From Fodinibius sp. Rm-B-1B1-1 (GTDB lineage Bacteria > Bacteroidota > Rhodothermia > Balneolales > Balneolaceae), in assembly GCF_038594945.1 (NCBI RefSeq), contig NZ_JBCFYD010000001.1, positions 1,302,001-1,366,000 of the forward strand: a stretch of 64,000 bases of DNA. The letters are read 5' to 3'. The position numbers and the translations under genes are program-made. Numbering within the stretch: the first letter of the stretch is position 1; each line of letters starts with the position of its first letter. Of the stretch, positions 1 to 64,000 are shown in pieces. Under the pieces are notes generated by a model. That model searched no databases. It saw only the letters and a list, made by a program, of their open reading frames with translations, and was not told the DNA's origin.

Positions 1-8
1 TTTTAGAA

Positions 9-896
9 ATGCCCAGATTACAGATCCTTAAAATGTCAGGTATTAGCTTGATGCTTACATTTGCTACAAGTTTTTTCTCAAAGGTGTTACATGCTCAGCC
101 CAACAAGGGCCATGTTTCTGTAAATGAGGTTAACTACTATTACGAAATTCATGGTGAGGGAAAGCCCTTATTATTGTTGCATGGTGGTGTAGGTTCCTTT
201 GAAATGTTCAGGCCAATTTTGTCGCAGCTATCAAAGGAACGACAAGTAATTGGGGTAGACTTGCACGGTCACGGTCGTACTGCGCTTGGAGATCGAGATA
301 TAAATATGAAGGATATGGGTGATGATATGGCTACCCTGTTGAGTGAACTGGGTTATAAGAAACCCGTTGATGTTATGGGATATTCTTTGGGAGGCGGAGT
401 GGCACTTCGTACAGCAATTCAACACCCCAAGAGTGTTAACCGGTTGGTGGTCGTTTCTTCAGGTTTTACAAATGATGCTTTTTTTCCAGAAATACAAAAG
501 CAGCAAAAGATGATGGGGGCGGGGATGGTTGATGCTATGAGGGGCACCCAAATGTATGAATCCTATCAGGAAATTGCGCCAAAACCAGATGATTTCCCGA
601 AACTACTGGATCAAATGGGGGCTTTAATGCGCAAGAGCTATGACTGGTCGGATGAGATAAAATCACTCAAGTTACCTGTAATGTTGGTATATGGGGATAG
701 TGATATGTTTCGGCTGGAATATATGATCAATTTTTATAAGCTATTAGGTGGGGGACAACGTGATGCTGGCTGGAAGGGGCAGTATATGTCAAAAAATCGT
801 TTAGCTATTCTCCCTGGCCGAACGCATTACAATATTTTTAAAGCTCCTGAATTAGTACGTACTGTGTTGCCATTTCTCAATGGTGCTTGGGAGTAA
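9..896 (+). CDS. alpha/beta hydrolase, exported
   Basis: A 295-residue alpha/beta-hydrolase-fold protein. The N-terminus has a hydrophobic stretch ending near 'LHAQP', which looks like a signal peptide, so the enzyme probably acts in the periplasm. The oxyanion-region motif 'LLLHGGVGS' is followed by the nucleophile elbow GYSLGG. A late His sits in 'LPGRTHYN', giving a plausible Ser-Asp-His triad with the Asp in 'YGDSDMF'. The frame is open to the window edge upstream, so the true start could lie outside the window; a second Met at residue 9 is also possible. The substrate cannot be told from sequence. Esterase, lipase-like and haloperoxidase-like relatives share these motifs. Confidence 0.85.
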   Translation: MPRLQILKMSGISLMLTFATSFFSKVLHAQPNKGHVSVNEVNYYYEIHGEGKPLLLLHGGVGSFEMFRPILSQLSKERQVIGVDLHGHGRTALGDRDINMKDMGDDMATLLSELGYKKPVDVMGYSLGGGVALRTAIQHPKSVNRLVVVSSGFTNDAFFPEIQKQQKMMGAGMVDAMRGTQMYESYQEIAPKPDDFPKLLDQMGALMRKSYDWSDEIKSLKLPVMLVYGDSDMFRLEYMINFYKLLGGGQRDAGWKGQYMSKNRLAILPGRTHYNIFKAPELVRTVLPFLNGAWE

Positions 897-1021
897 GGAT
901 ATCAGCCTATGTTTAGCCTTTGAGTTAAGTTGAGCAGATAGGTCCATTGTGAATAGAATATAACAGGCGGACCTGTCTGTTCTTTATTACAAAATGAGCC
1001 GACACAAAGTAGCTCTTCCTA

Positions 1022-1690
1022 TCAAAAAATGATATGAAAAGCTGAAAAGCGAATAGCTTGGAAGTAAGCATTTATAATTGGATATCCTGCTTCTTGAAGT
1101 AAGGAATCAAGCTCACCTCTATCCAAGGGAAAGAAGTCATTAGATAATCTATTAAGAATTTTTTTATTCTTTTCTTCAGGAAGACCTAATAAATGGCTTG
1201 CCTGGGCTTGAGCTAATCGATCATTCTCAGATATAGGTTTCATCAAATCGGCAATAAAAAGGTCTCCGTTAGATACCAAATGAGAGCGGATGGAGGATAA
1301 CAGCTCCTTCTTTTCTGATAAATTAGAGATAAAGTGCATAACAAAAAAGCATAGAGCAGCATCAAATTTATGGCCATTTTCAAAGCTTGATATTGTCCCG
1401 TGATGAAAATTCACACGTTGTTCAATTCCTTCTTCACGAAATTTTGATTGAGCAATGTCAAGCATATCCTTTGCTGGGTCAAGGGCTGTGAAGGCCCATT
1501 GATCGTTTACTTTTGAGAGATTAAGAATTTCATTACCTGTGCCAGCTCCGATAACCAAAATATTAGCCTCTTCGGGAAGCAATAATTTTAATTTGGCGGC
1601 TGTAAGGTTATATAATAATTCATATCCAGGAATAAGTTTGGTAATTCGCTGATCATAGGTTTGTGATCCTTTTCCCTTAAAACGACTCAT
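1022..1690 (-). CDS. class I SAM-dependent methyltransferase
   Basis: A 222-residue Rossmann-fold methyltransferase. Motif I is 'ILVIGAGTGNE' at about residue 44. An acidic residue follows in 'ALDPAKDML', and the motif IV region is 'FDAALCFFVMHF'. The fold resembles small-molecule methyltransferases of the UbiE/Tam type that act on a free acceptor; the acceptor is unknown. It stands alone on the minus strand, convergent with the hydrolase to its left. About 300 bp lie between it and the next minus-strand gene, so it probably has its own promoter. Confidence 0.85.
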   Translation of the reverse strand: MSRFKGKGSQTYDQRITKLIPGYELLYNLTAAKLKLLLPEEANILVIGAGTGNEILNLSKVNDQWAFTALDPAKDMLDIAQSKFREEGIEQRVNFHHGTISSFENGHKFDAALCFFVMHFISNLSEKKELLSSIRSHLVSNGDLFIADLMKPISENDRLAQAQASHLLGLPEEKNKKILNRLSNDFFPLDRGELDSLLQEAGYPIINAYFQAIRFSAFHIIF

Positions 1691-1916
1691 AGAATTTTTT
1701 TGGCTTTATGATTTTAAAGGTTTATACCCAATTAGCATACAGATTTCTTTTTATTTTCTTAAGGAGAAAACGGGGAGTATTTAGACCAAGAACGGTACAA
1801 TTATTCTAAGTATAGGTATTGGCAAGTAGAAGAAAATGAGTGTTAGTTATATTTCCTGAAATAGTGAAAAACTCAAAACATATATTTTGTAGCCGTTCAA
1901 AAATAGGTACTTGTAG

Positions 1917-1959
1917 ATTGAGGGCACTTCTTTTTGCTAAAAAAAGAAGTGCCCTCAAT
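1917..1959 (-). terminator. long perfect hairpin after the M24-like gene
   Basis: Two 19-nt arms at 1917-1935 and 1941-1959 are exact reverse complements with a 5-nt loop. The G/C-rich core (GAGGGCACTTC) ends in a run of T/A at the loop. It lies 33 bp past the stop of the minus-strand M24-like gene, where a transcription terminator would be expected. The rest of 1691-1991 shows nothing else I can name. Confidence 0.7.
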
Positions 1960-1991
1960 TGTTAGAATTTGGTAAAAGTTGATCTAAAGAC

Positions 1992-3248
1992 TTATGCCCG
2001 CATTAAACGTGTTGAGTTATCATTTAACTCGATGCCCCGATCTTCGCCAACGATTACAGTTCCACCTAAGTTTATAACCCTTTTACCTATTGCACAGTTG
2101 GGTTCGAAGGCAAATACCATTCCTGACTTTAGTTCTGTATCCATACCAACGGATGGGATTTGCAGGACTTGGCCATAGTTTTTTGCTTCAGGTAGGTCAG
2201 CTAATTTGTCACCGACTCCTATTAGTCCATAAGGACTTATGGAGTGTATCAGCGGATGAACATGCCAAGCATCAACTTCTTGCATAGGTTTATTCATGGC
2301 TTCTACTACGTTGCCAAAAGTTGTACCATCTTTTAGCTTCTCTACTCCATTTTCATATGACTTCCGAGCTACTTTGGCAGCTTTTTCAAAATCCGGGTGG
2401 ACCTCACCGACAGCTATAGCCGGTTGGTGCTGTGTTTCCAACATCCCAAATGAGGAGAAAACTTCTGCCAACACTACATCTCCTTCTTGTATTAGCCGTG
2501 GTTCTTCCGGTCTGTAATTCCACGCAGGGGGGCCCCAGCCAACAAATTCGGGACCAGAGCCCAGTAAAATTTCTGCAGTATATCCAAGGTTTTTTGAACA
2601 AGCAGATACAGCTGCAGCGTAAATTTCATTTTCTCGTACTCCTGGCTTAGTAGTCTCAAGCATAGCTTGGCACATTTTTTCGCCTACATTCGCTGACCAT
2701 TTTAATACAGCAATTTCTTCGTCACTTTTAACAGTAGTAAGCTCAAAAAAACGATCACCAACTTTTTTAAAGGTTGATTCGGGCAACTGTTCTGTTATTG
2801 TTTGCCATGTATTATATGGCATTGCCCCATCAAAATAGAACGGTGGATATGAATCCAGTCCAATAACTCCAAAAGAAGCGTTATCAAGTCCACGCTTTTC
2901 AAGTACTTGGACTACATTAGCTCCCATTTTGCCCACATACATATTTTGTGGTTTGATCCAACCTTGTGAATTGGTATAGCCTGCTTGAATGTGATCTTCC
3001 ACTGCGGTTGTCAAGAAAACAATTGCAATGGGTTCTTCATTTTTTGGAAAAATTACGATAGAACCTGGCCGTTCATTTGTAAAGTAGGTGTCTGGTGCAA
3101 AAGTAGCTGGAGCAGAGCCTTCCCGATCACCATATATGATAAGTGCATCGAGTCCTTGTTCTTCCATTAGTTTATTAGCTATGTCCCATCTTCGGTCTCG
3201 CTCTGATTCTGAAAAGGATGGAACTTCTAAACTTTCTCGTAATGACAT
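1992..3248 (-). CDS. M24-fold (pita-bread) peptidase-like protein
   Basis: A 418-residue protein of the creatinase/aminopeptidase P superfamily: an N-terminal creatinase-like domain (about 1-165) and a C-terminal pita-bread domain. The conserved 'HPLIHSISP' His and the 'FAFEPN' Glu are present. The two Asp metal ligands normally found in 'D(A/C)G...D.TR' are replaced in 'LAEVFSSFG...ETQHQ'. The last Glu ligand is replaced by Gly in 'NLGGTVIV'. So three of the five usual metal ligands are missing, as in metal-free creatinase. Substrate specificity is therefore unclear, and a metal-dependent Xaa-Pro aminopeptidase role is doubtful. It follows the 99-aa gene by 19 bp, likely in one operon. Confidence 0.8.
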   Translation of the reverse strand: MSLRESLEVPSFSESERDRRWDIANKLMEEQGLDALIIYGDREGSAPATFAPDTYFTNERPGSIVIFPKNEEPIAIVFLTTAVEDHIQAGYTNSQGWIKPQNMYVGKMGANVVQVLEKRGLDNASFGVIGLDSYPPFYFDGAMPYNTWQTITEQLPESTFKKVGDRFFELTTVKSDEEIAVLKWSANVGEKMCQAMLETTKPGVRENEIYAAAVSACSKNLGYTAEILLGSGPEFVGWGPPAWNYRPEEPRLIQEGDVVLAEVFSSFGMLETQHQPAIAVGEVHPDFEKAAKVARKSYENGVEKLKDGTTFGNVVEAMNKPMQEVDAWHVHPLIHSISPYGLIGVGDKLADLPEAKNYGQVLQIPSVGMDTELKSGMVFAFEPNCAIGKRVINLGGTVIVGEDRGIELNDNSTRLMRA

Positions 3249-3267
3249 AATATTGTCCTGCTATTCT

Positions 3268-3567
3268 TTAGTTGGTTCTGGTTCCTTTAATATCTGCAGA
3301 GCCAAGTGGGAGCTTTGCGGTACCTTCAAATGTATCGTCCTCTATTATTCCAGATACTTTAGCTTTAAAACGTCCCATCGGTGTCTTAATCTTTGTAGTG
3401 AAAGCAATTTCATTTCCCTGCACTGTGCCATTCGAAAAACTAAAACTACCTTTAGGATTTGTAAGCGTTCCACTTAAGGCTCCATTCTCCGCTTTAAGAA
3501 TTAATGATCCTTCTTGTACACCCATTGGAGTATCTACTGTTACTGAATATTTTCCTGATATTTGCAT
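3268..3567 (-). CDS. small two-fold-repeat beta protein, unknown function
   Basis: A 99-residue protein built mostly of short beta-like strands rich in Gly, Thr and Ser. Two halves look related. Each starts at a 'TPMG' tetrapeptide and runs into a Gly-turn segment ('LSGTLTNP' in the first half, 'FEGTAKLP' in the second), which suggests an internal duplication. It has no signal peptide. It is the first gene of a probable operon with the M24-like gene, behind a palindrome-rich upstream region. I do not recognise a characterised family. Confidence 0.7.
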   Translation of the reverse strand: MQISGKYSVTVDTPMGVQEGSLILKAENGALSGTLTNPKGSFSFSNGTVQGNEIAFTTKIKTPMGRFKAKVSGIIEDDTFEGTAKLPLGSADIKGTRTN

Positions 3568-3619
3568 AATTCTGCTTTCTGATTCGACATTTTCATTATT
3601 GAGCTATTATTAAAATAAA

Positions 3620-3653
3620 TGGTTCAACCAATTAATTCAACCAAATGGTTGAA
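3620..3653. promoter_or_regulatory. clustered palindromes, likely operator
   Basis: TGGTTCAACCA at 3620-3630 is a perfect palindrome around one base. TTCAACC-AAAT-GGTTGAA at 3636-3653 is a second, 7-4-7 palindrome. Both reuse the half-site AACCA/TGGTT. They sit 53-86 bp upstream of the 99-aa gene start, where a repressor or activator would bind. The regulator is not identifiable from the window. Confidence 0.45.
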
Positions 3654-3694
3654 AAGTGATATTTAATTACTATATGTGGTGTAAATAATTGGCA

Positions 3695-3728
3695 TTCAAT
3701 CAATTATGGCTATTATAATTGGATTGAA
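3695..3728 (-). terminator. AT-rich inverted repeat after the dehydrogenase-like gene
   Basis: The arm TTCAATCAATTAT at 3695-3707 pairs with ATAATTGGATTGAA at 3715-3728, with one bulged base. It lies about 70 bp past the stop of the next minus-strand gene and upstream of the palindrome cluster, so it could end that transcript. It is weak in G/C, hence the low confidence. Confidence 0.3.
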
Positions 3729-3797
3729 ATTGAAATCCTGAAAAGAACATGAATTGAATTTTGAAGAGTTGGTTCCCAAAAAATTGATAGGCTGGGT

Positions 3798-4862
3798 TCA
3801 AAATATTACCTCAAGAGGTTCCTCTCTTTCTACTAATTTCATTATAAACTCTTTTGGTTTAAATAGTTGGTCCAAATGATAAATCCCTATTGGCTGTGAG
3901 TTATTTATCAATCTTTTGGCTACTTCAATAGCGACTAAGCCAGTTGTATAGGCTTCTCCATGACCACTTAAAGAGCATTGATAAGTAGAACCATCATGCC
4001 CCCTACCTATCACCTTAGCCATAAAGATATCACTACCAAGTGGGATAGCATTAATTAATTTTATTACGAAATCTTGAATATACTTTTGTTTAAATACTAC
4101 TGATAATCCAGTCAACTCTGATAAGGCAATCAAATTTGTTATAAGTGATGATTCAAAACAAACCCGGGTGAATACTCGAACTCCCTCTATATTATTAGCA
4201 ATGACATGCTGATCTGATAAGTTAAAAAGATATGTTTTTCTCTTGCCCAGTTCTGAATTGAAGTAAACTTCCTTTGGATCACTAAAACTTTCTACGGTAT
4301 AGTCCTGCTTAATTCCTTTTATCAAATATTTCGTATTCAAATTGTCCAGCATCCAATGATAGGCTGCTGTACCATGCTTTTCACCACTTCCCAATAAAAG
4401 ATGAATATCCAGCTCTATGGTTTCCGCCAATTGGTTTTTACAATGTTTGGCCAGAAGGTTAGTAATACCAGGGGCCAGTCCTACACTTAGTACCCCGGTG
4501 GCATTGTTCTCAACAGCTATATCATCAAGTTTTTCAACTTCGGATAAAAATTCATAGCCAGCTGTTATATCGATGTACATTATCCCTTCTGAAAAACAAT
4601 ATTGTACAAAGCTCGTGTCATTTTGATCTATACACATGATAACTAATGTCACATCGTTCAACAGTTCGCTATACCTTTTGGTATTATTTATATCACAGCG
4701 TAAGGGAGTTGCACGATGATTTAATTTTTGGCATAAATGTTCTGCTTTATCAAAACTTCTGCCGGCTACAATTACTCTGTTGGGATAGGTTTTAGATAAG
4801 TGTTGGGAGATTACACTTCCAACACTACCATATCCACCAACAATTAGAATATTGTTTTCCAT
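3798..4862 (-). CDS. saccharopine dehydrogenase-like NAD(P)-binding protein
   Basis: A 354-residue protein opening with the Rossmann motif 'ILIVGGYGSVGS', followed by 'VIVAGRSFDKAE'. This is the pattern of the saccharopine dehydrogenase/trans-acting enoyl reductase-like superfamily. The 'GVLSVGLAPGITNLLAKH' segment is the usual second conserved block of that group. It probably carries out an NAD(P)H-dependent reduction or dehydrogenation on an unidentified substrate. The next gene upstream on the same strand is an FAD monooxygenase, about 95 bp away, so the two may be co-transcribed and share a pathway (inference). Confidence 0.75.
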   Translation of the reverse strand: MENNILIVGGYGSVGSVISQHLSKTYPNRVIVAGRSFDKAEHLCQKLNHRATPLRCDINNTKRYSELLNDVTLVIMCIDQNDTSFVQYCFSEGIMYIDITAGYEFLSEVEKLDDIAVENNATGVLSVGLAPGITNLLAKHCKNQLAETIELDIHLLLGSGEKHGTAAYHWMLDNLNTKYLIKGIKQDYTVESFSDPKEVYFNSELGKRKTYLFNLSDQHVIANNIEGVRVFTRVCFESSLITNLIALSELTGLSVVFKQKYIQDFVIKLINAIPLGSDIFMAKVIGRGHDGSTYQCSLSGHGEAYTTGLVAIEVAKRLINNSQPIGIYHLDQLFKPKEFIMKLVEREEPLEVIF

Positions 4863-4958
4863 AGGCTGTAGTTTTTAGTTCTCTGTCCCTAATTGGAATT
4901 AACTATACCAATTTTGTGAGTGTTTAGTATTTGTCAAATGGCTGTAAGAGTTAATTAA

Positions 4959-6116
4959 TCATTCCCAGCTTCTGCCTTCCATAATTTTGCTCAAGTCAGA
5001 AAGGATTTGTTGCAGACTATAAAGCGGTAGCAACTTATTACGAATGATTGAGAGTATTGAAGATTTCATAAACATGATTTTTGCAAGTTTGCGAGAATCT
5101 GCTTGTGCAGTTTCAACCCGTTGTTTTTGTCGATTCGTATAGAGCTCTAATGCATAGGGGATATTATCCCTATGTGCCCGACTAAGTTCATCGGCAAGGG
5201 CAGCAGCGGAATCCATTGCCATAGAAGCCCCAACGCCAGCAGTGGGCAAAAAACCTGTAGCTGCATCTCCCAATAATATTACATTTCCTTTATACCAAGT
5301 CTCGGTTTTACAATCATGAAAGTTCCAAAAGAAAGGATTTTTATCCTTACAACAAGACTTGAGAGCTTTATTTGGAAGTTCATACCCTGGTAATAAATCC
5401 TGTTGTATTTCCATAGCAAAGTTTATAAATCCTTTTTTCTTAATTGTAGAGATAGGACCACCAAGAAAAACCCCAGTTTTATTTTTCACAGGATATATTC
5501 CAAGAAAAGAGCTTGTTCCCCAATATTCTTTGTAAGTGGTTGTAGGTTCATTATGAAGCCAGCTTACCCATCCACCCCAACCGGTATGGTTGTAACTGTA
5601 TTCATATTTACTTAGAAGAAGGTCCCTGGTTTTTGAGTGAAGACCGTCGGCTATAATAACAAGGTCAAACCGTTCAGAATCTCCCTGGCTAAAGTTAACT
5701 TTTACCCTTCCATTATCTTGTTCCAGTTTAGTAACAGTAGTGCCAAAACGAACAGTTTCAGGTGCTACATTAGCAAATAAAATATTAAGAAGATTTTGAC
5801 GGGTAATGCTACGATAAGAGCCATATTTCTCGTTAATAAAATCAAGCGGATATGATTTTATTATTGCTCCATTGGGGTGATGAGCCTCGTATGTTTCCAT
5901 TTCTATGCTCAGGTCGTAATACGTTTCCCGAGCATCCAGTGCATTTAGTACTCGTCCGCCAAGTGGGTAGAGGCCGAGCATATACCCGGTGGAATTAAAT
6001 GTTTCTTCTGTTTCTTTCTCGATGATTTCGGGATGAATTCCCTGCTGATTGAGAAGGCCGGCGCAGGTAAGACCTGCCACCCCGGCCCCAATAATCAATA
6101 TGTCTATATCCTGCAT
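4959..6116 (-). CDS. FAD-dependent monooxygenase (PHBH-type)
   Basis: A 385-residue flavoprotein. The N-terminus 'DILIIGAGVAGLTCAGLL' is the GxGxxG dinucleotide-binding motif, with a following Glu in 'EIIEKE'. The 'DLVIIADGLHSKTR' block is the DG motif, and 'VILLGDAATGFLPTAGVGASMAMDSA' is the GD motif that contacts the FAD ribityl and phosphates. This set is typical of aromatic hydroxylase/UbiH/squalene-epoxidase-like monooxygenases. The C-terminus is helical and hydrophobic. The substrate is unknown. Confidence 0.85.
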   Translation of the reverse strand: MQDIDILIIGAGVAGLTCAGLLNQQGIHPEIIEKETEETFNSTGYMLGLYPLGGRVLNALDARETYYDLSIEMETYEAHHPNGAIIKSYPLDFINEKYGSYRSITRQNLLNILFANVAPETVRFGTTVTKLEQDNGRVKVNFSQGDSERFDLVIIADGLHSKTRDLLLSKYEYSYNHTGWGGWVSWLHNEPTTTYKEYWGTSSFLGIYPVKNKTGVFLGGPISTIKKKGFINFAMEIQQDLLPGYELPNKALKSCCKDKNPFFWNFHDCKTETWYKGNVILLGDAATGFLPTAGVGASMAMDSAAALADELSRAHRDNIPYALELYTNRQKQRVETAQADSRKLAKIMFMKSSILSIIRNKLLPLYSLQQILSDLSKIMEGRSWE

Positions 6117-6177
6117 TGGTGGTATAAGAATATGATTGGATTATTACCATTTGAGGTGATCTGGAGGAGAATAAATT

Positions 6178-7503
6178 TTACTCAAAAACAAGGTATTGAA
6201 GAATTCGCTCTTGAGGACGAAATTCATGGGAATGCTCATGTTCGATTGTATGATATGAACTATAGATGACCTTGCCAGAGCCTAATGAAAAACTCATACT
6301 CAACGGTTTCACGCCGGATCCATTATTCCATTCGACTGGTCCTTTGACCCAAGACTGAGTATCAGCTCCATTATGGGCTTTGTTTATTACAGCCCAATTT
6401 GCGGCAAATCCTTGGATAGTCACGGACTGATTTTTATTTATGCAACTTCCTGACTCACATCCAACCACTGAAAGCCAATCTGCAAGGTTACTGTCAAGAA
6501 GTTCTGCTTTTACTGTTATGTCAGGAAGACCCGTTTCAGCAGCATATATCTGTTCTGCTTCTTCGGGAGAAACTCCGGGATCTCCCATAAAATCTATGTA
6601 AGATGGAAATACCTGCTCAGTGTAGTTATAGGCTAAATCAGTAGTGTAAAGCATACCTCCATTTTGTACAAAATCTTTGATTGTGGATATTTTCTTTTCA
6701 GCTAATAGTCCCTTTTTATGATTTACATAGTAATTGGAATGGTGTACTTTTTTTTCTTTAGAAGGGAATAAGTATTCTTCCGAAGCACCACAGTTTATAA
6801 AAACTATGTCATAGTTATTTATATCCGGGTTACTATTTCCATCATTATCCTCAAAGAGTTTACCCATATCAGGATAGTCTTCTGGAAGTGTATTATCCCC
6901 ATCATAAAGATCAAATGTTTCAGTTCCCAGTTTTAGAGTTCCATATTCTGTGGCATTTTGATTGGTTACAATCTCACCAAAACCTACTTTAGTCAGTACA
7001 TCCTGCATACGATCGTAGGAACCAGTTACAACAGCAATATTTATACCGTCAGTCGAAACTGTTACTGTTCCAACATCGCTAACTCCGTTGCTATTTATGG
7101 TCACAGACTTAGTGAAGTAGAATTTGCCCTTAAACACTTTTAATTCTATTTCATCTTGACCTGCGTCCACTTCTGCTTCAAATTCAAAGTTTCCATTTGC
7201 ATCAGTACAGGTATATGCAGTATATGATGTTGTTGTTGGTTCTGTACAGTTTTTTTGATCACTGGACTCTGTAATCAATTGGGACTTTCTCTTATTTTGG
7301 GTGCCAGAATTATTGGCAGGAGCTTTCCCAATATAGACTGTAGCACCTTGAATAGGAGTTGTATTATCTGGTGCTTGAACTTGCCCCTTAATACTTGCTG
7401 TTCCAGTATCAGTTTTTCCAGGATCGGTTGAGTTGTCGCTGCATGATATCAAGAATAGTGTAATTAATAATATAATCGGGGTAATGTTAATGCTTCTTTT
7501 CAT
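6178..7503 (-). CDS. lipoprotein with carboxypeptidase-regulatory-like domain
   Basis: A 441-residue protein with an N-terminal lipoprotein signal: a hydrophobic core followed by a lipobox 'FLISCSD' at about residues 17-23. A Ser/Thr/Gly-rich linker leads to 'ASIKGQVQAPDNTTPIQGATVYIG', which matches a CarboxypepD_reg-like beta-sandwich. The C-terminal part holds a Rossmann-like core ('YDIVFINCGASEEY', 'IKDFVQNGGMLYTTDLAY'), reminiscent of glutamine-amidotransferase-like domains in surface proteins. It is probably anchored in the outer or inner membrane facing the periplasm. Function unknown. Confidence 0.7.
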   Translation of the reverse strand: MKRSINITPIILLITLFLISCSDNSTDPGKTDTGTASIKGQVQAPDNTTPIQGATVYIGKAPANNSGTQNKRKSQLITESSDQKNCTEPTTTSYTAYTCTDANGNFEFEAEVDAGQDEIELKVFKGKFYFTKSVTINSNGVSDVGTVTVSTDGINIAVVTGSYDRMQDVLTKVGFGEIVTNQNATEYGTLKLGTETFDLYDGDNTLPEDYPDMGKLFEDNDGNSNPDINNYDIVFINCGASEEYLFPSKEKKVHHSNYYVNHKKGLLAEKKISTIKDFVQNGGMLYTTDLAYNYTEQVFPSYIDFMGDPGVSPEEAEQIYAAETGLPDITVKAELLDSNLADWLSVVGCESGSCINKNQSVTIQGFAANWAVINKAHNGADTQSWVKGPVEWNNGSGVKPLSMSFSLGSGKVIYSSYHTIEHEHSHEFRPQERILQYLVFE

Positions 7504-7632
7504 CTCTGGTATAGTTAATTATTTATTGGTTATATGAGAACGTTTTTTGGATTGATCAAAATAAGAGTAAAATGAATAAGGCCACTACGGTTATTACTAA
7601 TAAGAGTTATCAATATAGCTTATAGTGATAGG

Positions 7633-8175
7633 TCATGGTTTCCATCGTACAGCGTAGGCCAGTATGAGTTTAACTGCAAAGAGGAATAACAGAAAAGAGA
7701 TGATTGGATCCGAGATCTGACTAATAATATTTATAGCAAGAGCCAGCAGTAATAGGAGTGGGGCCACTGTTTTCTGCAACTTGTAAGTACTTATAGCATT
7801 GACCAAGTAAGTACAAGCAATAATTAGTGCAGTATTTATAACAATGGGTCCTGTTTGTCCACGAAAGAGCATAACCAAAATAGCGGGATGTACCAGATGC
7901 AGGGGAGCAATAAAAAAGAGTCTGAGTGTAGGATGATTTTTATGGTATCGATTGGTCCCTTCTGTGAAGTTCGCCACCACACCTCCACCAATGTCCAGGG
8001 CCAAGAGAACGAGCATTATTTGTTTCCACAGGACAAAGTCTTTTGGCATAAAAAAACAAATGATAGATCCGGCTATGCAGGCAGCTAAATAGGTTGCAAT
8101 CAGATCAAGAATACTGGTTTGTTTTCCATGAAACTCATGAAGGACCTTTGGGATTGAAAGTTGTGTATTTGACAT
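7633..8175 (-). CDS. multi-pass membrane protein, unknown function
   Basis: A 180-residue protein with about five hydrophobic helices. Conserved-looking polar residues sit inside ('NFTEGTNRYHKNHP', 'PLHLVHPAIL'), with several His that might bind metal or haem (speculative). It lies downstream of a Crp/Fnr-type regulator gene on the same strand, with a 5-4-5 palindrome between them. I do not recognise the family. Confidence 0.6.
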   Translation of the reverse strand: MSNTQLSIPKVLHEFHGKQTSILDLIATYLAACIAGSIICFFMPKDFVLWKQIMLVLLALDIGGGVVANFTEGTNRYHKNHPTLRLFFIAPLHLVHPAILVMLFRGQTGPIVINTALIIACTYLVNAISTYKLQKTVAPLLLLLALAINIISQISDPIISFLLFLFAVKLILAYAVRWKP

Positions 8176-8232
8176 AGGGTTCTGAACTGTTATAATTCAA
8201 AGCAAACGTAATGAGCTCTTTAATTAGCTGCA

Positions 8233-8246
8233 TTAACATTTGTTAA
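8233..8246. promoter_or_regulatory. TTAAC-N4-GTTAA palindrome, possible Crp/Fnr site
   Basis: A perfect 14-bp palindrome with the 5-4-5 geometry of Crp/Fnr-family operators (the FNR consensus is TTGAT-N4-ATCAA). It lies 58 bp upstream of the membrane-protein start and 26 bp downstream of the Crp/Fnr gene stop. Control of the membrane protein by that regulator is a reasonable inference but untested. Confidence 0.4.
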
Positions 8247-8271
8247 ATAGTATGGTCAGTTCTTACACTCC

Positions 8272-8841
8272 CTACTGTTTTCCGGCACGAATACGACTGA
8301 GTGAGACTTGAGAAATACCAAGAAAGGAAGCAATGTGTTTAAGTGGGAGCCGATTTTCTATATCAGGGATAGCCCTAATCAATTCGTAGTATCGTTCTGA
8401 AGCACTTTTATATAGGAGGGCTTGATAAATATATTCAAGCTTCAGGTACTCTTTTTCCAGTAGTTGAGCCCACCAATTGGCCCAATTTATATCAGACTGG
8501 CATAGGTGACGCAATTTTTTTCTACTAAGCTTATAAATTATGCTCTTCTCGAGACATGTCAATTCTTGATGTGAGGGAGATTCATTGATAAAACTGTTAG
8601 GAACAGTAAAGAAATTATGTTCAACTTCGAACCAAAGTGTACGGTCATCCACAAAATTACTACATCTGACTAATCCTTTTTTTAGGTAAAAAAGATTTCT
8701 GCAGGTGGCTCGATTATGTACAAGTTTTTGACCGGATCTACACTCCAACAAATCAAACTCTTGTTTTACTTCGTTAAAATCATTTCTTGGAGGGCGATGT
8801 TGAATGAAGCTATTTATATCAGTTTCTGATGGGTTAGACAT
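8272..8841 (-). CDS. Crp/Fnr-family transcriptional regulator
   Basis: A 189-residue protein. Residues about 25-120 match a cyclic-nucleotide-binding-type beta roll ('CRSGQKLVHNRATCRNLFYLKKGLVRCS'). The C-terminus 'LPLKHIASFLGISQVSLSRIRAGK' is a winged helix-turn-helix with the recognition helix at the very end, as in many short Bacteroidota Crp-family proteins. No Cys cluster for an FNR-type iron-sulfur centre is visible. The effector is unknown. It is divergent from hemL. Confidence 0.8.
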   Translation of the reverse strand: MSNPSETDINSFIQHRPPRNDFNEVKQEFDLLECRSGQKLVHNRATCRNLFYLKKGLVRCSNFVDDRTLWFEVEHNFFTVPNSFINESPSHQELTCLEKSIIYKLSRKKLRHLCQSDINWANWWAQLLEKEYLKLEYIYQALLYKSASERYYELIRAIPDIENRLPLKHIASFLGISQVSLSRIRAGKQ

Positions 8842-8966
8842 ATTTATATATCCTCGATATTTATTACTGTCTTTAAAAAAATAACTATATCTCTAAGCAG
8901 TTTAGAATATTATTGTTGATAATAACACGTATTCAATTTTTAAGTTACCGCTTTTAAAATTTGAGT

Positions 8967-9001
8967 TTAAAGGATTAGTGAGGAATTCATCAATCCTTTA
9001 A
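8967..9001. promoter_or_regulatory. inverted repeat in the crp/hemL divergent region
   Basis: TTAAAGGATT at 8967-8976 and AATCCTTTAA at 8992-9001 are perfect 10-nt arms with a 15-nt spacer. Both flanking genes point away from it, so it is not a terminator of either. It lies 61 bp before hemL and could be an operator or a structured leader. Confidence 0.4.
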
Positions 9002-9061
9002 ATAGTGAGGATACCTTCTTAATGATTTTATAATATTTGCCTTTAGAGAGCTTAGAAAATT

Positions 9062-10354
9062 ATGATTGATACTAACCAACTTTTATTTGAGCGAGCACAG
9101 AAATCAATTCCTGGTGGTGTAAATTCACCAGTCCGGGCGTTTCATGCCGTTAAAAGTTCCCCGCCCTTTATTGAAAAAGGGGAGGGATCCATACTTACTG
9201 ATACAAATGGAAAAGAGTACATTGATTATGTCGGTTCCTGGGGACCGATGATTTTGGGTCATGCTTATGAACCCATTATAAATGCGGTGCGGGAAAAAGC
9301 GATAGATTCTACTTCGTTTGGAGCACCTACTGAAATCGAAGTAGAAATGGCTGAACTGGTTAAGAGAATGGTGCCTAGTCTTGATAAAGTTCGTATGGTA
9401 AATTCGGGGACAGAAGCTTGTATGAGTGCTATTCGGTTGGCTCGCGGGTATACTGGAAAAGATAAAATCATCAAATTTAAAGGAAACTATCATGGGCATA
9501 GTGATTCATTTCTTATAGAAGCAGGCAGTGGGCCCCTAACACTTGGCGAACCTAATAGCCCCGGTATTACGAAAGGTACTGCCAAAGATACGCTTATAGC
9601 CCATTTTAATGATTTACAAAGTGTAGAAGGGTTGCTCAAAAAATATAACGGTGAGATCGCATCTATTATCGTAGAACCGGTTGCTGGTAATATGGGCTGT
9701 GTGCCACCGAAAGAGGATTTTTTGGAAGGACTGCGGGCCTTATGTGATGAGTTCGGTGTTTTGCTTATTTTTGATGAAGTGATGACTGGGTTTCGCATAG
9801 CCCCTGGAGGCGCACAAGAGCGGTTTGGAATTGAAGCTGATTTGGTAACCTATAGTAAAATTATTGGAGGGGGGCTTCCTGTAGGAGCATTCGGAGGACG
9901 AGAGGAGATTATGGATGAAATATCACCAGTTGGGTCGGTGTATCAGGCTGGAACTCTTTCCGGAAATCCGTTAGCAATGGCTGCTGGTTATGCCCTCCTT
10001 AAAGAACTTCATGAAAACCCATCCCACTATAAACAACTTGAAGAAAAGGGGGCTTATTTATCTAAAGGTCTCAAATCAGTTCTCAAGGACACGGGTATAC
10101 CTGGGACAATAAATCGTGTGGGTTCAATGCTGAGTATATTCTTTACCAATAAGAAAGTAACTGATTTTTCTTCTGCTCAGACTACGAATAAAGATATTTT
10201 CAAAACATTTTTTAATGAAATGCTAAAGAATGGTGTTTACCTTCCTCCATCCCCCTTTGAATCTTGGTTCTTATCAAATTCCTTGTCATATGAGGATCTT
10301 GACTACACAATTGAAGCGGCACGGCATTCTCTTGAAGTTTTACGAATAAATTAG
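9062..10354 (+). CDS. hemL: glutamate-1-semialdehyde 2,1-aminomutase
   Basis: A 430-residue PLP enzyme that converts glutamate-1-semialdehyde to 5-aminolevulinate in C5-pathway tetrapyrrole synthesis, in the cytosol. The start '[20 protein letters not shown]' is a hallmark of the family. The PLP-contact Asp is in '[11 protein letters not shown]', and the Schiff-base Lys is K266 in '[17 protein letters not shown]'. Length is normal. It stands alone, divergent from a Crp/Fnr-type regulator and convergent with gcvP. Confidence 0.97.
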
Positions 10355-10402
10355 AGGTGATTTTTTATTAAAGGCTTCATGTCGTCACTTTTTAAATCAC
10401 CT
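10355..10402. terminator. possible bidirectional terminator between hemL and gcvP
   Basis: AGGTGATTT at 10355-10363 pairs with AAATCACCT at 10394-10402. An inner AAAG/CTTT pairing and T-rich flanks lie between. It is in the convergent gap between hemL and gcvP. The loop is long, so this is a modest prediction. Confidence 0.35.
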
Positions 10403-10473
10403 AGATATTGATTTAGACATACTCTAAAGTGAAAAGAAGCAGGGCCTAACATGGACTATTTTAAAGTGTCAGT

Positions 10474-13368
10474 CTAACTCTCAGTGTAAGCTTCAACGGG
10501 AATACAGTTACACATCAAATTCCGGTCACCGTAGGCATCATCTACTCGGCTAACGGCCGGCCAGAACTTATTAAAACGTAGGTAATCGAGTGGAAATATT
10601 GCTTTTTCTCGACTATAGGTGCGATCCCAATCTTCATCCATAGCAACACGCATGGTATGAGGCGCGTTTTTCAAGGCATTATTCTCAGGATCAGCATTCC
10701 CCTCTTCAATTTCTTTAATTTCTTCACGGATACTGATCATTGCCTCACAAAAACGATCGAGCTCTTCTTTGGTTTCACTCTCGGTAGGCTCGATCATCAA
10801 TGTACCCGGCACCGGGAACGACATCGTTGGCGCGTGGAAACCATAGTCCATTAATCGCTTGGCTACATCAATGGATTCAATATTGGCTGATTGCTTGAAG
10901 GGCCGGATATCTACAATAAATTCGTGGGCAATGCGATTGTTTTCGTTAGAATATAAAATGGGATAATAGTCCTGAAGGCATTCTTTGAGATAGTTTGCAT
11001 TCAAGATAGCTATTTTAGATGCTTTGGTTAGCCCTTTTGATCCCATCATGCAAATATATGCATATGATATGGGTAATATGCCAGCACTGCCCCAAGGTGC
11101 TGCTGCGATACTATGAATGCCATTCTCATTATTCAAATTAATTATATTATTGCCCGGTAAAAATGGTGACAGTTTTTGAGAGGCGGCTAAAGGACCTACA
11201 CCAGGGCCACCACCACCGTGCGGAATACAAAACGTTTTATGAAAATTTAAATGACAAATATCCCCTCCAATCTCAGAAAAATTGGTCAATCCAACCTGGG
11301 CATTCATATTAGCCCCGTCTATATATACTAATCCTCCTTGCTTTTGGACAAGCTGACAAATTTCTTTTATATCTTCTTCAAAAACCCCATGGGTTGATGG
11401 GTAGGTAATCATTATTGCAGCAAGATTATCTTTATGCTTATCAATATTCTTCCGAAGACTTTTTAAGTTAATATTGCCGTTTTTATGACACTTGGTGATT
11501 ACTACTTCCATACCTGCCATAATAGCACTGGCCGGATTTGTTCCATGTGCTGACTCAGGTATAATAGTAACATTACGATGTCCCTCGTCGCGATGTTTGT
11601 GGTAAGCCCGTATGGTCATTAGGCCCGAAAACTCTCCCTGGGCTCCGGAATTTGGCTGCAACGATACGGCCGGGAATCCTGTAATTGCTCTGAGTTTGTT
11701 TTTTAGCTTATTAAATAGTTCATGATATCCTTGGGCTTGTTCTCTGGGTGCATAGGGATGTAGATCAGCAATTTTTGGCCAAGAGATAGGAATCATTTCT
11801 GTGGTTCCATTAAGTTTCATTGTACAGGAACCAAGAGGGATCATCGAATGAACCAGCGACAGATCTTTGTTTTCCAATTTCTTCAAATAGCGGAGCATCT
11901 CGTGCTCGGAATGATATAGATTGAAAACCGGATGCTGCAGATATTCTGAAGTCCGGGTCAAGGCCTCCAGGAAGTCCACCTCAACAGCCTTGGCAATGCT
12001 ATCAACATCCACCGAAATTTCTTTACCCTTTAATGCAGCAAAGAGATCAAGCAGCTCCTTAACATCATCCAAATCCTTAACCTCATCAAAAGCAATACCT
12101 ACGGCGGCATCCTCAAAATAGCGCAAGTTCACTTTTTGGCTCAGAGCTTTCTGGCGAAGCACCTCTTTTTGCTCATTACTATCCAGTGCTACTTTAAGCG
12201 TATCAAAATAATGGTCATGGACTACCGAAAATCCGATTGTTTGCAATCCTTCGTCCATCACTTTTGCCAACCCGTGAATACGTTCGGCAATGCGGAGCAG
12301 TCCTTTGGGGCCGTGATATACGGCATAAAAGCCAGCAATTACAGCCAGTAGCACTTGAGCCGTACAAATATTGGAAGTCGCTTTCTCGCGCCGGATATGC
12401 TGCTCACGTGTTTGCAGCGCCATGCGGTACACCGGATTTTCCTCGGTATCCTGCGTTACTCCGATAATACGACCGGGAATTTTCCGCTTATATTTTTCCC
12501 GGGTAGCAAAATAGGCTGCATGGGGTCCGCCATACCCCATGGGAACGCCAAATCGCTGAGTAGATCCCACTACCACATTTGCCCCCATCTCACCCGGCGG
12601 GGTAAGCATCGTAAGACTTAAAAGGTCCGCCGCTACAACAGACTGGACATTATGTTCTTGGGCAGCCGCAATAAGATCAGAATAATCCTCTACCTTCCCA
12701 TCAGTAGCAGGATATTGCAACAGTATACCAAATAATTCTTCATCGGTTACATCAAGCTCACGATGGTCGCCGATGATCACTTCAATGCCTACCGGTTCGG
12801 CCCGGCCTTCTATCACATCAATGGTTTGGGGGTGGCACAACTCTGAAACAAAAAACTTGTGCGCTTTCTTCCGCTTGGCTCCACTACGCATTGCATAAAG
12901 CATCGACATGGCTTCGGCAGCTGCTGTTCCTTCATCAAGTAAGGAAGCATTGGCAAGCTCTCGTCCCGTCAAATCCGAAACCATGGTCTGGAAGTTAATA
13001 AGGGCTTCTAAGCGCCCCTGGGCAATTTCAGCCTGATAAGGCGTATAGGCAGTATACCATCCGGGATTTTCCAGCACATTTCTCTTAATTATGGCAGGAA
13101 TATGAGTATCGTAATATCCCATACCGATAAATGAATCATACAACTTATTTTTATTGGCTAACTCTCGAAACTCATTAAGAAACTGTGTCTCACTCTTGGC
13201 CTCATCAAGTTCTAACTTTTCTGGGAGTCGAATGTTTTTGGGGACCGTTTCCTTGATCAACTGTTCCAAAGAGGTGGCTTTTATTTTTGTAAGTATCTCT
13301 TGTACCTGTATTGAGTTAGGTCCTATATGCCGGTCTGCAAATTGTTCCCGTTCGAAATTGATGCCCAT
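10474..13368 (-). CDS. gcvP: glycine dehydrogenase (decarboxylating), P protein
   Basis: A 964-residue single-chain P protein of the glycine cleavage system. It decarboxylates glycine with PLP and passes the aminomethyl group to lipoylated H protein. The N-terminus 'FADRHIGPN' is the classic family start. The C-terminal half carries the PLP Lys in 'HLNFHKTFCIPHGGGGPG' and the Gly-rich loop after it. Length matches the fused alpha-beta form. Other gcv genes are not in the window. The gene ahead of it on the strand is gcvP-independent metabolism (hemL is convergent). Confidence 0.97.
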   Translation of the reverse strand: MGINFEREQFADRHIGPNSIQVQEILTKIKATSLEQLIKETVPKNIRLPEKLELDEAKSETQFLNEFRELANKNKLYDSFIGMGYYDTHIPAIIKRNVLENPGWYTAYTPYQAEIAQGRLEALINFQTMVSDLTGRELANASLLDEGTAAAEAMSMLYAMRSGAKRKKAHKFFVSELCHPQTIDVIEGRAEPVGIEVIIGDHRELDVTDEELFGILLQYPATDGKVEDYSDLIAAAQEHNVQSVVAADLLSLTMLTPPGEMGANVVVGSTQRFGVPMGYGGPHAAYFATREKYKRKIPGRIIGVTQDTEENPVYRMALQTREQHIRREKATSNICTAQVLLAVIAGFYAVYHGPKGLLRIAERIHGLAKVMDEGLQTIGFSVVHDHYFDTLKVALDSNEQKEVLRQKALSQKVNLRYFEDAAVGIAFDEVKDLDDVKELLDLFAALKGKEISVDVDSIAKAVEVDFLEALTRTSEYLQHPVFNLYHSEHEMLRYLKKLENKDLSLVHSMIPLGSCTMKLNGTTEMIPISWPKIADLHPYAPREQAQGYHELFNKLKNKLRAITGFPAVSLQPNSGAQGEFSGLMTIRAYHKHRDEGHRNVTIIPESAHGTNPASAIMAGMEVVITKCHKNGNINLKSLRKNIDKHKDNLAAIMITYPSTHGVFEEDIKEICQLVQKQGGLVYIDGANMNAQVGLTNFSEIGGDICHLNFHKTFCIPHGGGGPGVGPLAASQKLSPFLPGNNIINLNNENGIHSIAAAPWGSAGILPISYAYICMMGSKGLTKASKIAILNANYLKECLQDYYPILYSNENNRIAHEFIVDIRPFKQSANIESIDVAKRLMDYGFHAPTMSFPVPGTLMIEPTESETKEELDRFCEAMISIREEIKEIEEGNADPENNALKNAPHTMRVAMDEDWDRTYSREKAIFPLDYLRFNKFWPAVSRVDDAYGDRNLMCNCIPVEAYTES

Positions 13369-13396
13369 TCTTATTGAATTTTAAAATTCATCTAAA

Positions 13397-14209
13397 TTAT
13401 TGCTTGAAACTATACCCAACTGGCCCTTGTCCCTGACCAAGTTTTGGTGCGCTATGGATAGCTTTGGTTACTATTTTTTTAGCTTGTTGTACAGATTCGA
13501 ATAAGGTTTTGTTCTTAGCCAAATTTGCTGTAATAGCTGCTGAAAATACATCCCCTGAACCATGTGTATGTTTGGAGGCTATTCGTGAAGAGTTTAGCCA
13601 ATTTAATTCTTTACCATCATAAAAAAGGTCATTACTATCTGACCAGTCATCGAAGTATCCTCCTTTTATAACAACAGATTTGCAACCTAAATCCTTAATC
13701 TTTTTGGCTGCTTTTGGCATAGCATTGGGAGAGGGGATGGTCATCCCTGCCAACAGTTCAGCTTCAGGAATATTGGGAGTAACTATTTCTGCTTGGGGTA
13801 ATAAATACGATTGGTAGGCTGAGACTTCATTGTTTGAAGCTAATATATCTCCTCGTTTAGTAGCCATAACTGGATCCACAATTAATGGGCAAGAGGCATG
13901 TTCTTCGATCAAGTTAGCTACATTTAAGATAACCTCCTTAGAGCCGGTAAGGCCTGTTTTAATACTTTTGGGTTGTATGTCATCAATGACAGCTCGAACT
14001 TGTCGGCAGACAGTAGCAGGATCCATTTTAATTATATCATATACGCCAGTTGTGTTTCCAATTGTCAAGGCTGTAATGGCTGTCATTCCGAAAATACCTA
14101 AAGAGGAAAATGTTTTTAGATCGGCTTGTAATCCTGCTCCACCACTGGGATCACTTCCAGCAATAGTTAAAGCTATGGGTACTGAATTTTCTAAATTTGA
14201 ATGCGGCAT
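13397..14209 (-). CDS. thiD: hydroxymethylpyrimidine/phosphomethylpyrimidine kinase-like
   Basis: A ribokinase-fold kinase of the ThiD/PdxK group, which phosphorylates HMP and HMP-P in thiamine synthesis. The start 'VPIALTIAGSDPSGGAGLQADLKTFSSLG' is the signature of the group. The ATP/anion-hole block is 'THGSGDVFSAAI'. ThiD proteins usually have Cys at the Asp position of this motif; Asp is the general ribokinase-family residue. I chose the Met giving 'MPHSNLENS'; an upstream Met at 14251 would add 14 residues. It lies 28 bp upstream of gcvP on the same strand. A separate TPP-riboswitch thiamine operon is at 31-33.5 kb. Confidence 0.85.
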   Translation of the reverse strand: MPHSNLENSVPIALTIAGSDPSGGAGLQADLKTFSSLGIFGMTAITALTIGNTTGVYDIIKMDPATVCRQVRAVIDDIQPKSIKTGLTGSKEVILNVANLIEEHASCPLIVDPVMATKRGDILASNNEVSAYQSYLLPQAEIVTPNIPEAELLAGMTIPSPNAMPKAAKKIKDLGCKSVVIKGGYFDDWSDSNDLFYDGKELNWLNSSRIASKHTHGSGDVFSAAITANLAKNKTLFESVQQAKKIVTKAIHSAPKLGQGQGPVGYSFKQ

Positions 14210-14433
14210 GGCTTTATGCTTTAAGTAATTTCTAAGTATTGGAAAAAGCATTGATCAATGTATTTAATTGAGCTTTTAAGGGTTTTAAGAGGGGGTTCCT
14301 TTCCTATTATTCAACTTATAATAATCTACTTTTTAAATATGTTTTTGGAGATATGTGCTATATCATAAGGCTGGTCTATATCAACTCCCTTTATTTGATG
14401 GAGCCTTAAGGGATATCCTACAGGAGACAGATG

Positions 14434-15120
14434 CTACTGTAAGAAGCGGTCAAGTAATTGATACATTGTATTATGATTTTGCTCAAAACAGCCCTCGCTA
14501 AGTATATGGTCAGCATCTTGCATAAATCGACCGTTTTCAAGGTCACCCTGGGAATTATTTACTAATTTTGACAGTCCCTCTTGTGTTATTTCTAAATGAA
14601 ATTGGAGGCCCAAGACATAATCATCAAGCATAAAGCCTTGGTTTTCGCAGCCTTCACTTTTACCTATGCTGATAGCATTCTGAGGTAGATAAAACATATC
14701 ACCATGCCAGTGGAAAACCATTTGTTGAGGAGGCAAGAAGTTTAACATGGGATGGTTTAGAGCAGATGAGGACCATTGAATTGGAAACCAGCCTATCTCT
14801 TTCTCCAAGAGAGTTACTACTTTTGCTCCTAATGCATTAGCGATAAGTTGTGCTCCTAAACAAATTCCAAGCACTTTTTTCTGGCTATTAATACACTCTT
14901 TTATGAATGCCTTCTCTTTTTTTAACCAAGGGTAATCCTGCTCGTCATAGACTCCCATCGGTCCACCCATGATAATCAATGCCCCGATACCTTCAACTGA
15001 CGGTAGGTTTTGGGATTCATACAGTTGTGTGTCAGTTAGTTTATGGTTTCGCTCTTCAGCCCATGATTTGATAGCACCTGGTCCTTCAAAGGGGACATGT
15101 TGCAGATAGTGTATGTTCAT
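14434..15120 (-). CDS. class I glutamine amidotransferase (GMP synthase-like)
   Basis: A 228-residue stand-alone class I glutaminase domain. The nucleophile Cys is in 'VLGICLGAQLIA' and the catalytic His-Glu in 'LGLQFHLEIT'. The 'ALIIMGGPMGVYDE' oxyanion strand is also present. Such proteins hydrolyse glutamine for, or act on, gamma-glutamyl compounds; no partner synthetase domain is fused or adjacent. It is followed on the strand by thiD with a gap of 220 bp. The exact substrate is unknown. Confidence 0.85.
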   Translation of the reverse strand: MNIHYLQHVPFEGPGAIKSWAEERNHKLTDTQLYESQNLPSVEGIGALIIMGGPMGVYDEQDYPWLKKEKAFIKECINSQKKVLGICLGAQLIANALGAKVVTLLEKEIGWFPIQWSSSALNHPMLNFLPPQQMVFHWHGDMFYLPQNAISIGKSEGCENQGFMLDDYVLGLQFHLEITQEGLSKLVNNSQGDLENGRFMQDADHILSEGCFEQNHNTMYQLLDRFLQ

Positions 15121-15161
15121 TTTGATTTAGCTTTTTACTATTGCATCGTCTTGTTCGATCT

Positions 15162-15917
15162 CTAATCTGATGAATAGGCAGCCGTATCGATGCCCGGCCA
15201 GTAATAAGAATCAGGGGTATTGCGTTCGCCAAAAATTGCCCGACCTATTCTGATCATCGTTGCACCTTCCTCTATGGCCAATTCAAAATCGTTAGTCATT
15301 CCCATTGAAAGATGTTGCATTTGTACATCCGGAATGTTTTGGTCAGAAATAGTTTCTCGTAATTGTCGCAACTGAATAAAGCCTTCACGTACTCTTGCCC
15401 AGTCATCCGAGAAAAGGCCTATAGTCATTAATCCCATAATATTTAGTCGATCAAACTTGGCGGCTTGTCTGACGAAATTAATAGCATCATTTGGATGAAT
15501 GCCGTACTTACTATCTTCTCCAGAAGTATTTACCTGAATCAAGACATCCATAGTTTTATCAACCTTTTTGAGTCTGCGATTCATTTTACGCACAATTTTC
15601 ATGCGATCAATGGATTGGACCATTGTAGCAAATCGTATTACCTTATTTACTTTATTGCTTTGCATATGACCGATATAATGCCAATTAAGCTCATTAGCTT
15701 TCTTTCCCATTTCCTTAATTTTTCGCCGTGCTTCTTGCACTCTATTTTCACCGATTATAGAGTAACCGAGTTCAGCTGCTTTTAAAATACATTGGGTGTC
15801 AACTGTCTTTGTAGCAAGGATTATTTGAATTTCGTTAGGGTCACGTCCCACTCGTCGACAAGCTTGGCCAATACGGCTTTTGACTTGCTGGATATTCTTT
15901 TTAATCGAATTATTCAT
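15162..15917 (-). CDS. YggS-family PLP homeostasis protein
   Basis: A 251-residue alanine-racemase-like TIM-barrel protein of the YggS/PROSC family. These bind PLP and buffer vitamin B6 and amino-acid pools without known enzyme activity. The PLP Lys lies in 'IILATKTVD', close to the N-terminus. 'IGENRVQEARRKI', 'WHYIGHMQSNK' and 'LSMGMTNDFELAIEEGATMIRIGRAIFG' are the family blocks. It lies 41 bp upstream of the amidotransferase gene and just downstream of tRNA-Cys on the same strand. Confidence 0.93.
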   Translation of the reverse strand: MNNSIKKNIQQVKSRIGQACRRVGRDPNEIQIILATKTVDTQCILKAAELGYSIIGENRVQEARRKIKEMGKKANELNWHYIGHMQSNKVNKVIRFATMVQSIDRMKIVRKMNRRLKKVDKTMDVLIQVNTSGEDSKYGIHPNDAINFVRQAAKFDRLNIMGLMTIGLFSDDWARVREGFIQLRQLRETISDQNIPDVQMQHLSMGMTNDFELAIEEGATMIRIGRAIFGERNTPDSYYWPGIDTAAYSSD

Positions 15918-15943
15918 GGTAAACTATCAACTGAAAAGATTAG

Positions 15944-16013
15944 AGGCGATGGGTGGATTCGAACCACCGTAAGAAGCTTTGCAAGCTTCCACCTGCCACT
16001 CGGTCACATCGCC
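15944..16013 (-). tRNA. tRNA-Cys (anticodon GCA)
   Basis: A 70-nt cloverleaf on the minus strand. The acceptor arms GGCGATG and CATCGCC pair fully. The anticodon stem GAAGC/GCTTC encloses the loop TTGCAAA, giving anticodon GCA. The T arm is GGTGG-TTCGAAT-CCACC. The discriminator base is U, as expected for tRNA-Cys. The 3' CCA is not encoded. Confidence 0.95.
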
Positions 16014-16028
16014 TTGTTGTCAAAACTA

Positions 16029-16781
16029 TTACTTCTGTTCTACTGAATAAGGTAAGCTTAGATCTTTTGAAAGTACCTTGAATACTTTATATACCCCTAA
16101 CATAGGTTGGTTATCTTCGGTTGAAACTTCCATATAAGCAGCTACGCCGTCGAAGCTGAATGTCTTCTTATTACTAATCCGCTGGGAAGGCACGACAACA
16201 GTCAAACTATTATCGTGGAAGTTTACAGGGAATCCGGGCGAATCCAGATAGATTGGCATGCCGGGATTAGTGGGAGGGAGTACTACGCTTTGATCTTCCT
16301 CTTTGAATTCTTTGACAGATAATCTCCCATTTAACCGATCATCCTTTATGAGGACTACCCAGTGTGTATGAAAGCATCTACCGTCATTATCGTAGTTGTG
16401 ATCTCCATTTTCATCCCAGAGTGGTGTGTCATCAAAGTCTGGATGGGAGGTTATAGCAAGGGCTAAAATGCCTTCTGTTTTACCAAAACCTACTGAAGAT
16501 GGATTAAGGGTAGTCGGAAATACATAGCCAAGCACAGGGGCACCATTTAGTTGTCCAGCAGGTTCAGGTTTAGTTTCTCCTGCTGTTCCTTCAACTATCA
16601 TCCGAAAAACTAATTGATCTGTTGTATTTTGATAGGTAATACTGGCATCTGTAATATTCATATTTGTGGTATTAAGCTCTGAAATTTGTTGCTCACTAGC
16701 TTTTTGAGCATACAAACAGGCTGAAGAGAATAGGCTTATCGTCAAGGTAAAAAGGGCAAAGAGTGAATATCGTAGTCTCAT
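16029..16781 (-). CDS. exported protein of unknown function
   Basis: A 250-residue protein with a clear signal peptide: a hydrophobic core, then 'SACLYAQKAS'. The mature part is beta-rich. It contains an Asp/Asn-rich loop 'DENGDHNYDNDGR', which could bind calcium, followed by 'CFHTHWVVLI'. No lipobox is certain, although a Cys occurs near the cleavage region. It is divergent from the LysR-type regulator gene, whose start is 107 bp away, so it is the most likely target of that regulator. Family not recognised. Confidence 0.65.
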   Translation of the reverse strand: MRLRYSLFALFTLTISLFSSACLYAQKASEQQISELNTTNMNITDASITYQNTTDQLVFRMIVEGTAGETKPEPAGQLNGAPVLGYVFPTTLNPSSVGFGKTEGILALAITSHPDFDDTPLWDENGDHNYDNDGRCFHTHWVVLIKDDRLNGRLSVKEFKEEDQSVVLPPTNPGMPIYLDSPGFPVNFHDNSLTVVVPSQRISNKKTFSFDGVAAYMEVSTEDNQPMLGVYKVFKVLSKDLSLPYSVEQK

Positions 16782-16887
16782 GAGTTGTTTCTATGTTATT
16801 TTTAATTGAATCTAAAGATGGCTGGTTTTTAAGTATAAGTCTATCGATATTTACTTCTGACTTATATAAGTAAAACTTATAGTGATT

Positions 16888-17790
16888 ATGGAGTTACGAC
16901 AGTTCAGATATTTACTTTCAATTGCTAAAGAAGGCACCTTCACAGCAGCTGCAGACAAACTTTTTATTTCGCAATCAGCACTTTCGCAACAGGTAAAAAG
17001 TATGGAAGAGGAACTCGGGGTATCGTTATTTGACCGTTCTGGCCATAGACTCAAATTTACTGAAGCAGGAAAGCTGCTACATAAGCGTGCACAACGAATT
17101 GTTAAGGAAGTAGATGGGGTTAGAACAGCTATAGATGAATTAGAAGAGCTCTATCGAGGTACTATTACTGTTGGTGTGGTGCAAACTGTGAATGCTTATT
17201 TGATGCCTCGCGTAGTATCATTTTTTTCGTCTCAGTTTCCAGATATTCAGCTTAAAATTCAGGAATTGTCTGCGCCGGAAATTGAGCAAAAGGTTCACAA
17301 TCATGAGTTGGATGTGGGAATAAGTTTTAATCCAACTGTAGAGCAGTCGTTAACATTTGATGCATTATTTGAGGAAGATTTACTACTAATTGTTAATTCA
17401 AATCATGAATTTGCAGAAAAGGCTTGGATGAATGTGGATTCGCTTGATAAGCAAAAATTGATTCTGCTTCCTGAGGGGTATTGTACACGACGCATTTGGG
17501 AAGATTGTGTTTCAGAAACTAAGATAAGTCCTGAAGTACAAATTGAAATGAATACTATCAGTGGTCTTCTTGCTGCTTTAGAAAAGAACATTACTGTTGG
17601 GACAATTTTGCCTGCATTGACTATGCAAATGAAAGTATCCAATGGGTTAAAAGCTATAAAGTTGAGGGATCCAATTCCGCGTCGAACTGTTGGCTTATTG
17701 TGGAGAAATGGGGGATATCGGAGTAAAGCTTCAAAAAAATTTGCTGAAGTAGTAAAACAAAAGTATAAAGAGATTCAACAAGAAAAATAG
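16888..17790 (+). CDS. LysR-family transcriptional regulator
   Basis: About 300 residues. The start MELRQFRYLLSIAKEGTF followed by 'AAADKLFISQSALSQQVKSMEEELGVSLFDRSG' is the canonical LysR winged helix-turn-helix. An effector-binding domain of the periplasmic-binding-protein fold follows ('TITVGVVQTVNAYLMPRVVSFF'). I prefer the ATG at 16888 over a GTG two codons earlier because it gives the usual family start. It is divergent from the exported-protein gene. The first effector-domain block resembles CynR/CysB-like members. The ligand is unknown. Confidence 0.92.
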   Translation: MELRQFRYLLSIAKEGTFTAAADKLFISQSALSQQVKSMEEELGVSLFDRSGHRLKFTEAGKLLHKRAQRIVKEVDGVRTAIDELEELYRGTITVGVVQTVNAYLMPRVVSFFSSQFPDIQLKIQELSAPEIEQKVHNHELDVGISFNPTVEQSLTFDALFEEDLLLIVNSNHEFAEKAWMNVDSLDKQKLILLPEGYCTRRIWEDCVSETKISPEVQIEMNTISGLLAALEKNITVGTILPALTMQMKVSNGLKAIKLRDPIPRRTVGLLWRNGGYRSKASKKFAEVVKQKYKEIQQEK

Positions 17791-17950
17791 TGTAAAATAA
17801 AATATTCGGACATGTATTTTTGTTGAGAGAAATTTTCAATCAGGTAAGTCTGAATAGCTGAAAGTATTTTTCGGATAAATTGAATAAGACTGTTATTTAT
17901 ATAATGATTTATCCATGGGACTATTTATTAGGTAGTAATACAGAATTTAA

Positions 17951-19492
17951 TTAGTTGTTAAATATTTTTTGATATTTCCCCTCTAACATAGTCACTTCAT
18001 CTTCGGTCAACGCCTCAAATTCTTTAGTCCGTGCACGCTTGGATAACGTGCCATCATTTTGACGTAAGAATCCTATAAGGTTTTCCATATCCTTATCAGG
18101 CATATCAAAATGCTCTGCTATAAACGTTCTCATCTTGTCATGTCGCTCCAGGTACTGAACTTCTTCCGGTAACGTATCGGTAACCGTTTCCTCTACGCAT
18201 TCATATAGAAATTCAGCATGTTTGGTAGCATCAAAGTATCTGTATAGATCAATCGTGTCATTTAAGACTTCGACATTTCCATCTGGTGTTGCCTCCCATT
18301 CAATGAAGTCAAGCTGTAGCTTGGAATAAGATTCCAGTACCTCCCTATACTCATCAATCCGGTCAAGAATAACTGCTGAAACAGGAAAAATAAGTCCTTT
18401 GGGGGCAAACCCTTTCTTTGCTAACACATGATGTATTAAGTATCGATGTACACGACCGTTTCCGTCTGCGAAGGGATGGATAAATACGAAGCCAAAAGCA
18501 ATGAGAGTGGCTGCTAATACCGGATCATAGTCACTATCAATTAGTGATTGGTTCGTTTTTAGTAAACCTTCCATGAGTTGGGGGAGATCTTGCCACTTTG
18601 CAGAAATATGATCTGGAACCGGCTTGCTATTCACTCTATTATGGACGCCTATAAATCCTCCTTCCTGGCGCCAGCCCATATCTACAAATCGCCGATCTTC
18701 TATGACAATCTCTTGTAGTCGTAGTAATTCATCCTTTGTAAGGTCTTTCTGGCCAGCCTGACCAATGGCCTTGCCCCAACGTTCCGCACGATTTTCTGGA
18801 GGTGTTTCGCCCTCAATGGCATAGGAGGCTTTGGAATCTTTGAGCAGAAGAAATGCTGCAGCACGTGATAATAAATCAGGATGAACCTTACCTATCGTGT
18901 TTTTTACTTTTTTTTCTAAGTCCTCAACACTAATGTTTTCGAGCTTTTCTGTCCGTCTTACCAATGGGCAAAAATCCCTATTTCCTGGTAAGTTATTCCA
19001 AACTCTATGGCGCTTCGATCGTTCTTTAGGTCCGGGATATTGTAACGCAGGATCTAAGGCCTCGGTATAGTTGCCTGATTTAGCATCTTCTATATTAAGT
19101 TTTTCTTCCATCAACCATTCATAGAAAAACCATATACGCCGGCTATTACGGCCGGTGGGTTGATCCTGAACGATAGTCTCAATTTCAGTCTTCTCTATTT
19201 CTTCAAAGAGATTTTTTAAGATCAGTAGGTCAATTCCTTCATATCTAAAAGCAAAAGTTAAATGCCCAAGTAAGGTTTGGTCTGGTTCCTGTACTGTCCT
19301 AAATACCTGCCATTTACCTTCTGTATAGCTTCTGTGTTTCTCACTTATTGCAGAAAGAAGTTCAGGTAATGGTACTTCTAAATCATACCGGTAAATTAAT
19401 GCACTATACCCAGCCAGCTTCATGTTAGTTTCAGGAAGGGTATATTTACGAAAAACGGTTACATTATCTGAAAATCGATTATTTTTGGGCAT
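17951..19492 (-). CDS. Fic-domain protein (predicted AMPylase), long form
   Basis: A 513-residue protein with a central Fic core, 'HPFADGNGRVHRYLIHHVL', which carries the catalytic His and the Gly/Asn/Arg of the HPFx(D/E)GNGR motif. Upstream of it, 'SYAIEG' fits the (S/T)xxxE(G/N) inhibitory helix, so the protein should be autoinhibited (class II). Fic enzymes transfer AMP or other nucleotides to target hydroxyls. The N-terminal ~200 residues and the C-terminal ~100 are helical and not recognised. It is divergent from the PLD-like gene, with a short repeat-bearing region between them. Confidence 0.88.
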   Translation of the reverse strand: MPKNNRFSDNVTVFRKYTLPETNMKLAGYSALIYRYDLEVPLPELLSAISEKHRSYTEGKWQVFRTVQEPDQTLLGHLTFAFRYEGIDLLILKNLFEEIEKTEIETIVQDQPTGRNSRRIWFFYEWLMEEKLNIEDAKSGNYTEALDPALQYPGPKERSKRHRVWNNLPGNRDFCPLVRRTEKLENISVEDLEKKVKNTIGKVHPDLLSRAAAFLLLKDSKASYAIEGETPPENRAERWGKAIGQAGQKDLTKDELLRLQEIVIEDRRFVDMGWRQEGGFIGVHNRVNSKPVPDHISAKWQDLPQLMEGLLKTNQSLIDSDYDPVLAATLIAFGFVFIHPFADGNGRVHRYLIHHVLAKKGFAPKGLIFPVSAVILDRIDEYREVLESYSKLQLDFIEWEATPDGNVEVLNDTIDLYRYFDATKHAEFLYECVEETVTDTLPEEVQYLERHDKMRTFIAEHFDMPDKDMENLIGFLRQNDGTLSKRARTKEFEALTEDEVTMLEGKYQKIFNN

Positions 19493-19551
19493 AATTTATA
19501 CATATCGATTACCAATTATTTTGATACTAATATTGCCAAAATTGATTACTT

Positions 19552-19602
19552 TTTATAAAAAACGTTTATATAAGAGGGTAATTTACAAAAAACGTTTATA
19601 TA
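19552..19602. repeat. two 21-bp direct repeats spaced 30 bp apart
   Basis: 19552-19572 and 19582-19602 match at 20 of 21 positions around the core AAAAAACGTTTATATA. They lie in the 152-bp region between the Fic gene and the divergent PLD-like gene, where paired operator sites would be expected. A third, weaker AT-rich match precedes the PLD start. Confidence 0.5.
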
Positions 19603-19644
19603 TTCTCCTAATCTGATTTATTAATAAATTTATATAAGGGGAAA

Positions 19645-20322
19645 ATGGCAGAATTCTTAACTACAATTGGCATTTCATCAAAGCTTGAGGATATAATAAA
19701 TTATTCAAAACAAGAGCTCATACTTATATCACCTTACTATCAACTTTCAGAGACTTTTTATAATCGGATGATTGAAGCCTCCAGACGAGGTGTAAACATC
19801 ACTATAGTTTTTGGAAAGAAACGACTTAAGAGTAATGAATTTTACACATTTGCTGAGATTCCCCAATTGGAGCTACTTTACTGTCACAATCTTCATGCGA
19901 AATGTTATTTCAATGAAGTGGATATGGTCGTTTGTTCCATGAATATGTATGCCTATTCTCAACGAAACAATCGTGAGATGGGGGTTTTTATTCAGAGAAA
20001 TAATGATCATGATTTCTTTAACAAAGCCAAACAAGAAGCTTTTTCTATCATTGATTCATCTGAATTGGTAGGATCTAATCGTCAATACTCTAATTCAGTT
20101 CAAACACAAAAGAGTAGTGGTGACTACGGGTTTTGTATTCGATGCGAAACTAAGATCTCTTTTGATATTGGACGACCTTATTGCCAGAGTTGCTTTTCGG
20201 TTTGGATGGATTTTCAAAACCCAGATTATCAAGAAAGTGTTTGCCATTCATGTGGAGTTAAAGAGCCAGCTACTTTAAGAAAACCCTTTTGTTATGGTTG
20301 TTTTACCAATTATATGGTTTGA
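19645..20322 (+). CDS. PLD-like domain protein with two C-terminal zinc ribbons
   Basis: A 225-residue protein. Residues about 1-135 resemble a phospholipase-D-superfamily nuclease domain. 'LHAKCYFNEVDMVVCSMN' matches the HxK...(D)...GSxN motif, but with Glu at the usual Asp position and Cys-Ser in place of Gly-Ser. Only one such motif is present, as in dimeric PLD nucleases. The C-terminal ~70 residues hold two CxxC pairs of the treble-clef/zinc-ribbon kind: 'CIRCETK...YCQSCF' and 'CHSCGVK...FCYGCF'. It lies just upstream of the Dnd-like operon, separated by 364 bp, and may be a nuclease partner of it (inference). Confidence 0.65.
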   Translation: MAEFLTTIGISSKLEDIINYSKQELILISPYYQLSETFYNRMIEASRRGVNITIVFGKKRLKSNEFYTFAEIPQLELLYCHNLHAKCYFNEVDMVVCSMNMYAYSQRNNREMGVFIQRNNDHDFFNKAKQEAFSIIDSSELVGSNRQYSNSVQTQKSSGDYGFCIRCETKISFDIGRPYCQSCFSVWMDFQNPDYQESVCHSCGVKEPATLRKPFCYGCFTNYMV

Positions 20323-20405
20323 AACCCCTTAAATTAGAGTGTAAATTAAATTTCGCTTTTAAGGGCCGATCTCTTTGCTGTCAATAATTATACCATTACT
20401 AAAAT

Positions 20406-20421
20406 CCGGCAAATTTGCCGG
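20406..20421. promoter_or_regulatory. 16-bp perfect palindrome CCGGCAAATTTGCCGG
   Basis: This palindrome is in the 364-bp gap between the PLD-like gene and the Dnd-like operon. It could be an operator for the operon or a weak terminator of the PLD gene. A second weak pairing, CCCTTAAA/TTTAAGGG at about 20336-20364, follows the PLD stop. The rest of 20323-20686 shows nothing else I can name. Confidence 0.35.
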
Positions 20422-20686
20422 TTAGTAAGAAGTTTCTGTGTTTCCATAAAAATTATTCCAGTCTTTGGTCTACTTTTTGGTTCTTATCTTCTACCTATAA
20501 TAAATATAATAACATTAAATTATTCATCTCGAAGTAAAACTGTTACTTATCAGATCAAGGTCAGATTTCTTTTCTCGGAAAGAAATACTCACATTTAGTT
20601 GTATAATAACGGTGTTTTTTAAAGTTCTTTATTTTTTTTAAATAATATTCGGAATGTAAAAATCATAGAGTTGGCGTTATTAGGAA

Positions 20687-22687
20687 ATGAAAATCATTAC
20701 AGACCTTTCTATAGAAGAGCTTATTGCTAAAGAAAATCTTAGTACAAGAGCCTCAAATTTACTTGAGAGAGAGAAATTCAATAATCTTTCGAGTCTACTT
20801 TCTTATTATCAAGCTCATGGTGATTTTAAGAAACTAAAGAGTTGCGGGAATAAGACTTCTGATCAGTTAGTTGCTATATGCAAAAAGTACGGAAGTCTTG
20901 AATATGAAATAGTTAAGAATATAAACTATGCTAGTTTAGAGAAGGATTTAAATAGAAGTCAAAAGCAAATAATTATAAACTATTTCAAGGAGTATAAAGG
21001 TCGCCTTTCTAAAAAAGCGATTAAACATGTGAATGAGTTTTTAGAGGTTAATCCAAGCTTGTCTAAAATTTGCTCAGAATTCTTAGATATAGAAATCTCT
21101 TCTTTTTTAAAGGAAGAAACCCTTTCGAATGAAAAATTGATCAGAGAAGTTAAAAATTTTCAAAAACAGGTTGGTGATTTAGTTCAAAAGGTATACAACA
21201 ATAGGGATGTTGAGGATATCAAAGGGTTTTTAATAAAAAACGATTTTGATAAAAATTTTTCTCAGAATGAAGAGCTAATTAGTATCTGGGAAGAGTTAAG
21301 AAACAAACATAACAAATTTCCTGTGTTTAAATTTTGTGCTAAAGTGATAAACTTAGGGATAGGGTTTAACGAAACAGAACACTACATTTTTAATAATTAT
21401 TTAAATTATTATCAGGAACATACGAGAGCTACTTTAGAGGAAATAGGAGAAGAGGTTGGGCTTACCCGAGAGAGAGTTAGGCAAATAAGAAATAACTTAA
21501 TAGAGGAGTTCAACGACAAATTTCAATTTATTCAGCCACTGTCTTATTCAGTTGATATAGAAAATATATATGATTTAGATTTTGAAACTGGATTTATTTT
21601 TATTTCTGATTCAAAAGTTAAGGAAATTAATGACTCAGAAGGTACTTCTTTTAATAGCCTTTTTATTACTAAAATATTCCACCTCTTCTGCAGAAACTCT
21701 TATGACTTTTTAGGTTATGAGCTAAATTTTCATTCTCAACAGCAACGAAAGAAATATTTGTCGCTTGAGTATCCTTATCTCTTTTCTAAACAGCTACTTA
21801 ATGAGTTTTCCCCAACTAAATTTATCAAAGATATAAAAAAACGCTTAAGTGATGATATAAAGGATAGTTATACTTTAAATTTGAGAGCATATATCTTTAG
21901 GTTTACAAAGTCTACTGATTTAGATCTAATTTCAGTATTAGAAAAGCCTTGCAAGATTATTATAAATAATGAGTTCGAATTGCTGATCAATTTAAATGGA
22001 GAAATAATATTTGAAAGAAATAAAAAGAAATATAATTATGAAATTATAGAGGAAGCTCTTGAAAAGCTGGGGTACGATAAAAATGGATATCATGTAACTG
22101 AAATAAATGAAAAAATAAATGAACTCTATCCTGACATTGATTATAGTGATAACCTTCAAGCTTTAAGTGGAATCATAAATAACTATAAAGCGATATTTAT
22201 TCATATTGGTAGGAGCAGTACTTATGCACTAAAAAAATGGGAGCGAACATTCACTGAATTTAAGGGGGGGACAATAAGGGATATTATTGAAGAATTTTTA
22301 GTAAAAAAGGATAAGCCCCAACACATGTCTGTGATAACAGATCATGTAAACAAGTATCGGGATACTACTACTCAGGTAATTTACTCAAATTTAAAATTAG
22401 ACGATTCAAAACGCTTTGAATTTTTTGGAGAAGGGTTTTTAGGACTAAATGATAAAGACTATAAAAATGAGGATACTGAATTTAATAACCTTAATGGTTT
22501 TGTTTTTTCTAAAAAAAGATTAGAAAAATATATACCTGACTATTATGATAATGTTTTAAAAAATATTAGCAAAGATAATGAGGTACTAGAAGTACAAGTG
22601 AAATCTTCTTTGGATAATAAGATTGATAAAGGAGACTTAGTAGTAAATAGTAATAATATTGTGAGATTTAATGATGAAAAGAGTTGA
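20687..22687 (+). CDS. sigma-like HTH and HARE-HTH protein of Dnd-like operon
   Basis: A 666-residue protein and the first gene of a four-gene operon. Residues about 1-70 resemble the helix-hairpin-helix region of the RNA polymerase alpha C-terminal domain. At about 247-275, 'TLEEIGEEVGLTRERVRQIR' is a sigma-70 region 4-type helix-turn-helix. Two HARE-HTH-like segments follow: one near 'YEIIEEALEKLGYD...HIGRSSTYALKKWE', and one near 'GGTIRDIIEEFLVKKDKP...RFEFFGEGFLGL'. HARE-HTH modules are known from proteins linked to DNA modification and restriction. I infer a DNA-reading or regulatory subunit. The C-terminal end overlaps the next gene by 17 bp. Confidence 0.7.
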   Translation: MKIITDLSIEELIAKENLSTRASNLLEREKFNNLSSLLSYYQAHGDFKKLKSCGNKTSDQLVAICKKYGSLEYEIVKNINYASLEKDLNRSQKQIIINYFKEYKGRLSKKAIKHVNEFLEVNPSLSKICSEFLDIEISSFLKEETLSNEKLIREVKNFQKQVGDLVQKVYNNRDVEDIKGFLIKNDFDKNFSQNEELISIWEELRNKHNKFPVFKFCAKVINLGIGFNETEHYIFNNYLNYYQEHTRATLEEIGEEVGLTRERVRQIRNNLIEEFNDKFQFIQPLSYSVDIENIYDLDFETGFIFISDSKVKEINDSEGTSFNSLFITKIFHLFCRNSYDFLGYELNFHSQQQRKKYLSLEYPYLFSKQLLNEFSPTKFIKDIKKRLSDDIKDSYTLNLRAYIFRFTKSTDLDLISVLEKPCKIIINNEFELLINLNGEIIFERNKKKYNYEIIEEALEKLGYDKNGYHVTEINEKINELYPDIDYSDNLQALSGIINNYKAIFIHIGRSSTYALKKWERTFTEFKGGTIRDIIEEFLVKKDKPQHMSVITDHVNKYRDTTTQVIYSNLKLDDSKRFEFFGEGFLGLNDKDYKNEDTEFNNLNGFVFSKKRLEKYIPDYYDNVLKNISKDNEVLEVQVKSSLDNKIDKGDLVVNSNNIVRFNDEKS

Positions 22688-22865
22688 AGAGATAAAAAAT
22701 AATCAAGAAGATAGGTTAAAAAAATTATGTGAGGAGCATAAAATAGATCATGATTCTCTTAAGAGGCTGATAAAAGCTGAAAAAATAAAAAAACTCTTAA
22801 AGAGGAAGGCTTCGATGCAACAAACAATCTCAAAGGAAATAAATAGGGTTATTAATGAAGATTAA
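22671..22865 (+). CDS. small coiled-coil protein of Dnd-like operon
   Basis: A 64-residue, Lys/Glu-rich protein, almost entirely alpha-helical. It overlaps the upstream gene by 17 bp and the downstream dndD-like gene by 11 bp, so it is translated as part of the operon. Small coiled-coil proteins occur next to DndD-type ATPases in some modification or defence loci, so it is probably a structural partner of the ATPase. The Met at the start is doubled (MMKR), so the exact first codon is uncertain by one. Confidence 0.6.
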   Translation: MMKRVEEIKNNQEDRLKKLCEEHKIDHDSLKRLIKAEKIKKLLKRKASMQQTISKEINRVINED

Positions 22866-24948
22866 AAAGGTACGACTCCAGAATTATCGACAATATTATG
22901 GAGTTAATGAAATTGATCTGACCACGAATTCAGAAGAAAATATAATCTTAATTGGTGGAAAGAATGGATATGGTAAAACGAATCTTCTTCTCGCGTTTGT
23001 TTGGTGCCTTTATGGAGATAGAATTTCGAAAACTGATTCCCTTTTTAGAAAACAAATTCATAAGGATGGTAACTATCCTAAATTTTTAAAGAATACATTA
23101 AATTGGGATGCAAAAAAAGAAGGACAGGTTGAATATTCTGTAGAAATAGAATTTCAAGATTTAAACTTACCGGATTCTTTTAATCAAGAGGCATCATCAT
23201 GTAGAATAAAGAGAAGTGTAAATACTGAAACACTTGAAGAAGACCTATTAGTTTCAATTCCTAATCATAATAATGGCTTATTTAAGGAGGAGGAAGATAA
23301 AATAAACTTTATAAATGATTACCTGATACCTCTGGATGCAACTAAATTTGTGTTTTTTGATGCCGAGAAAATAGCACAAATGGCAGAACTTTCTACCCGG
23401 GAAGAAGGTGAGTTAATGAATGATGCATTGGGTAATATTCTAGGTCTTGATATTTATGAAAATCTGGTAGAGGATTTGAGGCTATATTCAGATAATCTGA
23501 AGAAGGAAGGAGCTACTGGGAATATTAGAGATCAAATAATTGATGCGGAATCTACTATAAAGTTAAAGAGTGCCAATATCGAGAAACATGAAAAGAGAAT
23601 TGCAGAGTTAGAAGAGACAATAACTGACCTGGAAAATAAAATTGATCAATACAATGAGTTTATTAATGATCGGGTTGGGACAAAAGATTCTATTGAAGCT
23701 GTAAATAAACTGCATGAAAGAAAGTCAAAATTAGAAGCTGAAATAAATGATGCTGAAGAAAGGTTTGGAGAAATCGCAGAAATAATACCTTTTGGTCTTG
23801 TTTCTAATTTAATAGAAGAGACAGTAGCACACTTAAATAAACAAGAGTCTATAGAATTGAAAAATAAGGAAGAGAATTCTATAGAGAATAAGGCCGAACG
23901 ATTCGTAGAAAAACTATTCAATAAACCTGAATTTCCACCTAGTGAGGATATGTCATTTTCAGCCAAATCATTTTATGCTGAGAAGGCTAAGAAAGTAGTA
24001 AAAAGTGTTTTTGCTAATGATAATGAGGAGGAAGCATCGCTAAAATTCTATCATGATCTTACAAATTCTGATCAACAGCTTATAGAAGATACATATAATT
24101 TGATTCAGGGCAATATCGATAAATCTTTTAAGGTTCATACAAAAGATCTAATTGCACTTAACAATGAACTTAATGAGGTAAATTCTAAAATACGCCAATT
24201 TGAATCGGAGGCTGCGGATGATGAGGTGATAACTTATCGTGATAGGAAATTACGAGCAAGTAATCAAATTGAGAAGCACAACAAGGAAATTGGAGTTGCT
24301 GAAAATGAAATAAAAAAAATGGAAGATGATATAAAGCAACTCAAGAAAAATAAAAAAATACTTTTAAAGAAAAGTGCTCTTTCCAAAAAGAGACAAAAGG
24401 AAATTGATATTATAGAAGCCTATATTGATTTATTGAATGACTTTATTGTTCAAGAGAAAAAGGAAAAATCTGAACGACTTTCAAATAATATTCTTGATGA
24501 ACTAAGGGTATTAATGCACAAGCTGGCAAATAGAGATACTGATTTAATTTCGGATGTTTCAGTAAATCCATTACCAGATAATGAGGGCTTGAAGATTGAA
24601 TTATTTGATTCAGAAGGAAAAAAATTCAGAAAAGAGTCATTATCAGAAGGTGAAAAGCAATTATATATATCTTCTTTGATAAAGGCTCTTCTTAATGAAG
24701 CAATTCAAAATTTTCCGATTGTAATTGATACCCCACTTGGTAGGCTAGACGAGGAACATATTAGAAATATACTCGAGTATTTTTATCCTAATTTAGCTGA
24801 TCAGGTGATATTAATGACTACAAGTAGTGAAATTCCACCTGCTAGGAAGAAAATTATAGAAGACCAAATTGCAGCTTCATATTTACTTATGAATAAGAAT
24901 AATCAGACAAGTTTTAAGCAAGGATATTTCGGAAATTATGAGAATTAA
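22855..24948 (+). CDS. dndD: DndD-type SMC-like ATPase
   Basis: A 697-residue SMC/Rad50-like ATPase. It opens 'MKIKKVRLQNYRQYYG' with Walker A 'GGKNGYGKTNLLLAFVWCLYG' at residues about 34-42. It has long central coiled coils and ends with the ABC signature 'LSEGEKQLYISSL' and Walker B 'FPIVIDTPLGRLDEEH'. The 'DTPLGRLD' and 'TTSSEI' ends are characteristic of DndD, the ATPase of the Dnd DNA-phosphorothioation systems. No dndC-type PAPS-reductase-like gene or cysteine desulfurase is nearby, so sulfur insertion by this operon alone is not supported. Overlaps both neighbours. Confidence 0.85.
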   Translation: MKIKKVRLQNYRQYYGVNEIDLTTNSEENIILIGGKNGYGKTNLLLAFVWCLYGDRISKTDSLFRKQIHKDGNYPKFLKNTLNWDAKKEGQVEYSVEIEFQDLNLPDSFNQEASSCRIKRSVNTETLEEDLLVSIPNHNNGLFKEEEDKINFINDYLIPLDATKFVFFDAEKIAQMAELSTREEGELMNDALGNILGLDIYENLVEDLRLYSDNLKKEGATGNIRDQIIDAESTIKLKSANIEKHEKRIAELEETITDLENKIDQYNEFINDRVGTKDSIEAVNKLHERKSKLEAEINDAEERFGEIAEIIPFGLVSNLIEETVAHLNKQESIELKNKEENSIENKAERFVEKLFNKPEFPPSEDMSFSAKSFYAEKAKKVVKSVFANDNEEEASLKFYHDLTNSDQQLIEDTYNLIQGNIDKSFKVHTKDLIALNNELNEVNSKIRQFESEAADDEVITYRDRKLRASNQIEKHNKEIGVAENEIKKMEDDIKQLKKNKKILLKKSALSKKRQKEIDIIEAYIDLLNDFIVQEKKEKSERLSNNILDELRVLMHKLANRDTDLISDVSVNPLPDNEGLKIELFDSEGKKFRKESLSEGEKQLYISSLIKALLNEAIQNFPIVIDTPLGRLDEEHIRNILEYFYPNLADQVILMTTSSEIPPARKKIIEDQIAASYLLMNKNNQTSFKQGYFGNYEN

Positions 24949-26521
24949 GAGAAGTAAGAAACAAGATGAGCTGATTACAGAGCTAACTAATATATTTGAT
25001 TTTAAATATGACGGAATTATATCTAGAATTGCATTTGTATATAGTTTAAAGAAGGGTAAAGAGTTTGCACCTAAAGATGCTGAAGATATTCCTTCAGATG
25101 GGAAAGAATTTAGAGACGGAAAAGCAATATTTGGCACTTCTCAAAGTGGTAAAAATTATTATCCGGTTTTCAAAGCGATACTAGATGAATATTACGGGGG
25201 GCGTACTACTGAAGAACAGTTTTCACAGTATTTTAAACTTCATCTAGATCATGGTTTAGCAGCTTTGAAGAATGAGATAGAAGAACTAAATATTACAAAA
25301 GGTGAACATATTGAGCATTTAGCAAGCTTAGTAAATGATAGTTTGGATTTAATTGGAAAAAATGATTCTCCAAAAGGGTATACGAAAAAGGAAAATTGGG
25401 ATTTCCCAGTTTATAATAATCTAGTAGAATTTGAACTAGGTAGTTCGGAAGATAATAAGGTGAACATTCCTTTAAATGATTTAAATGAATTCGATAGCCA
25501 TCATATAGCTATTGCTGGTATGACTGGGGCTGGTAAAACCCAATTAATTAAGGATATATTATACCAAATAAGTAGTAATACAAATCAAAAGCTTAATTAC
25601 ATATTTTTTGATTATAAGGGGGAAGGAGATCCAGATTCTTTAGATCAATTTTTGGATTCAACTAGCGCAAAATTTATCGATTTATTAAATGATCAATTTG
25701 ATTTTAATCCACTAGAATATATTAGTCTTGACTCTGAGAGAGAACAGAACTTCCAAATCCAATCATTTATTGATAGTGTAAGAGCAATTGAAACACAAAT
25801 AGGTGTTAAACAAGAACATCATTTAAAAAAAGTAATTAAAGACTGTTTTGATTCTGCCGATCGCGTACATCCAAGTTTAAATGAAATATCAAATAGACTT
25901 GAAGAGTATTACAGCGAGAATAACATATCACCAGATTCACTTTTAAGTACAATTTCAAAGTTGTCTAGCGGATTATTTAATCGTAGCGAGGAATCAACTA
26001 AACGTATTTTTGATGAAAGTGTCTACTTGAATCTCCCAATTACTTTAGCTGATACAACTAGACAACTTTGTGTTTTCTTGGTTTTAAAATATTTGTTGGA
26101 AATGTTTAGTAAGTCAGATGATACCCAGCCTAAAAAATCATCAAGCATTAAACCCTTAAGATATGTAATTGTAATTGATGAGGCACATGTATATCTCAAA
26201 AACAAGAATGCTAGAAAAATTTTAGAACAATTACTCCGTGTGATAAGATCAAAAGGGGTGGTTGTGGTGATGTTAACTCAAGGAATTGAAGATTTTAGAA
26301 AAGGCGACTTTGATTTCTCCTCGCAAGTTAAAATACCTGTCTGTTTGAATATAAAAACAAAGGATAAAAAAGCACTAGTTAACTTTTTGGGAACCCCATC
26401 TAGTGAATACAAACTGGAAGATGCAGCATCTAAGCTCGAGAATGGCAAGGGATTAGTAAATTTTAAAGAACCTTTACTTTTTGATATCCGTCAATTTTAT
26501 AAAACTATGAGTAGCATTTAA
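24938..26521 (+). CDS. DndE-like domain fused to HerA/FtsK-type ATPase
   Basis: A 527-residue fusion. Residues about 1-115 ('RIKRSKKQDELITELTNIF...ISRIAFVYSLKKG') match a DndE domain. Stand-alone DndE is a small tetramer that binds nicked DNA. The C-terminal ~350 residues are a HerA/FtsK-superfamily translocase: Walker A 'GMTGAGKTQLI' at about 194-204, and Walker B 'VIVIDEAHVYL' at about 410-420. HerA ATPases often drive DNA processing in defence systems. It overlaps dndD by 11 bp. The downstream 190 bp hold no further gene of the operon. Confidence 0.8.
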   Translation: MRIKRSKKQDELITELTNIFDFKYDGIISRIAFVYSLKKGKEFAPKDAEDIPSDGKEFRDGKAIFGTSQSGKNYYPVFKAILDEYYGGRTTEEQFSQYFKLHLDHGLAALKNEIEELNITKGEHIEHLASLVNDSLDLIGKNDSPKGYTKKENWDFPVYNNLVEFELGSSEDNKVNIPLNDLNEFDSHHIAIAGMTGAGKTQLIKDILYQISSNTNQKLNYIFFDYKGEGDPDSLDQFLDSTSAKFIDLLNDQFDFNPLEYISLDSEREQNFQIQSFIDSVRAIETQIGVKQEHHLKKVIKDCFDSADRVHPSLNEISNRLEEYYSENNISPDSLLSTISKLSSGLFNRSEESTKRIFDESVYLNLPITLADTTRQLCVFLVLKYLLEMFSKSDDTQPKKSSSIKPLRYVIVIDEAHVYLKNKNARKILEQLLRVIRSKGVVVVMLTQGIEDFRKGDFDFSSQVKIPVCLNIKTKDKKALVNFLGTPSSEYKLEDAASKLENGKGLVNFKEPLLFDIRQFYKTMSSI

Positions 26522-26714
26522 AAATTCCTTTTTGTGGCTTATTGAAATACTCAGAAGCGAAATATTGAAGTGTTTATTATAGAGTGGTTTTCCTTTATAT
26601 GAAAAAGCTGAAATTATTGCAATATCAGTGGTAAACTGCTTTATTTGAAATCCCTCGGAAATTTTTTACCCAATTTCTGCGTTATACCAATAAATGAACT
26701 AAAGCAATTGTCTT

Positions 26715-26912
26715 ATGCCAGAGAAAGTGGAAAAGTTTGAAGAAATGATTGAAGATCCAACGGCACACCAGTTAAAAGCATATTATGATGCAAAAGAAAA
26801 AGCCTGCCTTGATGCGATGAAATCAACAAAATCTAAAAACCCACATAATAAAGGGTCAAATTTAGCAGATTTTTGGGATTACGTTTATAAACAGTTTTAT
26901 GAAATTCAGTAA
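26715..26912 (+). CDS. small conserved-looking protein, unknown function
   Basis: A 65-residue, charged, helical protein with aromatic C-terminus. It has its own stop-proximal terminator hairpin and is separated from the Dnd-like operon by 193 bp. I do not recognise the family. The strong terminator directly after it supports a real, separate transcript. Confidence 0.5.
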   Translation: MPEKVEKFEEMIEDPTAHQLKAYYDAKEKACLDAMKSTKSKNPHNKGSNLADFWDYVYKQFYEIQ

Positions 26913-26940
26913 ATCATAGATTTATTTTAGGATATATTTT

Positions 26941-26975
26941 AAAAGGCTTGCAGAATTTTCTGCAAGCCTTTTTTA
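26941..26975 (+). terminator. rho-independent terminator
   Basis: AAAGGCTTGCAGAA and TTCTGCAAGCCTTT form a 14-bp stem with a 2-nt loop, followed by TTTT. It lies 30 bp after the 65-aa gene. It is a strong intrinsic terminator and closes the 20.7-26.9 kb accessory block on its right side. Confidence 0.85.
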
Positions 26976-27094
26976 TTTGTGGTCTTAAAGATGAATTAAT
27001 TTTACTAAATAGCTTTTATATTAGTGATGTATGTTATCTTATAAAATAAATTATATCTTCTATCAGGTTATGTTGAGAATTCCTTAAAAGATAT

Positions 27095-27352
27095 ATGTAC
27101 ATGGATATTAAATTCGTAGATCGAGAAAAAATTTATACTTCCAAACGAAGGTCTTCCAAGTTTAAGCCGTTATTGGAGGCCCTGGACAAATTAGAAGTAG
27201 GGGGAGATGCCATTGAGGTTGACTATGAAGACGAAAAAAGTGTAAACTCAATGCGCACTGCGGTTTATCAGTATAATCAAAAAAAGGGTGTTAAGATTAG
27301 AAGTGGTAAAGATTCGGAAAACAAGAAGATTTACTTTTATCGAGAACGATAA
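27095..27352 (+). CDS. small basic protein, unknown function
   Basis: An 85-residue protein rich in Lys, Arg, Asp and Glu, with a 'KRRSSKFKPLLEALDKLEVGGDAIEVDYEDE' core. The tail 'GVKIRSGKDSENKKIYFYRER' looks like a short beta-rich nucleic-acid-binding C-terminus (inference). A Met two codons in is an alternative start. It is about 60 bp upstream of egtD on the same strand. Confidence 0.55.
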   Translation: MYMDIKFVDREKIYTSKRRSSKFKPLLEALDKLEVGGDAIEVDYEDEKSVNSMRTAVYQYNQKKGVKIRSGKDSENKKIYFYRER

Positions 27353-27411
27353 TAAGGAGGCTGCGCGTTAATTGTATGTAGTCAAGACCGCGAATAGCTA
27401 AAGGTTTTTGT

Positions 27412-28356
27412 ATGAATAATCTATCGGCTGTAGACCAATCTTCGATGCTCAATGAGGTAGTGTCGGGGTTATCAAGGGAACAGAAACAATTGCCCAGCAA
27501 GTATTTTTATGATCAGCATGGGTCCGATTTGTTTGAACAGATTACCTACCTTGATGAATATTATTTGACGGATTGTGAAAAGGAGATCCTGAAAGAAAAT
27601 ATTAAAGAGATAGCTGATTATATTGGCTCGAATGTCATGCTGATAGAATTGGGTAGTGGCAACAGTTATAAAACCCGATTTTTGCTTGAAGAACTCTCTG
27701 AACTGTCTACCTATATTCCGGTTGATATTTCCGAAGAATATTTACTCAAGACGGCCAACCAGCTTCGGATCGAATATCCTCGAATATCAATAATACCTGT
27801 TTTTGCTGATTATACTTCTCAGTTCGATTTACCTGTTTCTGATTCTTCCAATCAAAAGCAGGTGGTCTTTTTTCCGGGATCAACTATTGGCAACTTTTCA
27901 CCGGAAGAGGCAAAAGCGTTTATAGATAATATTGCAACTATTACTACGAATGATGCTGAAATGCTTGTTGGGGTGGACCTAAAGAAAGACAAGGCAATTT
28001 TAGAGGCTGCATATAATGATCGGGAAGGGGTAACGGAAGCATTTAATAAAAATATGTTGAAGCACATAAATCGAAAACTGGGCGCCAATTTTGATACCAA
28101 AAAGTTCAGTCACAATGCTTTTTACAATGAAGATGCCGGACGTGTTGAGATGCACTTGGTATCAACTGAGGAGCAGACAGTTTCTATTGGTGATACTATT
28201 TTTCAATTTGATGAGGGAGAATCTATCCATACCGAAAATTCGTACAAATATAGTTTAAATGATTTTGAAGAGTTGGTCAGCAAGTGGTATTCGGTAGAGA
28301 AAGTTTGGACTGACAAACAGGGTTACTTTTCGTTGCAATATCTTAAAAAGAAATAG
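27412..28356 (+). CDS. egtD: L-histidine N-alpha-methyltransferase (EgtD family)
   Basis: A 314-residue SAM methyltransferase of the EgtD family, which trimethylates histidine to hercynine in ergothioneine biosynthesis. The start 'LPSKYFYDQHGSDLFEQITYLDEYYLTDCEKEIL' is the family signature. The SAM site is 'MLIELGSGNSYKTRFLLEEL', and 'VVFFPGSTIGNFSPEEA' is another conserved block. No egtB or egtC is in the window, so ergothioneine synthesis here would need genes elsewhere. A 45-codon ORF follows 4 bp after its stop. Confidence 0.9.
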   Translation: MNNLSAVDQSSMLNEVVSGLSREQKQLPSKYFYDQHGSDLFEQITYLDEYYLTDCEKEILKENIKEIADYIGSNVMLIELGSGNSYKTRFLLEELSELSTYIPVDISEEYLLKTANQLRIEYPRISIIPVFADYTSQFDLPVSDSSNQKQVVFFPGSTIGNFSPEEAKAFIDNIATITTNDAEMLVGVDLKKDKAILEAAYNDREGVTEAFNKNMLKHINRKLGANFDTKKFSHNAFYNEDAGRVEMHLVSTEEQTVSIGDTIFQFDEGESIHTENSYKYSLNDFEELVSKWYSVEKVWTDKQGYFSLQYLKKK

Positions 28357-28360
28357 CCCT

Positions 28361-28498
28361 ATGATACGCTTTTTTAGAAATAATACTGCTGAAAACTCGA
28401 TACTAACGCCGGGTTTTATAGTGATGACTATTGCCGTAGGACTAATTGTAGGATCTTTTTTGGTACAGGTAGCCATGGGATTGTGTCCCGTGCCCTGA
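28361..28498 (+). CDS. 45-aa single-pass membrane protein, possible
   Basis: An ORF of 45 codons that starts 4 bp after the egtD stop. The sequence has a charged N-terminus (IRFFRNNTAENS) followed by a clear transmembrane helix (from PGFIVMTIAVGLIVGS to about VAMG). The tight spacing to egtD and the clean membrane helix argue that it is translated. Function unknown. Confidence 0.5.
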   Translation: MIRFFRNNTAENSILTPGFIVMTIAVGLIVGSFLVQVAMGLCPVP

Positions 28499-28590
28499 GC
28501 AAAATTTTCTGGCGGAATTGCTATAATAGTTTCGCAGTTTCGTCAGTTATGGTAGTATTAAACATCCAGCTAAACGAATATTGATAGTAT

Positions 28591-30816
28591 ATGGATGAAC
28601 AAGCTTTAGGAGAAGCAACACTGCAAGAGCAGGTAGAGGAACAGGAATCTACCGCGCAGCAAAAATATGGCACTTTCGGCGGGGTCTTTGTACCGACGTT
28701 GCTTACCATCCTGGGTGTTATCCTATTCTTACGTCAGGGTTGGGTCATCGGTAATGCCGGGTTGTTAGGTGGATGGCTGATTATTACGTTGGCTTTTGTG
28801 ATTGTGACCTTCACCGCACTCTCCATGTCGTGTATTACCACCAACATTCGTATTAAGGCAGGCGGAGCCTATTCCATTATTTCACAATCGCTGGGGTTGG
28901 AAGTTGGTGGCAGCGTTGGTGTGCCCCTTTATCTGGCACAGACCTTTGCCATTACGATGTATATCTTCGGTTTCAGGGAGGGTTGGCTGTATATCTTTCC
29001 TGATCATTACGCTATAGTGGTTGATATTGTGGTGTTTGGGTTACTGTTTATGGTGGCCTTTTTAAGTGCCAAACTGGCGTTTCGCATTCAGTATATAATT
29101 CTGGCGGTTATTGTCGGTGCGCTGATATCGGTGGGAGCTACGGTATTTACGGGGGCGATGGATCAAAGCATTCAGTGGTGGGGTACATTTCCTGGTGCCC
29201 CTGAAAACAACTTTGAAGGGGTAAGTTTCTGGGTAGTTTTTGCAGTTCTTTTCCCGGCGGCTACAGGAATCATGGCGGGAGCGAATATGTCGGGTGAGCT
29301 CAAAAATCCCAAGAAAAGTATACCCATAGGTACCCTTTCAGCAATTGTAATTAGCTATATAATTTATATGACCACAGGTTATTGGATGGCCAAAGTGGCA
29401 CCGGTTAATGAACTGGTGAGCAACTATAATGTAATGATTGATTACGCGTTTTGGTCACCGGCCGTGTTGGGCGGGTTGTTGGGGGCTACGTTTTCTTCGG
29501 CACTGGCATCAATTGTGGGAGCCCCGCGCATCTTGCAGGCATTAAGCGATCACAAAATTTTTCCCGGTGGGGACATGTTTTCAGAGCTGGCAGAAAATGG
29601 AGAGCCCCGCAATGCTATCTTGCTTACCGGTGGATTAGTGTTGGCTACGTTACTGCTTCGTGATTTAAATACCATTGCCCCGCTTATCACCATGTTCTTT
29701 TTAATTACCTATATGATGATCAATCTGGTGGTGTTTATTGAGCAACGTATGGATATGATCAGTTTCCGACCTACATTCAAAATTCCAAAGTTTGTGCCCT
29801 TTTTAGGAACGGTGGGATGCTTGTTTACGATGTTTATTATCAATTCTACCTTTGGCCTTATTGCACTGGGGTTTGTAATCATTACCTATCTGTATCTATC
29901 CAACAGAAAACTGAAAGTGCCGTATGGAGACATGCGCAGTGGTCTTTTTGTATCACTTGCCGAATGGGCAGCCAAAAGGGTGTCGTCGCTGCCTGAGCAA
30001 AATGAACGTGCTTGGAAGGCCAATTTATTAGTTCCGGTTAGAAGTGCCCGGGAGTTGCGCGGGAATTTCAGTCTAATACGAAATTTAGTATATCCCAAGG
30101 GGTCGGTAAAACTCGTGGGTATGTCTCAAACAGATAATGATAGTGATTTCAGAGATTCGCTGATGGATTTTGCGATGTCATTCAATCGGGAGAATATTTA
30201 TGCACGCTGGAGTATTATCGATTCGGATAATTTTGAAGAGACAATGTTAAACTCACTGCAAACATTGCAGGGCACATTTTTCAAGCCTAATATTTTATTT
30301 TTGCGATTGCCTGCTCACAAAAGGTATGATGATGAAATAGCGTCAATAATCAATCAGGCGCGCTTAAATAACATGGGGGTACAGTTATATGTTGAGGATA
30401 CCATTGCCCAACTTGGACGAAGTGCCTCGGTTAATGTGTGGATACACGAGCAGGGTCCCGAATGGGATTTAAATATGGAGCTGGGAAATATGGATTTGGC
30501 ACTGTTAACAGCTTACAAATTAAAAGTTAACTGGAATGCCAAAATGCGCGTTATTACTGTAGTAGAAGAATCGCAAGTGGAGGAGGCCTATCGCTACCTT
30601 GAAAACCTGTTAGATATAGCGCGAATCCCTGATGCTATTCCTCACGTTGAAATTGGCTCATTTCAAGGTATTATGAGAAATGCTCCACAGGCAGATTTGG
30701 ATCTAATGGGGCTACCCGAAGAGCCGGACTTTGATAAGTTGCGATCGTATGTAGACGAAACACAGTCGGCCTGTGTGTTCGTAGCCGATTCAGGCAATGA
30801 AAATATTCTGGCATAG
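28591..30816 (+). CDS. SLC12/cation-chloride cotransporter-like permease
   Basis: A 741-residue membrane transporter of the amino acid-polyamine-organocation superfamily. The N-terminal 'GTFGGVFVPTLLTILGVILFLRQGWVIGN' is the signature of the SLC12 (Na/K/Cl cotransporter) type. It has about twelve predicted membrane helices, followed by a C-terminal cytosolic domain of about 270 residues. It likely moves cations with chloride, which fits a salt-adapted organism (inference). The N-terminal 30 residues are acidic and Gln/Glu-rich. Confidence 0.88.
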   Translation: MDEQALGEATLQEQVEEQESTAQQKYGTFGGVFVPTLLTILGVILFLRQGWVIGNAGLLGGWLIITLAFVIVTFTALSMSCITTNIRIKAGGAYSIISQSLGLEVGGSVGVPLYLAQTFAITMYIFGFREGWLYIFPDHYAIVVDIVVFGLLFMVAFLSAKLAFRIQYIILAVIVGALISVGATVFTGAMDQSIQWWGTFPGAPENNFEGVSFWVVFAVLFPAATGIMAGANMSGELKNPKKSIPIGTLSAIVISYIIYMTTGYWMAKVAPVNELVSNYNVMIDYAFWSPAVLGGLLGATFSSALASIVGAPRILQALSDHKIFPGGDMFSELAENGEPRNAILLTGGLVLATLLLRDLNTIAPLITMFFLITYMMINLVVFIEQRMDMISFRPTFKIPKFVPFLGTVGCLFTMFIINSTFGLIALGFVIITYLYLSNRKLKVPYGDMRSGLFVSLAEWAAKRVSSLPEQNERAWKANLLVPVRSARELRGNFSLIRNLVYPKGSVKLVGMSQTDNDSDFRDSLMDFAMSFNRENIYARWSIIDSDNFEETMLNSLQTLQGTFFKPNILFLRLPAHKRYDDEIASIINQARLNNMGVQLYVEDTIAQLGRSASVNVWIHEQGPEWDLNMELGNMDLALLTAYKLKVNWNAKMRVITVVEESQVEEAYRYLENLLDIARIPDAIPHVEIGSFQGIMRNAPQADLDLMGLPEEPDFDKLRSYVDETQSACVFVADSGNENILA

Positions 30817-30879
30817 GCCTAAAACTTGTCGGGTCGATTATTATAGTTTATGTAAACCTCAAAAAAATGTATTTTGGGA

Positions 30880-30965
30880 TTTAACGGGGTGCCCTCTAAG
30901 GAACTTAGCGGGCTGAGATCATACCCTTAAACCTGATCTGGATAATACCAGCGTAGGGAACCAGT
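30880..30965 (+). ncRNA. TPP riboswitch (THI element)
   Basis: The sequence contains the conserved TPP riboswitch core: GGGGTGCC at 30886-30893, GCTGAGATCATACCC in the pyrimidine-sensing helix, then AACCTGATCTGG and AATACCAGCGTAGGGAA. It is on the plus strand and directly upstream of the methyltransferase-AIR synthase-thiE operon, so thiamine pyrophosphate should repress that operon. Confidence 0.95.
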
Positions 30966-30981
30966 CTGCTTATTGCAAGTT

Positions 30982-31062
30982 ATGTTCTTTCGGCTGATTG
31001 CCTTCCTGTTATTATCCATACAGTCGGAACTGAATTTTGAAATTCATAGCATGATGCAATGA
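30982..31062 (+). CDS. 26-aa hydrophobic leader ORF after the TPP riboswitch
   Basis: ATG at 30982, then a hydrophobic run 'FFRLIAFLLLSIQS', ending in a TGA that overlaps the methyltransferase ATG (ATGA at 31059-31062). The overlap would couple translation of the two. It may be a real leader peptide or chance; there is no other support. Confidence 0.25.
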   Translation: MFFRLIAFLLLSIQSELNFEIHSMMQ

Positions 31063-31787
31063 GCAATAAACTCCAGAAGAAAAAATTCGAGCTGGTCACA
31101 AAAAAGCTTGAACAGTGGCAGGATCGAAAAGAATGGTTTTTTAACCGTGAGCACACCGAAGTATATGAAGATTACTACGAAGGTAGGTATAAGCGGGCTG
31201 AAATCTGGCAGAAGAAGGTATTGGCGAAGCTCATCAAAAAAGATGAGCGCGTAGAAACCCTCTTGGAATATGGCTGCGGAACAACCCGCTTTACTCGTTG
31301 GTGGCAGGAAATTGGCATCGAAGCTACCGGTGCGGATATTTCGCCTTTTATGTTGGGCGAAGGAAACAAACATTTTGATGGCGATTTGGTGTGGGCCGAT
31401 TCGCATCATATGCCGTTTAAGGATAATACCTTTGATGCGCTCGCTTTCATTGCCACTTTTGCCTATTACCAAGACCCGATAAAAGTCATTCGTGAGGCGG
31501 TGCGCGTGGGCAAGTACGGAATGATTTTCGGTATCATGAATCGCAATTCCACAAAGGTAGTCCGCCGACGTGTACAAGAAGTTTTTGGAGCAAATCCCTA
31601 TTACGAAACGGCCGATTTTTATACGCCGAAAAAGCTGATTGACACCATCCATGAAGCGTTGGAGGGACGATTGTACGAGATCGAATGGACGGCCACCGGC
31701 TTGCCGAAGTGGTTCCCTGTACAGCGCTGGGGATTGCCAATTGGCGATTTTTTCGGACTGCATGTAAAGCTAACCGATGTAGAATAA
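31059..31787 (+). CDS. class I SAM methyltransferase in TPP-riboswitch operon
   Basis: A 242-residue Rossmann methyltransferase. Motif I is 'LLEYGCGTTRFTRWW', and the acidic residue follows in 'ATGADISPFML'. The motif IV region is 'FDALAFIATFAYY'. As first gene behind a TPP riboswitch it is presumably part of thiamine synthesis, salvage or transport, but no such methyltransferase is standard in the known pathway. The reaction is unknown. Twelve bp separate it from the AIR-synthase-like gene. Confidence 0.85.
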   Translation: MSNKLQKKKFELVTKKLEQWQDRKEWFFNREHTEVYEDYYEGRYKRAEIWQKKVLAKLIKKDERVETLLEYGCGTTRFTRWWQEIGIEATGADISPFMLGEGNKHFDGDLVWADSHHMPFKDNTFDALAFIATFAYYQDPIKVIREAVRVGKYGMIFGIMNRNSTKVVRRRVQEVFGANPYYETADFYTPKKLIDTIHEALEGRLYEIEWTATGLPKWFPVQRWGLPIGDFFGLHVKLTDVE

Positions 31788-31798
31788 CTCTGATCAGT

Positions 31799-32863
31799 AT
31801 GAGTGCATTTGAAGACAATAGCGGAAAAATAAATAGCGAGCTGTTTCATGAAATAATTGGATCGCAAAAGGGGCGGCAGCGCAGGGAAGTTATTACAGGC
31901 CCCAAGTTTGGTGTGGATACCGCCGTCATAGATCTTGGCAATGGAAAAGGGCTGGCTACTTCGAGCGATCCACTCTCATTGATTCCTTCTTTGGGTCTCA
32001 AAGAGTCGGCGTGGCTGTCGGTACATCTGCTGGTCAATGATATGGCGACTACTGGATTTGATCCCCAGTACGCCCAGTTTACGTTGAACTTGCCGACTGA
32101 TTTTCCCCTGGAGAAATTCAAGAGCTACTGGGGGCATATCCACGGGATGTGTGATGAGCTTGGCATTGCTATTACCGGCGGACATACAGCACAGGTGCCG
32201 GGACAACAATCTACGACCCCGGGCGGCGGTACGATGTTTTTGCAGGCGCCATTGGATGACATCATCACGAGTAATGGAGCCGAGCCCGGCAATAAAATTA
32301 TAGTCACCAAAGAAAGTGCGCTGGTATCGTCTTCAATATTGGCGATGAGTTTTCCCGAAACAGTGCAGCAGGAATGCGGGAAAAATATTTACGAGCAAGC
32401 CCGCGAGAATTTTTATCGGACTTCATCACTGCAAGATGCGCTGGAAGCAACGAAGGTGCTGGCGCCCAACACGGAATTAAAGGCTATGCACGATGTTACC
32501 GAGGGGGGCTTGCTTGGTGGGATTTCTGAGCTGGCTGAAGCTTCGGGCTGTGGATTCAGGGTGGATAGCGCTAAACTGCCCGTGGGAGAAGCTCCACAGG
32601 AGATTTGCGAGCTTTTTGAGATCGACCATCGGCTTTGTGTGGGAGCCGGATCGATGATAATGGCTGTAGAAGAAGGAAAGGAAGAAATGCTTTTAAATCA
32701 TCTTAATGAGCAGTCTATACCCGCGACGGTGGTAGGTGAATTGACAGAAAAAAATGAAGGAATGATCCTTATTGAAGAGGGGAAGGAAGCCTCTTTTGAG
32801 TTTGATGGCAATGACCCATACTGGAATGCATTTTTTGAAGCGATGGAAAAGGGCTGGAAGTAA
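31799..32863 (+). CDS. AIR synthase/HypE/ThiL-superfamily protein
   Basis: A 354-residue two-domain protein of the PurM/ThiL/HypE/SelD superfamily, whose members bind ATP in a dimer cleft. 'GVDTAVIDLG...ATSSDPL', 'LLVNDMATTGFDP' and 'GITGGHTAQVPGQ...TPGGGTMF' are its visible blocks, with 'MHDVTEGGLLGGISELAEASGCGFRVD' in the second domain. Given the riboswitch and neighbouring thiE-like gene, a ThiL-like (thiamine-monophosphate kinase) role is the best guess, though the exact subfamily is not certain. I chose ATG 31799 (MSAFEDNSGK); the frame is open further upstream into the methyltransferase. Confidence 0.8.
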   Translation: MSAFEDNSGKINSELFHEIIGSQKGRQRREVITGPKFGVDTAVIDLGNGKGLATSSDPLSLIPSLGLKESAWLSVHLLVNDMATTGFDPQYAQFTLNLPTDFPLEKFKSYWGHIHGMCDELGIAITGGHTAQVPGQQSTTPGGGTMFLQAPLDDIITSNGAEPGNKIIVTKESALVSSSILAMSFPETVQQECGKNIYEQARENFYRTSSLQDALEATKVLAPNTELKAMHDVTEGGLLGGISELAEASGCGFRVDSAKLPVGEAPQEICELFEIDHRLCVGAGSMIMAVEEGKEEMLLNHLNEQSIPATVVGELTEKNEGMILIEEGKEASFEFDGNDPYWNAFFEAMEKGWK

Positions 32864-32931
32864 ATATGTCCTTAGTTTGAGTAGGAGATTAAGTTTTTTG
32901 AAACTTGATGAATCGTTTTAATTGTAGAATT

Positions 32932-33570
32932 ATGAAAGACGAAAACTTGAACGGTATTTATTTGGTGGTAGATCCGGCCATGGACCATGACCAATTGCTG
33001 GATAAAGTAGAACAGGCGCTGGAAGGCGGCGTAGAAATTCTGCAGATCTGGAACAACTGGTCGGATGGTATGCGTCAGCCCGACCGTGAACAGTTAGTCA
33101 CCTATATTATTTCAATAGCGGATAAATATGATGTTCCGGTATTGGTTAATGAGAGTTGGAAACTGCTTAAAAATACCAAGGCACACGGCGTGCATTTTGA
33201 TTCCATTCCAGATGATATTGATACGATCCGTCAGCAAATTGGGAGCGATTTTATTACGGGCATTACCTGTAGTAATGATTTGGATGTAGTACGATGGGCC
33301 GAAGAAAACAATGTTGATTACATCTCGTTCTGTGCCATGTTTCCGTCGCCTTCGGTTGGCAGTTGTGAGATCGTACAACCCGAAACGGTGCGAAAAGCAC
33401 GTGAGCTGACAGATATACCACTATTTTTATCGGGTGGGATAACCCCAGAAAGTATTGGCAAACTTGATGGGTTAGAGTTTAATGGTGTGGCAGTAATATC
33501 AGGAATTTTAAAGGATGATAAGCCCCAGGAGCGGGTTTTAAGTTATAAACAAATACTTAATAATCGGTAA
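32932..33570 (+). CDS. thiE: thiamine-phosphate synthase-like
   Basis: A TIM-barrel protein of the ThiE/TenI group. 'LDKVEQALEGGVEILQIW', 'VPVLVNESWKLLKNTKAHGVHFDS' and 'YISFCAMFPSPSVGSCEIV' are the expected blocks, and 'LFLSGGITPESIGKL' the phosphate-binding Gly-rich loop. ThiE joins HMP-PP and thiazole phosphate to make thiamine phosphate. Third gene of the TPP-riboswitch operon. I prefer the Met of MKDENLNGIYLVVD; the frame extends 9 codons upstream with a TTG. Confidence 0.85.
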   Translation: MKDENLNGIYLVVDPAMDHDQLLDKVEQALEGGVEILQIWNNWSDGMRQPDREQLVTYIISIADKYDVPVLVNESWKLLKNTKAHGVHFDSIPDDIDTIRQQIGSDFITGITCSNDLDVVRWAEENNVDYISFCAMFPSPSVGSCEIVQPETVRKARELTDIPLFLSGGITPESIGKLDGLEFNGVAVISGILKDDKPQERVLSYKQILNNR

Positions 33571-33587
33571 GATTTTTTAGTGAAAAT

Positions 33588-33703
33588 AAAGTGCTGGTGG
33601 GAATTGTAGATGTTGTTCTATTTATAACTATAAGTTAATTGATTGCGTTAAAACGTTTATTCTTTTTCCAATATGTTTTCCCGCAATTTTCCCAGACCCC
33701 GAA
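33588..33703. repeat. inverted-end intergenic element, copy 1
   Basis: First of three related intergenic elements (others at about 36381-36497 and 37608-37728). It shares the left block AAGTGCTGG...GAAT(T/C)GTAGATGTTGTTCT. The left arm CTGG...AATTG pairs with CAATT...CCAG on the right. In copies 2 and 3 the same positions read AATCG/CGATT and CTGGG or CCGGG/CCCGG, so the pairing is kept by compensating changes. It lies between the thiE-like and Trm112-like genes. Confidence 0.55.
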
Positions 33704-33805
33704 ATTAAATTTCTCTTGAGTTTTTACGGGCCTTTTGGGTCAAGCTAAAAGGCGGTAAGAGAAGGATTGCTTTTATTTTTTTAATTAGTTGCAAAAAGAA
33801 GACCT

Positions 33806-34084
33806 ATGACAAAAGAACTGTTAGAAAAACTGTGCTGCCCGATCGATAAGCACGATTTAGATGCAAATATTATTAATGAAAGGGAGGACGGTGAAATCCT
33901 GGAGGGACTCCTGAGCTGTCCTGAATGCAACCGCTATTTCCCGGTGATCTATGGTATTCCTATTCTTATTCCCGATGAATATCGCGATGAATCCATGGAA
34001 AAACCGCTGCTTAAAAAGTGGGGCTATGAGCTTGCTGAAGGGGAAGATTCAGCGTTGCCACTGTTGGCAGAAAGTGAGAGGTAA
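33806..34084 (+). CDS. Trm112-family zinc-ribbon protein
   Basis: A 92-residue protein. The N-terminal 'LLEKLCCPIDKHDLDA...LLSCPECNRYFPVIYGIPILIPDE' is the Trm112/YcaR fold with two Cys pairs for zinc. In eukaryotes Trm112 activates several methyltransferases; bacterial homologues are small partners of unknown function. An AIR-synthase-like/methyltransferase operon ends a short way upstream, but no direct link is visible. Confidence 0.8.
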   Translation: MTKELLEKLCCPIDKHDLDANIINEREDGEILEGLLSCPECNRYFPVIYGIPILIPDEYRDESMEKPLLKKWGYELAEGEDSALPLLAESER

Positions 34085-34254
34085 TTTAAGCACTAAGCAT
34101 TTTAGGTTCCGCAGCTAAGTTATGGAACCAGATTGAAAGAAGGGGGCTGAGTTAGCATTACTGGAGAAGAAGAGCAATTAGGAACTTAGAATTAAGAATG
34201 GTGGATAGGTTATACCCATTAATTCTTAATTCCTCATTCCCAATTCCTTATTAA

Positions 34255-35925
34255 CTAATCACGCATCAGCTTTTTGTACTGTACGCGTTCAGGATGGTAT
34301 TTTGAACCCAACCTTTTTTCTCGATTCTCTTCGTATTCTGAATAGTTGCCCTCAAACCAATACACTTGGCTGTTGCCCTCAAATGCCAGCATGTGTGTAG
34401 CAATACGATCCAAGAACCAGCGGTCGTGCGAAATAACCACTGCACAGCCTGCAAAATCGAGCAATGCTTCTTCCAGTGCTCGCAATGTGTGGACATCCAG
34501 GTCATTGGTTGGCTCATCCAAGAGCAATACATTCGATTCTTGTTTGAGCATCTTAGCCAAGTGGACGCGGTTTCGTTCTCCACCCGAAATTTCGCTGCAT
34601 CGCTTCTGCTGATCGCTCCCACTGAAGTTAAACCGAGCCGTATAAGCACGTGAATTCATCTCACGGTTGCCCAGCTTAACGGTGTCTTTGCCGCCCGAAA
34701 TTTCCTCCCAAATGGTCTTTTCGGGATCCAGCGGTCGTTTCTGATTTACGTATCCAAGCTCAACACTTTCACCAGTTTCAATGGTACCACTGTCGGGCTC
34801 TTCTTCACCGGTAATCATTTTAAAGAGCGTAGATTTTCCTGCTCCATTGGGACCAATAACGCCTACGATGCCGCCCGGGGGCAGGCTGAAATTCATCTCC
34901 TCAATAAGCAGCCGATCCTCATAGCCCTTGGACACATCGTTTGCTTCAATTACTTTGTCCCCCAAGCGTGGGCCTTCAGGAATAAAGATCTCCATTTCCT
35001 CGCGCTGTTTCTTACGCTCTTCAGAAAGGAGTTCATTGTATTTATTAATGCGTGCTTTACTCTTAGACCGTCGCCCTTTGGGATTCTGTTGAATCCATTC
35101 CAGCTCTTTCTGCAAGGTCTTTTGCCGTTTGGACTCTTGTTTTTCTTCCTGTTCCAATCGTTTTTTCTTTTGGTCCAGCCAAGAGCTGTAGTTACCCTCA
35201 AAGGGGATGCCTTCTCCACGGTCGAGCTCCAGAATCCATCCCGCCACATTATCAAGAAAATAGCGGTCGTGTGTTACAGCGATCACCGTACCTTCATAGC
35301 GATCCAAGTGCTGTTCGAGCCAGGCCACCGATTCAGCATCGAGGTGATTAGTGGGTTCGTCGAGCAGAAGAACATCCGGCTTTTGGAGCAGCAGTCGGCA
35401 CAGCGCTACGCGGCGCGCCTCCCCACCTGAAAGTACCTCCACCGACGTATCGCCGGGAGGGGTGCGCAGGGCATCCATCGCCTGATCCAGTTTGCTATCC
35501 AGATCCCAGGCACCGAGATGTTCAATCTTCTCCTGTAGTTTTTCCTGCTTTTCGATGAGCTTCTCAAAGTCGGCATCAGCTTCGCCGAAAGCAGCGTTGA
35601 TCTCCTCATATTCATTCAGCAGATCGATCTGCTCCTGCACGCCTTCTTCGACAATCTCTTTGACGGTTTTATCGGGATTGAGTTTGGGCTCTTGGGGAAG
35701 CATCCCAAAAGTGATGCCTTTGTTGCGCGAAATTTTGCCCTGGTACTCGTCATCATTACCGGCAATAATATTTAACAGGGTACTTTTACCGGATCCATTG
35801 TTACCGAGCACGCCGATTTTAGCACCGTGAAAAAAGGAGAGGTAAATATCTTTTAGCACATAGTTGTTGGGCTTGTAAACCTTGCTTACGCCCTCCATTG
35901 AAAAAATGACTTTTTGATCACTCAC
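34255..35925 (-). CDS. ettA: energy-dependent translational throttle protein EttA
   Basis: A 556-residue ABC-F protein that binds the ribosomal E site and gates the first elongation steps by ATP level. Two ABC cassettes are visible: Walker A 'GNNGSGKST' and 'GPNGAGKST', signatures 'LSGGEARRVALCRLLL' and 'ISGGERNRVHLAKML', Walker B 'VLLLDEPTNHLDAESVAW' and 'VLLLDEPTNDLDVHTLRA'. The interdomain linker is present. Length and sequence fit EttA. It is convergent with the Trm112-like gene and reads toward it. Confidence 0.95.
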   Translation of the reverse strand: MSDQKVIFSMEGVSKVYKPNNYVLKDIYLSFFHGAKIGVLGNNGSGKSTLLNIIAGNDDEYQGKISRNKGITFGMLPQEPKLNPDKTVKEIVEEGVQEQIDLLNEYEEINAAFGEADADFEKLIEKQEKLQEKIEHLGAWDLDSKLDQAMDALRTPPGDTSVEVLSGGEARRVALCRLLLQKPDVLLLDEPTNHLDAESVAWLEQHLDRYEGTVIAVTHDRYFLDNVAGWILELDRGEGIPFEGNYSSWLDQKKKRLEQEEKQESKRQKTLQKELEWIQQNPKGRRSKSKARINKYNELLSEERKKQREEMEIFIPEGPRLGDKVIEANDVSKGYEDRLLIEEMNFSLPPGGIVGVIGPNGAGKSTLFKMITGEEEPDSGTIETGESVELGYVNQKRPLDPEKTIWEEISGGKDTVKLGNREMNSRAYTARFNFSGSDQQKRCSEISGGERNRVHLAKMLKQESNVLLLDEPTNDLDVHTLRALEEALLDFAGCAVVISHDRWFLDRIATHMLAFEGNSQVYWFEGNYSEYEENREKRLGSKYHPERVQYKKLMRD

Positions 35926-36527
35926 TGTAACAGGATTTTTTTATTCGGGATTGTAAATGTAGGATGGATAGAATATCCGCTTAGTTTAAACGGTTAATAT
36001 AAGGATAATGTGTGGGGAGTTAATAGCGGAAATTCTATTAAAATACTGTTGCAGGTCTATTAACTTTCTGGTCACGAAATACGGATGATATCTGAATATT
36101 TAGGTGCTATAAATTAATTTTTATCAATCCTCCTGTCCTCCTTCTCCCCCGAATTACTCGGGACAGGCAAGGAGGAACTCTGTATGTCAAAAAAATAGCT
36201 TAATCATCCATTTGAGAGGCTTTTAAAAGTCCCTCTTGGAGAAGAGGGATTTAGGGAGATTGAATTAACGCTAATTCGTTAGCGTTTGAATTTTACTTTT
36301 TGGGCTCTGATCAGGGAGGGGATAGTAACTTATCATAGATGATACAATGTCCTTTTTTTTGGTCACCAAAAAATGGACGAAAAAAGTGCTGGGGAATCGT
36401 AGATGTTGTTCTTTATATAATCGTAGGAAAAGTTTTCGTCTGCAACGTCAATTGCTTTTATAGATGGTTTCCCGCGATTCGTCCCGGATCCCCAGCAAAA
36501 AATCCCAATTAAAATTGAGTTTATGAA
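35926..36527. other. 602-bp intergenic region: repeats and a hairpin
   Basis: It has no supported coding region. It holds a GC-poor 5' part, a REP-like stretch with 'CCCTCTTGGAGAAGAGGG' at about 36222-36240, a perfect hairpin AACGCTAA-TTCG-TTAGCGTT at 36267-36286 (likely a terminator or attenuator), and copy 2 of the inverted-end element at 36381-36497. Confidence 0.6.
36381..36497. repeat. inverted-end intergenic element, copy 2
   Basis: GCTGGGGA at 36388-36395 and TCCCCAGC at 36489-36496 are exact 8-nt inverted arms. The inner pair GAATCG (36394-36399) and CGATTC (36475-36480) also match. Just before the left arm is the palindrome TTTTTTGGT-C-ACCAAAAAA. It closely resembles copy 1 around GTGCTGGGGAATCGTAGATG. 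Confidence 0.6.
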
Positions 36528-36998
36528 TCAACTCCTTACTCGCTCCGTCAATCCCTTTAAAAAGTAGCGCAGAATCTGGTCGCCGCATTCGCGGTAATTT
36601 TCGTGTCCCTCGCGGCGGAACAGCGCACTCATCTCATGTTTGGAGATCGAAAATCCGCCTCGTTCCAGGGTATCATGCATATCTTTCTCGCGTAATTTAA
36701 AGGCGACCCGCAGTTTCTTGAGTACTATATTATTCGTAACCGGCGTTTTAATGGGGCGCGGCGGATGCTCTTTACTCCTGCCACGTTTGTAATAGATGAG
36801 CCCATCTAAAAAGTGGGCCATAAGTACATGACTGGTGTCTTCCCCCTTTTCCCCTTCGGGCAGATGTTGGAATTTGAAAATCGAAGCTACTTCTCCACGT
36901 TTGGGATTGTATCCGCGAAGTTTCAGGATATGTGCTATCTCACTATCGTTAATATCCAGCATGTGGCGGATACTTTGGATGACATCATCGTTACGCAT
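36528..36998 (-). CDS. DUF1456 (YehS-like) protein
   Basis: A 156-residue protein made of two similar ~65-residue repeats ('VIQSIRHMLDINDSEIAHILKLRGYNP' and 'VLKKLRVAFKLREKDMHDTLERGGFSI'), the pattern of DUF1456/YehS proteins. Function is not known; the family is widespread. It is divergent from the 67-aa DUF3185-like gene. Confidence 0.85.
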   Translation of the reverse strand: MRNDDVIQSIRHMLDINDSEIAHILKLRGYNPKRGEVASIFKFQHLPEGEKGEDTSHVLMAHFLDGLIYYKRGRSKEHPPRPIKTPVTNNIVLKKLRVAFKLREKDMHDTLERGGFSISKHEMSALFRREGHENYRECGDQILRYFLKGLTERVRS

Positions 36999-37175
36999 AA
37001 GGTGGTAGGGAATCAGATGGAAATTAAATATGAAAACGCTGTCGAAAGGTACGGTTTTAAGCAGGACTTTCTAATTGATGTGGGATAGAAATAAGAATAA
37101 TTGGCTATATGTAATTTTTAATTTATCGGGAATTTTGGTAGCGTTCAGTATGCCATTAACAAAATACCAGACATC

Positions 37176-37379
37176 ATGAAGAAAGTTATATATGCAGTGC
37201 TACTTGTAGGTGGAATTTTATTGATTTATTTCGGATACGACGAATACCAATCACTGGGCTCAGAAATTGACCAGGCGATGGGCGGATCGGGTTCCAGTCA
37301 GGCCATTTGGATGCTCATAGGGGGTGCGGCAGCGACCATTGGGGGATTGGTGGGGCTGTTCCGGGGGAAGGTAGAATAA
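37176..37379 (+). CDS. DUF3185-like small membrane protein
   Basis: A 67-residue protein with two predicted transmembrane helices ('VIYAVLLVGGILLIYFGY' and 'AIWMLIGGAAATIGGLVGLF'), the arrangement of DUF3185. Function unknown. Confidence 0.75.
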   Translation: MKKVIYAVLLVGGILLIYFGYDEYQSLGSEIDQAMGGSGSSQAIWMLIGGAAATIGGLVGLFRGKVE

Positions 37380-37607
37380 CCGAACGAAGCAGGTCAAGAA
37401 ATTACCTTTTATTACTATTGGGGCAACTTAGATTAACCAACAATAATGGTTGGATTTCCCTTTTTTGCCCCCATCAATGCTATGTTATCTCCTGCGCTAA
37501 AGCTTCGGAGATCAAGATAAATTCGTGGTACAATCTTGTTTTTTGGGATGAAAGAGGGGTATGCGTTGATCGTGCTATTCATTTTTTGTTATCAAAAAAC
37601 GAATCAA

Positions 37608-37728
37608 AAAAGTACCGGGGGAATCGTAGATATTGTAGTATTTAAATTGTACAAAAAGGGATAGCTCATTCAACATGAGTCATTGTGCGAAGCTGATTTT
37701 TCGGGCCGATTCGCCCCGGCCCCCCCTG
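37608..37728. repeat. inverted-end intergenic element, copy 3
   Basis: The left arm CCGGGG-GAATCG at about 37615-37625 pairs with CGATTC-G-CCCCGG on the right (about 37707-37719). The preceding palindrome TTTTTTG-TTAT-CAAAAAA at about 37583-37600 parallels the one before copy 2. Confidence 0.6.
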
Positions 37729-37860
37729 AAGAATAAACCGTAAAACCTTATCGCATATAGATACTTTTTCTTCGTTATTTTGATCTTCCCTTCGGGATAG
37801 CGGGAGATACTCGGTGTTGACCCCATCCCCGATGGGTCGGGGCAGGTTTTATTCTTCCCC

Positions 37861-38085
37861 TAAAAGTTGACCCTCTTTTGTTTTCTCCCTACGAAGCAGG
37901 GAGAAAAACTCGTTGATCAGGAATTTGAATCCTCTCCCTAACCATTAGGGAGAGGACAGGAGAGGGTCAGAATAGAGGGTATATAAAAATGGAAATTGTA
38001 ATAAAAGAATCTGCCTCTCTAAAACGTTAGGGAGGGAATAAGGTCCCGCCGCTTCATAGCTTTAGCGACGTAGCGGTGGGGCAGA
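37861..38085. repeat. GGGAGAG-family intergenic repeat, copy A (long)
   Basis: TGACCCTCT at 37868 and AGAGGGTCA ending at 37969 are inverted ends. Between them are two hairpins: TTCTCCCT-N7-AGGGAGAA and CTCTCCCTAA-CCA-TTAGGGAGAG. The ~120 bp after it (through the GACGTAGCGGTGGG block) is also shared with copy E at 49038-49286. Confidence 0.7.
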
Positions 38086-38198
38086 AAATAATGAGACCGA
38101 GTATAGGTAAGAGGATGATACCAACCTCAAAAAGTGGTAAAAGTAAGGTATGGGGTCTGGTTTGACCTTAACCCTGGTGCTCGTAATCCGGGCGGACC

Positions 38199-39335
38199 TT
38201 AAAATGTAAGGATCTGCTCCAGCTCACGATTGCGATAATAGTGACGTCCCTTGATCTCCCGTTTTTCCAGCACGCCCATCTCATCCAAGGTGTTTAGATA
38301 GCTGCGGGCCGTATTTTCTGCATACAGCCCGGCATCGGTGAGGTGACTTACCTTCGTAAATGGCTGGGTGAAGATGGCGTCAATAAGCTGGGCCGGACGC
38401 TGAAAATTCTGCTCCTGTTCCACGGCCTCTAAAATAGCTTCTTTGGCCTCCAGGATATCATTGACCTTGCGGTAGGTCAGCCGTGCCGTAGATTCCACCG
38501 CCTGAAGCATATACAATATCCAGGCCTCCCAATCCCCGCGCTGTGATACCCCTGCCAGCGTATCGTAATACTCCTGCTTGTGATCGATGACATAACGACT
38601 AAGGTAAAGAATGGGCAGCTCCAAAAGTCCCGCCTTTGTGAGGTAATGAATATTCAGGATGCGTCCCACACGACCGTTGCCATCGCGAAAGGGGTGGATG
38701 GCCTCAAACTGAAAGTGGGCAATAGCCATCTTTAACAGCGGTTCGTTGGGCGGGATGGAATCATTATTCAAAAACTGCGTCAGGTTCTCCAGCTTCTCTC
38801 GCAGTATCTCCTTACCCTTGGGCGGCGTGTATACTCGTTCGCCGGCATTGGGGCCGCTGCCCGCCTGACGAATATAGGTTGAGGCAAAAGGCGGACGAAT
38901 GCCATCGCTGGCTTCTTTGATCTCCTGGTACAGGTTCACAAAATAATCCAGGTCGAAGGAACCGTGCTCTTTTAGATACTGGTGCCCCTCCCAGATGGCC
39001 TCCCGATAACGAAGCACTTCTTTGGTGGGGGATGATACATTATCATCGAACCGGCTGTCGCTGAATGCCTGGTAGAGATCATCGGTAGTGGTAAACACGT
39101 TTTCGATGGCGCTCGAATCCTTGGCCTCCTGCAAAGTAATACTGTTGATCAAGAGCGCTTGATTGGGGATGGCCACGCTGCGCCCCGCCAGAAGTCCCAT
39201 CGCCTCCTTCGCTCGGCCCAGCTGCTCATAGATTTCAATGTTTTTATACAGTTCTTCATCAATGGGCAGCGGCGGCAGGTCGTTCCAGGGGGTATTGCGG
39301 TCGGGATTCGTGCGATAAAGGGGTTGTTGAGGCAT
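38199..39335 (-). CDS. Fic-domain protein, short form
   Basis: A 378-residue Fic/DOC protein. The core is 'HPFRDGNGRVGRILNIHYL', and 'SSAIEN' upstream fits the (S/T)xxxE(G/N) inhibitory helix. The N-terminus ('DELYKNIEIYEQLGRAKEAMGLLAG') is typical of Fic proteins with an extra N-terminal domain. The C-terminus 'VSHLTDAGLYAENTARSYLNTLDEMGVLEKREIKGRHYY' is a winged-helix module. It probably modifies a protein by AMP transfer. Upstream (39336-39899) is a 563-bp gap with a tandem array. Confidence 0.9.
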   Translation of the reverse strand: MPQQPLYRTNPDRNTPWNDLPPLPIDEELYKNIEIYEQLGRAKEAMGLLAGRSVAIPNQALLINSITLQEAKDSSAIENVFTTTDDLYQAFSDSRFDDNVSSPTKEVLRYREAIWEGHQYLKEHGSFDLDYFVNLYQEIKEASDGIRPPFASTYIRQAGSGPNAGERVYTPPKGKEILREKLENLTQFLNNDSIPPNEPLLKMAIAHFQFEAIHPFRDGNGRVGRILNIHYLTKAGLLELPILYLSRYVIDHKQEYYDTLAGVSQRGDWEAWILYMLQAVESTARLTYRKVNDILEAKEAILEAVEQEQNFQRPAQLIDAIFTQPFTKVSHLTDAGLYAENTARSYLNTLDEMGVLEKREIKGRHYYRNRELEQILTF

Positions 39336-39899
39336 TAAAATAGTTGTTATTTGAGGTATGGGTCGGTTTCTGCCCTCAACATAAGGGTTTTATGGGCCAC
39401 ATACATTAAAAATTATATTTTTTGATGTATGGGTTGTATTGACACCTTAATGGTGCGTTGAGATGGGTTGGTGAACCTTAATGTGAAACCAAATACCAGT
39501 TCCCCAATTCCCTCCACGGGAGGGCGTCGCCGCCCCATTATTACCAGAGATGAAAAACTCTCCTTATAAGGGCAGTGATATTCCCCTTACTATGACAGTG
39601 ACACTATCATTATAAGGCCAATGACACTCCCCTTACTATGACGGTGATACTCCTCTTAATATGATAATGACATTGCTATTATAATGCCGGCAAAAAACAG
39701 GCTTCGGCATAGGTTTTAAAGGAAATACTTAACCTTTGCCATCCGGTGATGCTGACCTGCCTGTTTTTGATCTACCAGATGGTGAGGATTATTTTTGGGT
39801 TGGCACAGAGTCCAAGGGGTACGGCATTTAAAAACCATCAAGCTATACAATTCTTAGATGCAGATAAAACCATGGGGACACCACTTTACAACTCATTAT
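39336..39899. other. 563-bp intergenic region with a 23-bp tandem array
   Basis: No supported gene. The left part (39336-39560) includes an AT-rich upstream segment for the Fic gene. The right part contains the tandem array described separately. A short plus-strand ORF at about 39746 has no support. Confidence 0.55.
39566..39690. repeat. degenerate 23-bp tandem array, about five units
   Basis: Units start at 39566, 39589, 39612, 39635 and 39658, with a partial unit after. They share the pattern A.TA.G.C.(A/G)TGA(C/T)A(C/T)T....TT, for example ATAAGGCCAATGACACT and ACTATGACGGTGATACT. Alternate units are closer to each other, giving a 46-bp super-period. Confidence 0.6.
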
Positions 39900-40418
39900 T
39901 TAGTAATTGTCTTTTCCAACCTCCGGCTGGTCAAAGACTCGCTTGCCGAGCTCGCGTTCTTTTTTGGTGAGATAAGAACCCTGTCCTTTTTGGCGGTAAA
40001 ATCGGCAGGCACGTCCGGTGATATAAAAGAGAAGAAAAACAAGCAGGGTAGCCATGATAGTTGCCAAAGGCTGACGGGTGATATTTTGATATACGGCCTC
40101 ACCATAGGCCACTCCTTCGTTCAGTAATTCCATCACTCGGGTTATCGCATCTCCGCCGTAACGTTCGTTAAAGGTCGCAGCGGTAAGCGTGTTATAATCC
40201 TGAATGACGGTGCTGATATAGGTAAGCCGGTCGGGCCATCCTGCAATTTGATGCAGGACGTTCCCCATTGAGCCAAAGCCTGTAGCGAGCTTGCTGAAGA
40301 AAGATCCTCCGGCTCCCAGGACAATCAGGGCGATCACACCGGCAGCCAGTTTAAACAGGTATTCCAGCAGGAATAAAATGGGTTTGACAAAAAGGGTTCG
40401 TAAGCGAGATACATTCAT
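39900..40418 (-). CDS. membrane protein of unknown function
   Basis: A 172-residue protein with about three hydrophobic segments ('ILFLLEYLFKLAAGVIALIVLGAGGSFF' and 'LATIMATLLVFLLFYITGRACRF') and a basic C-terminal tail. It lies directly left of a ~110-bp repeat that borders the ABC three-component cassette. Family not recognised. Confidence 0.55.
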   Translation of the reverse strand: MNVSRLRTLFVKPILFLLEYLFKLAAGVIALIVLGAGGSFFSKLATGFGSMGNVLHQIAGWPDRLTYISTVIQDYNTLTAATFNERYGGDAITRVMELLNEGVAYGEAVYQNITRQPLATIMATLLVFLLFYITGRACRFYRQKGQGSYLTKKERELGKRVFDQPEVGKDNY

Positions 40419-40614
40419 AGGGCCTGACTGCTAAGATTCCAACGAGCGTATTTTATTCCGGAGAATTATCGGGATCCGGTATGATGGCATATTGTCCATC
40501 CAATATAGCAAAAATGTGCATTGGTGCCATTTTGGAGAGGTGTAATGAGCGGATGCTATGGTGAGTATTTGGTGCGGTGAATCGGGATGACAAGTTGTAG
40601 TTTTTTATTGCCTT

Positions 40615-40724
40615 GGAATGGATTACAATACAGTTTTTACCGTCGGTAATCGTTTAAACTTTTAACTCTTTTACTAAATATAGAACGATTAAGGGCTTGT
40701 TTATAGTCCCATAATTCACTGTTT
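40615..40724. repeat. left ~110-bp direct repeat flanking the ABC cassette
   Basis: An imperfect copy of 44449-44557, roughly 80% alike by eye: both read GGATT(A/G)CAATACAGTTT, then CGTTTAAAC or TGTTTAAAC, then AGGGCTTGTTTATAG and ATAATTCAC(T/C)GTTT. It ends 12 bp past the ATPase gene stop. The 196 bp to its left are upstream of the membrane-protein gene. Confidence 0.75.
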
Positions 40725-40735
40725 CTTGTAACTTA

Positions 40736-42787
40736 TTATTTCTCAAAATTTGGTTGGAAAATAAATTGAGAGTCAAAGTTAATTATTGTAGAATCTAAGC
40801 CTTTTGTCATTTCAAATACAGGCTCTTTGTCCTCACTTGTTGTAATAATTGTTTGGTTTTTATCCTCTTCTAAATTTGAACAAAACTTAAAAAATTGATA
40901 ATAGTCTTCATGGTCAACTTCCTGTTGTCGGGGTTCATCAAAAAATGAAATTCCTAAGTGTTTTTGAGCAAACTCATTCGAGATACTTTGGATTGCAAGC
41001 ATATAAGACCAGATTAACCTAATTCCATCACTGGCTGAGGTATCAAATGCTAATTCAATACCTTCTGCTGTTGGGCGGTAGTTTTCTAAAGAGATGCTTA
41101 CTTCGTCTAGATTAGTACTTTTAAAACCAAACCTTTTTAATAGAGACTTAGTAGTATTTTTCAAAGAGGTCAACTTTTTATGATCAGTTTGAGACAAAAG
41201 GTCAGAAGGGAGTTCAGCCTCTCTAGATAATATCTTTGACCATTGAGCAGTAAGTTTTTCAAGATCTTTAAATTTTTCTAAAAAGTTTGATCTAGTTTTT
41301 TCATACAGGCTTAAATCATTTTTTAGTTCAATTAGTTTTCGAAGTTCAGCTTCACTAGGAATTCTACCATCCTGTAATATTTCACTTTTTAAATTCCTAA
41401 TTTCAGTTCGCAAACCATTTATTTTGTCTTTTTTGTTTTTAACAGAGACTTCTTTGGCTTGAAGTGCATTTTCAGATTGGGAAATCAGTACCTTTATAGC
41501 TGATCTTTGTTGTTTTAAATATTCGATGTTGTCCTTGATCGACATAGGACTTCTTGTCTCAGTAGCTTGTGGATCTAACAAGCTGGAAGAAATTTTTTGA
41601 AGGCAGGTCGGGCAAGTCTCTTTCGCTACTGTACTATTTAAATCAGATGCATATTTTTGGATCTTGTGGGCATCTTGATTGTTTTTAATTTCTTCTTCAA
41701 TTGTACTCAAACGCTTATGTAGTTTTTCTTTCTCCTTTTTCTCTGAAATATATTCTTCTCGATTTTTCTGATATGAAATTTCAAGAAGGAAAAGTTTGTC
41801 CTCAAGTTCATCAATCTTTTTGGAGAGTTTTTCTTTTTCCTGATCGGCATCTTCAATCTTTGGCTCTAACTCTTCTTTTTTCTGTTCAATTATTTCTCTA
41901 GTATTAATGATGTGTTGATTTAAATTAATCCAATCATCACCTTGTTCAATTAGCAAAATAGGCGATTCTTCAATATTAACCGTTGGTTTGGTAGGGATTT
42001 TCTTTACCATACAATCAATATATGAGGCAATGGATTTTAACTCGTCAATTGTACTCTTCCATTTATTTGAGATGCGATTTTTCTCGTAGGTTATTTCCTG
42101 TTTTAGCTTATAGTTTTTTGAGGCATCTAAACCGAGTAAATATTCAGTAGCTTGTTTCTTAGGATCGCGTATTCCAAAAATTGTGGGGGTAGTAGCTTGG
42201 ATAGCAGCCCAACCTCTTTTTTGTTCTACGAAGTGCAAGGGCATCAAGCACTCCATATAAAGTTTTGTGCTCCTATCATCGTATCGGGGAACTTTGGGTA
42301 GCTCCCAGTCGAAAAAGTTTTCTAGAAATTTGTGAAACCCTTTAGGATTAGTAGCAGCTCCAGGATCATGTAAATAGAATTCTACTCTTTCTAAATGATT
42401 TTGATTATTCGATAATCTGAAACCTTTGTCAACTAGTACTAGACGATTATCATTTTCACTTTTTATAAATCTTTTTATTGTGATTTTTTCTCCTTGATGG
42501 TTGCTGATTTCTAATTCAACAAAAGATTCTAAAACATTTCTGCGGGTATTGTCATCTATTTTAATAGCTTCTTTTAAGGCAGGAACTAAGTTTAAACTCC
42601 CTTTTTTACCTTGGATAATAATTTCAAAACCAAGTGCATACAATATGCAATTTAGGCATGAGCTTTTTCCAGAGGTATTTTCAGCTCTAATAATGTTTAA
42701 ACCTGAACCGAACTCAATATCAGTGCCAAACTTCTCCTCATTAGTGTGAATAGTAACTTTTAATCTGTGTAGATTAAGACGTTGCAT
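40736..42787 (-). CDS. SMC-like ATPase of an ABC three-component system
   Basis: A 683-residue SMC/Rad50-type ATPase. The N-terminus 'GSGLNIIRAENTSGKSSCLNCILYALGF' carries Walker A. A long coiled coil carries a zinc-hook-like 'CPTCLQ', and the C-terminus has 'SDGIRLIWSYMLAIQS' and a Walker B-like 'LGISFFDEPRQQ'. This is the ATPase of an ABC three-component (ABC-3C) conflict system as described for bacterial defence ABC ATPases. It is the third gene, 5 bp after the middle component. Confidence 0.75.
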   Translation of the reverse strand: MQRLNLHRLKVTIHTNEEKFGTDIEFGSGLNIIRAENTSGKSSCLNCILYALGFEIIIQGKKGSLNLVPALKEAIKIDDNTRRNVLESFVELEISNHQGEKITIKRFIKSENDNRLVLVDKGFRLSNNQNHLERVEFYLHDPGAATNPKGFHKFLENFFDWELPKVPRYDDRSTKLYMECLMPLHFVEQKRGWAAIQATTPTIFGIRDPKKQATEYLLGLDASKNYKLKQEITYEKNRISNKWKSTIDELKSIASYIDCMVKKIPTKPTVNIEESPILLIEQGDDWINLNQHIINTREIIEQKKEELEPKIEDADQEKEKLSKKIDELEDKLFLLEISYQKNREEYISEKKEKEKLHKRLSTIEEEIKNNQDAHKIQKYASDLNSTVAKETCPTCLQKISSSLLDPQATETRSPMSIKDNIEYLKQQRSAIKVLISQSENALQAKEVSVKNKKDKINGLRTEIRNLKSEILQDGRIPSEAELRKLIELKNDLSLYEKTRSNFLEKFKDLEKLTAQWSKILSREAELPSDLLSQTDHKKLTSLKNTTKSLLKRFGFKSTNLDEVSISLENYRPTAEGIELAFDTSASDGIRLIWSYMLAIQSISNEFAQKHLGISFFDEPRQQEVDHEDYYQFFKFCSNLEEDKNQTIITTSEDKEPVFEMTKGLDSTIINFDSQFIFQPNFEK

Positions 42788-42792
42788 ATTTT

Positions 42793-43275
42793 CTATCCCG
42801 TTATTTTTTCAAAAATTACTTTGAGTTGTTTTTCTGAGACTCTTCGACCAATATTTTCAAGTCTTTCTAATTCTGTATTAAGAATATTTTCACTATCAAT
42901 AATTTTATCAGCGAGTTCGATTCCATTTTCCGTAAGTTCTATTTTGCCATTGTTATCTATTGATAAAAATTTTTCAGATATCGCAAATTCTATTGTTCTG
43001 TTAATAGCTGGATCGAGGTGAATTGAATCCTCAGAAACAACGGTGCTAGAACTTACTATTTTGTGAAACTTTGCCAGATTTTCAGTTGAGGCAAATGCCC
43101 AATTAAAGAATTGTAGTTTAAGCACAGATGCTTTTTTTGCATAAGAGCATTTTTTAAGTACCAATAAAATAAATCCTAATTTTTTGAAGTATCTTAAACT
43201 AGAAGGAATTGAGATATTACTTCGATTTAGCTTAATATCTCCAATTGTATCAATTGGTATTAAATCTTCAATCAT
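42793..43275 (-). CDS. ABC three-component middle component (winged helix)
   Basis: A 160-residue protein. The C-terminal half 'INRTIEFAISEKFLSIDNNGKIELTENGIELADKI' is a winged helix, typical of the small middle component that couples effector and ATPase in ABC-3C systems. It follows the effector gene by 12 bp and precedes the ATPase gene by 5 bp. Confidence 0.7.
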   Translation of the reverse strand: MIEDLIPIDTIGDIKLNRSNISIPSSLRYFKKLGFILLVLKKCSYAKKASVLKLQFFNWAFASTENLAKFHKIVSSSTVVSEDSIHLDPAINRTIEFAISEKFLSIDNNGKIELTENGIELADKIIDSENILNTELERLENIGRRVSEKQLKVIFEKITG

Positions 43276-43287
43276 AAGTTCTTTAAT

Positions 43288-44193
43288 TTAGAAGTTAAGA
43301 GGACATTGGCATAGCCAATAAGAAACTGTTCTCATTGATATGTGACGAGCTACGGCGTTAGATATTTGTCCTTCAAATTCTTGAACTAACTCCTTCCTAA
43401 AATCATTTGACGTTTCGATAATGAATTTTTTTGGAGAATCTTGTCCAAGGTTTGATTTCATTTGGACTTCTTGTTCCCAAGAATTTATCAGCTTTGTTAG
43501 TTCTTCGTGAAAGTCTGGTAGGTTTCTGTTTAAATCATCTAATAAAGCCTCGCCCTTAATCAAGGCTTCTATATTGTTATGTATATAATCTGTTTTCTTT
43601 TTTCTATCCTGAATAACCTTTGAAAGCTTATTCTCTAAATTAGAATAAAATTGGTTTCTAGACTTTTTCCATTGCTCAATTTCATCTTGATCAACATCAG
43701 GAATCTTCGGATCGAAAGTTAAGGAATTGACCTTATGAAGTTTTTGAATTTCAATTGTATAATTATTTTCAATTCTTAGTTCAATGTTGAAATTATCAAC
43801 TTCAACATGTTTACAATTGCATTCTCTTACAAGTTCTTCCTTGTTTCGACAGTGTTTAATTAGGTCTTTGCTTTCATACTTAGGAGTTACAAATCTCCAA
43901 GTATGTATTTTGGATGGCCTGATAAGATTTAAAATATCGTCTTCATTACGTATGAGCTTTTTAATGTCTTGAGTTATTTTATTTCTCTGTCTCTCATAAA
44001 GTTCATCTGATGTTGGGTGTCCATCTGGACAATAACATTGAAAAGCAACACCACTTCGAGTGAACCCTTCAATACCTAAATCACCATCATACTTGGCTGG
44101 TACCTCTGTATAATCTGAAAATTTTATTTTAAGAATTTTGTGAACTAATTCTTCCCATTGGTTTCCATCAACTTCGCCCGTAAGTATTTTCAT
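43288..44193 (-). CDS. ABC three-component effector, PD-(D/E)XK-like
   Basis: A 301-residue protein. The N-terminal ~55 residues ('WEELVHKILKI...YDGDLGIEGFTRSGVAFQCYC') fit a restriction-endonuclease-like PD-(D/E)XK fold: Glu in the first helix, GD then an IEG strand, and Q-x-Y where Q-x-K is usual. The middle and C-terminus are helical, ending in a domain seen in ABC-3C effectors. It is the first gene of the cassette and is probably the nuclease effector of the system; the Lys-to-Tyr change makes activity uncertain. Confidence 0.65.
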   Translation of the reverse strand: MKILTGEVDGNQWEELVHKILKIKFSDYTEVPAKYDGDLGIEGFTRSGVAFQCYCPDGHPTSDELYERQRNKITQDIKKLIRNEDDILNLIRPSKIHTWRFVTPKYESKDLIKHCRNKEELVRECNCKHVEVDNFNIELRIENNYTIEIQKLHKVNSLTFDPKIPDVDQDEIEQWKKSRNQFYSNLENKLSKVIQDRKKKTDYIHNNIEALIKGEALLDDLNRNLPDFHEELTKLINSWEQEVQMKSNLGQDSPKKFIIETSNDFRKELVQEFEGQISNAVARHISMRTVSYWLCQCPLNF

Positions 44194-44599
44194 AAATAGT
44201 AATTAGTTAAACTCTTCCGAAAAGCCTCAAGTTATATTTAACCCATTCGTATGTTCCTGTAGAATTGGTTCTTACTTGATATAAGTTCTCTGTCTTTGCT
44301 TAGTGGGTGTAAATAACAACGAATGGAAATGTAAAGTGTATAGATTAGGTTGGCAATTAATAATTGTTTGTGCCAATAAAAAAAATGTGAGGGTTAAGTT
44401 GCTGTTTCTTGACATCTTACGGCAATATCTTATCGCTAATTGTGCCCAGGACTGGATTGCAATACAGTTTCACCGTCAAATATTGTTTAAACCTTTACCC
44501 CTTTTACCAAAAATAGCATGATTCAGGGCTTGTTTATAGCATTATAATTCACCGTTTTTATTAGTTTGGTTTTAGGAGGCTACCCTCCATGTTTTCTAA
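44194..44599. other. 405-bp gap: right flank of the ABC cassette
   Basis: No supported gene. It holds the promoter region of the ABC cassette (44194-44448) and the right direct repeat (44449-44557), then 42 bp to the HNH stop. Short ORFs here are unsupported. Confidence 0.6.
44449..44557. repeat. right ~110-bp direct repeat flanking the ABC cassette
   Basis: Pairs with 40615-40724 in the same orientation. It lies 42 bp past the HNH gene stop, the same kind of position as the left copy has past the ATPase stop. Confidence 0.75.
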
Positions 44600-45490
44600 T
44601 TAAATTTGCTTAAACTCTTGATACCTCACATCCAAAAACTCCTGCTTCGGCCAAGCTTTCTTAGATTTGGGCAATATTAATTTCTGGTCTTGCAGTTCCT
44701 GAATACCGTGTTTCAGCATGGGCCCATCGTTTTCACGTAGTACATCTTCTTTCACTTTTATTTGGTAATCTGGCGAAATGCCGATGATGTGTTGGTCAAA
44801 AGCGGCGTGATGAATCTTGCATAAGGCCAAACCATTGTTAACCGAAGGAATCCCTTCCTCTTCTTTGTCGCCGATAATATGAGCGGCATCCAAAAGCTCT
44901 TCATGTTTTAACTGGCAAAAGGCACACTGCGATTGGTAGGCCGCCATAACCCGCTCTCTGAATCCACGCTGGTGGAGTCGTCTTTTTACGGTTGAGGTAA
45001 TGTAAGCCCGTCGGTATTTATTCTCTTCGTTGAGCTCGTTTTCTTCGTATTCAATTTCATACTGGTCGTCGGCCGCTACTTTAAAGGTCAGTGCATCGGG
45101 GTTGTCGCCAATTATATATACAGGCCATACGGCTAAGTATTTACTGGGCACAACGCCATGAAAGTAAATGAGTGGAATTTCTTCCTGCATACATTTTCGC
45201 AAGCCCACATTATCGCGGTGCATGGGGTCGGTACCACGATATTTATAAAGCAGGAAGTCATCTTCGTCAAAACTGTCTTTATAAGGGCCTTTGGGAGAGG
45301 TGGTTATGGTGAGCGGTAGATCCAGCTGCTTGGGTTTAAAAATTCCCTGTGGTGAAACTAATGGTATTCTTGTGTCTTTGAATTGGAACCCCTTAGCTAA
45401 TTTATCCCGATTTAATACGTCCCCGTGCTTTTCCACTTGGTCTGTTAGCCAGTTAAAAGCCGCCAACCGTACTTGCTTGTCCAGATCCAT
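44600..45490 (-). CDS. HNH endonuclease with an N-terminal recognition-like domain
   Basis: A 296-residue protein. The C-terminal part 'CAFCQLKHEELLDAAHIIGDKEEEGIPSVNNGLALCKIHHAAFDQH' is an HNH nuclease domain with the Cys/His metal cluster. The N-terminal ~150 residues ('LPLTITTSPKGPYKDSFDEDDFLLYKYRG') resemble the PUA/SRA-like modules that read modified bases in type IV restriction enzymes, but this is only a visual resemblance. It is divergent from another HNH gene. Confidence 0.78.
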   Translation of the reverse strand: MDLDKQVRLAAFNWLTDQVEKHGDVLNRDKLAKGFQFKDTRIPLVSPQGIFKPKQLDLPLTITTSPKGPYKDSFDEDDFLLYKYRGTDPMHRDNVGLRKCMQEEIPLIYFHGVVPSKYLAVWPVYIIGDNPDALTFKVAADDQYEIEYEENELNEENKYRRAYITSTVKRRLHQRGFRERVMAAYQSQCAFCQLKHEELLDAAHIIGDKEEEGIPSVNNGLALCKIHHAAFDQHIIGISPDYQIKVKEDVLRENDGPMLKHGIQELQDQKLILPKSKKAWPKQEFLDVRYQEFKQI

Positions 45491-45635
45491 TTTATAATTA
45501 ACCGTTTAAAGAATCATTGATTCATACCACAGGTATTATACCTTTATTAGTTCAGAAATTCAGGGTGTTTAACATTTGATCTTTGCGACCCACTTTGTAT
45601 ATATGCACCTGATATGATGAAAAGACAAATTCGTA

Positions 45636-46523
45636 ATGACCGAGCAAGAAATCCTAAATCATTTTCAATCGCTCACCGTCTGGAAAAGCGGTGACCGCCG
45701 GGCGCCCCACAAGCCCTTACTGGTGCTGTTAGCGATTGGATATTTGCAGAATGAGGATAAGCGACTGTTGCCGTATAAAGAGGTCGATCCCAAGCTCGAA
45801 GAATTGCTTACAGAATTCGGCACGCCGCGTAATTCTTCGGGTACGCAGTATCCATTTTGGAGGTTACGCAAAGATGATATCTGGGAAGTAGAGCGGGAAG
45901 ATGAGTTATTGGTTAATGCCAGCGGAGATGTGAGGAAAACTGATTTACGGAATAAAGATATCCGGGCCGGATTCAAGCCGGAGGTGTATGAGTTTCTGAA
46001 AGAGCATCCGTCCGCAGTTAACAAGATCTGTTCGCAACTGCTTGATGCCCATTTTCCCGATACCATTCACGAAGATATTATCCATGAAACCGGACTAACA
46101 CTCGGCGAGCAGGTGGTCAGCCGAAAGGAGCGCGATCCGCAGTTCAGGCACAATGTACTGCAGGCCTACCAGTATCGCTGCGCGGTCTGTGATTTCGACG
46201 TGCGGATGGGAGCGAAAACGCTCTGTATCGAGGCCGCACATATCAAATGGCACAGTGCCGGCGGACCGGATGAAGTGAATAACGGGATTGCCCTTTGCAC
46301 CCTCCATCATAAACTGTTCGACCTGGGCGCCTTCACCCTTGACGAAGACCGGCAGTTCCTCGTATCAGAAAAGGTGGTGGGTACCGACGGTTTTGACCTG
46401 TGGCTGGGGCGATTTCATGGTGATCAGATCAGTAAACCGGTGCGGGCCGTATATGAGCCGAGCGTGGATTACATTGTCTGGAATCACGAGCAGGTGTTTA
46501 AGAGTCCGGGGCGGGTGTGTTAA
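45636..46523 (+). CDS. HNH restriction endonuclease, phosphorothioate-binding type
   Basis: A 295-residue protein. The N-terminal ~150 residues ('LTVWKSGDRRAPHKPLLVLLAIGYL', 'YPFWRLRKDDIWEVE') match the sulfur-binding-domain type of McrA-like type IV enzymes that recognise phosphorothioate DNA. The C-terminal 'CAVCDFDVRMGAKTLCIEAAHIKWH...EVNNGIALCTLHHKLFD' is HNH. It cuts modified DNA, presumably of invaders (established for ScoMcrA-type proteins; inference here). The stop TAA is also the first base of a repeat element (copy B). Confidence 0.8.
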   Translation: MTEQEILNHFQSLTVWKSGDRRAPHKPLLVLLAIGYLQNEDKRLLPYKEVDPKLEELLTEFGTPRNSSGTQYPFWRLRKDDIWEVEREDELLVNASGDVRKTDLRNKDIRAGFKPEVYEFLKEHPSAVNKICSQLLDAHFPDTIHEDIIHETGLTLGEQVVSRKERDPQFRHNVLQAYQYRCAVCDFDVRMGAKTLCIEAAHIKWHSAGGPDEVNNGIALCTLHHKLFDLGAFTLDEDRQFLVSEKVVGTDGFDLWLGRFHGDQISKPVRAVYEPSVDYIVWNHEQVFKSPGRVC

Positions 46524-46635
46524 CCCCATCTTATTCTTCCCCTCCAAAGCAGGGGAAGAGACTCGTTGATCAGGAATTTGAATCTATGAAAGGAGTCCCT
46601 CTCCCTAACCATTAGGGAGAGGACAGGAGAGGGTT
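46521..46635. repeat. GGGAGAG-family repeat, copy B
   Basis: From 46524 to 46632 it is identical to copy D (47260-47369), about 110 bp. It starts at the stop codon of the HNH gene. It has hairpins CTTCCCCT-N7-AGGGGAAG and CTCTCCCTAA-CCA-TTAGGGAGAG. Confidence 0.75.
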
Positions 46636-46659
46636 CGAAGTAGCCGGAAAACAGCCAGA

Positions 46660-47034
46660 TCAAAGTTCCTCTAACCGCTGGATTATTTTCTCCTTCACAA
46701 GATCAATATTTTGCAGCTCTTGGTTTTGAATACGTAGAACTTCTATTCCCAATGCCGAAATTACCTTATCGCGGTTGCGGTCATATTGCTGCTGGTATTT
46801 GTGATACGCTCCGTCAACTTCTACAACCAATTGCTTTTCGGCGCAATAAAAATCAGCGATGAAGAAATCTTTGCGGTAATTACGTTGATCATAAATAATT
46901 GGGTTCTGTCGAAGAAAGCGGTATCCGTTAAGGCGGCGTTTCCGTAAGTGTTTCCAGAGAGTGCGTTCGGCCCGGGTGGGATTGTTGCGAAGTTCCCGGG
47001 CAAGCTCGGTGATGGATTTATTAGAATTGTTCAT
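46660..47034 (-). CDS. DUF559 / VSR-like endonuclease domain protein
   Basis: A 124-residue protein of the DUF559 type, an endonuclease fold related to very-short-patch repair proteins and common next to genome repeats. 'AERTLWKHLRKRRLNGYRFLRQNPI' and 'FFIADFYCAEKQLVVEVDGAYHKYQQQYDRNRD' are the family motifs, with Asp/Glu of the active centre. It is bracketed by copies B and D of the same repeat, which suggests that it moved or was duplicated with it. Confidence 0.85.
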   Translation of the reverse strand: MNNSNKSITELARELRNNPTRAERTLWKHLRKRRLNGYRFLRQNPIIYDQRNYRKDFFIADFYCAEKQLVVEVDGAYHKYQQQYDRNRDKVISALGIEVLRIQNQELQNIDLVKEKIIQRLEEL

Positions 47035-47109
47035 AACTATATGCTCTTGATGATTTTTCCCAAGCTAATAAATCAAGAGAAATAAATTAACCCTATTTCT
47101 TTACTTGGC

Positions 47110-47223
47110 TGACCCTCTTTTGTTTTCTCCCTACTATGCAGGGAGAAAGATTCGTTGATTGGGTTAGGAAAGTTATCAAAGAGTCCCTCTCCCTAATTTT
47201 AGGCAGAGGTCAAGAGTGGGTTA
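47110..47223. repeat. GGGAGAG-family repeat, copy C (degenerate right end)
   Basis: Starts TGACCCTCT at 47110. Its middle, with GTTGATTGGGTTAGGAAAGTTATCAAAGAGT-like text, is shared with copy F rather than with B and D. The right end reads AAGAGTGGGTT instead of AGAGGGTCA, so the terminal pairing is decayed. Confidence 0.6.
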
Positions 47224-47256
47224 GAATAACGAAGTACACATCAGTTCTTTAATTTT

Positions 47257-47372
47257 TGACCCCATCTTATTCTTCCCCTCCAAAGCAGGGGAAGAGACTC
47301 GTTGATCAGGAATTTGAATCTATGAAAGGAGTCCCTCTCCCTAACCATTAGGGAGAGGACAGGAGAGGGTCA
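47257..47372. repeat. GGGAGAG-family repeat, copy D
   Basis: Its inner part is identical to copy B. It ends AGAGGGTCA at 47372. Together B and D form direct repeats around the DUF559 gene. Confidence 0.75.
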
Positions 47373-47466
47373 AAAAACAGGGAATGGCCAGGGCCAGAAC
47401 CTGTTGCTGATATTTAATGATCTCCATATTGATGTAGTGGGTTCCTTTTTTTATTCAAAATAGGCT

Positions 47467-47492
47467 TAAGAAAAATAGCCATATTACGATAA
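47467..47492 (+). promoter_or_regulatory. sigma-28-like promoter of the PAS gene
   Basis: TAAGAA at 47467-47472, 12 nt, then TACGATAA at 47485-47492, 41 bp before the ATG. Three other chemotaxis-region promoters have the same 6-12-8 layout (TAAGA..-N12-.ACGATAA), which resembles the FliA consensus TAAA...GCCGATAA. Confidence 0.55.
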
Positions 47493-47532
47493 TAGGGGAG
47501 CATAGGAGTGAGATTTGAATGACAGATGACGC

Positions 47533-48915
47533 ATGGCTACTAAGAAAAAGATTAAAGATTTTACCTACCCTACCCCCACAAATCAAAAAAGTCCGTTCCG
47601 ATATGATGAACTCTTCTTTTCGGTAACGGATCCTAAATCCAATATAACCTTTGCAAATGAGGTTTTTGTTCGGGTCAGCAAGTATAACAACGATGAAATT
47701 ATCGGTCAGCTGCATAAGCTTATACGTCACCCTGATATGCCCCGGGCGGTTTTTAAGATTTTTTGGGACTATCTGAAAGCCGATAAGCCTGTGGCAGCTT
47801 ATGTTAAAAACCTGGCCAAAGATGGCTCTTATTATTGGGTAATGGCGTTGGCATTTCCCTGTGAAGGGGGATATCTGTCCATCCGGTTAAAGCCTGGCGG
47901 ACCATTTTTTGAAAAGATTAAAAGCTATTACGCAAAGACGCTTGCCTTCGAAAAGAAGAAAGAGTCCGAAGTTGGCAAAAGGAAGGCTATGGAGGCGTCG
48001 CAGGAGTATCTCATGGACCTGTTGCGTGAGGAGGGGTTTGAGAACTATGAGGAATTTATGTGGAATGCTTTGCAGGTTGAGATGCATCATCGGGAGAACA
48101 CGGTGGGATCTTCTATTGAGCAGATTAATGATGGAGATGCAGATAATATTCCCCCGTCTTTACTAAAGTTGGAACCAATTTTGCGCGATCTGGTAATTTC
48201 CCTGAAAAAATTGAAGCAGATTCATGAGGGATTGGTCGAGCATTCCAATTATATCTTAAAGCTGGCGCGATCAATTCTGTTTATGTCGCTGAATGCCCAG
48301 GTGGGGTCGGCAAAACTGGATCAGGACGATGTTGCTCTCTCCGTTATTGCCGAAAGTATTGGCGATCAGTCAAAGGATGGAGAGGAAAAACTGATCACAA
48401 TGAAAGGTAATATTCATAACCTGAGTGATCTCATTGGGAAATTGAATTTCAATATTGTGTCGTCGAAACTTCAGGTGGAGATGACGATTGAGTTTTTAAA
48501 GGAGATTGATGAGGGACGGTATAAGGATAAGAATATGGAGATATCGTCCGACGAAGTACTTGATATATTGTATGATGCGTTTGTGCCACGCCTTGATACA
48601 GTGGCCGAGCATTTGGGACAATTGCCGGAATATTTAAATAATCTTACCAAGGATCTTGAAAATATAGATCGGTTTTTGGTAGCCCTGCGGTTGATTCATA
48701 CCAGTGGTAAAATTGAAGTGGCTCGGCTTAATGATAAAACGGGGTCTTTCACGAATACTTTTAAGGAGTTAATAAAAGAGGTGGAAACGGCGCAGGGGCA
48801 TCTTGATCAATTGTCAAGCTTGGTCCAGAAAAATAGATCGACTGGTGCTATGTGCAAGAGAATGCAGAAAAAGATTGATAAGCTTATCCAACGGGTAAAT
48901 GGCGAATCCGCTTAG
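47533..48915 (+). CDS. PAS-domain protein, degenerate methyl-accepting-like
   Basis: A 460-residue cytosolic protein. Residues about 20-120 are a PAS domain of the Aer kind ('SVTDPKSNITFANEVFVRVSKYNNDEIIGQLHKLIRHPDMP...KDGSYYWVMAL'), typical for flavin-based redox or oxygen sensing. The C-terminal half is long helices; 'ILFMSLNAQVGSAKLDQDDVALSVIAESIGDQS' echoes the hairpin tip of chemoreceptors ('LLALNAAIEAARAGE...VVA.EI'), but is strongly degenerate. No membrane helix or HAMP. It likely signals to CheA/CheW through this tip (inference). A sigma-28-like promoter precedes it. Confidence 0.75.
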   Translation: MATKKKIKDFTYPTPTNQKSPFRYDELFFSVTDPKSNITFANEVFVRVSKYNNDEIIGQLHKLIRHPDMPRAVFKIFWDYLKADKPVAAYVKNLAKDGSYYWVMALAFPCEGGYLSIRLKPGGPFFEKIKSYYAKTLAFEKKKESEVGKRKAMEASQEYLMDLLREEGFENYEEFMWNALQVEMHHRENTVGSSIEQINDGDADNIPPSLLKLEPILRDLVISLKKLKQIHEGLVEHSNYILKLARSILFMSLNAQVGSAKLDQDDVALSVIAESIGDQSKDGEEKLITMKGNIHNLSDLIGKLNFNIVSSKLQVEMTIEFLKEIDEGRYKDKNMEISSDEVLDILYDAFVPRLDTVAEHLGQLPEYLNNLTKDLENIDRFLVALRLIHTSGKIEVARLNDKTGSFTNTFKELIKEVETAQGHLDQLSSLVQKNRSTGAMCKRMQKKIDKLIQRVNGESA

Positions 48916-49293
48916 GGTTGACCCTCTTTTCTACTATACGAATGTTTCGCAGAACAGCTTTGATTTCTTCTACCAATTAAGGGGACCCAGTTTTGCCCAT
49001 TTACTACTGCGTTAAAATCTTGTAGCATGCGTTTGTTCTTCCCCTAAAAGTTGACCCTGTTTTGGTTTCTCCCTACCTACTAAGCAGGGAGAAAGACTCG
49101 TTGATCAAGGATTAAAATTTATGAAAGGAGTCCCTTTCCCTAATCATTAGGGAGAGGACAGGAGAGGGTCAGAATAGAGGGTATATAAAAATGGAAATTG
49201 TAATAAAAGAGTCTGCCTCTCTAAAACGTTAGGGCGGAAACAAGGTCGCCGACGCTTCATAGTTTTAGCGACGTAGCGGTGGGTCAGAAGACA
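48916..49293. other. 378-bp intergenic region containing repeat copy E
   Basis: No supported gene. The GGGAGAG-family copy E (about 49038-49286) fills most of it, including a ~115-bp right part also seen after copy A. Confidence 0.6.
49038..49286. repeat. GGGAGAG-family repeat, copy E (long)
   Basis: TGACCCTG at 49052 and AGAGGGTCA ending at 49171, then the same right flank as copy A (GGTATATAAAAATGGAAATT and GACGTAGCGGTGGG). The first hairpin has arms TTCTCCCT/AGGGAGAA; the second is partly uncompensated (CTTTCCCTAA/TTAGGGAGAG). Confidence 0.65.
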
Positions 49294-50061
49294 CTACTCC
49301 TTAATCCCCAAAAGCTCTTTTATCCGTTTATCCAGCCGGTGACGGTGAGAACCCGCCCAATAGATCTTTTTGCAATTTGCACACTGCGAAAATGTATCAA
49401 AATGTTGCTTTGTGAGTGGTTCAAGGTGATCTATGATTTCTTCTTTGGATACGCGCTGTAGCTTTGTATTACAATTGGGACAGCGGGAAAAAGGGGTAAC
49501 GCTATTAGAAAGATTATATCTGCGGACTACTTCTTGTAATTGTTGAACAGGATCGTCCGATCGCGGGAGGTAGCCGTGGTTGATTATTTTGTGCATCAGC
49601 AGTTTTCGGTCGCGGCTTAGCAGGGCACGTTTTTCTTCCAGCATTTGGCCGATGATTTCCCGGTCTGATTGCCCTTTACTGTAAGCGGTATCGAAGCCGG
49701 CCATCCGGAGGTAGCGGGCCAGCTTGCCCAGGTTGGTATCGGCTAAAAAACGGTTGTGGGACAGGGTTGGCTGTTGGAGTCGCTCATTTGTGGGGATTTG
49801 AATATGATTAAAGAAGGGATAGATGCTAAGCTGCTGATCTTCGTGAACCAGATAGGAGAAATCTACGGGGTGATTGTTGGCCAAGATCAGATCCACTTCG
49901 GTGTGGGGCACGCCGCATCCTTCAATAAGGTCTTTGGCGGAGGTGGGGCCGGGCAGGTTTCGGTGTACCGCCGGGCCGGAGAACGTGCTAAACAGCACGT
50001 CATTTAAATCCCCATAAAAACGAAGCGTTGCCCTGATCATGCGATATCTTTTTAATGACAT
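49294..50061 (-). CDS. Mut7-C RNase and ubiquitin-like domain protein
   Basis: A 255-residue two-domain protein. The first ~95 residues ('RATLRFYGDLNDVLF...HTEVDLILANNHPVDF') are the ubiquitin-like fold of Mut7-C proteins. The second ('RFLADTNLGKLARYLRMAGFDTAY', 'ALLSRDRKLL', 'CPNCNTKL...CANCKKIYWAGSH') is the Mut7-C PIN-related RNase with a zinc ribbon. An internal Met at 50040 (MIRATLRFYGD) may be the real start. Confidence 0.88.
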   Translation of the reverse strand: MSLKRYRMIRATLRFYGDLNDVLFSTFSGPAVHRNLPGPTSAKDLIEGCGVPHTEVDLILANNHPVDFSYLVHEDQQLSIYPFFNHIQIPTNERLQQPTLSHNRFLADTNLGKLARYLRMAGFDTAYSKGQSDREIIGQMLEEKRALLSRDRKLLMHKIINHGYLPRSDDPVQQLQEVVRRYNLSNSVTPFSRCPNCNTKLQRVSKEEIIDHLEPLTKQHFDTFSQCANCKKIYWAGSHRHRLDKRIKELLGIKE

Positions 50062-50184
50062 TTATTGGGTAAGATATTGATATGGGGCATTGAAGTTCAA
50101 TTGTTGGGTGACTTTATTACTACTGTGTTATCTTATGCGCTAAAGCTTGGAAAATTAAGAAAACTTGGTAGTGCAAGCTTGTTT

Positions 50185-50361
50185 TTTCCCTCCGGGGCAG
50201 GGAAAGAGACTCGGTGTTGACCCCATCTTATTCTTCCCCTACAAGTTGACCCTCTTTTGTTTTCTCCCTACTAAGCAGGGAGAAAGACTCGTTGATTGGG
50301 TTAGGAAAGTTATCAAAGAGTTCCTCTCCCTAACTATTAGGGAGAGGACAGGAGAGGGTCA
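50185..50361. repeat. GGGAGAG-family repeat, copy F (with an extra hairpin)
   Basis: TGACCCTCT at 50247 and AGAGGGTCA ending at 50361 are the inverted ends. Before them is an additional hairpin TTTCCCT-N7-AGGGAAA around 50186-50206, a third variant of the same arm. Confidence 0.65.
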
Positions 50362-50435
50362 GAATAAAGGAAAGATTAGGTGTGGGGTAGAAGTTGCGAA
50401 AACCCAAGAATGGGTCGGCAGAGAAGCACCAGCCT

Positions 50436-50482
50436 TAGAGTTCCTTTCCCTGGTTGTTAGGGAAAGGACAGGAATGGGTCAG
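50436..50482. repeat. GGGAGAG-family repeat, fragment G
   Basis: Only the second hairpin and right end are present: CCTTTCCCT...AGGGAAAGG, then GGAATGGGTCA. The hairpin pairs CTTTCCCT with AGGGAAAG, a compensating change relative to CTCTCCCT/AGGGAGAG in other copies. Confidence 0.55.
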
Positions 50483-50619
50483 AAGTAGGTAAGCCGGGAG
50501 CGAAAAGGGGGCATTAAAGCACCATTATGGGTAAGAGATTCCCATTGGTAAAAATGCTTTTTTTGTAATATGATAACTGCATCAGTTAATCACAGTAATG
50601 GCAATAGTTATTTTACGGT

Positions 50620-51132
50620 ATGAAAGAGCATAAAGGAATGCGTCCGCAGGATATCGTAATTCTGTTAAAGATTATTTCGTTGGGGGATGAGGATTGGTAT
50701 CTGAAAGATGTGGCGGCGCAGTTAAATATCAGTAATTCGGAGGTAAGTGAATCGGTTAATCGATCGGTGATTGGGGGACTTATTAAAGATGATAAGCGGT
50801 CGGTACAAAAAGAGAATTTGCTGGAGTTTTTAGTGTATGGGGTAAAGCATGTTTTTCCAGCACTCGAAGGGCGATTGGTGCGTGGAATGCCAACGGCATT
50901 TTCGGCTTCGGTATTAAGTGAAGAGTTTGTGGTTGAGGATCCGTATATCTGGCCGGCGAAAGGGTATAATACCAAAGGGATTTCTATAGACCCTTTATAT
51001 CATACGGTGCCGGAGGCGTGTAAAGAAGATGAGCAGCTTTATGAGTTATTAGCATTAACTGATGCCCTGCGAATGGGAGCGAAAAGCAAAGTCATTGTGA
51101 ATTTGCTGTCCCAGAAAATGGGCATCAGCTAA
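50620..51132 (+). CDS. winged-helix DNA-binding protein, unknown function
   Basis: A 170-residue protein. The N-terminal ~70 residues 'DIVILLKIISLGDEDWYLKDVAAQLNISNSEVSESVNRSVIGGLI' form a MarR-like winged helix. The rest is unrecognised. It is convergent with the porin gene, with only 16 bp between stops. Target unknown. Confidence 0.6.
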   Translation: MKEHKGMRPQDIVILLKIISLGDEDWYLKDVAAQLNISNSEVSESVNRSVIGGLIKDDKRSVQKENLLEFLVYGVKHVFPALEGRLVRGMPTAFSASVLSEEFVVEDPYIWPAKGYNTKGISIDPLYHTVPEACKEDEQLYELLALTDALRMGAKSKVIVNLLSQKMGIS

Positions 51133-51148
51133 GCTAATTGACTATGGA

Positions 51149-52180
51149 TTAAAATCCTACCTGAAGGATGGCAAAGAAGTTTGATTGTTCAAAACCATCA
51201 TTGGTTGGGAATGAATACGTAAGTTTCAGTTTGGTAAATTGGTTGGGACTGTGGTTGAAACCAACAAGAATCTGCTCGGTATCTTGTGCTAAATTATCTC
51301 CTTCAAAAGCATCCCATCGAGCCAAAAGACGACTGCTGTCTGTAACGAAATATCCAGCCGTAACATAATAGCCGTATGGATTACTGTCAGGTCCTATATC
51401 CGGGTTTCTCCAAGCGTTAATAAACTCTCCGTCCAGCAATAATTTACCCTGGGTGGTACTGGCGTAGGTAGTTAAGAGGGTTTGTTGCCCCACATAACCG
51501 GTTGAAAGGTTTCCACTGCCCGGTACATCTTTGGTCTCGTTAGCAACACTTACGCCAAGTTTTGTTTGGTTGTCGCCATTGCCCAGATAGCTTTCGACCC
51601 GACCGATATAGAGGAATTTATTGTCATCATTACTGTTACCATTGTACCCATTGCCGTTAAAAACACCGCCGGTAAACCGGAATGTTTTTTCCGAAGTATA
51701 GGTATCGAGCTGCAACCCTAACTGGCGTTTGGGGCCAAGTTGGTTAACAACAGTAGATCGACCTGCAAAAAGTACTGAGCCGGCTCCTGTTAAATATTCA
51801 TGCGAAAAGGGAGACTTAAATAATCCCGCTTTCAGCTCCACCTGTGAAGATGGCTTGTAATAGGCATTAGCATCTAATACGGATGGACTTTTAAGCATAG
51901 TGGCTTGAAGCTTATAGCCGAACTTGCCATCAAAAGTACCGCCCATCTTAAATCGTCCTTTAGAAGCATGAAAACCATTCCCGGCATTTCTTTCCGCGTG
52001 GAAGTCTGCCTGTCCTTGAAGCAAAATTCCAAAAGAAAAGTAATCGTTCTTTAAATGTTCTTGAAGGTTTTCGACTTGCTGTTCAAAATCTGTTGACTGC
52101 TGAGCAAATGCCCCTGTGCTAACACAAAATAGCGCCGCTAATAGGCATACGGCAGTTTTTAATTTTCTCGTATATATCAT
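51149..52180 (-). CDS. phosphate-selective porin O/P-like outer membrane protein
   Basis: A 343-residue protein with a signal peptide ('VSTGAFAQQS') and a beta-barrel-like pattern of alternating residues ending in an aromatic F. 'GRFKMGGTFDGKFGYKLQATM' and 'GAGSVLFAGRSTVVNQLGPKRQLGLQLD' fit the OprP/OprO-type porin family. It has an exact sigma-28-like promoter pattern upstream, which is unusual for a porin and suggests it is expressed with motility/chemotaxis genes. Confidence 0.75.
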   Translation of the reverse strand: MIYTRKLKTAVCLLAALFCVSTGAFAQQSTDFEQQVENLQEHLKNDYFSFGILLQGQADFHAERNAGNGFHASKGRFKMGGTFDGKFGYKLQATMLKSPSVLDANAYYKPSSQVELKAGLFKSPFSHEYLTGAGSVLFAGRSTVVNQLGPKRQLGLQLDTYTSEKTFRFTGGVFNGNGYNGNSNDDNKFLYIGRVESYLGNGDNQTKLGVSVANETKDVPGSGNLSTGYVGQQTLLTTYASTTQGKLLLDGEFINAWRNPDIGPDSNPYGYYVTAGYFVTDSSRLLARWDAFEGDNLAQDTEQILVGFNHSPNQFTKLKLTYSFPTNDGFEQSNFFAILQVGF

Positions 52181-52228
52181 TATAGACCCCGATAGTTTAT
52201 TGAAATATAGTTTCTACTCCTATGGAAC

Positions 52229-52254
52229 TTATCGTGGGTGACAGGATAATCTTA
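52229..52254 (-). promoter_or_regulatory. sigma-28-like promoter of the porin gene
   Basis: On the minus strand: TAAGAT (52254-52249), 12 nt, CACGATAA (52236-52229), 49 bp before the porin ATG. Same layout as the promoters at 47467, 55719 and 63144. Confidence 0.55.
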
Positions 52255-52313
52255 AATCAGCAATACCTAAAATGGACTGGCAATAGAGATATTAGATGGA
52301 GAGAGGAGAAGGG

Positions 52314-54302
52314 TTATTTGACAAGGGAGGATGCGGACTGATTGTTTTTACGGAAAAAGGAGATAATCGTATGTGTTAATGTGTCGTAACTGCCGGCACT
52401 CTTTTTGACGATGGTATCGGCATAGCTTAAAATCGATTCTCGTTCGGTATCTGTTAACTTTTTGCCGGTATAAACAATTGTGGGAATGCCGGAAAAACGC
52501 TGGTTATTCCGAATTTCTTGAAGAAAGCCCAGGCAGCTGTCACCGTATATCGTATAGTCAGAGACGATGCAATCAATCTCAGTATTATCAAGCACATCCC
52601 GTGCTTTGGGAAGGGTGTCAACAGTTATACATTTTTCGAAGGTATAATTTAAATACTCTTTTATGGCCAAATTGTGTACTTCACTATCATCAATAATCAG
52701 TATAGTTTTATCCTGATTTTGGATGGCTTTTTTCTGGCTTGTGTGCCCATTTTTTTTGTGAGAGATGGCTGGTGATTCAGTCTTTTGGACTGGAAGATAC
52801 AGGATAAAGGTTGAGCCTTCCTCTACGTTACTTTTTACATCAATTTCGCCACCCAGAGATTTGCTCAACTCTTGACAAATATGGAGTCCAAGTCCTGATC
52901 CTTGCTTGGTGTTTTTGGTGCGTTTATGACGTTCAAAAACAGACTTCAGTTGATTTTTTGGAATACCAATGCCCGTATCCTGAATTTTGAATGCAATGGC
53001 TTGATCGGTATCTATTTGCGTGTTTTCCAACGTGCTGGCCGGTAGGGAAAATATTTCAAAGGTAACACTGCCCTCGTTGGTAAACTTAAACGCATTTGAG
53101 AGTAGGTTTTTTAGAATGCGTTTAACGTATGTTTGATTGGTAGATATATGCTGATGGTCGAGTTCAGCATTTTTGAAATGAAATGTTATATCATTTCGCT
53201 GAGCAATGGGTTTAAATACCAAGAATAATTTTTGGGTAAACGATTTCAGATCCAGAGAGTCAGCGGTGAGGTTTGTCGTATTATTTTTCCCAGTGGTGGG
53301 GCTTGGATCAAAGAATTCGTTAATATAGTTCAGCAAGTGTTTGCCGGAAAAGTGAATCGCTTTTTGAAATTTGCCGAACCCCTGTTTGAAATCACCGGGT
53401 TGCTTATCAAAAAGCAGTTTGTTTGAAAGGATGATAGATTGCAGGCTGGTACGCATATCATGGGCAGCATTAGCGAGTAGCTCTTCTTTTTGCTTATGCT
53501 TGGTGATGTAGTTATTTGTTAATGAGCGTTGCCGCTTTAATTTGCGGACTTTGTACCAGGTATCACTGATATCTTTATTTATAGCCAGGATATGAGTTTT
53601 GCCTTCATGATTTATCTTTTTGAAACGAACTTCGGCTGGGTAGACTGCGCCCATTTTGCGAGAAATATTTGTACAGATAGCAATTTCGTCGTGCCGGTTT
53701 TGCAGCATTGGATAGATGAGCATTGAAAAAGAGTCGCCCTCATATTCTGAATAGATATCGAGGGCTGTCATGCTCATGAGCTCACTTTTCGAGTACCGAA
53801 GGTTCGAAATAGCTGTTTGGTTAGCATAGCAGCATGTAAAATCCTGGGTATCAAATAAAAAGACATCATTGGTACTCAAGTCTACAATTTCAGATAATAT
53901 TTCTGGAGACTCCGTCAGTTTTTGAGGGGTGTCACTAAATCTGTTTGCTGATAATTCTCTTTGCAAAATAGGAGGCAGCCGGTAGTATTCTGAATCAGAA
54001 ATGCAATCCTTTGCCCCGTGTTTCATTACATCGGTAAACAGCTGGTCGGAATAATCCTTAGTGAAAAAGATAATAGGGGTGTCATTAAACTGATCAGCTA
54101 CCGACGTTAACAAGGAAAAGTTTTGGGAGGGGGATTCCGAAAGAATAATGGCATCCCAGTAGGTGGCATCGATTAATTCTTGGTTAAGCTCCGTTTCATC
54201 ATCCAGTATTAAATAATCAACTTCGGTATTGTTAGTTTCCAGCATTTCTATAATTGAAGTAGCATGCTCTTCCGAAATATTTATGAGAAGTAGATGTATC
54301 AT
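52314..54302 (-). CDS. hybrid sensor histidine kinase with receiver at both ends
   Basis: A 662-residue cytosolic protein. Residues 1-~125 resemble a degenerate receiver ('IHLLLINISEEHATSIIEML'). A PAS-like segment follows ('SEIVDLSTNDVFLFDTQDFTCCYANQ'). The HisKA domain has 'NAAHDMRTSLQSI' with the phospho-His. The ATPase domain has 'NLLSNAFKF', 'FKIQDTGIGIP' and 'GSGLGLHICQEL'. The C-terminal receiver is 'TILIIDDSEVHN...CIVSDYT'. It may feed into the chemotaxis pathway nearby (inference). Confidence 0.87.
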   Translation of the reverse strand: MIHLLLINISEEHATSIIEMLETNNTEVDYLILDDETELNQELIDATYWDAIILSESPSQNFSLLTSVADQFNDTPIIFFTKDYSDQLFTDVMKHGAKDCISDSEYYRLPPILQRELSANRFSDTPQKLTESPEILSEIVDLSTNDVFLFDTQDFTCCYANQTAISNLRYSKSELMSMTALDIYSEYEGDSFSMLIYPMLQNRHDEIAICTNISRKMGAVYPAEVRFKKINHEGKTHILAINKDISDTWYKVRKLKRQRSLTNNYITKHKQKEELLANAAHDMRTSLQSIILSNKLLFDKQPGDFKQGFGKFQKAIHFSGKHLLNYINEFFDPSPTTGKNNTTNLTADSLDLKSFTQKLFLVFKPIAQRNDITFHFKNAELDHQHISTNQTYVKRILKNLLSNAFKFTNEGSVTFEIFSLPASTLENTQIDTDQAIAFKIQDTGIGIPKNQLKSVFERHKRTKNTKQGSGLGLHICQELSKSLGGEIDVKSNVEEGSTFILYLPVQKTESPAISHKKNGHTSQKKAIQNQDKTILIIDDSEVHNLAIKEYLNYTFEKCITVDTLPKARDVLDNTEIDCIVSDYTIYGDSCLGFLQEIRNNQRFSGIPTIVYTGKKLTDTERESILSYADTIVKKSAGSYDTLTHTIISFFRKNNQSASSLVK

Positions 54303-54528
54303 AAAGCCCTTATAATAGTATAACCCTTCCCGTTAGTCCTTAGTCATTTTTGTAAAACGGGAAAGGGAGACTCATACCTTTAACAGATGTATGTTGTACC
54401 CGAGAAAATATGTCGATGGCTTTTTTCCTTACGATGAAATACCAATAAAAAGCCTGTCCAAAAGATAGTCAACCATAAATTAATTTTTTTTAATATTAAT
54501 TATTTTTAATAGATTTGAGGCAGAGACG

Positions 54529-54548
54529 GCATTCTTAAAAAAGAATGC
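54529..54548. other. 8-bp hairpin in the DHp-gene leader
   Basis: GCATTCTT and AAGAATGC form a perfect 8-bp stem with a 4-nt loop at 54529-54548, 46 bp before the DHp-like gene. It could be a leader structure. No poly-T tract follows. Confidence 0.35.
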
Positions 54549-54593
54549 TTCGGGGTTTTGAGGAATATGTAAGAAAAAAGAAAACGTTGGCTT

Positions 54594-55022
54594 ATGGAAC
54601 AGGATAGTAATCCTAATGATGAGGATAGTGATACCTCATTGCAATCAAAACTTGAGAGAACGTTGCAGAAGAAAGTTGGCAATGGTGTTTCTATTGTTGA
54701 TATAAATGCTACAAAAGCGGACTCTCAAAGTACGGCAGATATTGCAGAAGTTCAGGAAATGGTATGTAAGAAAATGCATAAGGCTATGTCCCCCATCAGC
54801 GCCATTTCTGGGTACCTGGAACTCATGAAAATGCTTTTGGAGCAGGATACCAATAGCGAATCACTTGAGCGTTACCGAAGCAAGGTAGAAGAAGGGATTG
54901 GCGAAGTCGGTGATATTATTGAGGACCTTCACAGTGTTTTTGATGATATGAGGAGGGAAGATAATGATTCGGTCGTTCAATCAGATGGTATGCCTTCAAA
55001 TAAAAGTCGAAAAGCCAGCTAA
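54594..55022 (+). CDS. isolated DHp-like (histidine kinase dimerisation) protein
   Basis: A 142-residue protein. 'VCKKMHKAMSPISAISGYLELMKMLLEQD' resembles the HisKA/DHp phosphoacceptor helix (His in the position of 'HELRTPL'), and 'EVGDIIEDLHSVFDDM' its second helix. No ATPase domain follows. It could be a phosphotransfer or regulator of the CheA/CheY circuit (inference). The first ~60 residues are acidic and disordered-looking. Confidence 0.6.
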   Translation: MEQDSNPNDEDSDTSLQSKLERTLQKKVGNGVSIVDINATKADSQSTADIAEVQEMVCKKMHKAMSPISAISGYLELMKMLLEQDTNSESLERYRSKVEEGIGEVGDIIEDLHSVFDDMRREDNDSVVQSDGMPSNKSRKAS

Positions 55023-55028
55023 TTTGTT

Positions 55029-55481
55029 TTAGCGGGCAGTGTCGTATTGTCGGCCTTTCGGATTTTTGAACAAAGTCATTTGTAGTTTGTATAGCTGTTT
55101 ACGTAATGCCTGAATTTTATGGGCATTAACATCAGATGGTTTTAGCAGGGAGTCGGGATCCATATCTCGATTTGAGAATATTTTCGATTTCAGGATAACC
55201 AGTTCTTTATGTCCCACCACAAAGAACTGGCGAAACAGTTCGCTAAAATCCTTATTTGTCACCAGTTCGTTGAAATCAACCTCCCCATTATTTTCGGCAG
55301 AAGTAGTGACTTGGGAAGATGAATGCTGCTCTCCATTGCCTTCGGCATCGTCTTCGTCAATATCCGGAAATTCTTTCCCTGATTGAGATTTAACATCAGC
55401 CAGGTATTCTTGCAGAGGGTGTATACTTCCAGCCGCGGGAATCGTCGACGTACGATTTGTCTGCGATGAACGTGGTAACAT
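55029..55481 (-). CDS. unknown protein of the chemotaxis region
   Basis: A 150-residue acidic protein with a Ser/Gln/Gly/Asp-rich middle and a helical C-terminal half. Not recognised. It is convergent with the DHp-like gene (7-bp gap). A sigma-28-like promoter (TAAGGA-N13-ACCGATAA) is upstream, so it may be part of the same regulon. Confidence 0.55.
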   Translation of the reverse strand: MLPRSSQTNRTSTIPAAGSIHPLQEYLADVKSQSGKEFPDIDEDDAEGNGEQHSSSQVTTSAENNGEVDFNELVTNKDFSELFRQFFVVGHKELVILKSKIFSNRDMDPDSLLKPSDVNAHKIQALRKQLYKLQMTLFKNPKGRQYDTAR

Positions 55482-55531
55482 GCTGGATTCTATTCAGGAT
55501 GTAGCCTGGAAGTTAAACTTATTTTATTCAG

Positions 55532-55558
55532 TTATCGGTGATGGGGTGCTTTTCCTTA
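55532..55558 (-). promoter_or_regulatory. sigma-28-like promoter of the 150-aa gene
   Basis: On the minus strand: TAAGGA (55558-55553), 13 nt, ACCGATAA (55539-55532). This equals the 27-nt overall span of the classic FliA layout and differs by one nucleotide from the other four. Confidence 0.5.
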
Positions 55559-55718
55559 AGATATACCCGCAAGTGTAGATAGTCTAATAAAAATATAAAA
55601 CTTTAAATAATAACTTGCCGGGTTCTCCCAGTATCAAACGATATCAAGGGTTATCACCTATCCCGTCAATCCTAAAATTGAAAGGGATATTCTAAGAGTT
55701 TTTCTTCAAGTAAAAACT

Positions 55719-55744
55719 TAAGAGATGCCGTCCTCTGACGATAA
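55719..55744 (+). promoter_or_regulatory. sigma-28-like promoter of the cheY-cheX-cheA operon
   Basis: TAAGAG at 55719-55724, 12 nt, GACGATAA at 55737-55744, 112 bp before the cheY ATG. Confidence 0.6.
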
Positions 55745-55855
55745 CTGAAATTGAATAACTTAGGAATATTGGGCTCGGCCGCATGGTGGTACCAAAAGAA
55801 AAGCCGAGAACAAGACCAAGTAAACATTTATCTAAAAAGGATACTGGAGTTTGTA

Positions 55856-56311
55856 ATGAGTACAATAAAAGCACTGGTAGTTGATGATTCGAAAATTATG
55901 AGGAGTGCCGTTAAACGTGCCTTAAATAATTTGATGTTGGCTGATTTTGATTATGTGGAAGCCAAAGATGGGGAAGATGCTCTCGAAAAATTTAATGAAG
56001 AAGAAATTGAAATTATGTTTGTGGATTGGAATATGCCGAATATGACAGGCGTAGAATTTTCGCAGGCAGTCCGTGAGCAAGGGCACGATCATATCCCCAT
56101 TATTATGGTAACGGCCGAAAAGTCGATGGGTAAGGTTGATAAAGCGCTGAATGAAGGAGGAGCTAATGAATATATCACCAAGCCATTTACTGCCGACAAG
56201 ATGCATAAAGCCATTAGTGATTATTTTGATGATGATGGAAATATCGCCGGTGGAAGTGATGGAGATGACGACGAGGATAAAAGTTTTTTCAAAGGCATTC
56301 TGAACTCATAA
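55856..56311 (+). CDS. cheY: chemotaxis response regulator CheY, with acidic tail
   Basis: A ~151-residue receiver protein. The acid pocket D10-D11, phosphoacceptor D57 ('FVDWNMPNMTGVEF'), T in 'MVTAEKS' and K in 'ITKPFTADK' are all present. It has an extra acidic C-terminal tail ('DGDDDEDKSFF'). I chose ATG 55856 (MSTIKALVVDDSK); the frame extends upstream, but that part has no receiver sequence. It is the first gene of the large che operon. Confidence 0.92.
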   Translation: MSTIKALVVDDSKIMRSAVKRALNNLMLADFDYVEAKDGEDALEKFNEEEIEIMFVDWNMPNMTGVEFSQAVREQGHDHIPIIMVTAEKSMGKVDKALNEGGANEYITKPFTADKMHKAISDYFDDDGNIAGGSDGDDDEDKSFFKGILNS

Positions 56312-56321
56312 TTAGATAAAA

Positions 56322-56819
56322 ATGGAATTAGCACAAATAGAAGAATTGGATCAAATACCCGCCGAACTTGTTGGGCAGGTCAAAGAGTCGGTTTTTAATA
56401 CGTTTGAATCGATTTTAGGTGAAGAGTTGGAGTATGTAGAGGAAGGGAACGGCGATGGGCCGCTTAATGGGATTATCGGAAATGTGACGGTATTTAATTC
56501 TGATCACACTATCTCATTGATGTTGGCTATTCCAAAAGATACGGCTCTTTTCTTTTCAAAGGTTTTTATTGGTATGGAGCTGCCTTTTGAGAGTGACGAT
56601 ATGGGGGACCTGGTCGGAGAGATATCAAATATTTTGGCTGGTGATGTAGCGGCAAATGTTGAGAAGGTGGGATTTAGAGGGCAGTCTTCGTTGCCTACGG
56701 CTACACGAGGGAGTGATCTTACCCTTTTTATGCCGAATAAGCCTCCAACAAAGAAGATGAAGTTCGCCAGTGAGAATGCGGAATTTCTTTTAACAATGGT
56801 TTTAAGCGAATCTAATTAA
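56322..56819 (+). CDS. cheX: CheX/CheC-family CheY-P phosphatase
   Basis: A 165-residue CheX-like protein. 'DDMGDLVGEISNILAGDVAANVEK' carries the E-x-x-N motif used for CheY-P dephosphorylation. 'ISLMLAIPKDTALFFSKVFIGMEL' is the other conserved region. It sits 10 bp after cheY and 11 bp before cheA, so all three are co-translated. Confidence 0.85.
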   Translation: MELAQIEELDQIPAELVGQVKESVFNTFESILGEELEYVEEGNGDGPLNGIIGNVTVFNSDHTISLMLAIPKDTALFFSKVFIGMELPFESDDMGDLVGEISNILAGDVAANVEKVGFRGQSSLPTATRGSDLTLFMPNKPPTKKMKFASENAEFLLTMVLSESN

Positions 56820-56830
56820 ATAGTAGTGCG

Positions 56831-59281
56831 ATGAGTGGTAAAAAAGAGCAACGCATAGAGGATCTTGAGAAAATATTACGGGCACTGGCAGATGTATGGC
56901 CGGCTGATCGTGACAATGTAGCGGTAGCCGGAGCACAGTTCGAAGAGTTTATCTCTACGTTCGAAGACGACCCGGGACAGTTGCAGCGACTTATTGATAT
57001 GTCCTGGAAGGGGTTGAAATATCTTTTTGAGGAGGATGCCTATTTCATGAGTGTTAAAACGGCTACCATGCAGGCCATTAACACGATTCGGGAATATTTG
57101 GTTAATGATGGCGATATCGAGGTCGAAGTATTCGAAAAGGCTTATGATGATCTGGCGGATGCGTTGTCTGGTGAAAAAGAATCAGCAGATGAACTCATTG
57201 AGCTTAATGAGGAAGAAGAGGATATGGACGATTCTAAATCGTTGAATGATCTCGCTTCCTTTATAATGGAGTTAGATGAAGAAAATGTTGCTCCTGAAGA
57301 AATAAAGAGTCTTTATGGCATCATAAATGCTGTTATTGATGGCGCACGTTCTGATGTAGCCGAGATTGTTAAAGGAGCAAAGCAGAAGCTCGAAAAGATT
57401 TCAGAAGAGGGCATTGAAGATCATTCTGACTGGCTGTCAACTGTTTCTGCGATTACTGAAAAGGCGATTGAAGCCGAAGAAAACGAAGAAGTTGAGCAGG
57501 AAGAGGTTAAGACAGAGGAGGTCGATAAGGGGGCAAGCTCAGAGTCGGAAGAGGATCAGTCCGAATCCATAACATCAGAAGAGTTTTATATTCCCGAAGA
57601 TATTGATGCGGCTATGATCGGGGAGTTTATTACTGAGTGTTCCGAGCTGTTGGAAATGGCTGAAGGCGCTTTGTTAGATTTGGAAGAGAATCCGAACAAC
57701 GATGAGTTGGTAAACAAGGTATTTAGAGCGTTCCATACGATTAAGGGGACGTCGGCTTTTATGGGGTTAGATCCAATTTCGGATTTTACGCACCACCTCG
57801 AAACAGTGCTAAGTATGGTGCGCGACGGAGAGATCGATTTTGATGTGGCATGCGCTGATATTTCTCTGGAATCGATCGATATCATATACAGTATGTTGGA
57901 TGTGGTAGAGGTGGCGGATGGAGGCGATCATCTACCCAAGCCGCTCAATTTTGATCGGTTGACTAAAGTGTTGCATCGCGTGGCGGACGAACAGATTGCC
58001 CCGGAAAAGGCGTTGGAAGAAGCCGGGGGAATACAGTATGAGGATCCGGAGGAGAGTATGGCAGCACCAGCACAGAATGGTACTGCAAAAACCAATGGGG
58101 AAGCCCAAGGTGATTCCGGTTCTGATGATAACCAAACTGAATCATCGGTACGAGTTAATGTAAGTCGGTTAGATCAGCTTATCGATATGGTGGGCGAATT
58201 GGTTATTGCCCATTCGGTAGTAGCACAGGATGAAAGCATTCCTGATCACTCGGATCTACAAAAGAAGATAAGCCATACAAGTAAAATTTTACGGGAGCTG
58301 CAGGATACGAGTCTGGCTCTGCGGATGGTACCGCTGAAAGGGACATTTCACAAAATGAATCGCTTGGTTCGGGATTTGTCTCGCAAAGCAGGAAAGAAGG
58401 TAAAGCTTTCTACTTATGGAGAAGATACCGAGATCGATCGAAATATGGTGGATGTTATTAATGAGCCACTGGTACACATGGTTCGGAATGCCATCGATCA
58501 CGGAATAGAAACGCCGGAAGAGCGTTTGGAAGCAGGAAAATCTGAGCAGGCTCATGTATGGCTTCGTGCTTCGCAGGAAGGTGGCAAGGTTGTCATTGAA
58601 ATCGAAGATGACGGACGCGGAATTAACAAGGAGAAGGTATTAGAGAAAGCTATTTCAAAAGGGCTTGTTGATCCTGATGAGAACCTGACAGACAATGAGA
58701 TTCACCATCTCATATTTTTGCCGGGCTTTTCTTCTACGGATGAAGTGACGGATTTGTCGGGCCGTGGAGTAGGTATGGATGTGGTTCGAAAATCGATTGA
58801 AGATCTGAAAGGGAAGGTGGATATCGAATCGGTGGAAGGAAAAGGAACGAAGATTATTATTGAGCTTCCCTTTACGTTGGCTATTACCGATGGCATGCTT
58901 GTACGGGTTGGCACGCAACGGTTTATTGTACCGATATTGAATATTGATCGGGCATTCCGAGCTCAGCGCGATGATCTGTTTACCGTGATGGGGAAATCAG
59001 AGAAAGTTTCCATCAGGGGAGAAACGGTACCTGTTATTCGATTGCATGACCATTTTAATATTGATGACGGGAAAGAAGATCTTACAGAAGGCACATTGCT
59101 GGCGATAAGGAATGCGAATAAAAAGTATGCTTTGTTGGTAGATGAGGTTGTAGGTCAGCAGCAATTGGTAGGCAAATCAATCAATATGGTTGCCGAGATG
59201 GACCACATTTCTGGAGGTGCTGTCTTGGGTGATGGAACGGTTGGGCTAATCTTGGATACCGCTGCGCTGATTAAGAATTAA
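56831..59281 (+). CDS. cheA: chemotaxis histidine kinase CheA with N-terminal extension
   Basis: An 816-residue CheA. It has an unusual ~250-residue helical, acidic N-terminus. The P1 HPt domain follows, with phospho-His H302 in 'FRAFHTIKGTSAFMGL'. Then come P3 ('VNVSRLDQLIDMVGELVIAHSVV'), the ATPase domain ('PLVHMVRNAIDHGIETPEERL', 'IEIEDDGRGIN', 'GFSSTDEVTDLSGRGVGMDVV') and the CheW-like P5 ('LPFTLAITDGMLVRVGTQRFIVPI'). The kinase phosphorylates CheY and CheB. A P2-like Gly/Asp/Gln linker is visible before P3. Confidence 0.93.
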   Translation: MSGKKEQRIEDLEKILRALADVWPADRDNVAVAGAQFEEFISTFEDDPGQLQRLIDMSWKGLKYLFEEDAYFMSVKTATMQAINTIREYLVNDGDIEVEVFEKAYDDLADALSGEKESADELIELNEEEEDMDDSKSLNDLASFIMELDEENVAPEEIKSLYGIINAVIDGARSDVAEIVKGAKQKLEKISEEGIEDHSDWLSTVSAITEKAIEAEENEEVEQEEVKTEEVDKGASSESEEDQSESITSEEFYIPEDIDAAMIGEFITECSELLEMAEGALLDLEENPNNDELVNKVFRAFHTIKGTSAFMGLDPISDFTHHLETVLSMVRDGEIDFDVACADISLESIDIIYSMLDVVEVADGGDHLPKPLNFDRLTKVLHRVADEQIAPEKALEEAGGIQYEDPEESMAAPAQNGTAKTNGEAQGDSGSDDNQTESSVRVNVSRLDQLIDMVGELVIAHSVVAQDESIPDHSDLQKKISHTSKILRELQDTSLALRMVPLKGTFHKMNRLVRDLSRKAGKKVKLSTYGEDTEIDRNMVDVINEPLVHMVRNAIDHGIETPEERLEAGKSEQAHVWLRASQEGGKVVIEIEDDGRGINKEKVLEKAISKGLVDPDENLTDNEIHHLIFLPGFSSTDEVTDLSGRGVGMDVVRKSIEDLKGKVDIESVEGKGTKIIIELPFTLAITDGMLVRVGTQRFIVPILNIDRAFRAQRDDLFTVMGKSEKVSIRGETVPVIRLHDHFNIDDGKEDLTEGTLLAIRNANKKYALLVDEVVGQQQLVGKSINMVAEMDHISGGAVLGDGTVGLILDTAALIKN

Positions 59282-59390
59282 ATACTAACTGCGTTTGTGG
59301 TGTCAACTTTATAGCCCATTCATTTACGTAATAGGAACTATTAAAGCGCCTTGGTGGATATGTGTAACTACCGGTTAAAAACTGATAATA

Positions 59391-60179
59391 ATGAAGTTAA
59401 AACAGGCAGAATTTGAAACGATACAGTCCAAGATTTATGACTATTGTGGAATAAATCTTCATGAGGGTAAGCAGGCTTTGGTTCGGGCACGAGTGATGAA
59501 ACGAATCCGTAAGCTGGGACTGAGAGATTTTGCCCACTATATCAAATACCTCGAGGAGGATTCTTCGGGCGAAGAGTTTTTGGCGTTGGTTGATGTGTTA
59601 ACGACAAACAAAACCAGTTTTTTTAGAGAGAGTCAGCACTTCGATTTCATCGTACAAAATGTATTGCCAGAAATTAATGGTCGGCAAGTAAAATGGTGGT
59701 CGGCTGGTTGTTCTTCGGGCGAAGAGCCGGTAACGTGCTCGATTGTACTCCAGGAACAAAATATAAATCCACGGACGGTAAAAATTTTGGGTACGGATAT
59801 TTCACGCGATGTCATCCGTACAGCAAAACGAGGCGTATATCCGGCAAAACGGTTTAAAAAAGTTTCTCCCCAGATTATTCGCAAATACTTTGACAAAGGG
59901 GATGGCAGTAAGTATCGCGTATCAGAAAAAGTACGACGAATGATTACTTATGGTCGATTAAATTTGAAAAAGAAATGGCCGCTAAATGGACCGTTTCAAG
60001 TGATTATGTGTCGCAATGTGATGATCTATTTTAATCGGCAGACCCAGCAAGAGTTAGTTACCCGCTTTCGGCGGATTTTAGAGCCGGGGGGATACCTGTT
60101 TTTGGGGCACTCCGAAAGTATTGCAAGTGCAGATCGGAATTTTGAAAATGTAAGTCCGGCGGTGTATCGGAAAAAATAA
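59391..60179 (+). CDS. cheR: chemoreceptor methyltransferase CheR
   Basis: A 262-residue CheR. The N-terminal helical domain ('YIKYLEEDSSGEEFLALVDVLTTNKTSFFRE') and the SAM domain ('WWSAGCSSGEEPVTCSI', 'VIMCRNVMIYFNRQTQQELV') are typical. It methylates glutamates on receptors, opposed by CheB. It follows cheA by 109 bp. Confidence 0.95.
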   Translation: MKLKQAEFETIQSKIYDYCGINLHEGKQALVRARVMKRIRKLGLRDFAHYIKYLEEDSSGEEFLALVDVLTTNKTSFFRESQHFDFIVQNVLPEINGRQVKWWSAGCSSGEEPVTCSIVLQEQNINPRTVKILGTDISRDVIRTAKRGVYPAKRFKKVSPQIIRKYFDKGDGSKYRVSEKVRRMITYGRLNLKKKWPLNGPFQVIMCRNVMIYFNRQTQQELVTRFRRILEPGGYLFLGHSESIASADRNFENVSPAVYRKK

Positions 60180-60190
60180 ATGACCTTAGT

Positions 60191-60673
60191 ATGAAAACAG
60201 TGGTAGGGGTTAGTGATTTTAGGGTCTCATCCAACACCAGCGAGACCCTTATTACGTATGCATTGGGCAGCTGTCTGGGGATTGCTGCGTATGATCCTAC
60301 TATTAATGTAGGGGGATTGTTGCATGTGATGTTGCCATTATCAAAGGCCGACCCTGAAAAAGCCGCCCGCAAACCGGCTATGTATGTTGATACCGGATTT
60401 CAGTTACTACTGAATGAATTATATAACCTCGGAGCCAAAAAAAGAAACCTAAAAATTACTGTAGCCGGAGGGGCCAGTATGAAGCCAAAGGGTGAAGATG
60501 ATTATTTTAAAATTGGGAAACGCAATATCACGGTTCTCCGTAAGCTTCTCTGGAAAAATAAATTTATGATTACCAGCCAGGATGTTGGAGGAAATAAATC
60601 ACGGACGATGGCTCTGCAAATTGCGGATGGATATATCTCTATTAACAAAAAGCCGATAGCGGCGAATAGCTGA
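60191..60673 (+). CDS. cheD: chemoreceptor glutamine deamidase CheD
   Basis: A 160-residue CheD. The catalytic Cys is C28 ('ALGSCLGIAAYD') and His H45 ('GLLHVMLP'), with Thr near T22. CheD deamidates receptor glutamines and works with CheC/CheX-type proteins. It is 11 bp after cheR. Confidence 0.9.
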   Translation: MKTVVGVSDFRVSSNTSETLITYALGSCLGIAAYDPTINVGGLLHVMLPLSKADPEKAARKPAMYVDTGFQLLLNELYNLGAKKRNLKITVAGGASMKPKGEDDYFKIGKRNITVLRKLLWKNKFMITSQDVGGNKSRTMALQIADGYISINKKPIAANS

Positions 60674-60797
60674 TTCAAACATTAAATTGTTTTAATGTTT
60701 GAGAGAAAGTATAAAATCAACTGAATTCTATGGGAATTTGACCGATAAGAAAACAAATCTTTAATCTCGAACAATATGTTAACTATCGGGAGTTCTT

Positions 60798-61193
60798 ATG
60801 GCATTGAATATTTTGGTTGTTGAAGATAACAAACGGATGCGTACAAAAATCAATGATACGCTTGCTAAAATGGATATCGAGATCAATAAAATATACCAAG
60901 CCGATAACGGTAAGAAAGGGCTTGAGTTATTAAAAAAGCATTCGATTGATTTAATGTTGACTGATATTGATATGCCGGTTATGAATGGTTTGGAAATGCT
61001 GGGACTGATACGTTCAGATCCTAATATTTCGGAAATTCCGACTATTGTATTGACCTCAAGAAGGGATATGAAATTGTTTAACGCGATTACAAGCAGTGGC
61101 CTTGGGTATATTCATAAGCCATTTAGTTGGCGGATGCTGCGGAAAAAGGTACATAACTTTAAGAATGGTGGCTCCCAACATGTCGTACAGTAG
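60798..61193 (+). CDS. CheY-like response regulator (second)
   Basis: A 131-residue single-domain receiver with phosphoacceptor D56 ('MLTDIDMPVMNGLEM'), T in 'VLTSRRD' and K in 'IHKPFSW'. A weak box ACCGATAA lies 50 bp upstream but lacks a good -35 partner. The stop overlaps the following gene by 14 bp. Confidence 0.9.
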   Translation: MALNILVVEDNKRMRTKINDTLAKMDIEINKIYQADNGKKGLELLKKHSIDLMLTDIDMPVMNGLEMLGLIRSDPNISEIPTIVLTSRRDMKLFNAITSSGLGYIHKPFSWRMLRKKVHNFKNGGSQHVVQ

Positions 61194-61638
61194 CAAAATT
61201 TATGAAACGGCAGTAGAAACATTTGAAATCACATGTTTTCTATTTCCCCTTGAAAAAGATGAAGTTGGCAATGAGGACAATAGCCAGTTCGCATCATCAG
61301 GGATTAAAACAATTGTTGAGTTTGATGGAGCTGCCAAGGGGTTGGTTGTAATTAGTCCCTCAACTTCTTTGTTAAGGGCAATGGCCGGGAATATGTTGGG
61401 TATTGAAGAACCAGACACAAAACAAAAAGAAGAAGCTCTGTGTGAGGTAGCGAATATTATAAGTGGAAATATAGCGCCCATGTTTAGTCGTGATAATGAA
61501 ATTTGTTACATCAACCCGCCCCGGCTTATTGATGGGAAAGGGGATCAGGAATACGCTTTTGATGGAGCTGAAAAAGAATCTGTTCGGGTATTTCTGAATG
61601 AAGGAGTAGCGGATATTGAAGTATACTATCAAGTTTAG
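61180..61638 (+). CDS. CheX/CheC-family phosphatase (second)
   Basis: About 152 residues from ATG 61180 (MSYSSKIYETAVETFEITC). 'EALCEVANIISGNIAPMF' carries the E-x-x-N motif. The start overlaps the preceding receiver gene by 14 bp, so translation is coupled. The open frame extends further left, but those codons are inside the receiver gene. Confidence 0.75.
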   Translation: MSYSSKIYETAVETFEITCFLFPLEKDEVGNEDNSQFASSGIKTIVEFDGAAKGLVVISPSTSLLRAMAGNMLGIEEPDTKQKEEALCEVANIISGNIAPMFSRDNEICYINPPRLIDGKGDQEYAFDGAEKESVRVFLNEGVADIEVYYQV

Positions 61639-61646
61639 GAGGCATC

Positions 61647-62705
61647 ATGATAAAAGTATTAGTTATAGACGATTCTGCCTTAGTTCGAAAGCTTCTCACT
61701 AAAGAGCTGGGTAAACAGAAAGATATTGAAGTGGTCGGGGCTGCGATTAATCCCTATGTAGCGCGGAAAAAAATTGCAGAACTGAAACCGGATGTGTTGA
61801 CGTTGGATTTGGAAATGCCCCGAATGGATGGCCTTTCTTTTTTGTCGAAAGTGATGAAACACCATCCCATGCCAGTTGTGGTGGTAAGTTCATTGACACC
61901 CAAAAATAGTGAGAATGCATTAACGGCGCTTCGGTTAGGGGCTGTGGATGTTATTTGTAAACCGGGCTCAGCGTATTCGACGAAAGAGATATCTCAAAAA
62001 ATTATAAAAGCGGTACGGGCGGCTTCGAAGGCCAATGTAAAGTCGGGTTCCAGGAAATTGCAGAAAAGTAAAGAGCCCGTTCAGATAAACAATAATGGAA
62101 ATGAAAAGGCTCGACTTAAACAGACAACAAAAAAGTTAATTGCGGTGGGAGCATCTACGGGGGGGACCAAAGCTCTTGAAGAAATATTGCCTTCTTTACC
62201 TCCACGATTACCCGGTATGGTGATTGTGCAGCATATGCCCCCGGTATTCACGAAAAGTTTTGCTGAACGGTTAGATACGGTGTGCCGGGTAAATGTAAAA
62301 GAGGCAGAAGATGGCGACTGGATTCAGCCCGGCCAGATTCTTATTGCCCCCGGCAATTATCATATGCTTGTTCAGAAAAAGGGGGCGAAGTATTACACAA
62401 AAATTAAGCAGGGTCCTCCGGTTCACCACCATCGACCGAGTGTGGATGTAATGTTCAACTCTGTGGCTGATGCGGCGGGCGTAAATGCCACTGGTGTTAT
62501 CTTAACCGGAATGGGATCGGATGGAGCGAAAGGACTCAAGAAAATGAGAGACCAGGGAGCCCATACCATTGGACAAAATGAAGATACTTGTGTGGTATAT
62601 GGGATGCCGAAGAAAGCGTATGAGATGGATGCCGTTGCCGAAACACTACCGCTAACAAAAATAGCAGCAGCTATTGTGGAAAGAACGAAAGAAAAGGTGG
62701 TATAA
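61647..62705 (+). CDS. cheB: chemoreceptor methylesterase CheB
   Basis: A 352-residue CheB. The N-terminal receiver has D54 ('VLTLDLEMPRMDGL'); the C-terminal esterase has Ser in 'VGASTGGTKALEEIL', His in 'VIVQHMPPVFTKSF' and Asp in 'GMGSDGAKGL'. It removes methyl groups from receptors and may also deamidate. Linker residues 120-165 are Lys-rich. Confidence 0.95.
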   Translation: MIKVLVIDDSALVRKLLTKELGKQKDIEVVGAAINPYVARKKIAELKPDVLTLDLEMPRMDGLSFLSKVMKHHPMPVVVVSSLTPKNSENALTALRLGAVDVICKPGSAYSTKEISQKIIKAVRAASKANVKSGSRKLQKSKEPVQINNNGNEKARLKQTTKKLIAVGASTGGTKALEEILPSLPPRLPGMVIVQHMPPVFTKSFAERLDTVCRVNVKEAEDGDWIQPGQILIAPGNYHMLVQKKGAKYYTKIKQGPPVHHHRPSVDVMFNSVADAAGVNATGVILTGMGSDGAKGLKKMRDQGAHTIGQNEDTCVVYGMPKKAYEMDAVAETLPLTKIAAAIVERTKEKVV

Positions 62706-62742
62706 TACCACTTAAAAAGTCATAATAACGAATAATGTAGCT

Positions 62743-63111
62743 ATGGGTGTTAAAATTTTGGTTGTTGATGACAGTCTCATAATGCGCAAAGTAATTGAAC
62801 GTGCATGTAATATCTGTGGCTACGACAGCGCTTCAATATTTGAGGCCAGCAATGGTAAAGAAGGACTTGCATTGTTAGAAGAGCATGCCATTGATCTGCT
62901 TTTGGTAGATATCAATATGCCTATCATGGATGGTGTGCAAATGTTGGAAGAGGTCAAAAAGAGAGATCAAAATAACAACATTCCCATTCTTATTGTATCG
63001 GCAGAGAGTAATAAGGAGAGAATTGAAAAATTGAGCCGTTATGGGGCTACGTTTATTCACAAACCATTTACGCCGGAAAAACTTATGGCAGAAATGGAGA
63101 AGTGGATATAA
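62743..63111 (+). CDS. CheY-like response regulator (third)
   Basis: A 122-residue single-domain receiver with D56 ('LLVDINMPIMDGV'), S in 'IVSAESNK' and K in 'FIHKPFTPEK'. It is 38 bp after cheB. Confidence 0.9.
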   Translation: MGVKILVVDDSLIMRKVIERACNICGYDSASIFEASNGKEGLALLEEHAIDLLLVDINMPIMDGVQMLEEVKKRDQNNNIPILIVSAESNKERIEKLSRYGATFIHKPFTPEKLMAEMEKWI

Positions 63112-63143
63112 GGAATAAAACTGTTTTCCCGCCAAAAATAATT

Positions 63144-63169
63144 TAAGAAGTCGCTCAATAGGACGATAA
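63144..63169 (+). promoter_or_regulatory. sigma-28-like promoter of the cheW-mcp unit
   Basis: TAAGAA at 63144-63149, 12 nt, GACGATAA at 63162-63169, 104 bp before the cheW ATG. Identical layout to 47467 and 55719. Confidence 0.6.
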
Positions 63170-63272
63170 AAATTACCTGATTTAGGAGCGAATTAACATC
63201 AGCCCAATTGATTAACAGGATAATAGGGATTCAATCAATTGGCTTACAATATCTTAACAGACCATTTTAGCT

Positions 63273-63791
63273 ATGAGTGATACAGAAGTTTTAGGGCAGG
63301 AAACAGATTCCAGTTCGGACGTAGATGTGGATGGAGGTAAGTTCCTTACGTTCTTTCTGGGTGAAGAAGAGTATGCAATTGAAATTTTGAAGGTGCAGGA
63401 GATTATAGGATTGATGAAAATAACTCCTGTGCCCAAGATGCCCGATTACATACGCGGCGTGTTAAATCTTCGTGGTAAAATTGTTCCGGTGATGAATTTA
63501 CGGACACGATTTGGCCTCGAAGAGATTGAGGATACCGACGAGACCTGCATTATCGTAATCCAGCACGAAGAGTATTTGATGGGCGTGTTGGTCGACCAGG
63601 TATCTGAGGTAGTCGACATTAACACATCAGATATCGAAGAAGTGCCTTCGGTAGGTGCCGGAGAGCAGAGTGAATATCTTTCCGGTATCGGGAAGGTAGA
63701 TGATTCGGTGAAGATGATTATAGAAGTGCATAAGGTTTTGTTTGACGTGCCTGAAGCAGTACTTGACAAATCAGAGGATGGCGGAGGGTAG
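63273..63791 (+). CDS. cheW: CheW coupling protein
   Basis: A 172-residue CheW. 'FLTFFLGEEEYAIEILKVQEII', 'RGVLNLRGKIVPVMNLRTRFG' and 'VLVDQVSEVV' are the family blocks. It links receptors to CheA. The N-terminal ~25 residues are acidic and extra. An MCP gene starts 38 bp after its stop. Confidence 0.95.
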   Translation: MSDTEVLGQETDSSSDVDVDGGKFLTFFLGEEEYAIEILKVQEIIGLMKITPVPKMPDYIRGVLNLRGKIVPVMNLRTRFGLEEIEDTDETCIIVIQHEEYLMGVLVDQVSEVVDINTSDIEEVPSVGAGEQSEYLSGIGKVDDSVKMIIEVHKVLFDVPEAVLDKSEDGGG

Positions 63792-63829
63792 AGAAAACTA
63801 ATTCAGCAAATTTAATATGGGGATAGGTT

Positions 63830-64000
63830 ATGGCATTTACGGAGAAGATAACAGGTAGTGGTTCTGACAATAATGAACAATGGACGATAGGTAAACGGAT
63901 TAAACTGTTAACCTATGGAGGAGTAGCTTTAACATTAATTATTGGGGCAATAGCTATTTATGCGTTCAATAATATTAATAGTTCTATGACAATAATTGAT
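63830..64000 (+). CDS. methyl-accepting chemotaxis protein, 5' part only
   Basis: ATG at 63830, then an open frame to the window edge (57 codons). A short polar N-terminus is followed by a transmembrane helix 'LLTYGGVALTLIIGAIAIYAF' and 'NNINSSM', which is how transmembrane MCPs start. Truncated by the window end. Confidence 0.75.
   Translation, partial: MAFTEKITGSGSDNNEQWTIGKRIKLLTYGGVALTLIIGAIAIYAFNNINSSMTIID

What the first reader, a model, noticed from the sequence alone, without database searches (positions are those of the whole stretch)
20687..26521. Dnd-derived operon without DndC: sigma/HARE protein, small coiled coil, DndD ATPase, DndE-HerA fusion
Four genes overlap by 11-17 bp, so they act as one unit. 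The DndD-type ATPase and the DndE-like domain are known from phosphorothioation systems, but no DndC-like sulfur-transfer gene, DndB or cysteine desulfurase is in the window. The first gene joins alpha-CTD-like and sigma-4-like HTH modules with HARE-HTH domains. The whole block is AT-rich and sits in an accessory region. It could be a phosphorothioate-independent defence or DNA-processing system that uses DndD/DndE-type scaffolds with a HerA motor.
Basis: partly seen in the sequence, partly recalled or inferred. Interest (0 to 1): 0.85.

Follow-up and report, generated by a model that had tools for sequence, protein, structure and literature searches.

The report
Dnd operon stripped to DndC tail
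A four-gene bacterial system, probably against foreign DNA, was built from the machinery that puts sulfur into DNA, but it lost the sulfur-inserting enzyme and kept only that enzyme's short tail as a separate tiny gene, so it probably works on DNA without the sulfur mark.

Summary
In detail: four overlapping genes (20687-26521) encode an alpha-CTD/sigma-4/HARE-type DNA-binding protein (g1), a 64-aa protein (SP), a DndD ATPase and a DndE-HerA fusion. No DndC was found in the genome. The same four-gene operon occurs in 29 genomes found here, mostly Bacteroidota; 28 of 29 have no DndC over cut-off.

The new result is what the 'small coiled coil' is. SP is homologous to the C-terminal ~60 residues of DndC. 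An SP profile run on 2178 ORFs picks out, above its inclusion threshold, one SP and 33 DndC proteins and nothing else; shuffled and reversed controls are clean. A published study places a DndD-binding element of DndC in this segment (PMC12193691, passages; mapped). Four sister operons have g1-DndC-DndD-DndE/HerA, and trees put DndC-bearing systems at the base. So the catalytic body of DndC was probably lost and its ATPase-docking tail kept. Some PbeB-type small proteins match the same tail, others do not.

The DndE-HerA fusion itself is in print (PMC10853773). Function is inferred: a sulfur-free DNA-surveillance or blocking complex, probably defence. New variant of a known kind.

The parts
20687..22687 (+). 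g1: 666-aa multi-HTH DNA-binding protein (alpha-CTD-like HhH, sigma-70 region-4 HTH, tandem HARE-type winged helices)
   Evidence: AF2 mean pLDDT 82.7, pTM 0.57; no PDB match at E<=0.001, weak rows include a UFL1/DDRGK1 chimera, a Pol III subunit, many sigma subunits and an RpoE model
20708..20866 (+). alpha-CTD-like domain of g1 (aa 8-60)
   Evidence: PF03118 E 0.022 in the window protein, 25 of 33 family members at E<=0.1, best 7.3e-20
21422..21487 (+). sigma-70 region-4 HTH of g1 (aa 246-267); invariant E262, R263, R265
   Evidence: PF04545 26.8 bits, cut-off 24.1; invariants
22034..22456 (+). HARE-type tandem winged-helix region of g1 (about aa 450-590)
   Evidence: PF05066 in 9 of 33 members, not in the window protein itself; extent judged by eye from the alignment and the model's secondary structure
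22671..22865 (+). SP: 64-aa stand-alone homologue of the DndC C-terminal, DndD-binding tail
22855..24948 (+). DndD ABC/SMC-type ATPase, no CxC zinc hook
   Evidence: TIGR03185 over cut-off; CxC 0 of 29; Walker A 29, signature 28, Walker B 28 of 29 relatives by pattern
24938..26521 (+). DndE-HerA fusion: DndE domain plus HerA/FtsK-type ATPase
   Evidence: PF08870, PF01935, PF05872, PF12846 over cut-off; PADLOC DndH 86 bits over aa 158-484
24941..25282 (+). DndE domain (aa 2-115)
   Evidence: PF08870
25433..26458 (+). HerA/FtsK ATPase domain (about aa 166-507), Walker A GMTGAGKT, Walker B VIVIDEAH
   Evidence: Walker A 29 and Walker B 28 of 29 relatives

Best explanation
It is a phosphorothioation-derived DNA-surveillance system that has lost the sulfur chemistry. 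Inferred history: a Dnd operon with a DndE-HerA fusion gained a multi-HTH protein (g1) upstream of dndC; then the PP-loop/Fe-S body of DndC was lost while its C-terminal tail stayed as a separate gene (SP). Inferred mechanism: SP docks on the globular head of DndD as the DndC tail does; DndD and the DndE domain close round DNA; g1 supplies the DNA or transcription-complex recognition that the DndC body used to give; ATP-driven HerA pumps or holds the DNA, blocking invading DNA without marking it. Shown by computation: gene content, absence of DndC, SP-tail homology, conserved ATPase motifs, kinship. Inferred: complex formation, DNA pumping, target and defence.
For: The SP profile (30 sequences) on 2178 ORFs of 80 aa or more: above the inclusion threshold are one long-start SP and 33 of the set's 44 DndC proteins, nothing else, always at their C-terminal end. 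No reversed or shuffled ORF scores E<0.02, and 36 of 44 real tails score >=15 bits against 0 of 4388 reported shuffled tails. Independent DndC models hit SPs: PADLOC PDLC02662 17 of 28, best E 2.2e-5 (limit E 10); TIGR03183 17 of 28, best 3.4e-4 (limit E 1); for the window's SP the match is at the models' C-terminal end. The DndC model has a low-confidence linker (357-360) and then three separate tail helices. PMC12193691 (passages seen): E. coli B7A DndC residues 433-482 are predicted to bind the DndD head, and L458D/E462A/R471A breaks binding in a pull-down; L458 aligns with SP residue L33, invariant in 28 of 28, and R471 lies next to invariant R45. DndC over cut-off in 1 of 29 genomes of this type and 4 of 4 sister-type genomes. 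Kinship. PMC6459918 (passages): deletion of pbeB, pbeC or pbeD abolishes virus resistance, and the authors see no cleavage of viral DNA. A few neighbours are CBASS, DRT, R-M or integrase genes.
Against: No defence, DNA-binding or pumping assay exists. No nuclease or other effector is conserved beside the operon (ORFs of 90 aa or more, up to 10 kb where contigs allow). The PbeABCD precedent is imperfect: it lost protection without dndCDEA (PMC6459918 passage), and PMC10853773 (section 16) argues that cleavage is part of it. SP holds only the first of the two DndC-DndD interfaces that PMC12193691 predicts. Full-length g1 also occurs without DndD or DndE-HerA near it (L143, L144), so g1 may have a role of its own. 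The group with SP is one clade with high support only without L028; with L028 the careful DndD tree gives 71/25, so one loss of DndC is likely, not proved. Many genomes are draft or metagenome assemblies, so absence of DndC is not absolute; one (G412) has DndC on another contig. SspD-type enzymes were not searched. The neighbour scan had no background control.
Confidence: 0.62

Rival explanations
1. Transcription-linked regulatory or DNA-maintenance system, not defence: g1 joins three RNA-polymerase-related modules (alpha-CTD, sigma-4, delta/HARE-like), and the DndD/DndE-HerA complex acts on the chromosome or a mobile element during transcription or segregation.
For: Domain make-up of g1; sigma subunits and an RpoE model among the weak Foldseek rows; orphan g1 copies; no conserved nuclease beside the operon.
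Against: Sporadic occurrence: DndE-HerA in 4 of 394 phylum genomes (2 of them this type) and none of the 7 other congeners searched. Some neighbours are defence or mobile genes. A sigma-type HTH protein also leads a PbeABCD-like operon on two plasmids.
Confidence: 0.17
2. Still a DNA-modifying system: an unrelated host enzyme or an unrecognised domain provides phosphorothioate or another mark in place of the DndC body.
For: PMC10853773 (section 11) raises alternative modification for DndC-less systems; single neighbours are methylases.
Against: No DndC over cut-off in 28 of 29 genomes; no methylase or other enzyme is a conserved neighbour; g1 shows no enzyme fold by Pfam or Foldseek. SspD-type enzymes were not searched.
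Confidence: 0.12
3. SP is an unrelated small charged helical protein whose likeness to the DndC tail is compositional.
For: Short, lysine-rich, helical; 7 of 13 PbeB-type candidates do not match the tail profile; 11 of 44 DndC proteins stay below the inclusion threshold.
Against: Same operon slot as DndC; shuffled and reversed controls empty; independent PADLOC and NCBIfam DndC models hit it; the long coiled-coil DndD proteins in the same ORF set are not hit.
Confidence: 0.04
4. A decaying Dnd operon on its way to loss.
For: The largest catalytic part is missing; the DndE-HerA frames of L028 (407 aa) and L039 (388 aa) are short.
Against: The same overlapping four-gene order in 29 genomes; ATPase motifs kept in 27-29 of 29; SP in all 30 loci, one of them a duplicate record.
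Confidence: 0.03

Closest known systems
HerA/FtsK clade-3: DndE fused to HerA beside a DndD-related ATPase (Rakesh, Aravind and Krishnan 2024, PMC10853773, section 22)
   Same: Same DndE-HerA fusion and same neighbour ATPase.
   Different: [quoted passage not shown] Here there is no DndC, a g1 gene leads the operon, and the tail of DndC is a gene of its own. The sections and passages seen do not mention this.
PbeABCD / CxC ABC-ATPase systems (PMC6459918 passages; PMC10853773 section 16)
   Same: Small protein, then ABC ATPase, then DndE; the small protein is needed for defence there; some PbeB-like proteins match the DndC tail; a sigma-type HTH protein leads two such loci.
   Different: No CxC motif in DndD (0 of 29), no PbeA (HKD nuclease + SF2 helicase), DndE fused to HerA.
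Canonical DndBCDE phosphorothioation
   Same: DndD, DndE and the tail of DndC.
   Different: No catalytic DndC body; no DndB over cut-off.
DndFGH restriction module
   Same: Among PADLOC models DndH scores best for the DndE-HerA protein, over its HerA part.
   Different: The DndH N-terminal domains are absent; search for DndF inconclusive.

Membership tests
Canonical Dnd phosphorothioation | DndC PP-loop/Fe-S sulfur-transfer enzyme | tested here: not met
   0 matches in own genome; over cut-off in 1 of 29 genomes of this type; only the tail remains
Canonical Dnd phosphorothioation | DndD ATPase | tested here: met
   TIGR03185 281.1 bits over cut-off 245.9
Canonical Dnd phosphorothioation | DndE | tested here: inconclusive
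   PF08870 over cut-off; equivalog TIGR03184 below cut-off
Canonical Dnd phosphorothioation | DndB regulator | tested here: not met
   No candidate in own genome; 0 of 42 genomes over cut-off, 5 with weak matches (2 of 29 of this type). The model is strict: DndB-like genes beside some other fusion operons also stay below it
Canonical Dnd phosphorothioation | Phosphorothioate in DNA | not testable with these tools
   needs LC-MS/MS
PbeABCD / CxC system | CxC zinc hook in the ABC ATPase | tested here: not met
   0 of 29 DndD of this type
PbeABCD / CxC system | PbeA: HKD nuclease fused to SF2 helicase | tested here: not met
   no such conserved neighbour in 34 loci; the window's PLD gene has no helicase part and no phmmer relative (E 1e-5) in the loci then held
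PbeABCD / CxC system | Small protein (PbeB) upstream of the ATPase | tested here: met
   SP in all 30 loci; kinship with PbeB-type proteins shown for some only
DndE-HerA fusion group (clade-3 of PMC10853773) | DndE fused to HerA next to a DndD-type ATPase | tested here: met
   that the window's HerA belongs to their clade-3 by tree was not tested
DndE-HerA fusion group (clade-3 of PMC10853773) | Part of a PT-modification operon | tested here: not met
   no DndC; met in other fusion operons (L007, L008, L044 and others)
MZA system | MzaA-type sigma HTH protein with its partner genes | tested here: not met
   MzaA model hits 5 of 33 g1 proteins, not the window's; no other conserved neighbours

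The most novel reading that the evidence does not exclude
The DndC tail is a stand-alone ATPase adaptor shared by DndD- and CxC-type complexes (fused in DndC; separate as SP and as PbeB). In fusion-type dndC genes, where a methionine at the tail's start is conserved (42 of 44 aligned), the tail is also made alone by internal translation. Every Dnd-type ring could then exist in a sulfur-free form, and this operon has kept only that form as a phosphorothioate-independent defence.
Probability: 0.2. Interest if true: 0.82.

Novelty: new variant of a known kind. Interest (0 to 1): 0.66.

Why it matters
DndC-less DndD/DndE operons have been a puzzle: PMC10853773 (sections 11 and 16) counts DndC in only 70% of taxa with the modification module and calls the small protein of related systems a rapidly evolving, mostly disordered likely negative regulator or trigger sensor. 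If SP is the DndC tail, it has a defined partner (the DndD head) and a defined job (holding the ATPase complex). The split between DNA handling and sulfur chemistry then becomes directly testable with single mutants. It would also mean that the phosphorothioation machine was taken apart and re-used without its chemistry, which changes how systems annotated as DNA sulfur modification by their DndD should be read.

Tried and rejected
Considered and rejected: (1) SP as an unrelated coiled coil. (2) PbeABCD membership: no CxC, no PbeA. (3) The PLD gene (19645-20322) as the operon's nuclease: 364 bp upstream and without relatives in the other loci held; not excluded as a helper. (4) DndC in trans: no, except one genome. 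(5) DndFGH partner: the DndF search found nothing, but its controls rang nowhere, so inconclusive. (6) Viral contigs: no relative, but that pattern scan finds only close kin. (7) PDB sequence search of DndD (E 1e-5) and of a sister-type DndC (E 1e-3): no match. (8) Internal translation of dndC: base composition upstream of the conserved Met (A 0.46) lies between other internal Met codons (0.36) and real starts (0.50-0.53), with G at -3 in 34 of 42, unlike real starts; not decided. The E. coli, Agrobacterium, Halorubrum and L097 DndCs aligned lack this Met. (9) Paper searches for a sulfur-independent Dnd system or for DndC-PbeB kinship found none that states it in what I saw (listings; only three papers opened); two probably relevant papers, the 2020 ABC-ATPase survey and the 2012 HARE-HTH paper, are not held and were not seen.

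Results against and limits: 7 of 13 candidate PbeB-type proteins do not match the tail profile, and 4 of the 6 that do had already matched. 11 of 44 DndC proteins stay below the SP profile's inclusion threshold. In the EHerA tree the sister set is not one clade, and its root is unsure because L008 is very long. In the quick DndD tree the long row L008 (type C) falls beside types A and B. An AU test does not reject type A plus three of four type-B rows as one clade (p 0.074). Dropped rows: L030 is the same contig as L006; L039 and L028 were left out of the EHerA tree for short frames; short DndD rows were left out of the DndD tree; the careful DndD tree used 40 chosen rows of 70; L032 and L033 are untyped; L051, L054, L061 and L074 were called type C although the contig ends before the dndC slot. 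Of 206 relatives found by the scan only the best 80 (76 loci) were returned. Only the nearest 90 of 238 neighbour proteins (130-900 aa) were scanned, each listed PADLOC family is matched by one protein, the tables show 25 of 111 and 25 of 71 families, and there was no background control. My notebook says 34 of 34 DndC hits; the count is 33 DndC plus one SP. The first motif patterns were too strict and were replaced.
Full report
Observation. The block is AT-rich, GC 0.285-0.31 against 0.36-0.48 in most of the window, with a second AT-rich stretch at about 41-45 kb. DndD passes the NCBI equivalog cut-off (281.1 against 245.9 bits). The fourth protein carries DndE (PF08870 52.9 bits) and HerA-type domains; the DndE equivalog is below its cut-off. 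g1 carries a sigma-4 HTH in the window protein itself. Its alpha-CTD-like and HARE parts are clear only at family level: of 33 members, at E<=0.1, Sigma70_r4 in 30, alpha-CTD in 25 (best 7e-20), HA in 17, HARE-HTH in 9. No DndC is in the genome and no DndB candidate.

The family. A scan of one genome per species (GTDB r220) with a four-sequence DndE-HerA alignment found 206 relatives, of which the best 80 (76 loci) were returned. By gene content they fall into three kinds. Type A, like the window, is g1-SP-DndD-DndE/HerA without DndC: 30 loci in 29 genomes, mostly Bacteroidota by record title, plus one Desulfococcaceae and one Patescibacteria assembly. Type B is g1-DndC-DndD-DndE/HerA: L031, L035, L036, L038. 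Type C is DndC-DndD-DndE/HerA without g1: L007, L008, L044 and others. SP, 59-65 aa with one longer frame of 94, is present in all 30 type-A loci. Apart from the core genes and the DndC of type B, no neighbour of 90 aa or more is shared by more than 5 of 34 loci (contigs often end early). DndE-HerA is rare: 4 of 394 genomes of the phylum (two type A, two type C), and none of the 7 other congeners searched.

DndC is missing at genome level. The DndC model was run on 33 whole genomes, 29 type A and 4 type B. Over the cut-off: 4 of 4 type B and 1 of 29 type A (G412, on another contig); one more type-A genome (G419) has a 19.7-bit scrap. DndB is over its cut-off in 0 of 42 genomes, with weak matches in 5, two of them type A; that model is strict for this group. 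A DndF search found nothing but its controls rang nowhere, so it says nothing. SspD-type enzymes and cysteine desulfurases were not searched.

SP is the tail of DndC. PADLOC DndC models hit 17 and 9 of 28 SPs (limit E 10; best 2.2e-5 and 1.8e-5), for the window's SP at positions 401-456 near the models' C-terminal end. NCBI models TIGR03183 and PRK06850 hit 17 and 23 of 28 (limit E 1; best 3.4e-4 and 2.1e-4), again at that end for the window's SP. A profile of the SPs was run with all filters off on 2178 ORFs of at least 80 aa. Above the inclusion threshold are one SP with a long start and 33 DndC proteins and nothing else; the best is the type-B DndC of L031, E 1.5e-11, always at the C-terminal end. 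The set holds 44 DndC proteins, so 11 stay below the threshold. On reversed and on shuffled versions of the same ORFs nothing reaches E 0.02. Of 44 real DndC tails 36 score at least 15 bits, against 0 of 4388 reported shuffles (best 14.9). AlphaFold2 of the L031 DndC (mean pLDDT 81.1) shows a body to about 354, a drop in confidence at 357-360, and three separate helices between 364 and 422; the model matches PP-loop sulfurtransferases and APS/PAPS reductases in the PDB.

What the tail does. Fu and colleagues 2025 (PMC12193691; abstract and passages seen) predict by AlphaFold3 that residues 433-482 of E. coli B7A DndC lie on the globular domain of DndD, and report that L458D/E462A/R471A disrupts the DndC-DndD interaction in a pull-down. 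A second predicted interface, the very C-terminal helix of DndC on a DndD coiled coil, lies beyond the part that SP covers. I did not see the B7A sequence; an E. coli DndC in a public record (L095) has L, E and R at 458, 462 and 471. Aligned, L458 falls on SP residue L33 and R471 next to R45, both invariant in 28 of 28 SPs; E462 falls on E37, which is V in many flavobacterial SPs. So SP most likely is the DndD-docking element of DndC without the enzyme. This is an inference by homology; no SP-DndD complex was modelled here.

Direction of change. In the quick DndD tree rooted on two DndD proteins without a HerA fusion, types A and B form a clade (99*) that lies among type C, with the long type-C row L008 beside it. 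In the careful tree of 40 chosen rows, without L008, types A and B are separated from type C at 100/100*. Type B is one clade (86; 94/87). Type A is one clade at 80 in the quick tree but only 71/25 in the careful one; without the Desulfococcaceae row L028 it is 100*. In the DndE-HerA tree, without L028 and L039, type A is one clade (100*) nested among type B rows, with an unsure root. An AU test does not reject type A plus three type-B rows as one clade (p 0.074). The basal and sister systems have DndC, so g1 was probably gained first and the DndC body lost later, perhaps once.

Wider pattern. A profile of DndC tails run on 1400 ORFs from 20 other loci finds, below E 0.02, eleven ORFs: one type-A SP (L099), four long ORFs directly upstream of the ATPase (two annotated as dndC, L109 and L110; two presumed, L097 and L098) and six small ORFs beside DndD or CxC-type ATPases (L092, L093, L094, L096, L103, L106), of which four had already matched. 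In L096 (Methylorubrum) a ~380-aa DndC without tail is followed by the small gene, DndD and a DndE-HerA protein; in L103 (Rhizobium) a 379-aa dndC, a small protein, dndD and a protein annotated as DNA translocase FtsK follow each other (its DndE part was not checked). Seven other candidate small proteins did not match. The records name two small proteins as DNA-modification-system associated with no link to DndC. Two plasmids carry a sigma-type HTH protein matching g1 (E 9e-14 and 2e-20) before genes annotated as a phosphorothioation restriction enzyme, a small protein, an AAA ATPase and phosphorothioation-associated protein 4, which I take as PbeA-D. So both g1-like proteins and the tail recur around DndD/CxC ATPases.

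What is in print. Rakesh, Aravind and Krishnan 2024 (PMC10853773; abstract, sections 11, 14, 16, 17 and 22 and passages read) describe HerA domains fused to DndE beside a DndD-related ATPase (clade-3), DndDE dyads without other modification genes, and the small protein as a rapidly evolving, mostly disordered likely regulator. I saw no statement there, in the passages of the two other papers opened, or in the listings, that the small protein is the DndC tail. The 2020 ABC-ATPase survey and the 2012 HARE-HTH paper are not held and were not seen.

How it may work. Predicted DndCDE forms a ring with DndC and DndE lining the DNA channel (PMC12193691 passages). Here the catalytic and sequence-reading body of DndC is gone, the docking tail stays, DndE carries a HerA motor, and g1 offers several DNA-binding modules. 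ATPase motifs are kept: DndD Walker A 29, signature 28 and Walker B 28 of 29; HerA Walker A 29, Walker B 28 and sensor 27 of 29. g1's invariant residues sit in the sigma-4 helix and in the winged-helix part, and neither Pfam nor Foldseek shows an enzyme fold. The likeliest reading is a non-marking DNA clamp and pump that hinders invading DNA. PbeABCD offers an imperfect precedent: deletion of pbeB, pbeC or pbeD abolishes resistance and its authors saw no viral DNA cleavage, but it also needed dndCDEA (PMC6459918 passages), and PMC10853773 argues for cleavage. Defence is supported only by context: rarity, five of eleven congeners looked at with another arrangement at the same histidine-methyltransferase site, and single neighbours of type-A loci that match CBASS, DRT and R-M models, with three integrases (90 of 238 neighbours scanned, no background control).

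Limits. Full-length g1 also stands without the other genes in two genomes, and a partial one (L145) lies about 16 kb from a dndCD pair in a third. Counts rest on the best 80 of 206 relatives and on draft assemblies. The conserved Met at the start of the tail (42 of 44 DndCs of the fusion group) may mean internal translation, but the upstream composition does not decide it.

Noticed in passing
window 17951-19492 (-): Fic-domain protein matching PADLOC candidate defence family PDC-S24 (669.6 bits); a truncated relative stands near the same site in a congener (L150 6948-7355).
   Followed up: partly
window 19645-20322 (+): PLD/HKD-domain protein (225 aa) with cysteine pairs like zinc ribbons (by eye), 364 bp upstream of the operon; no relative in the other loci held.
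   Followed up: partly
L143 6237-8210; L144 8472-10625: Full-length g1 relatives without SP, DndD or DndE-HerA nearby, one of them in the window's own family.
   Followed up: partly
L091 and L102: Plasmid PbeABCD-like loci led by a sigma-factor-like HTH protein matching the g1 profile.
   Followed up: partly
L096 3641-5005; L103 3635-4982: dndC of only about 380 codons followed by a separate small gene that matches the DndC tail, then dndD.
   Followed up: partly
DndC genes of L007, L031, L035, L036, L038 and type-C loci: Methionine at the start of the DndC tail conserved in 42 of 44 aligned proteins, the most conserved Met column of the alignment; possible internal start or helix cap.
   Followed up: partly
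L028 10001-11587; L039 10001-11167: DndE-HerA frames look interrupted or short (407 and 388 aa).
   Followed up: no
L086 (G099): In-frame TAG reported inside the DndD match of a DndC-bearing fusion-type operon.
   Followed up: no
window 27095-28356: An 85-aa protein and a histidine-specific methyltransferase (EgtD-like) are kept together in the five congeners examined, with different genes upstream: a variable insertion site.
   Followed up: partly
window about 41000-45000: A second AT-rich stretch (GC 0.32-0.35) in the window.
   Followed up: no
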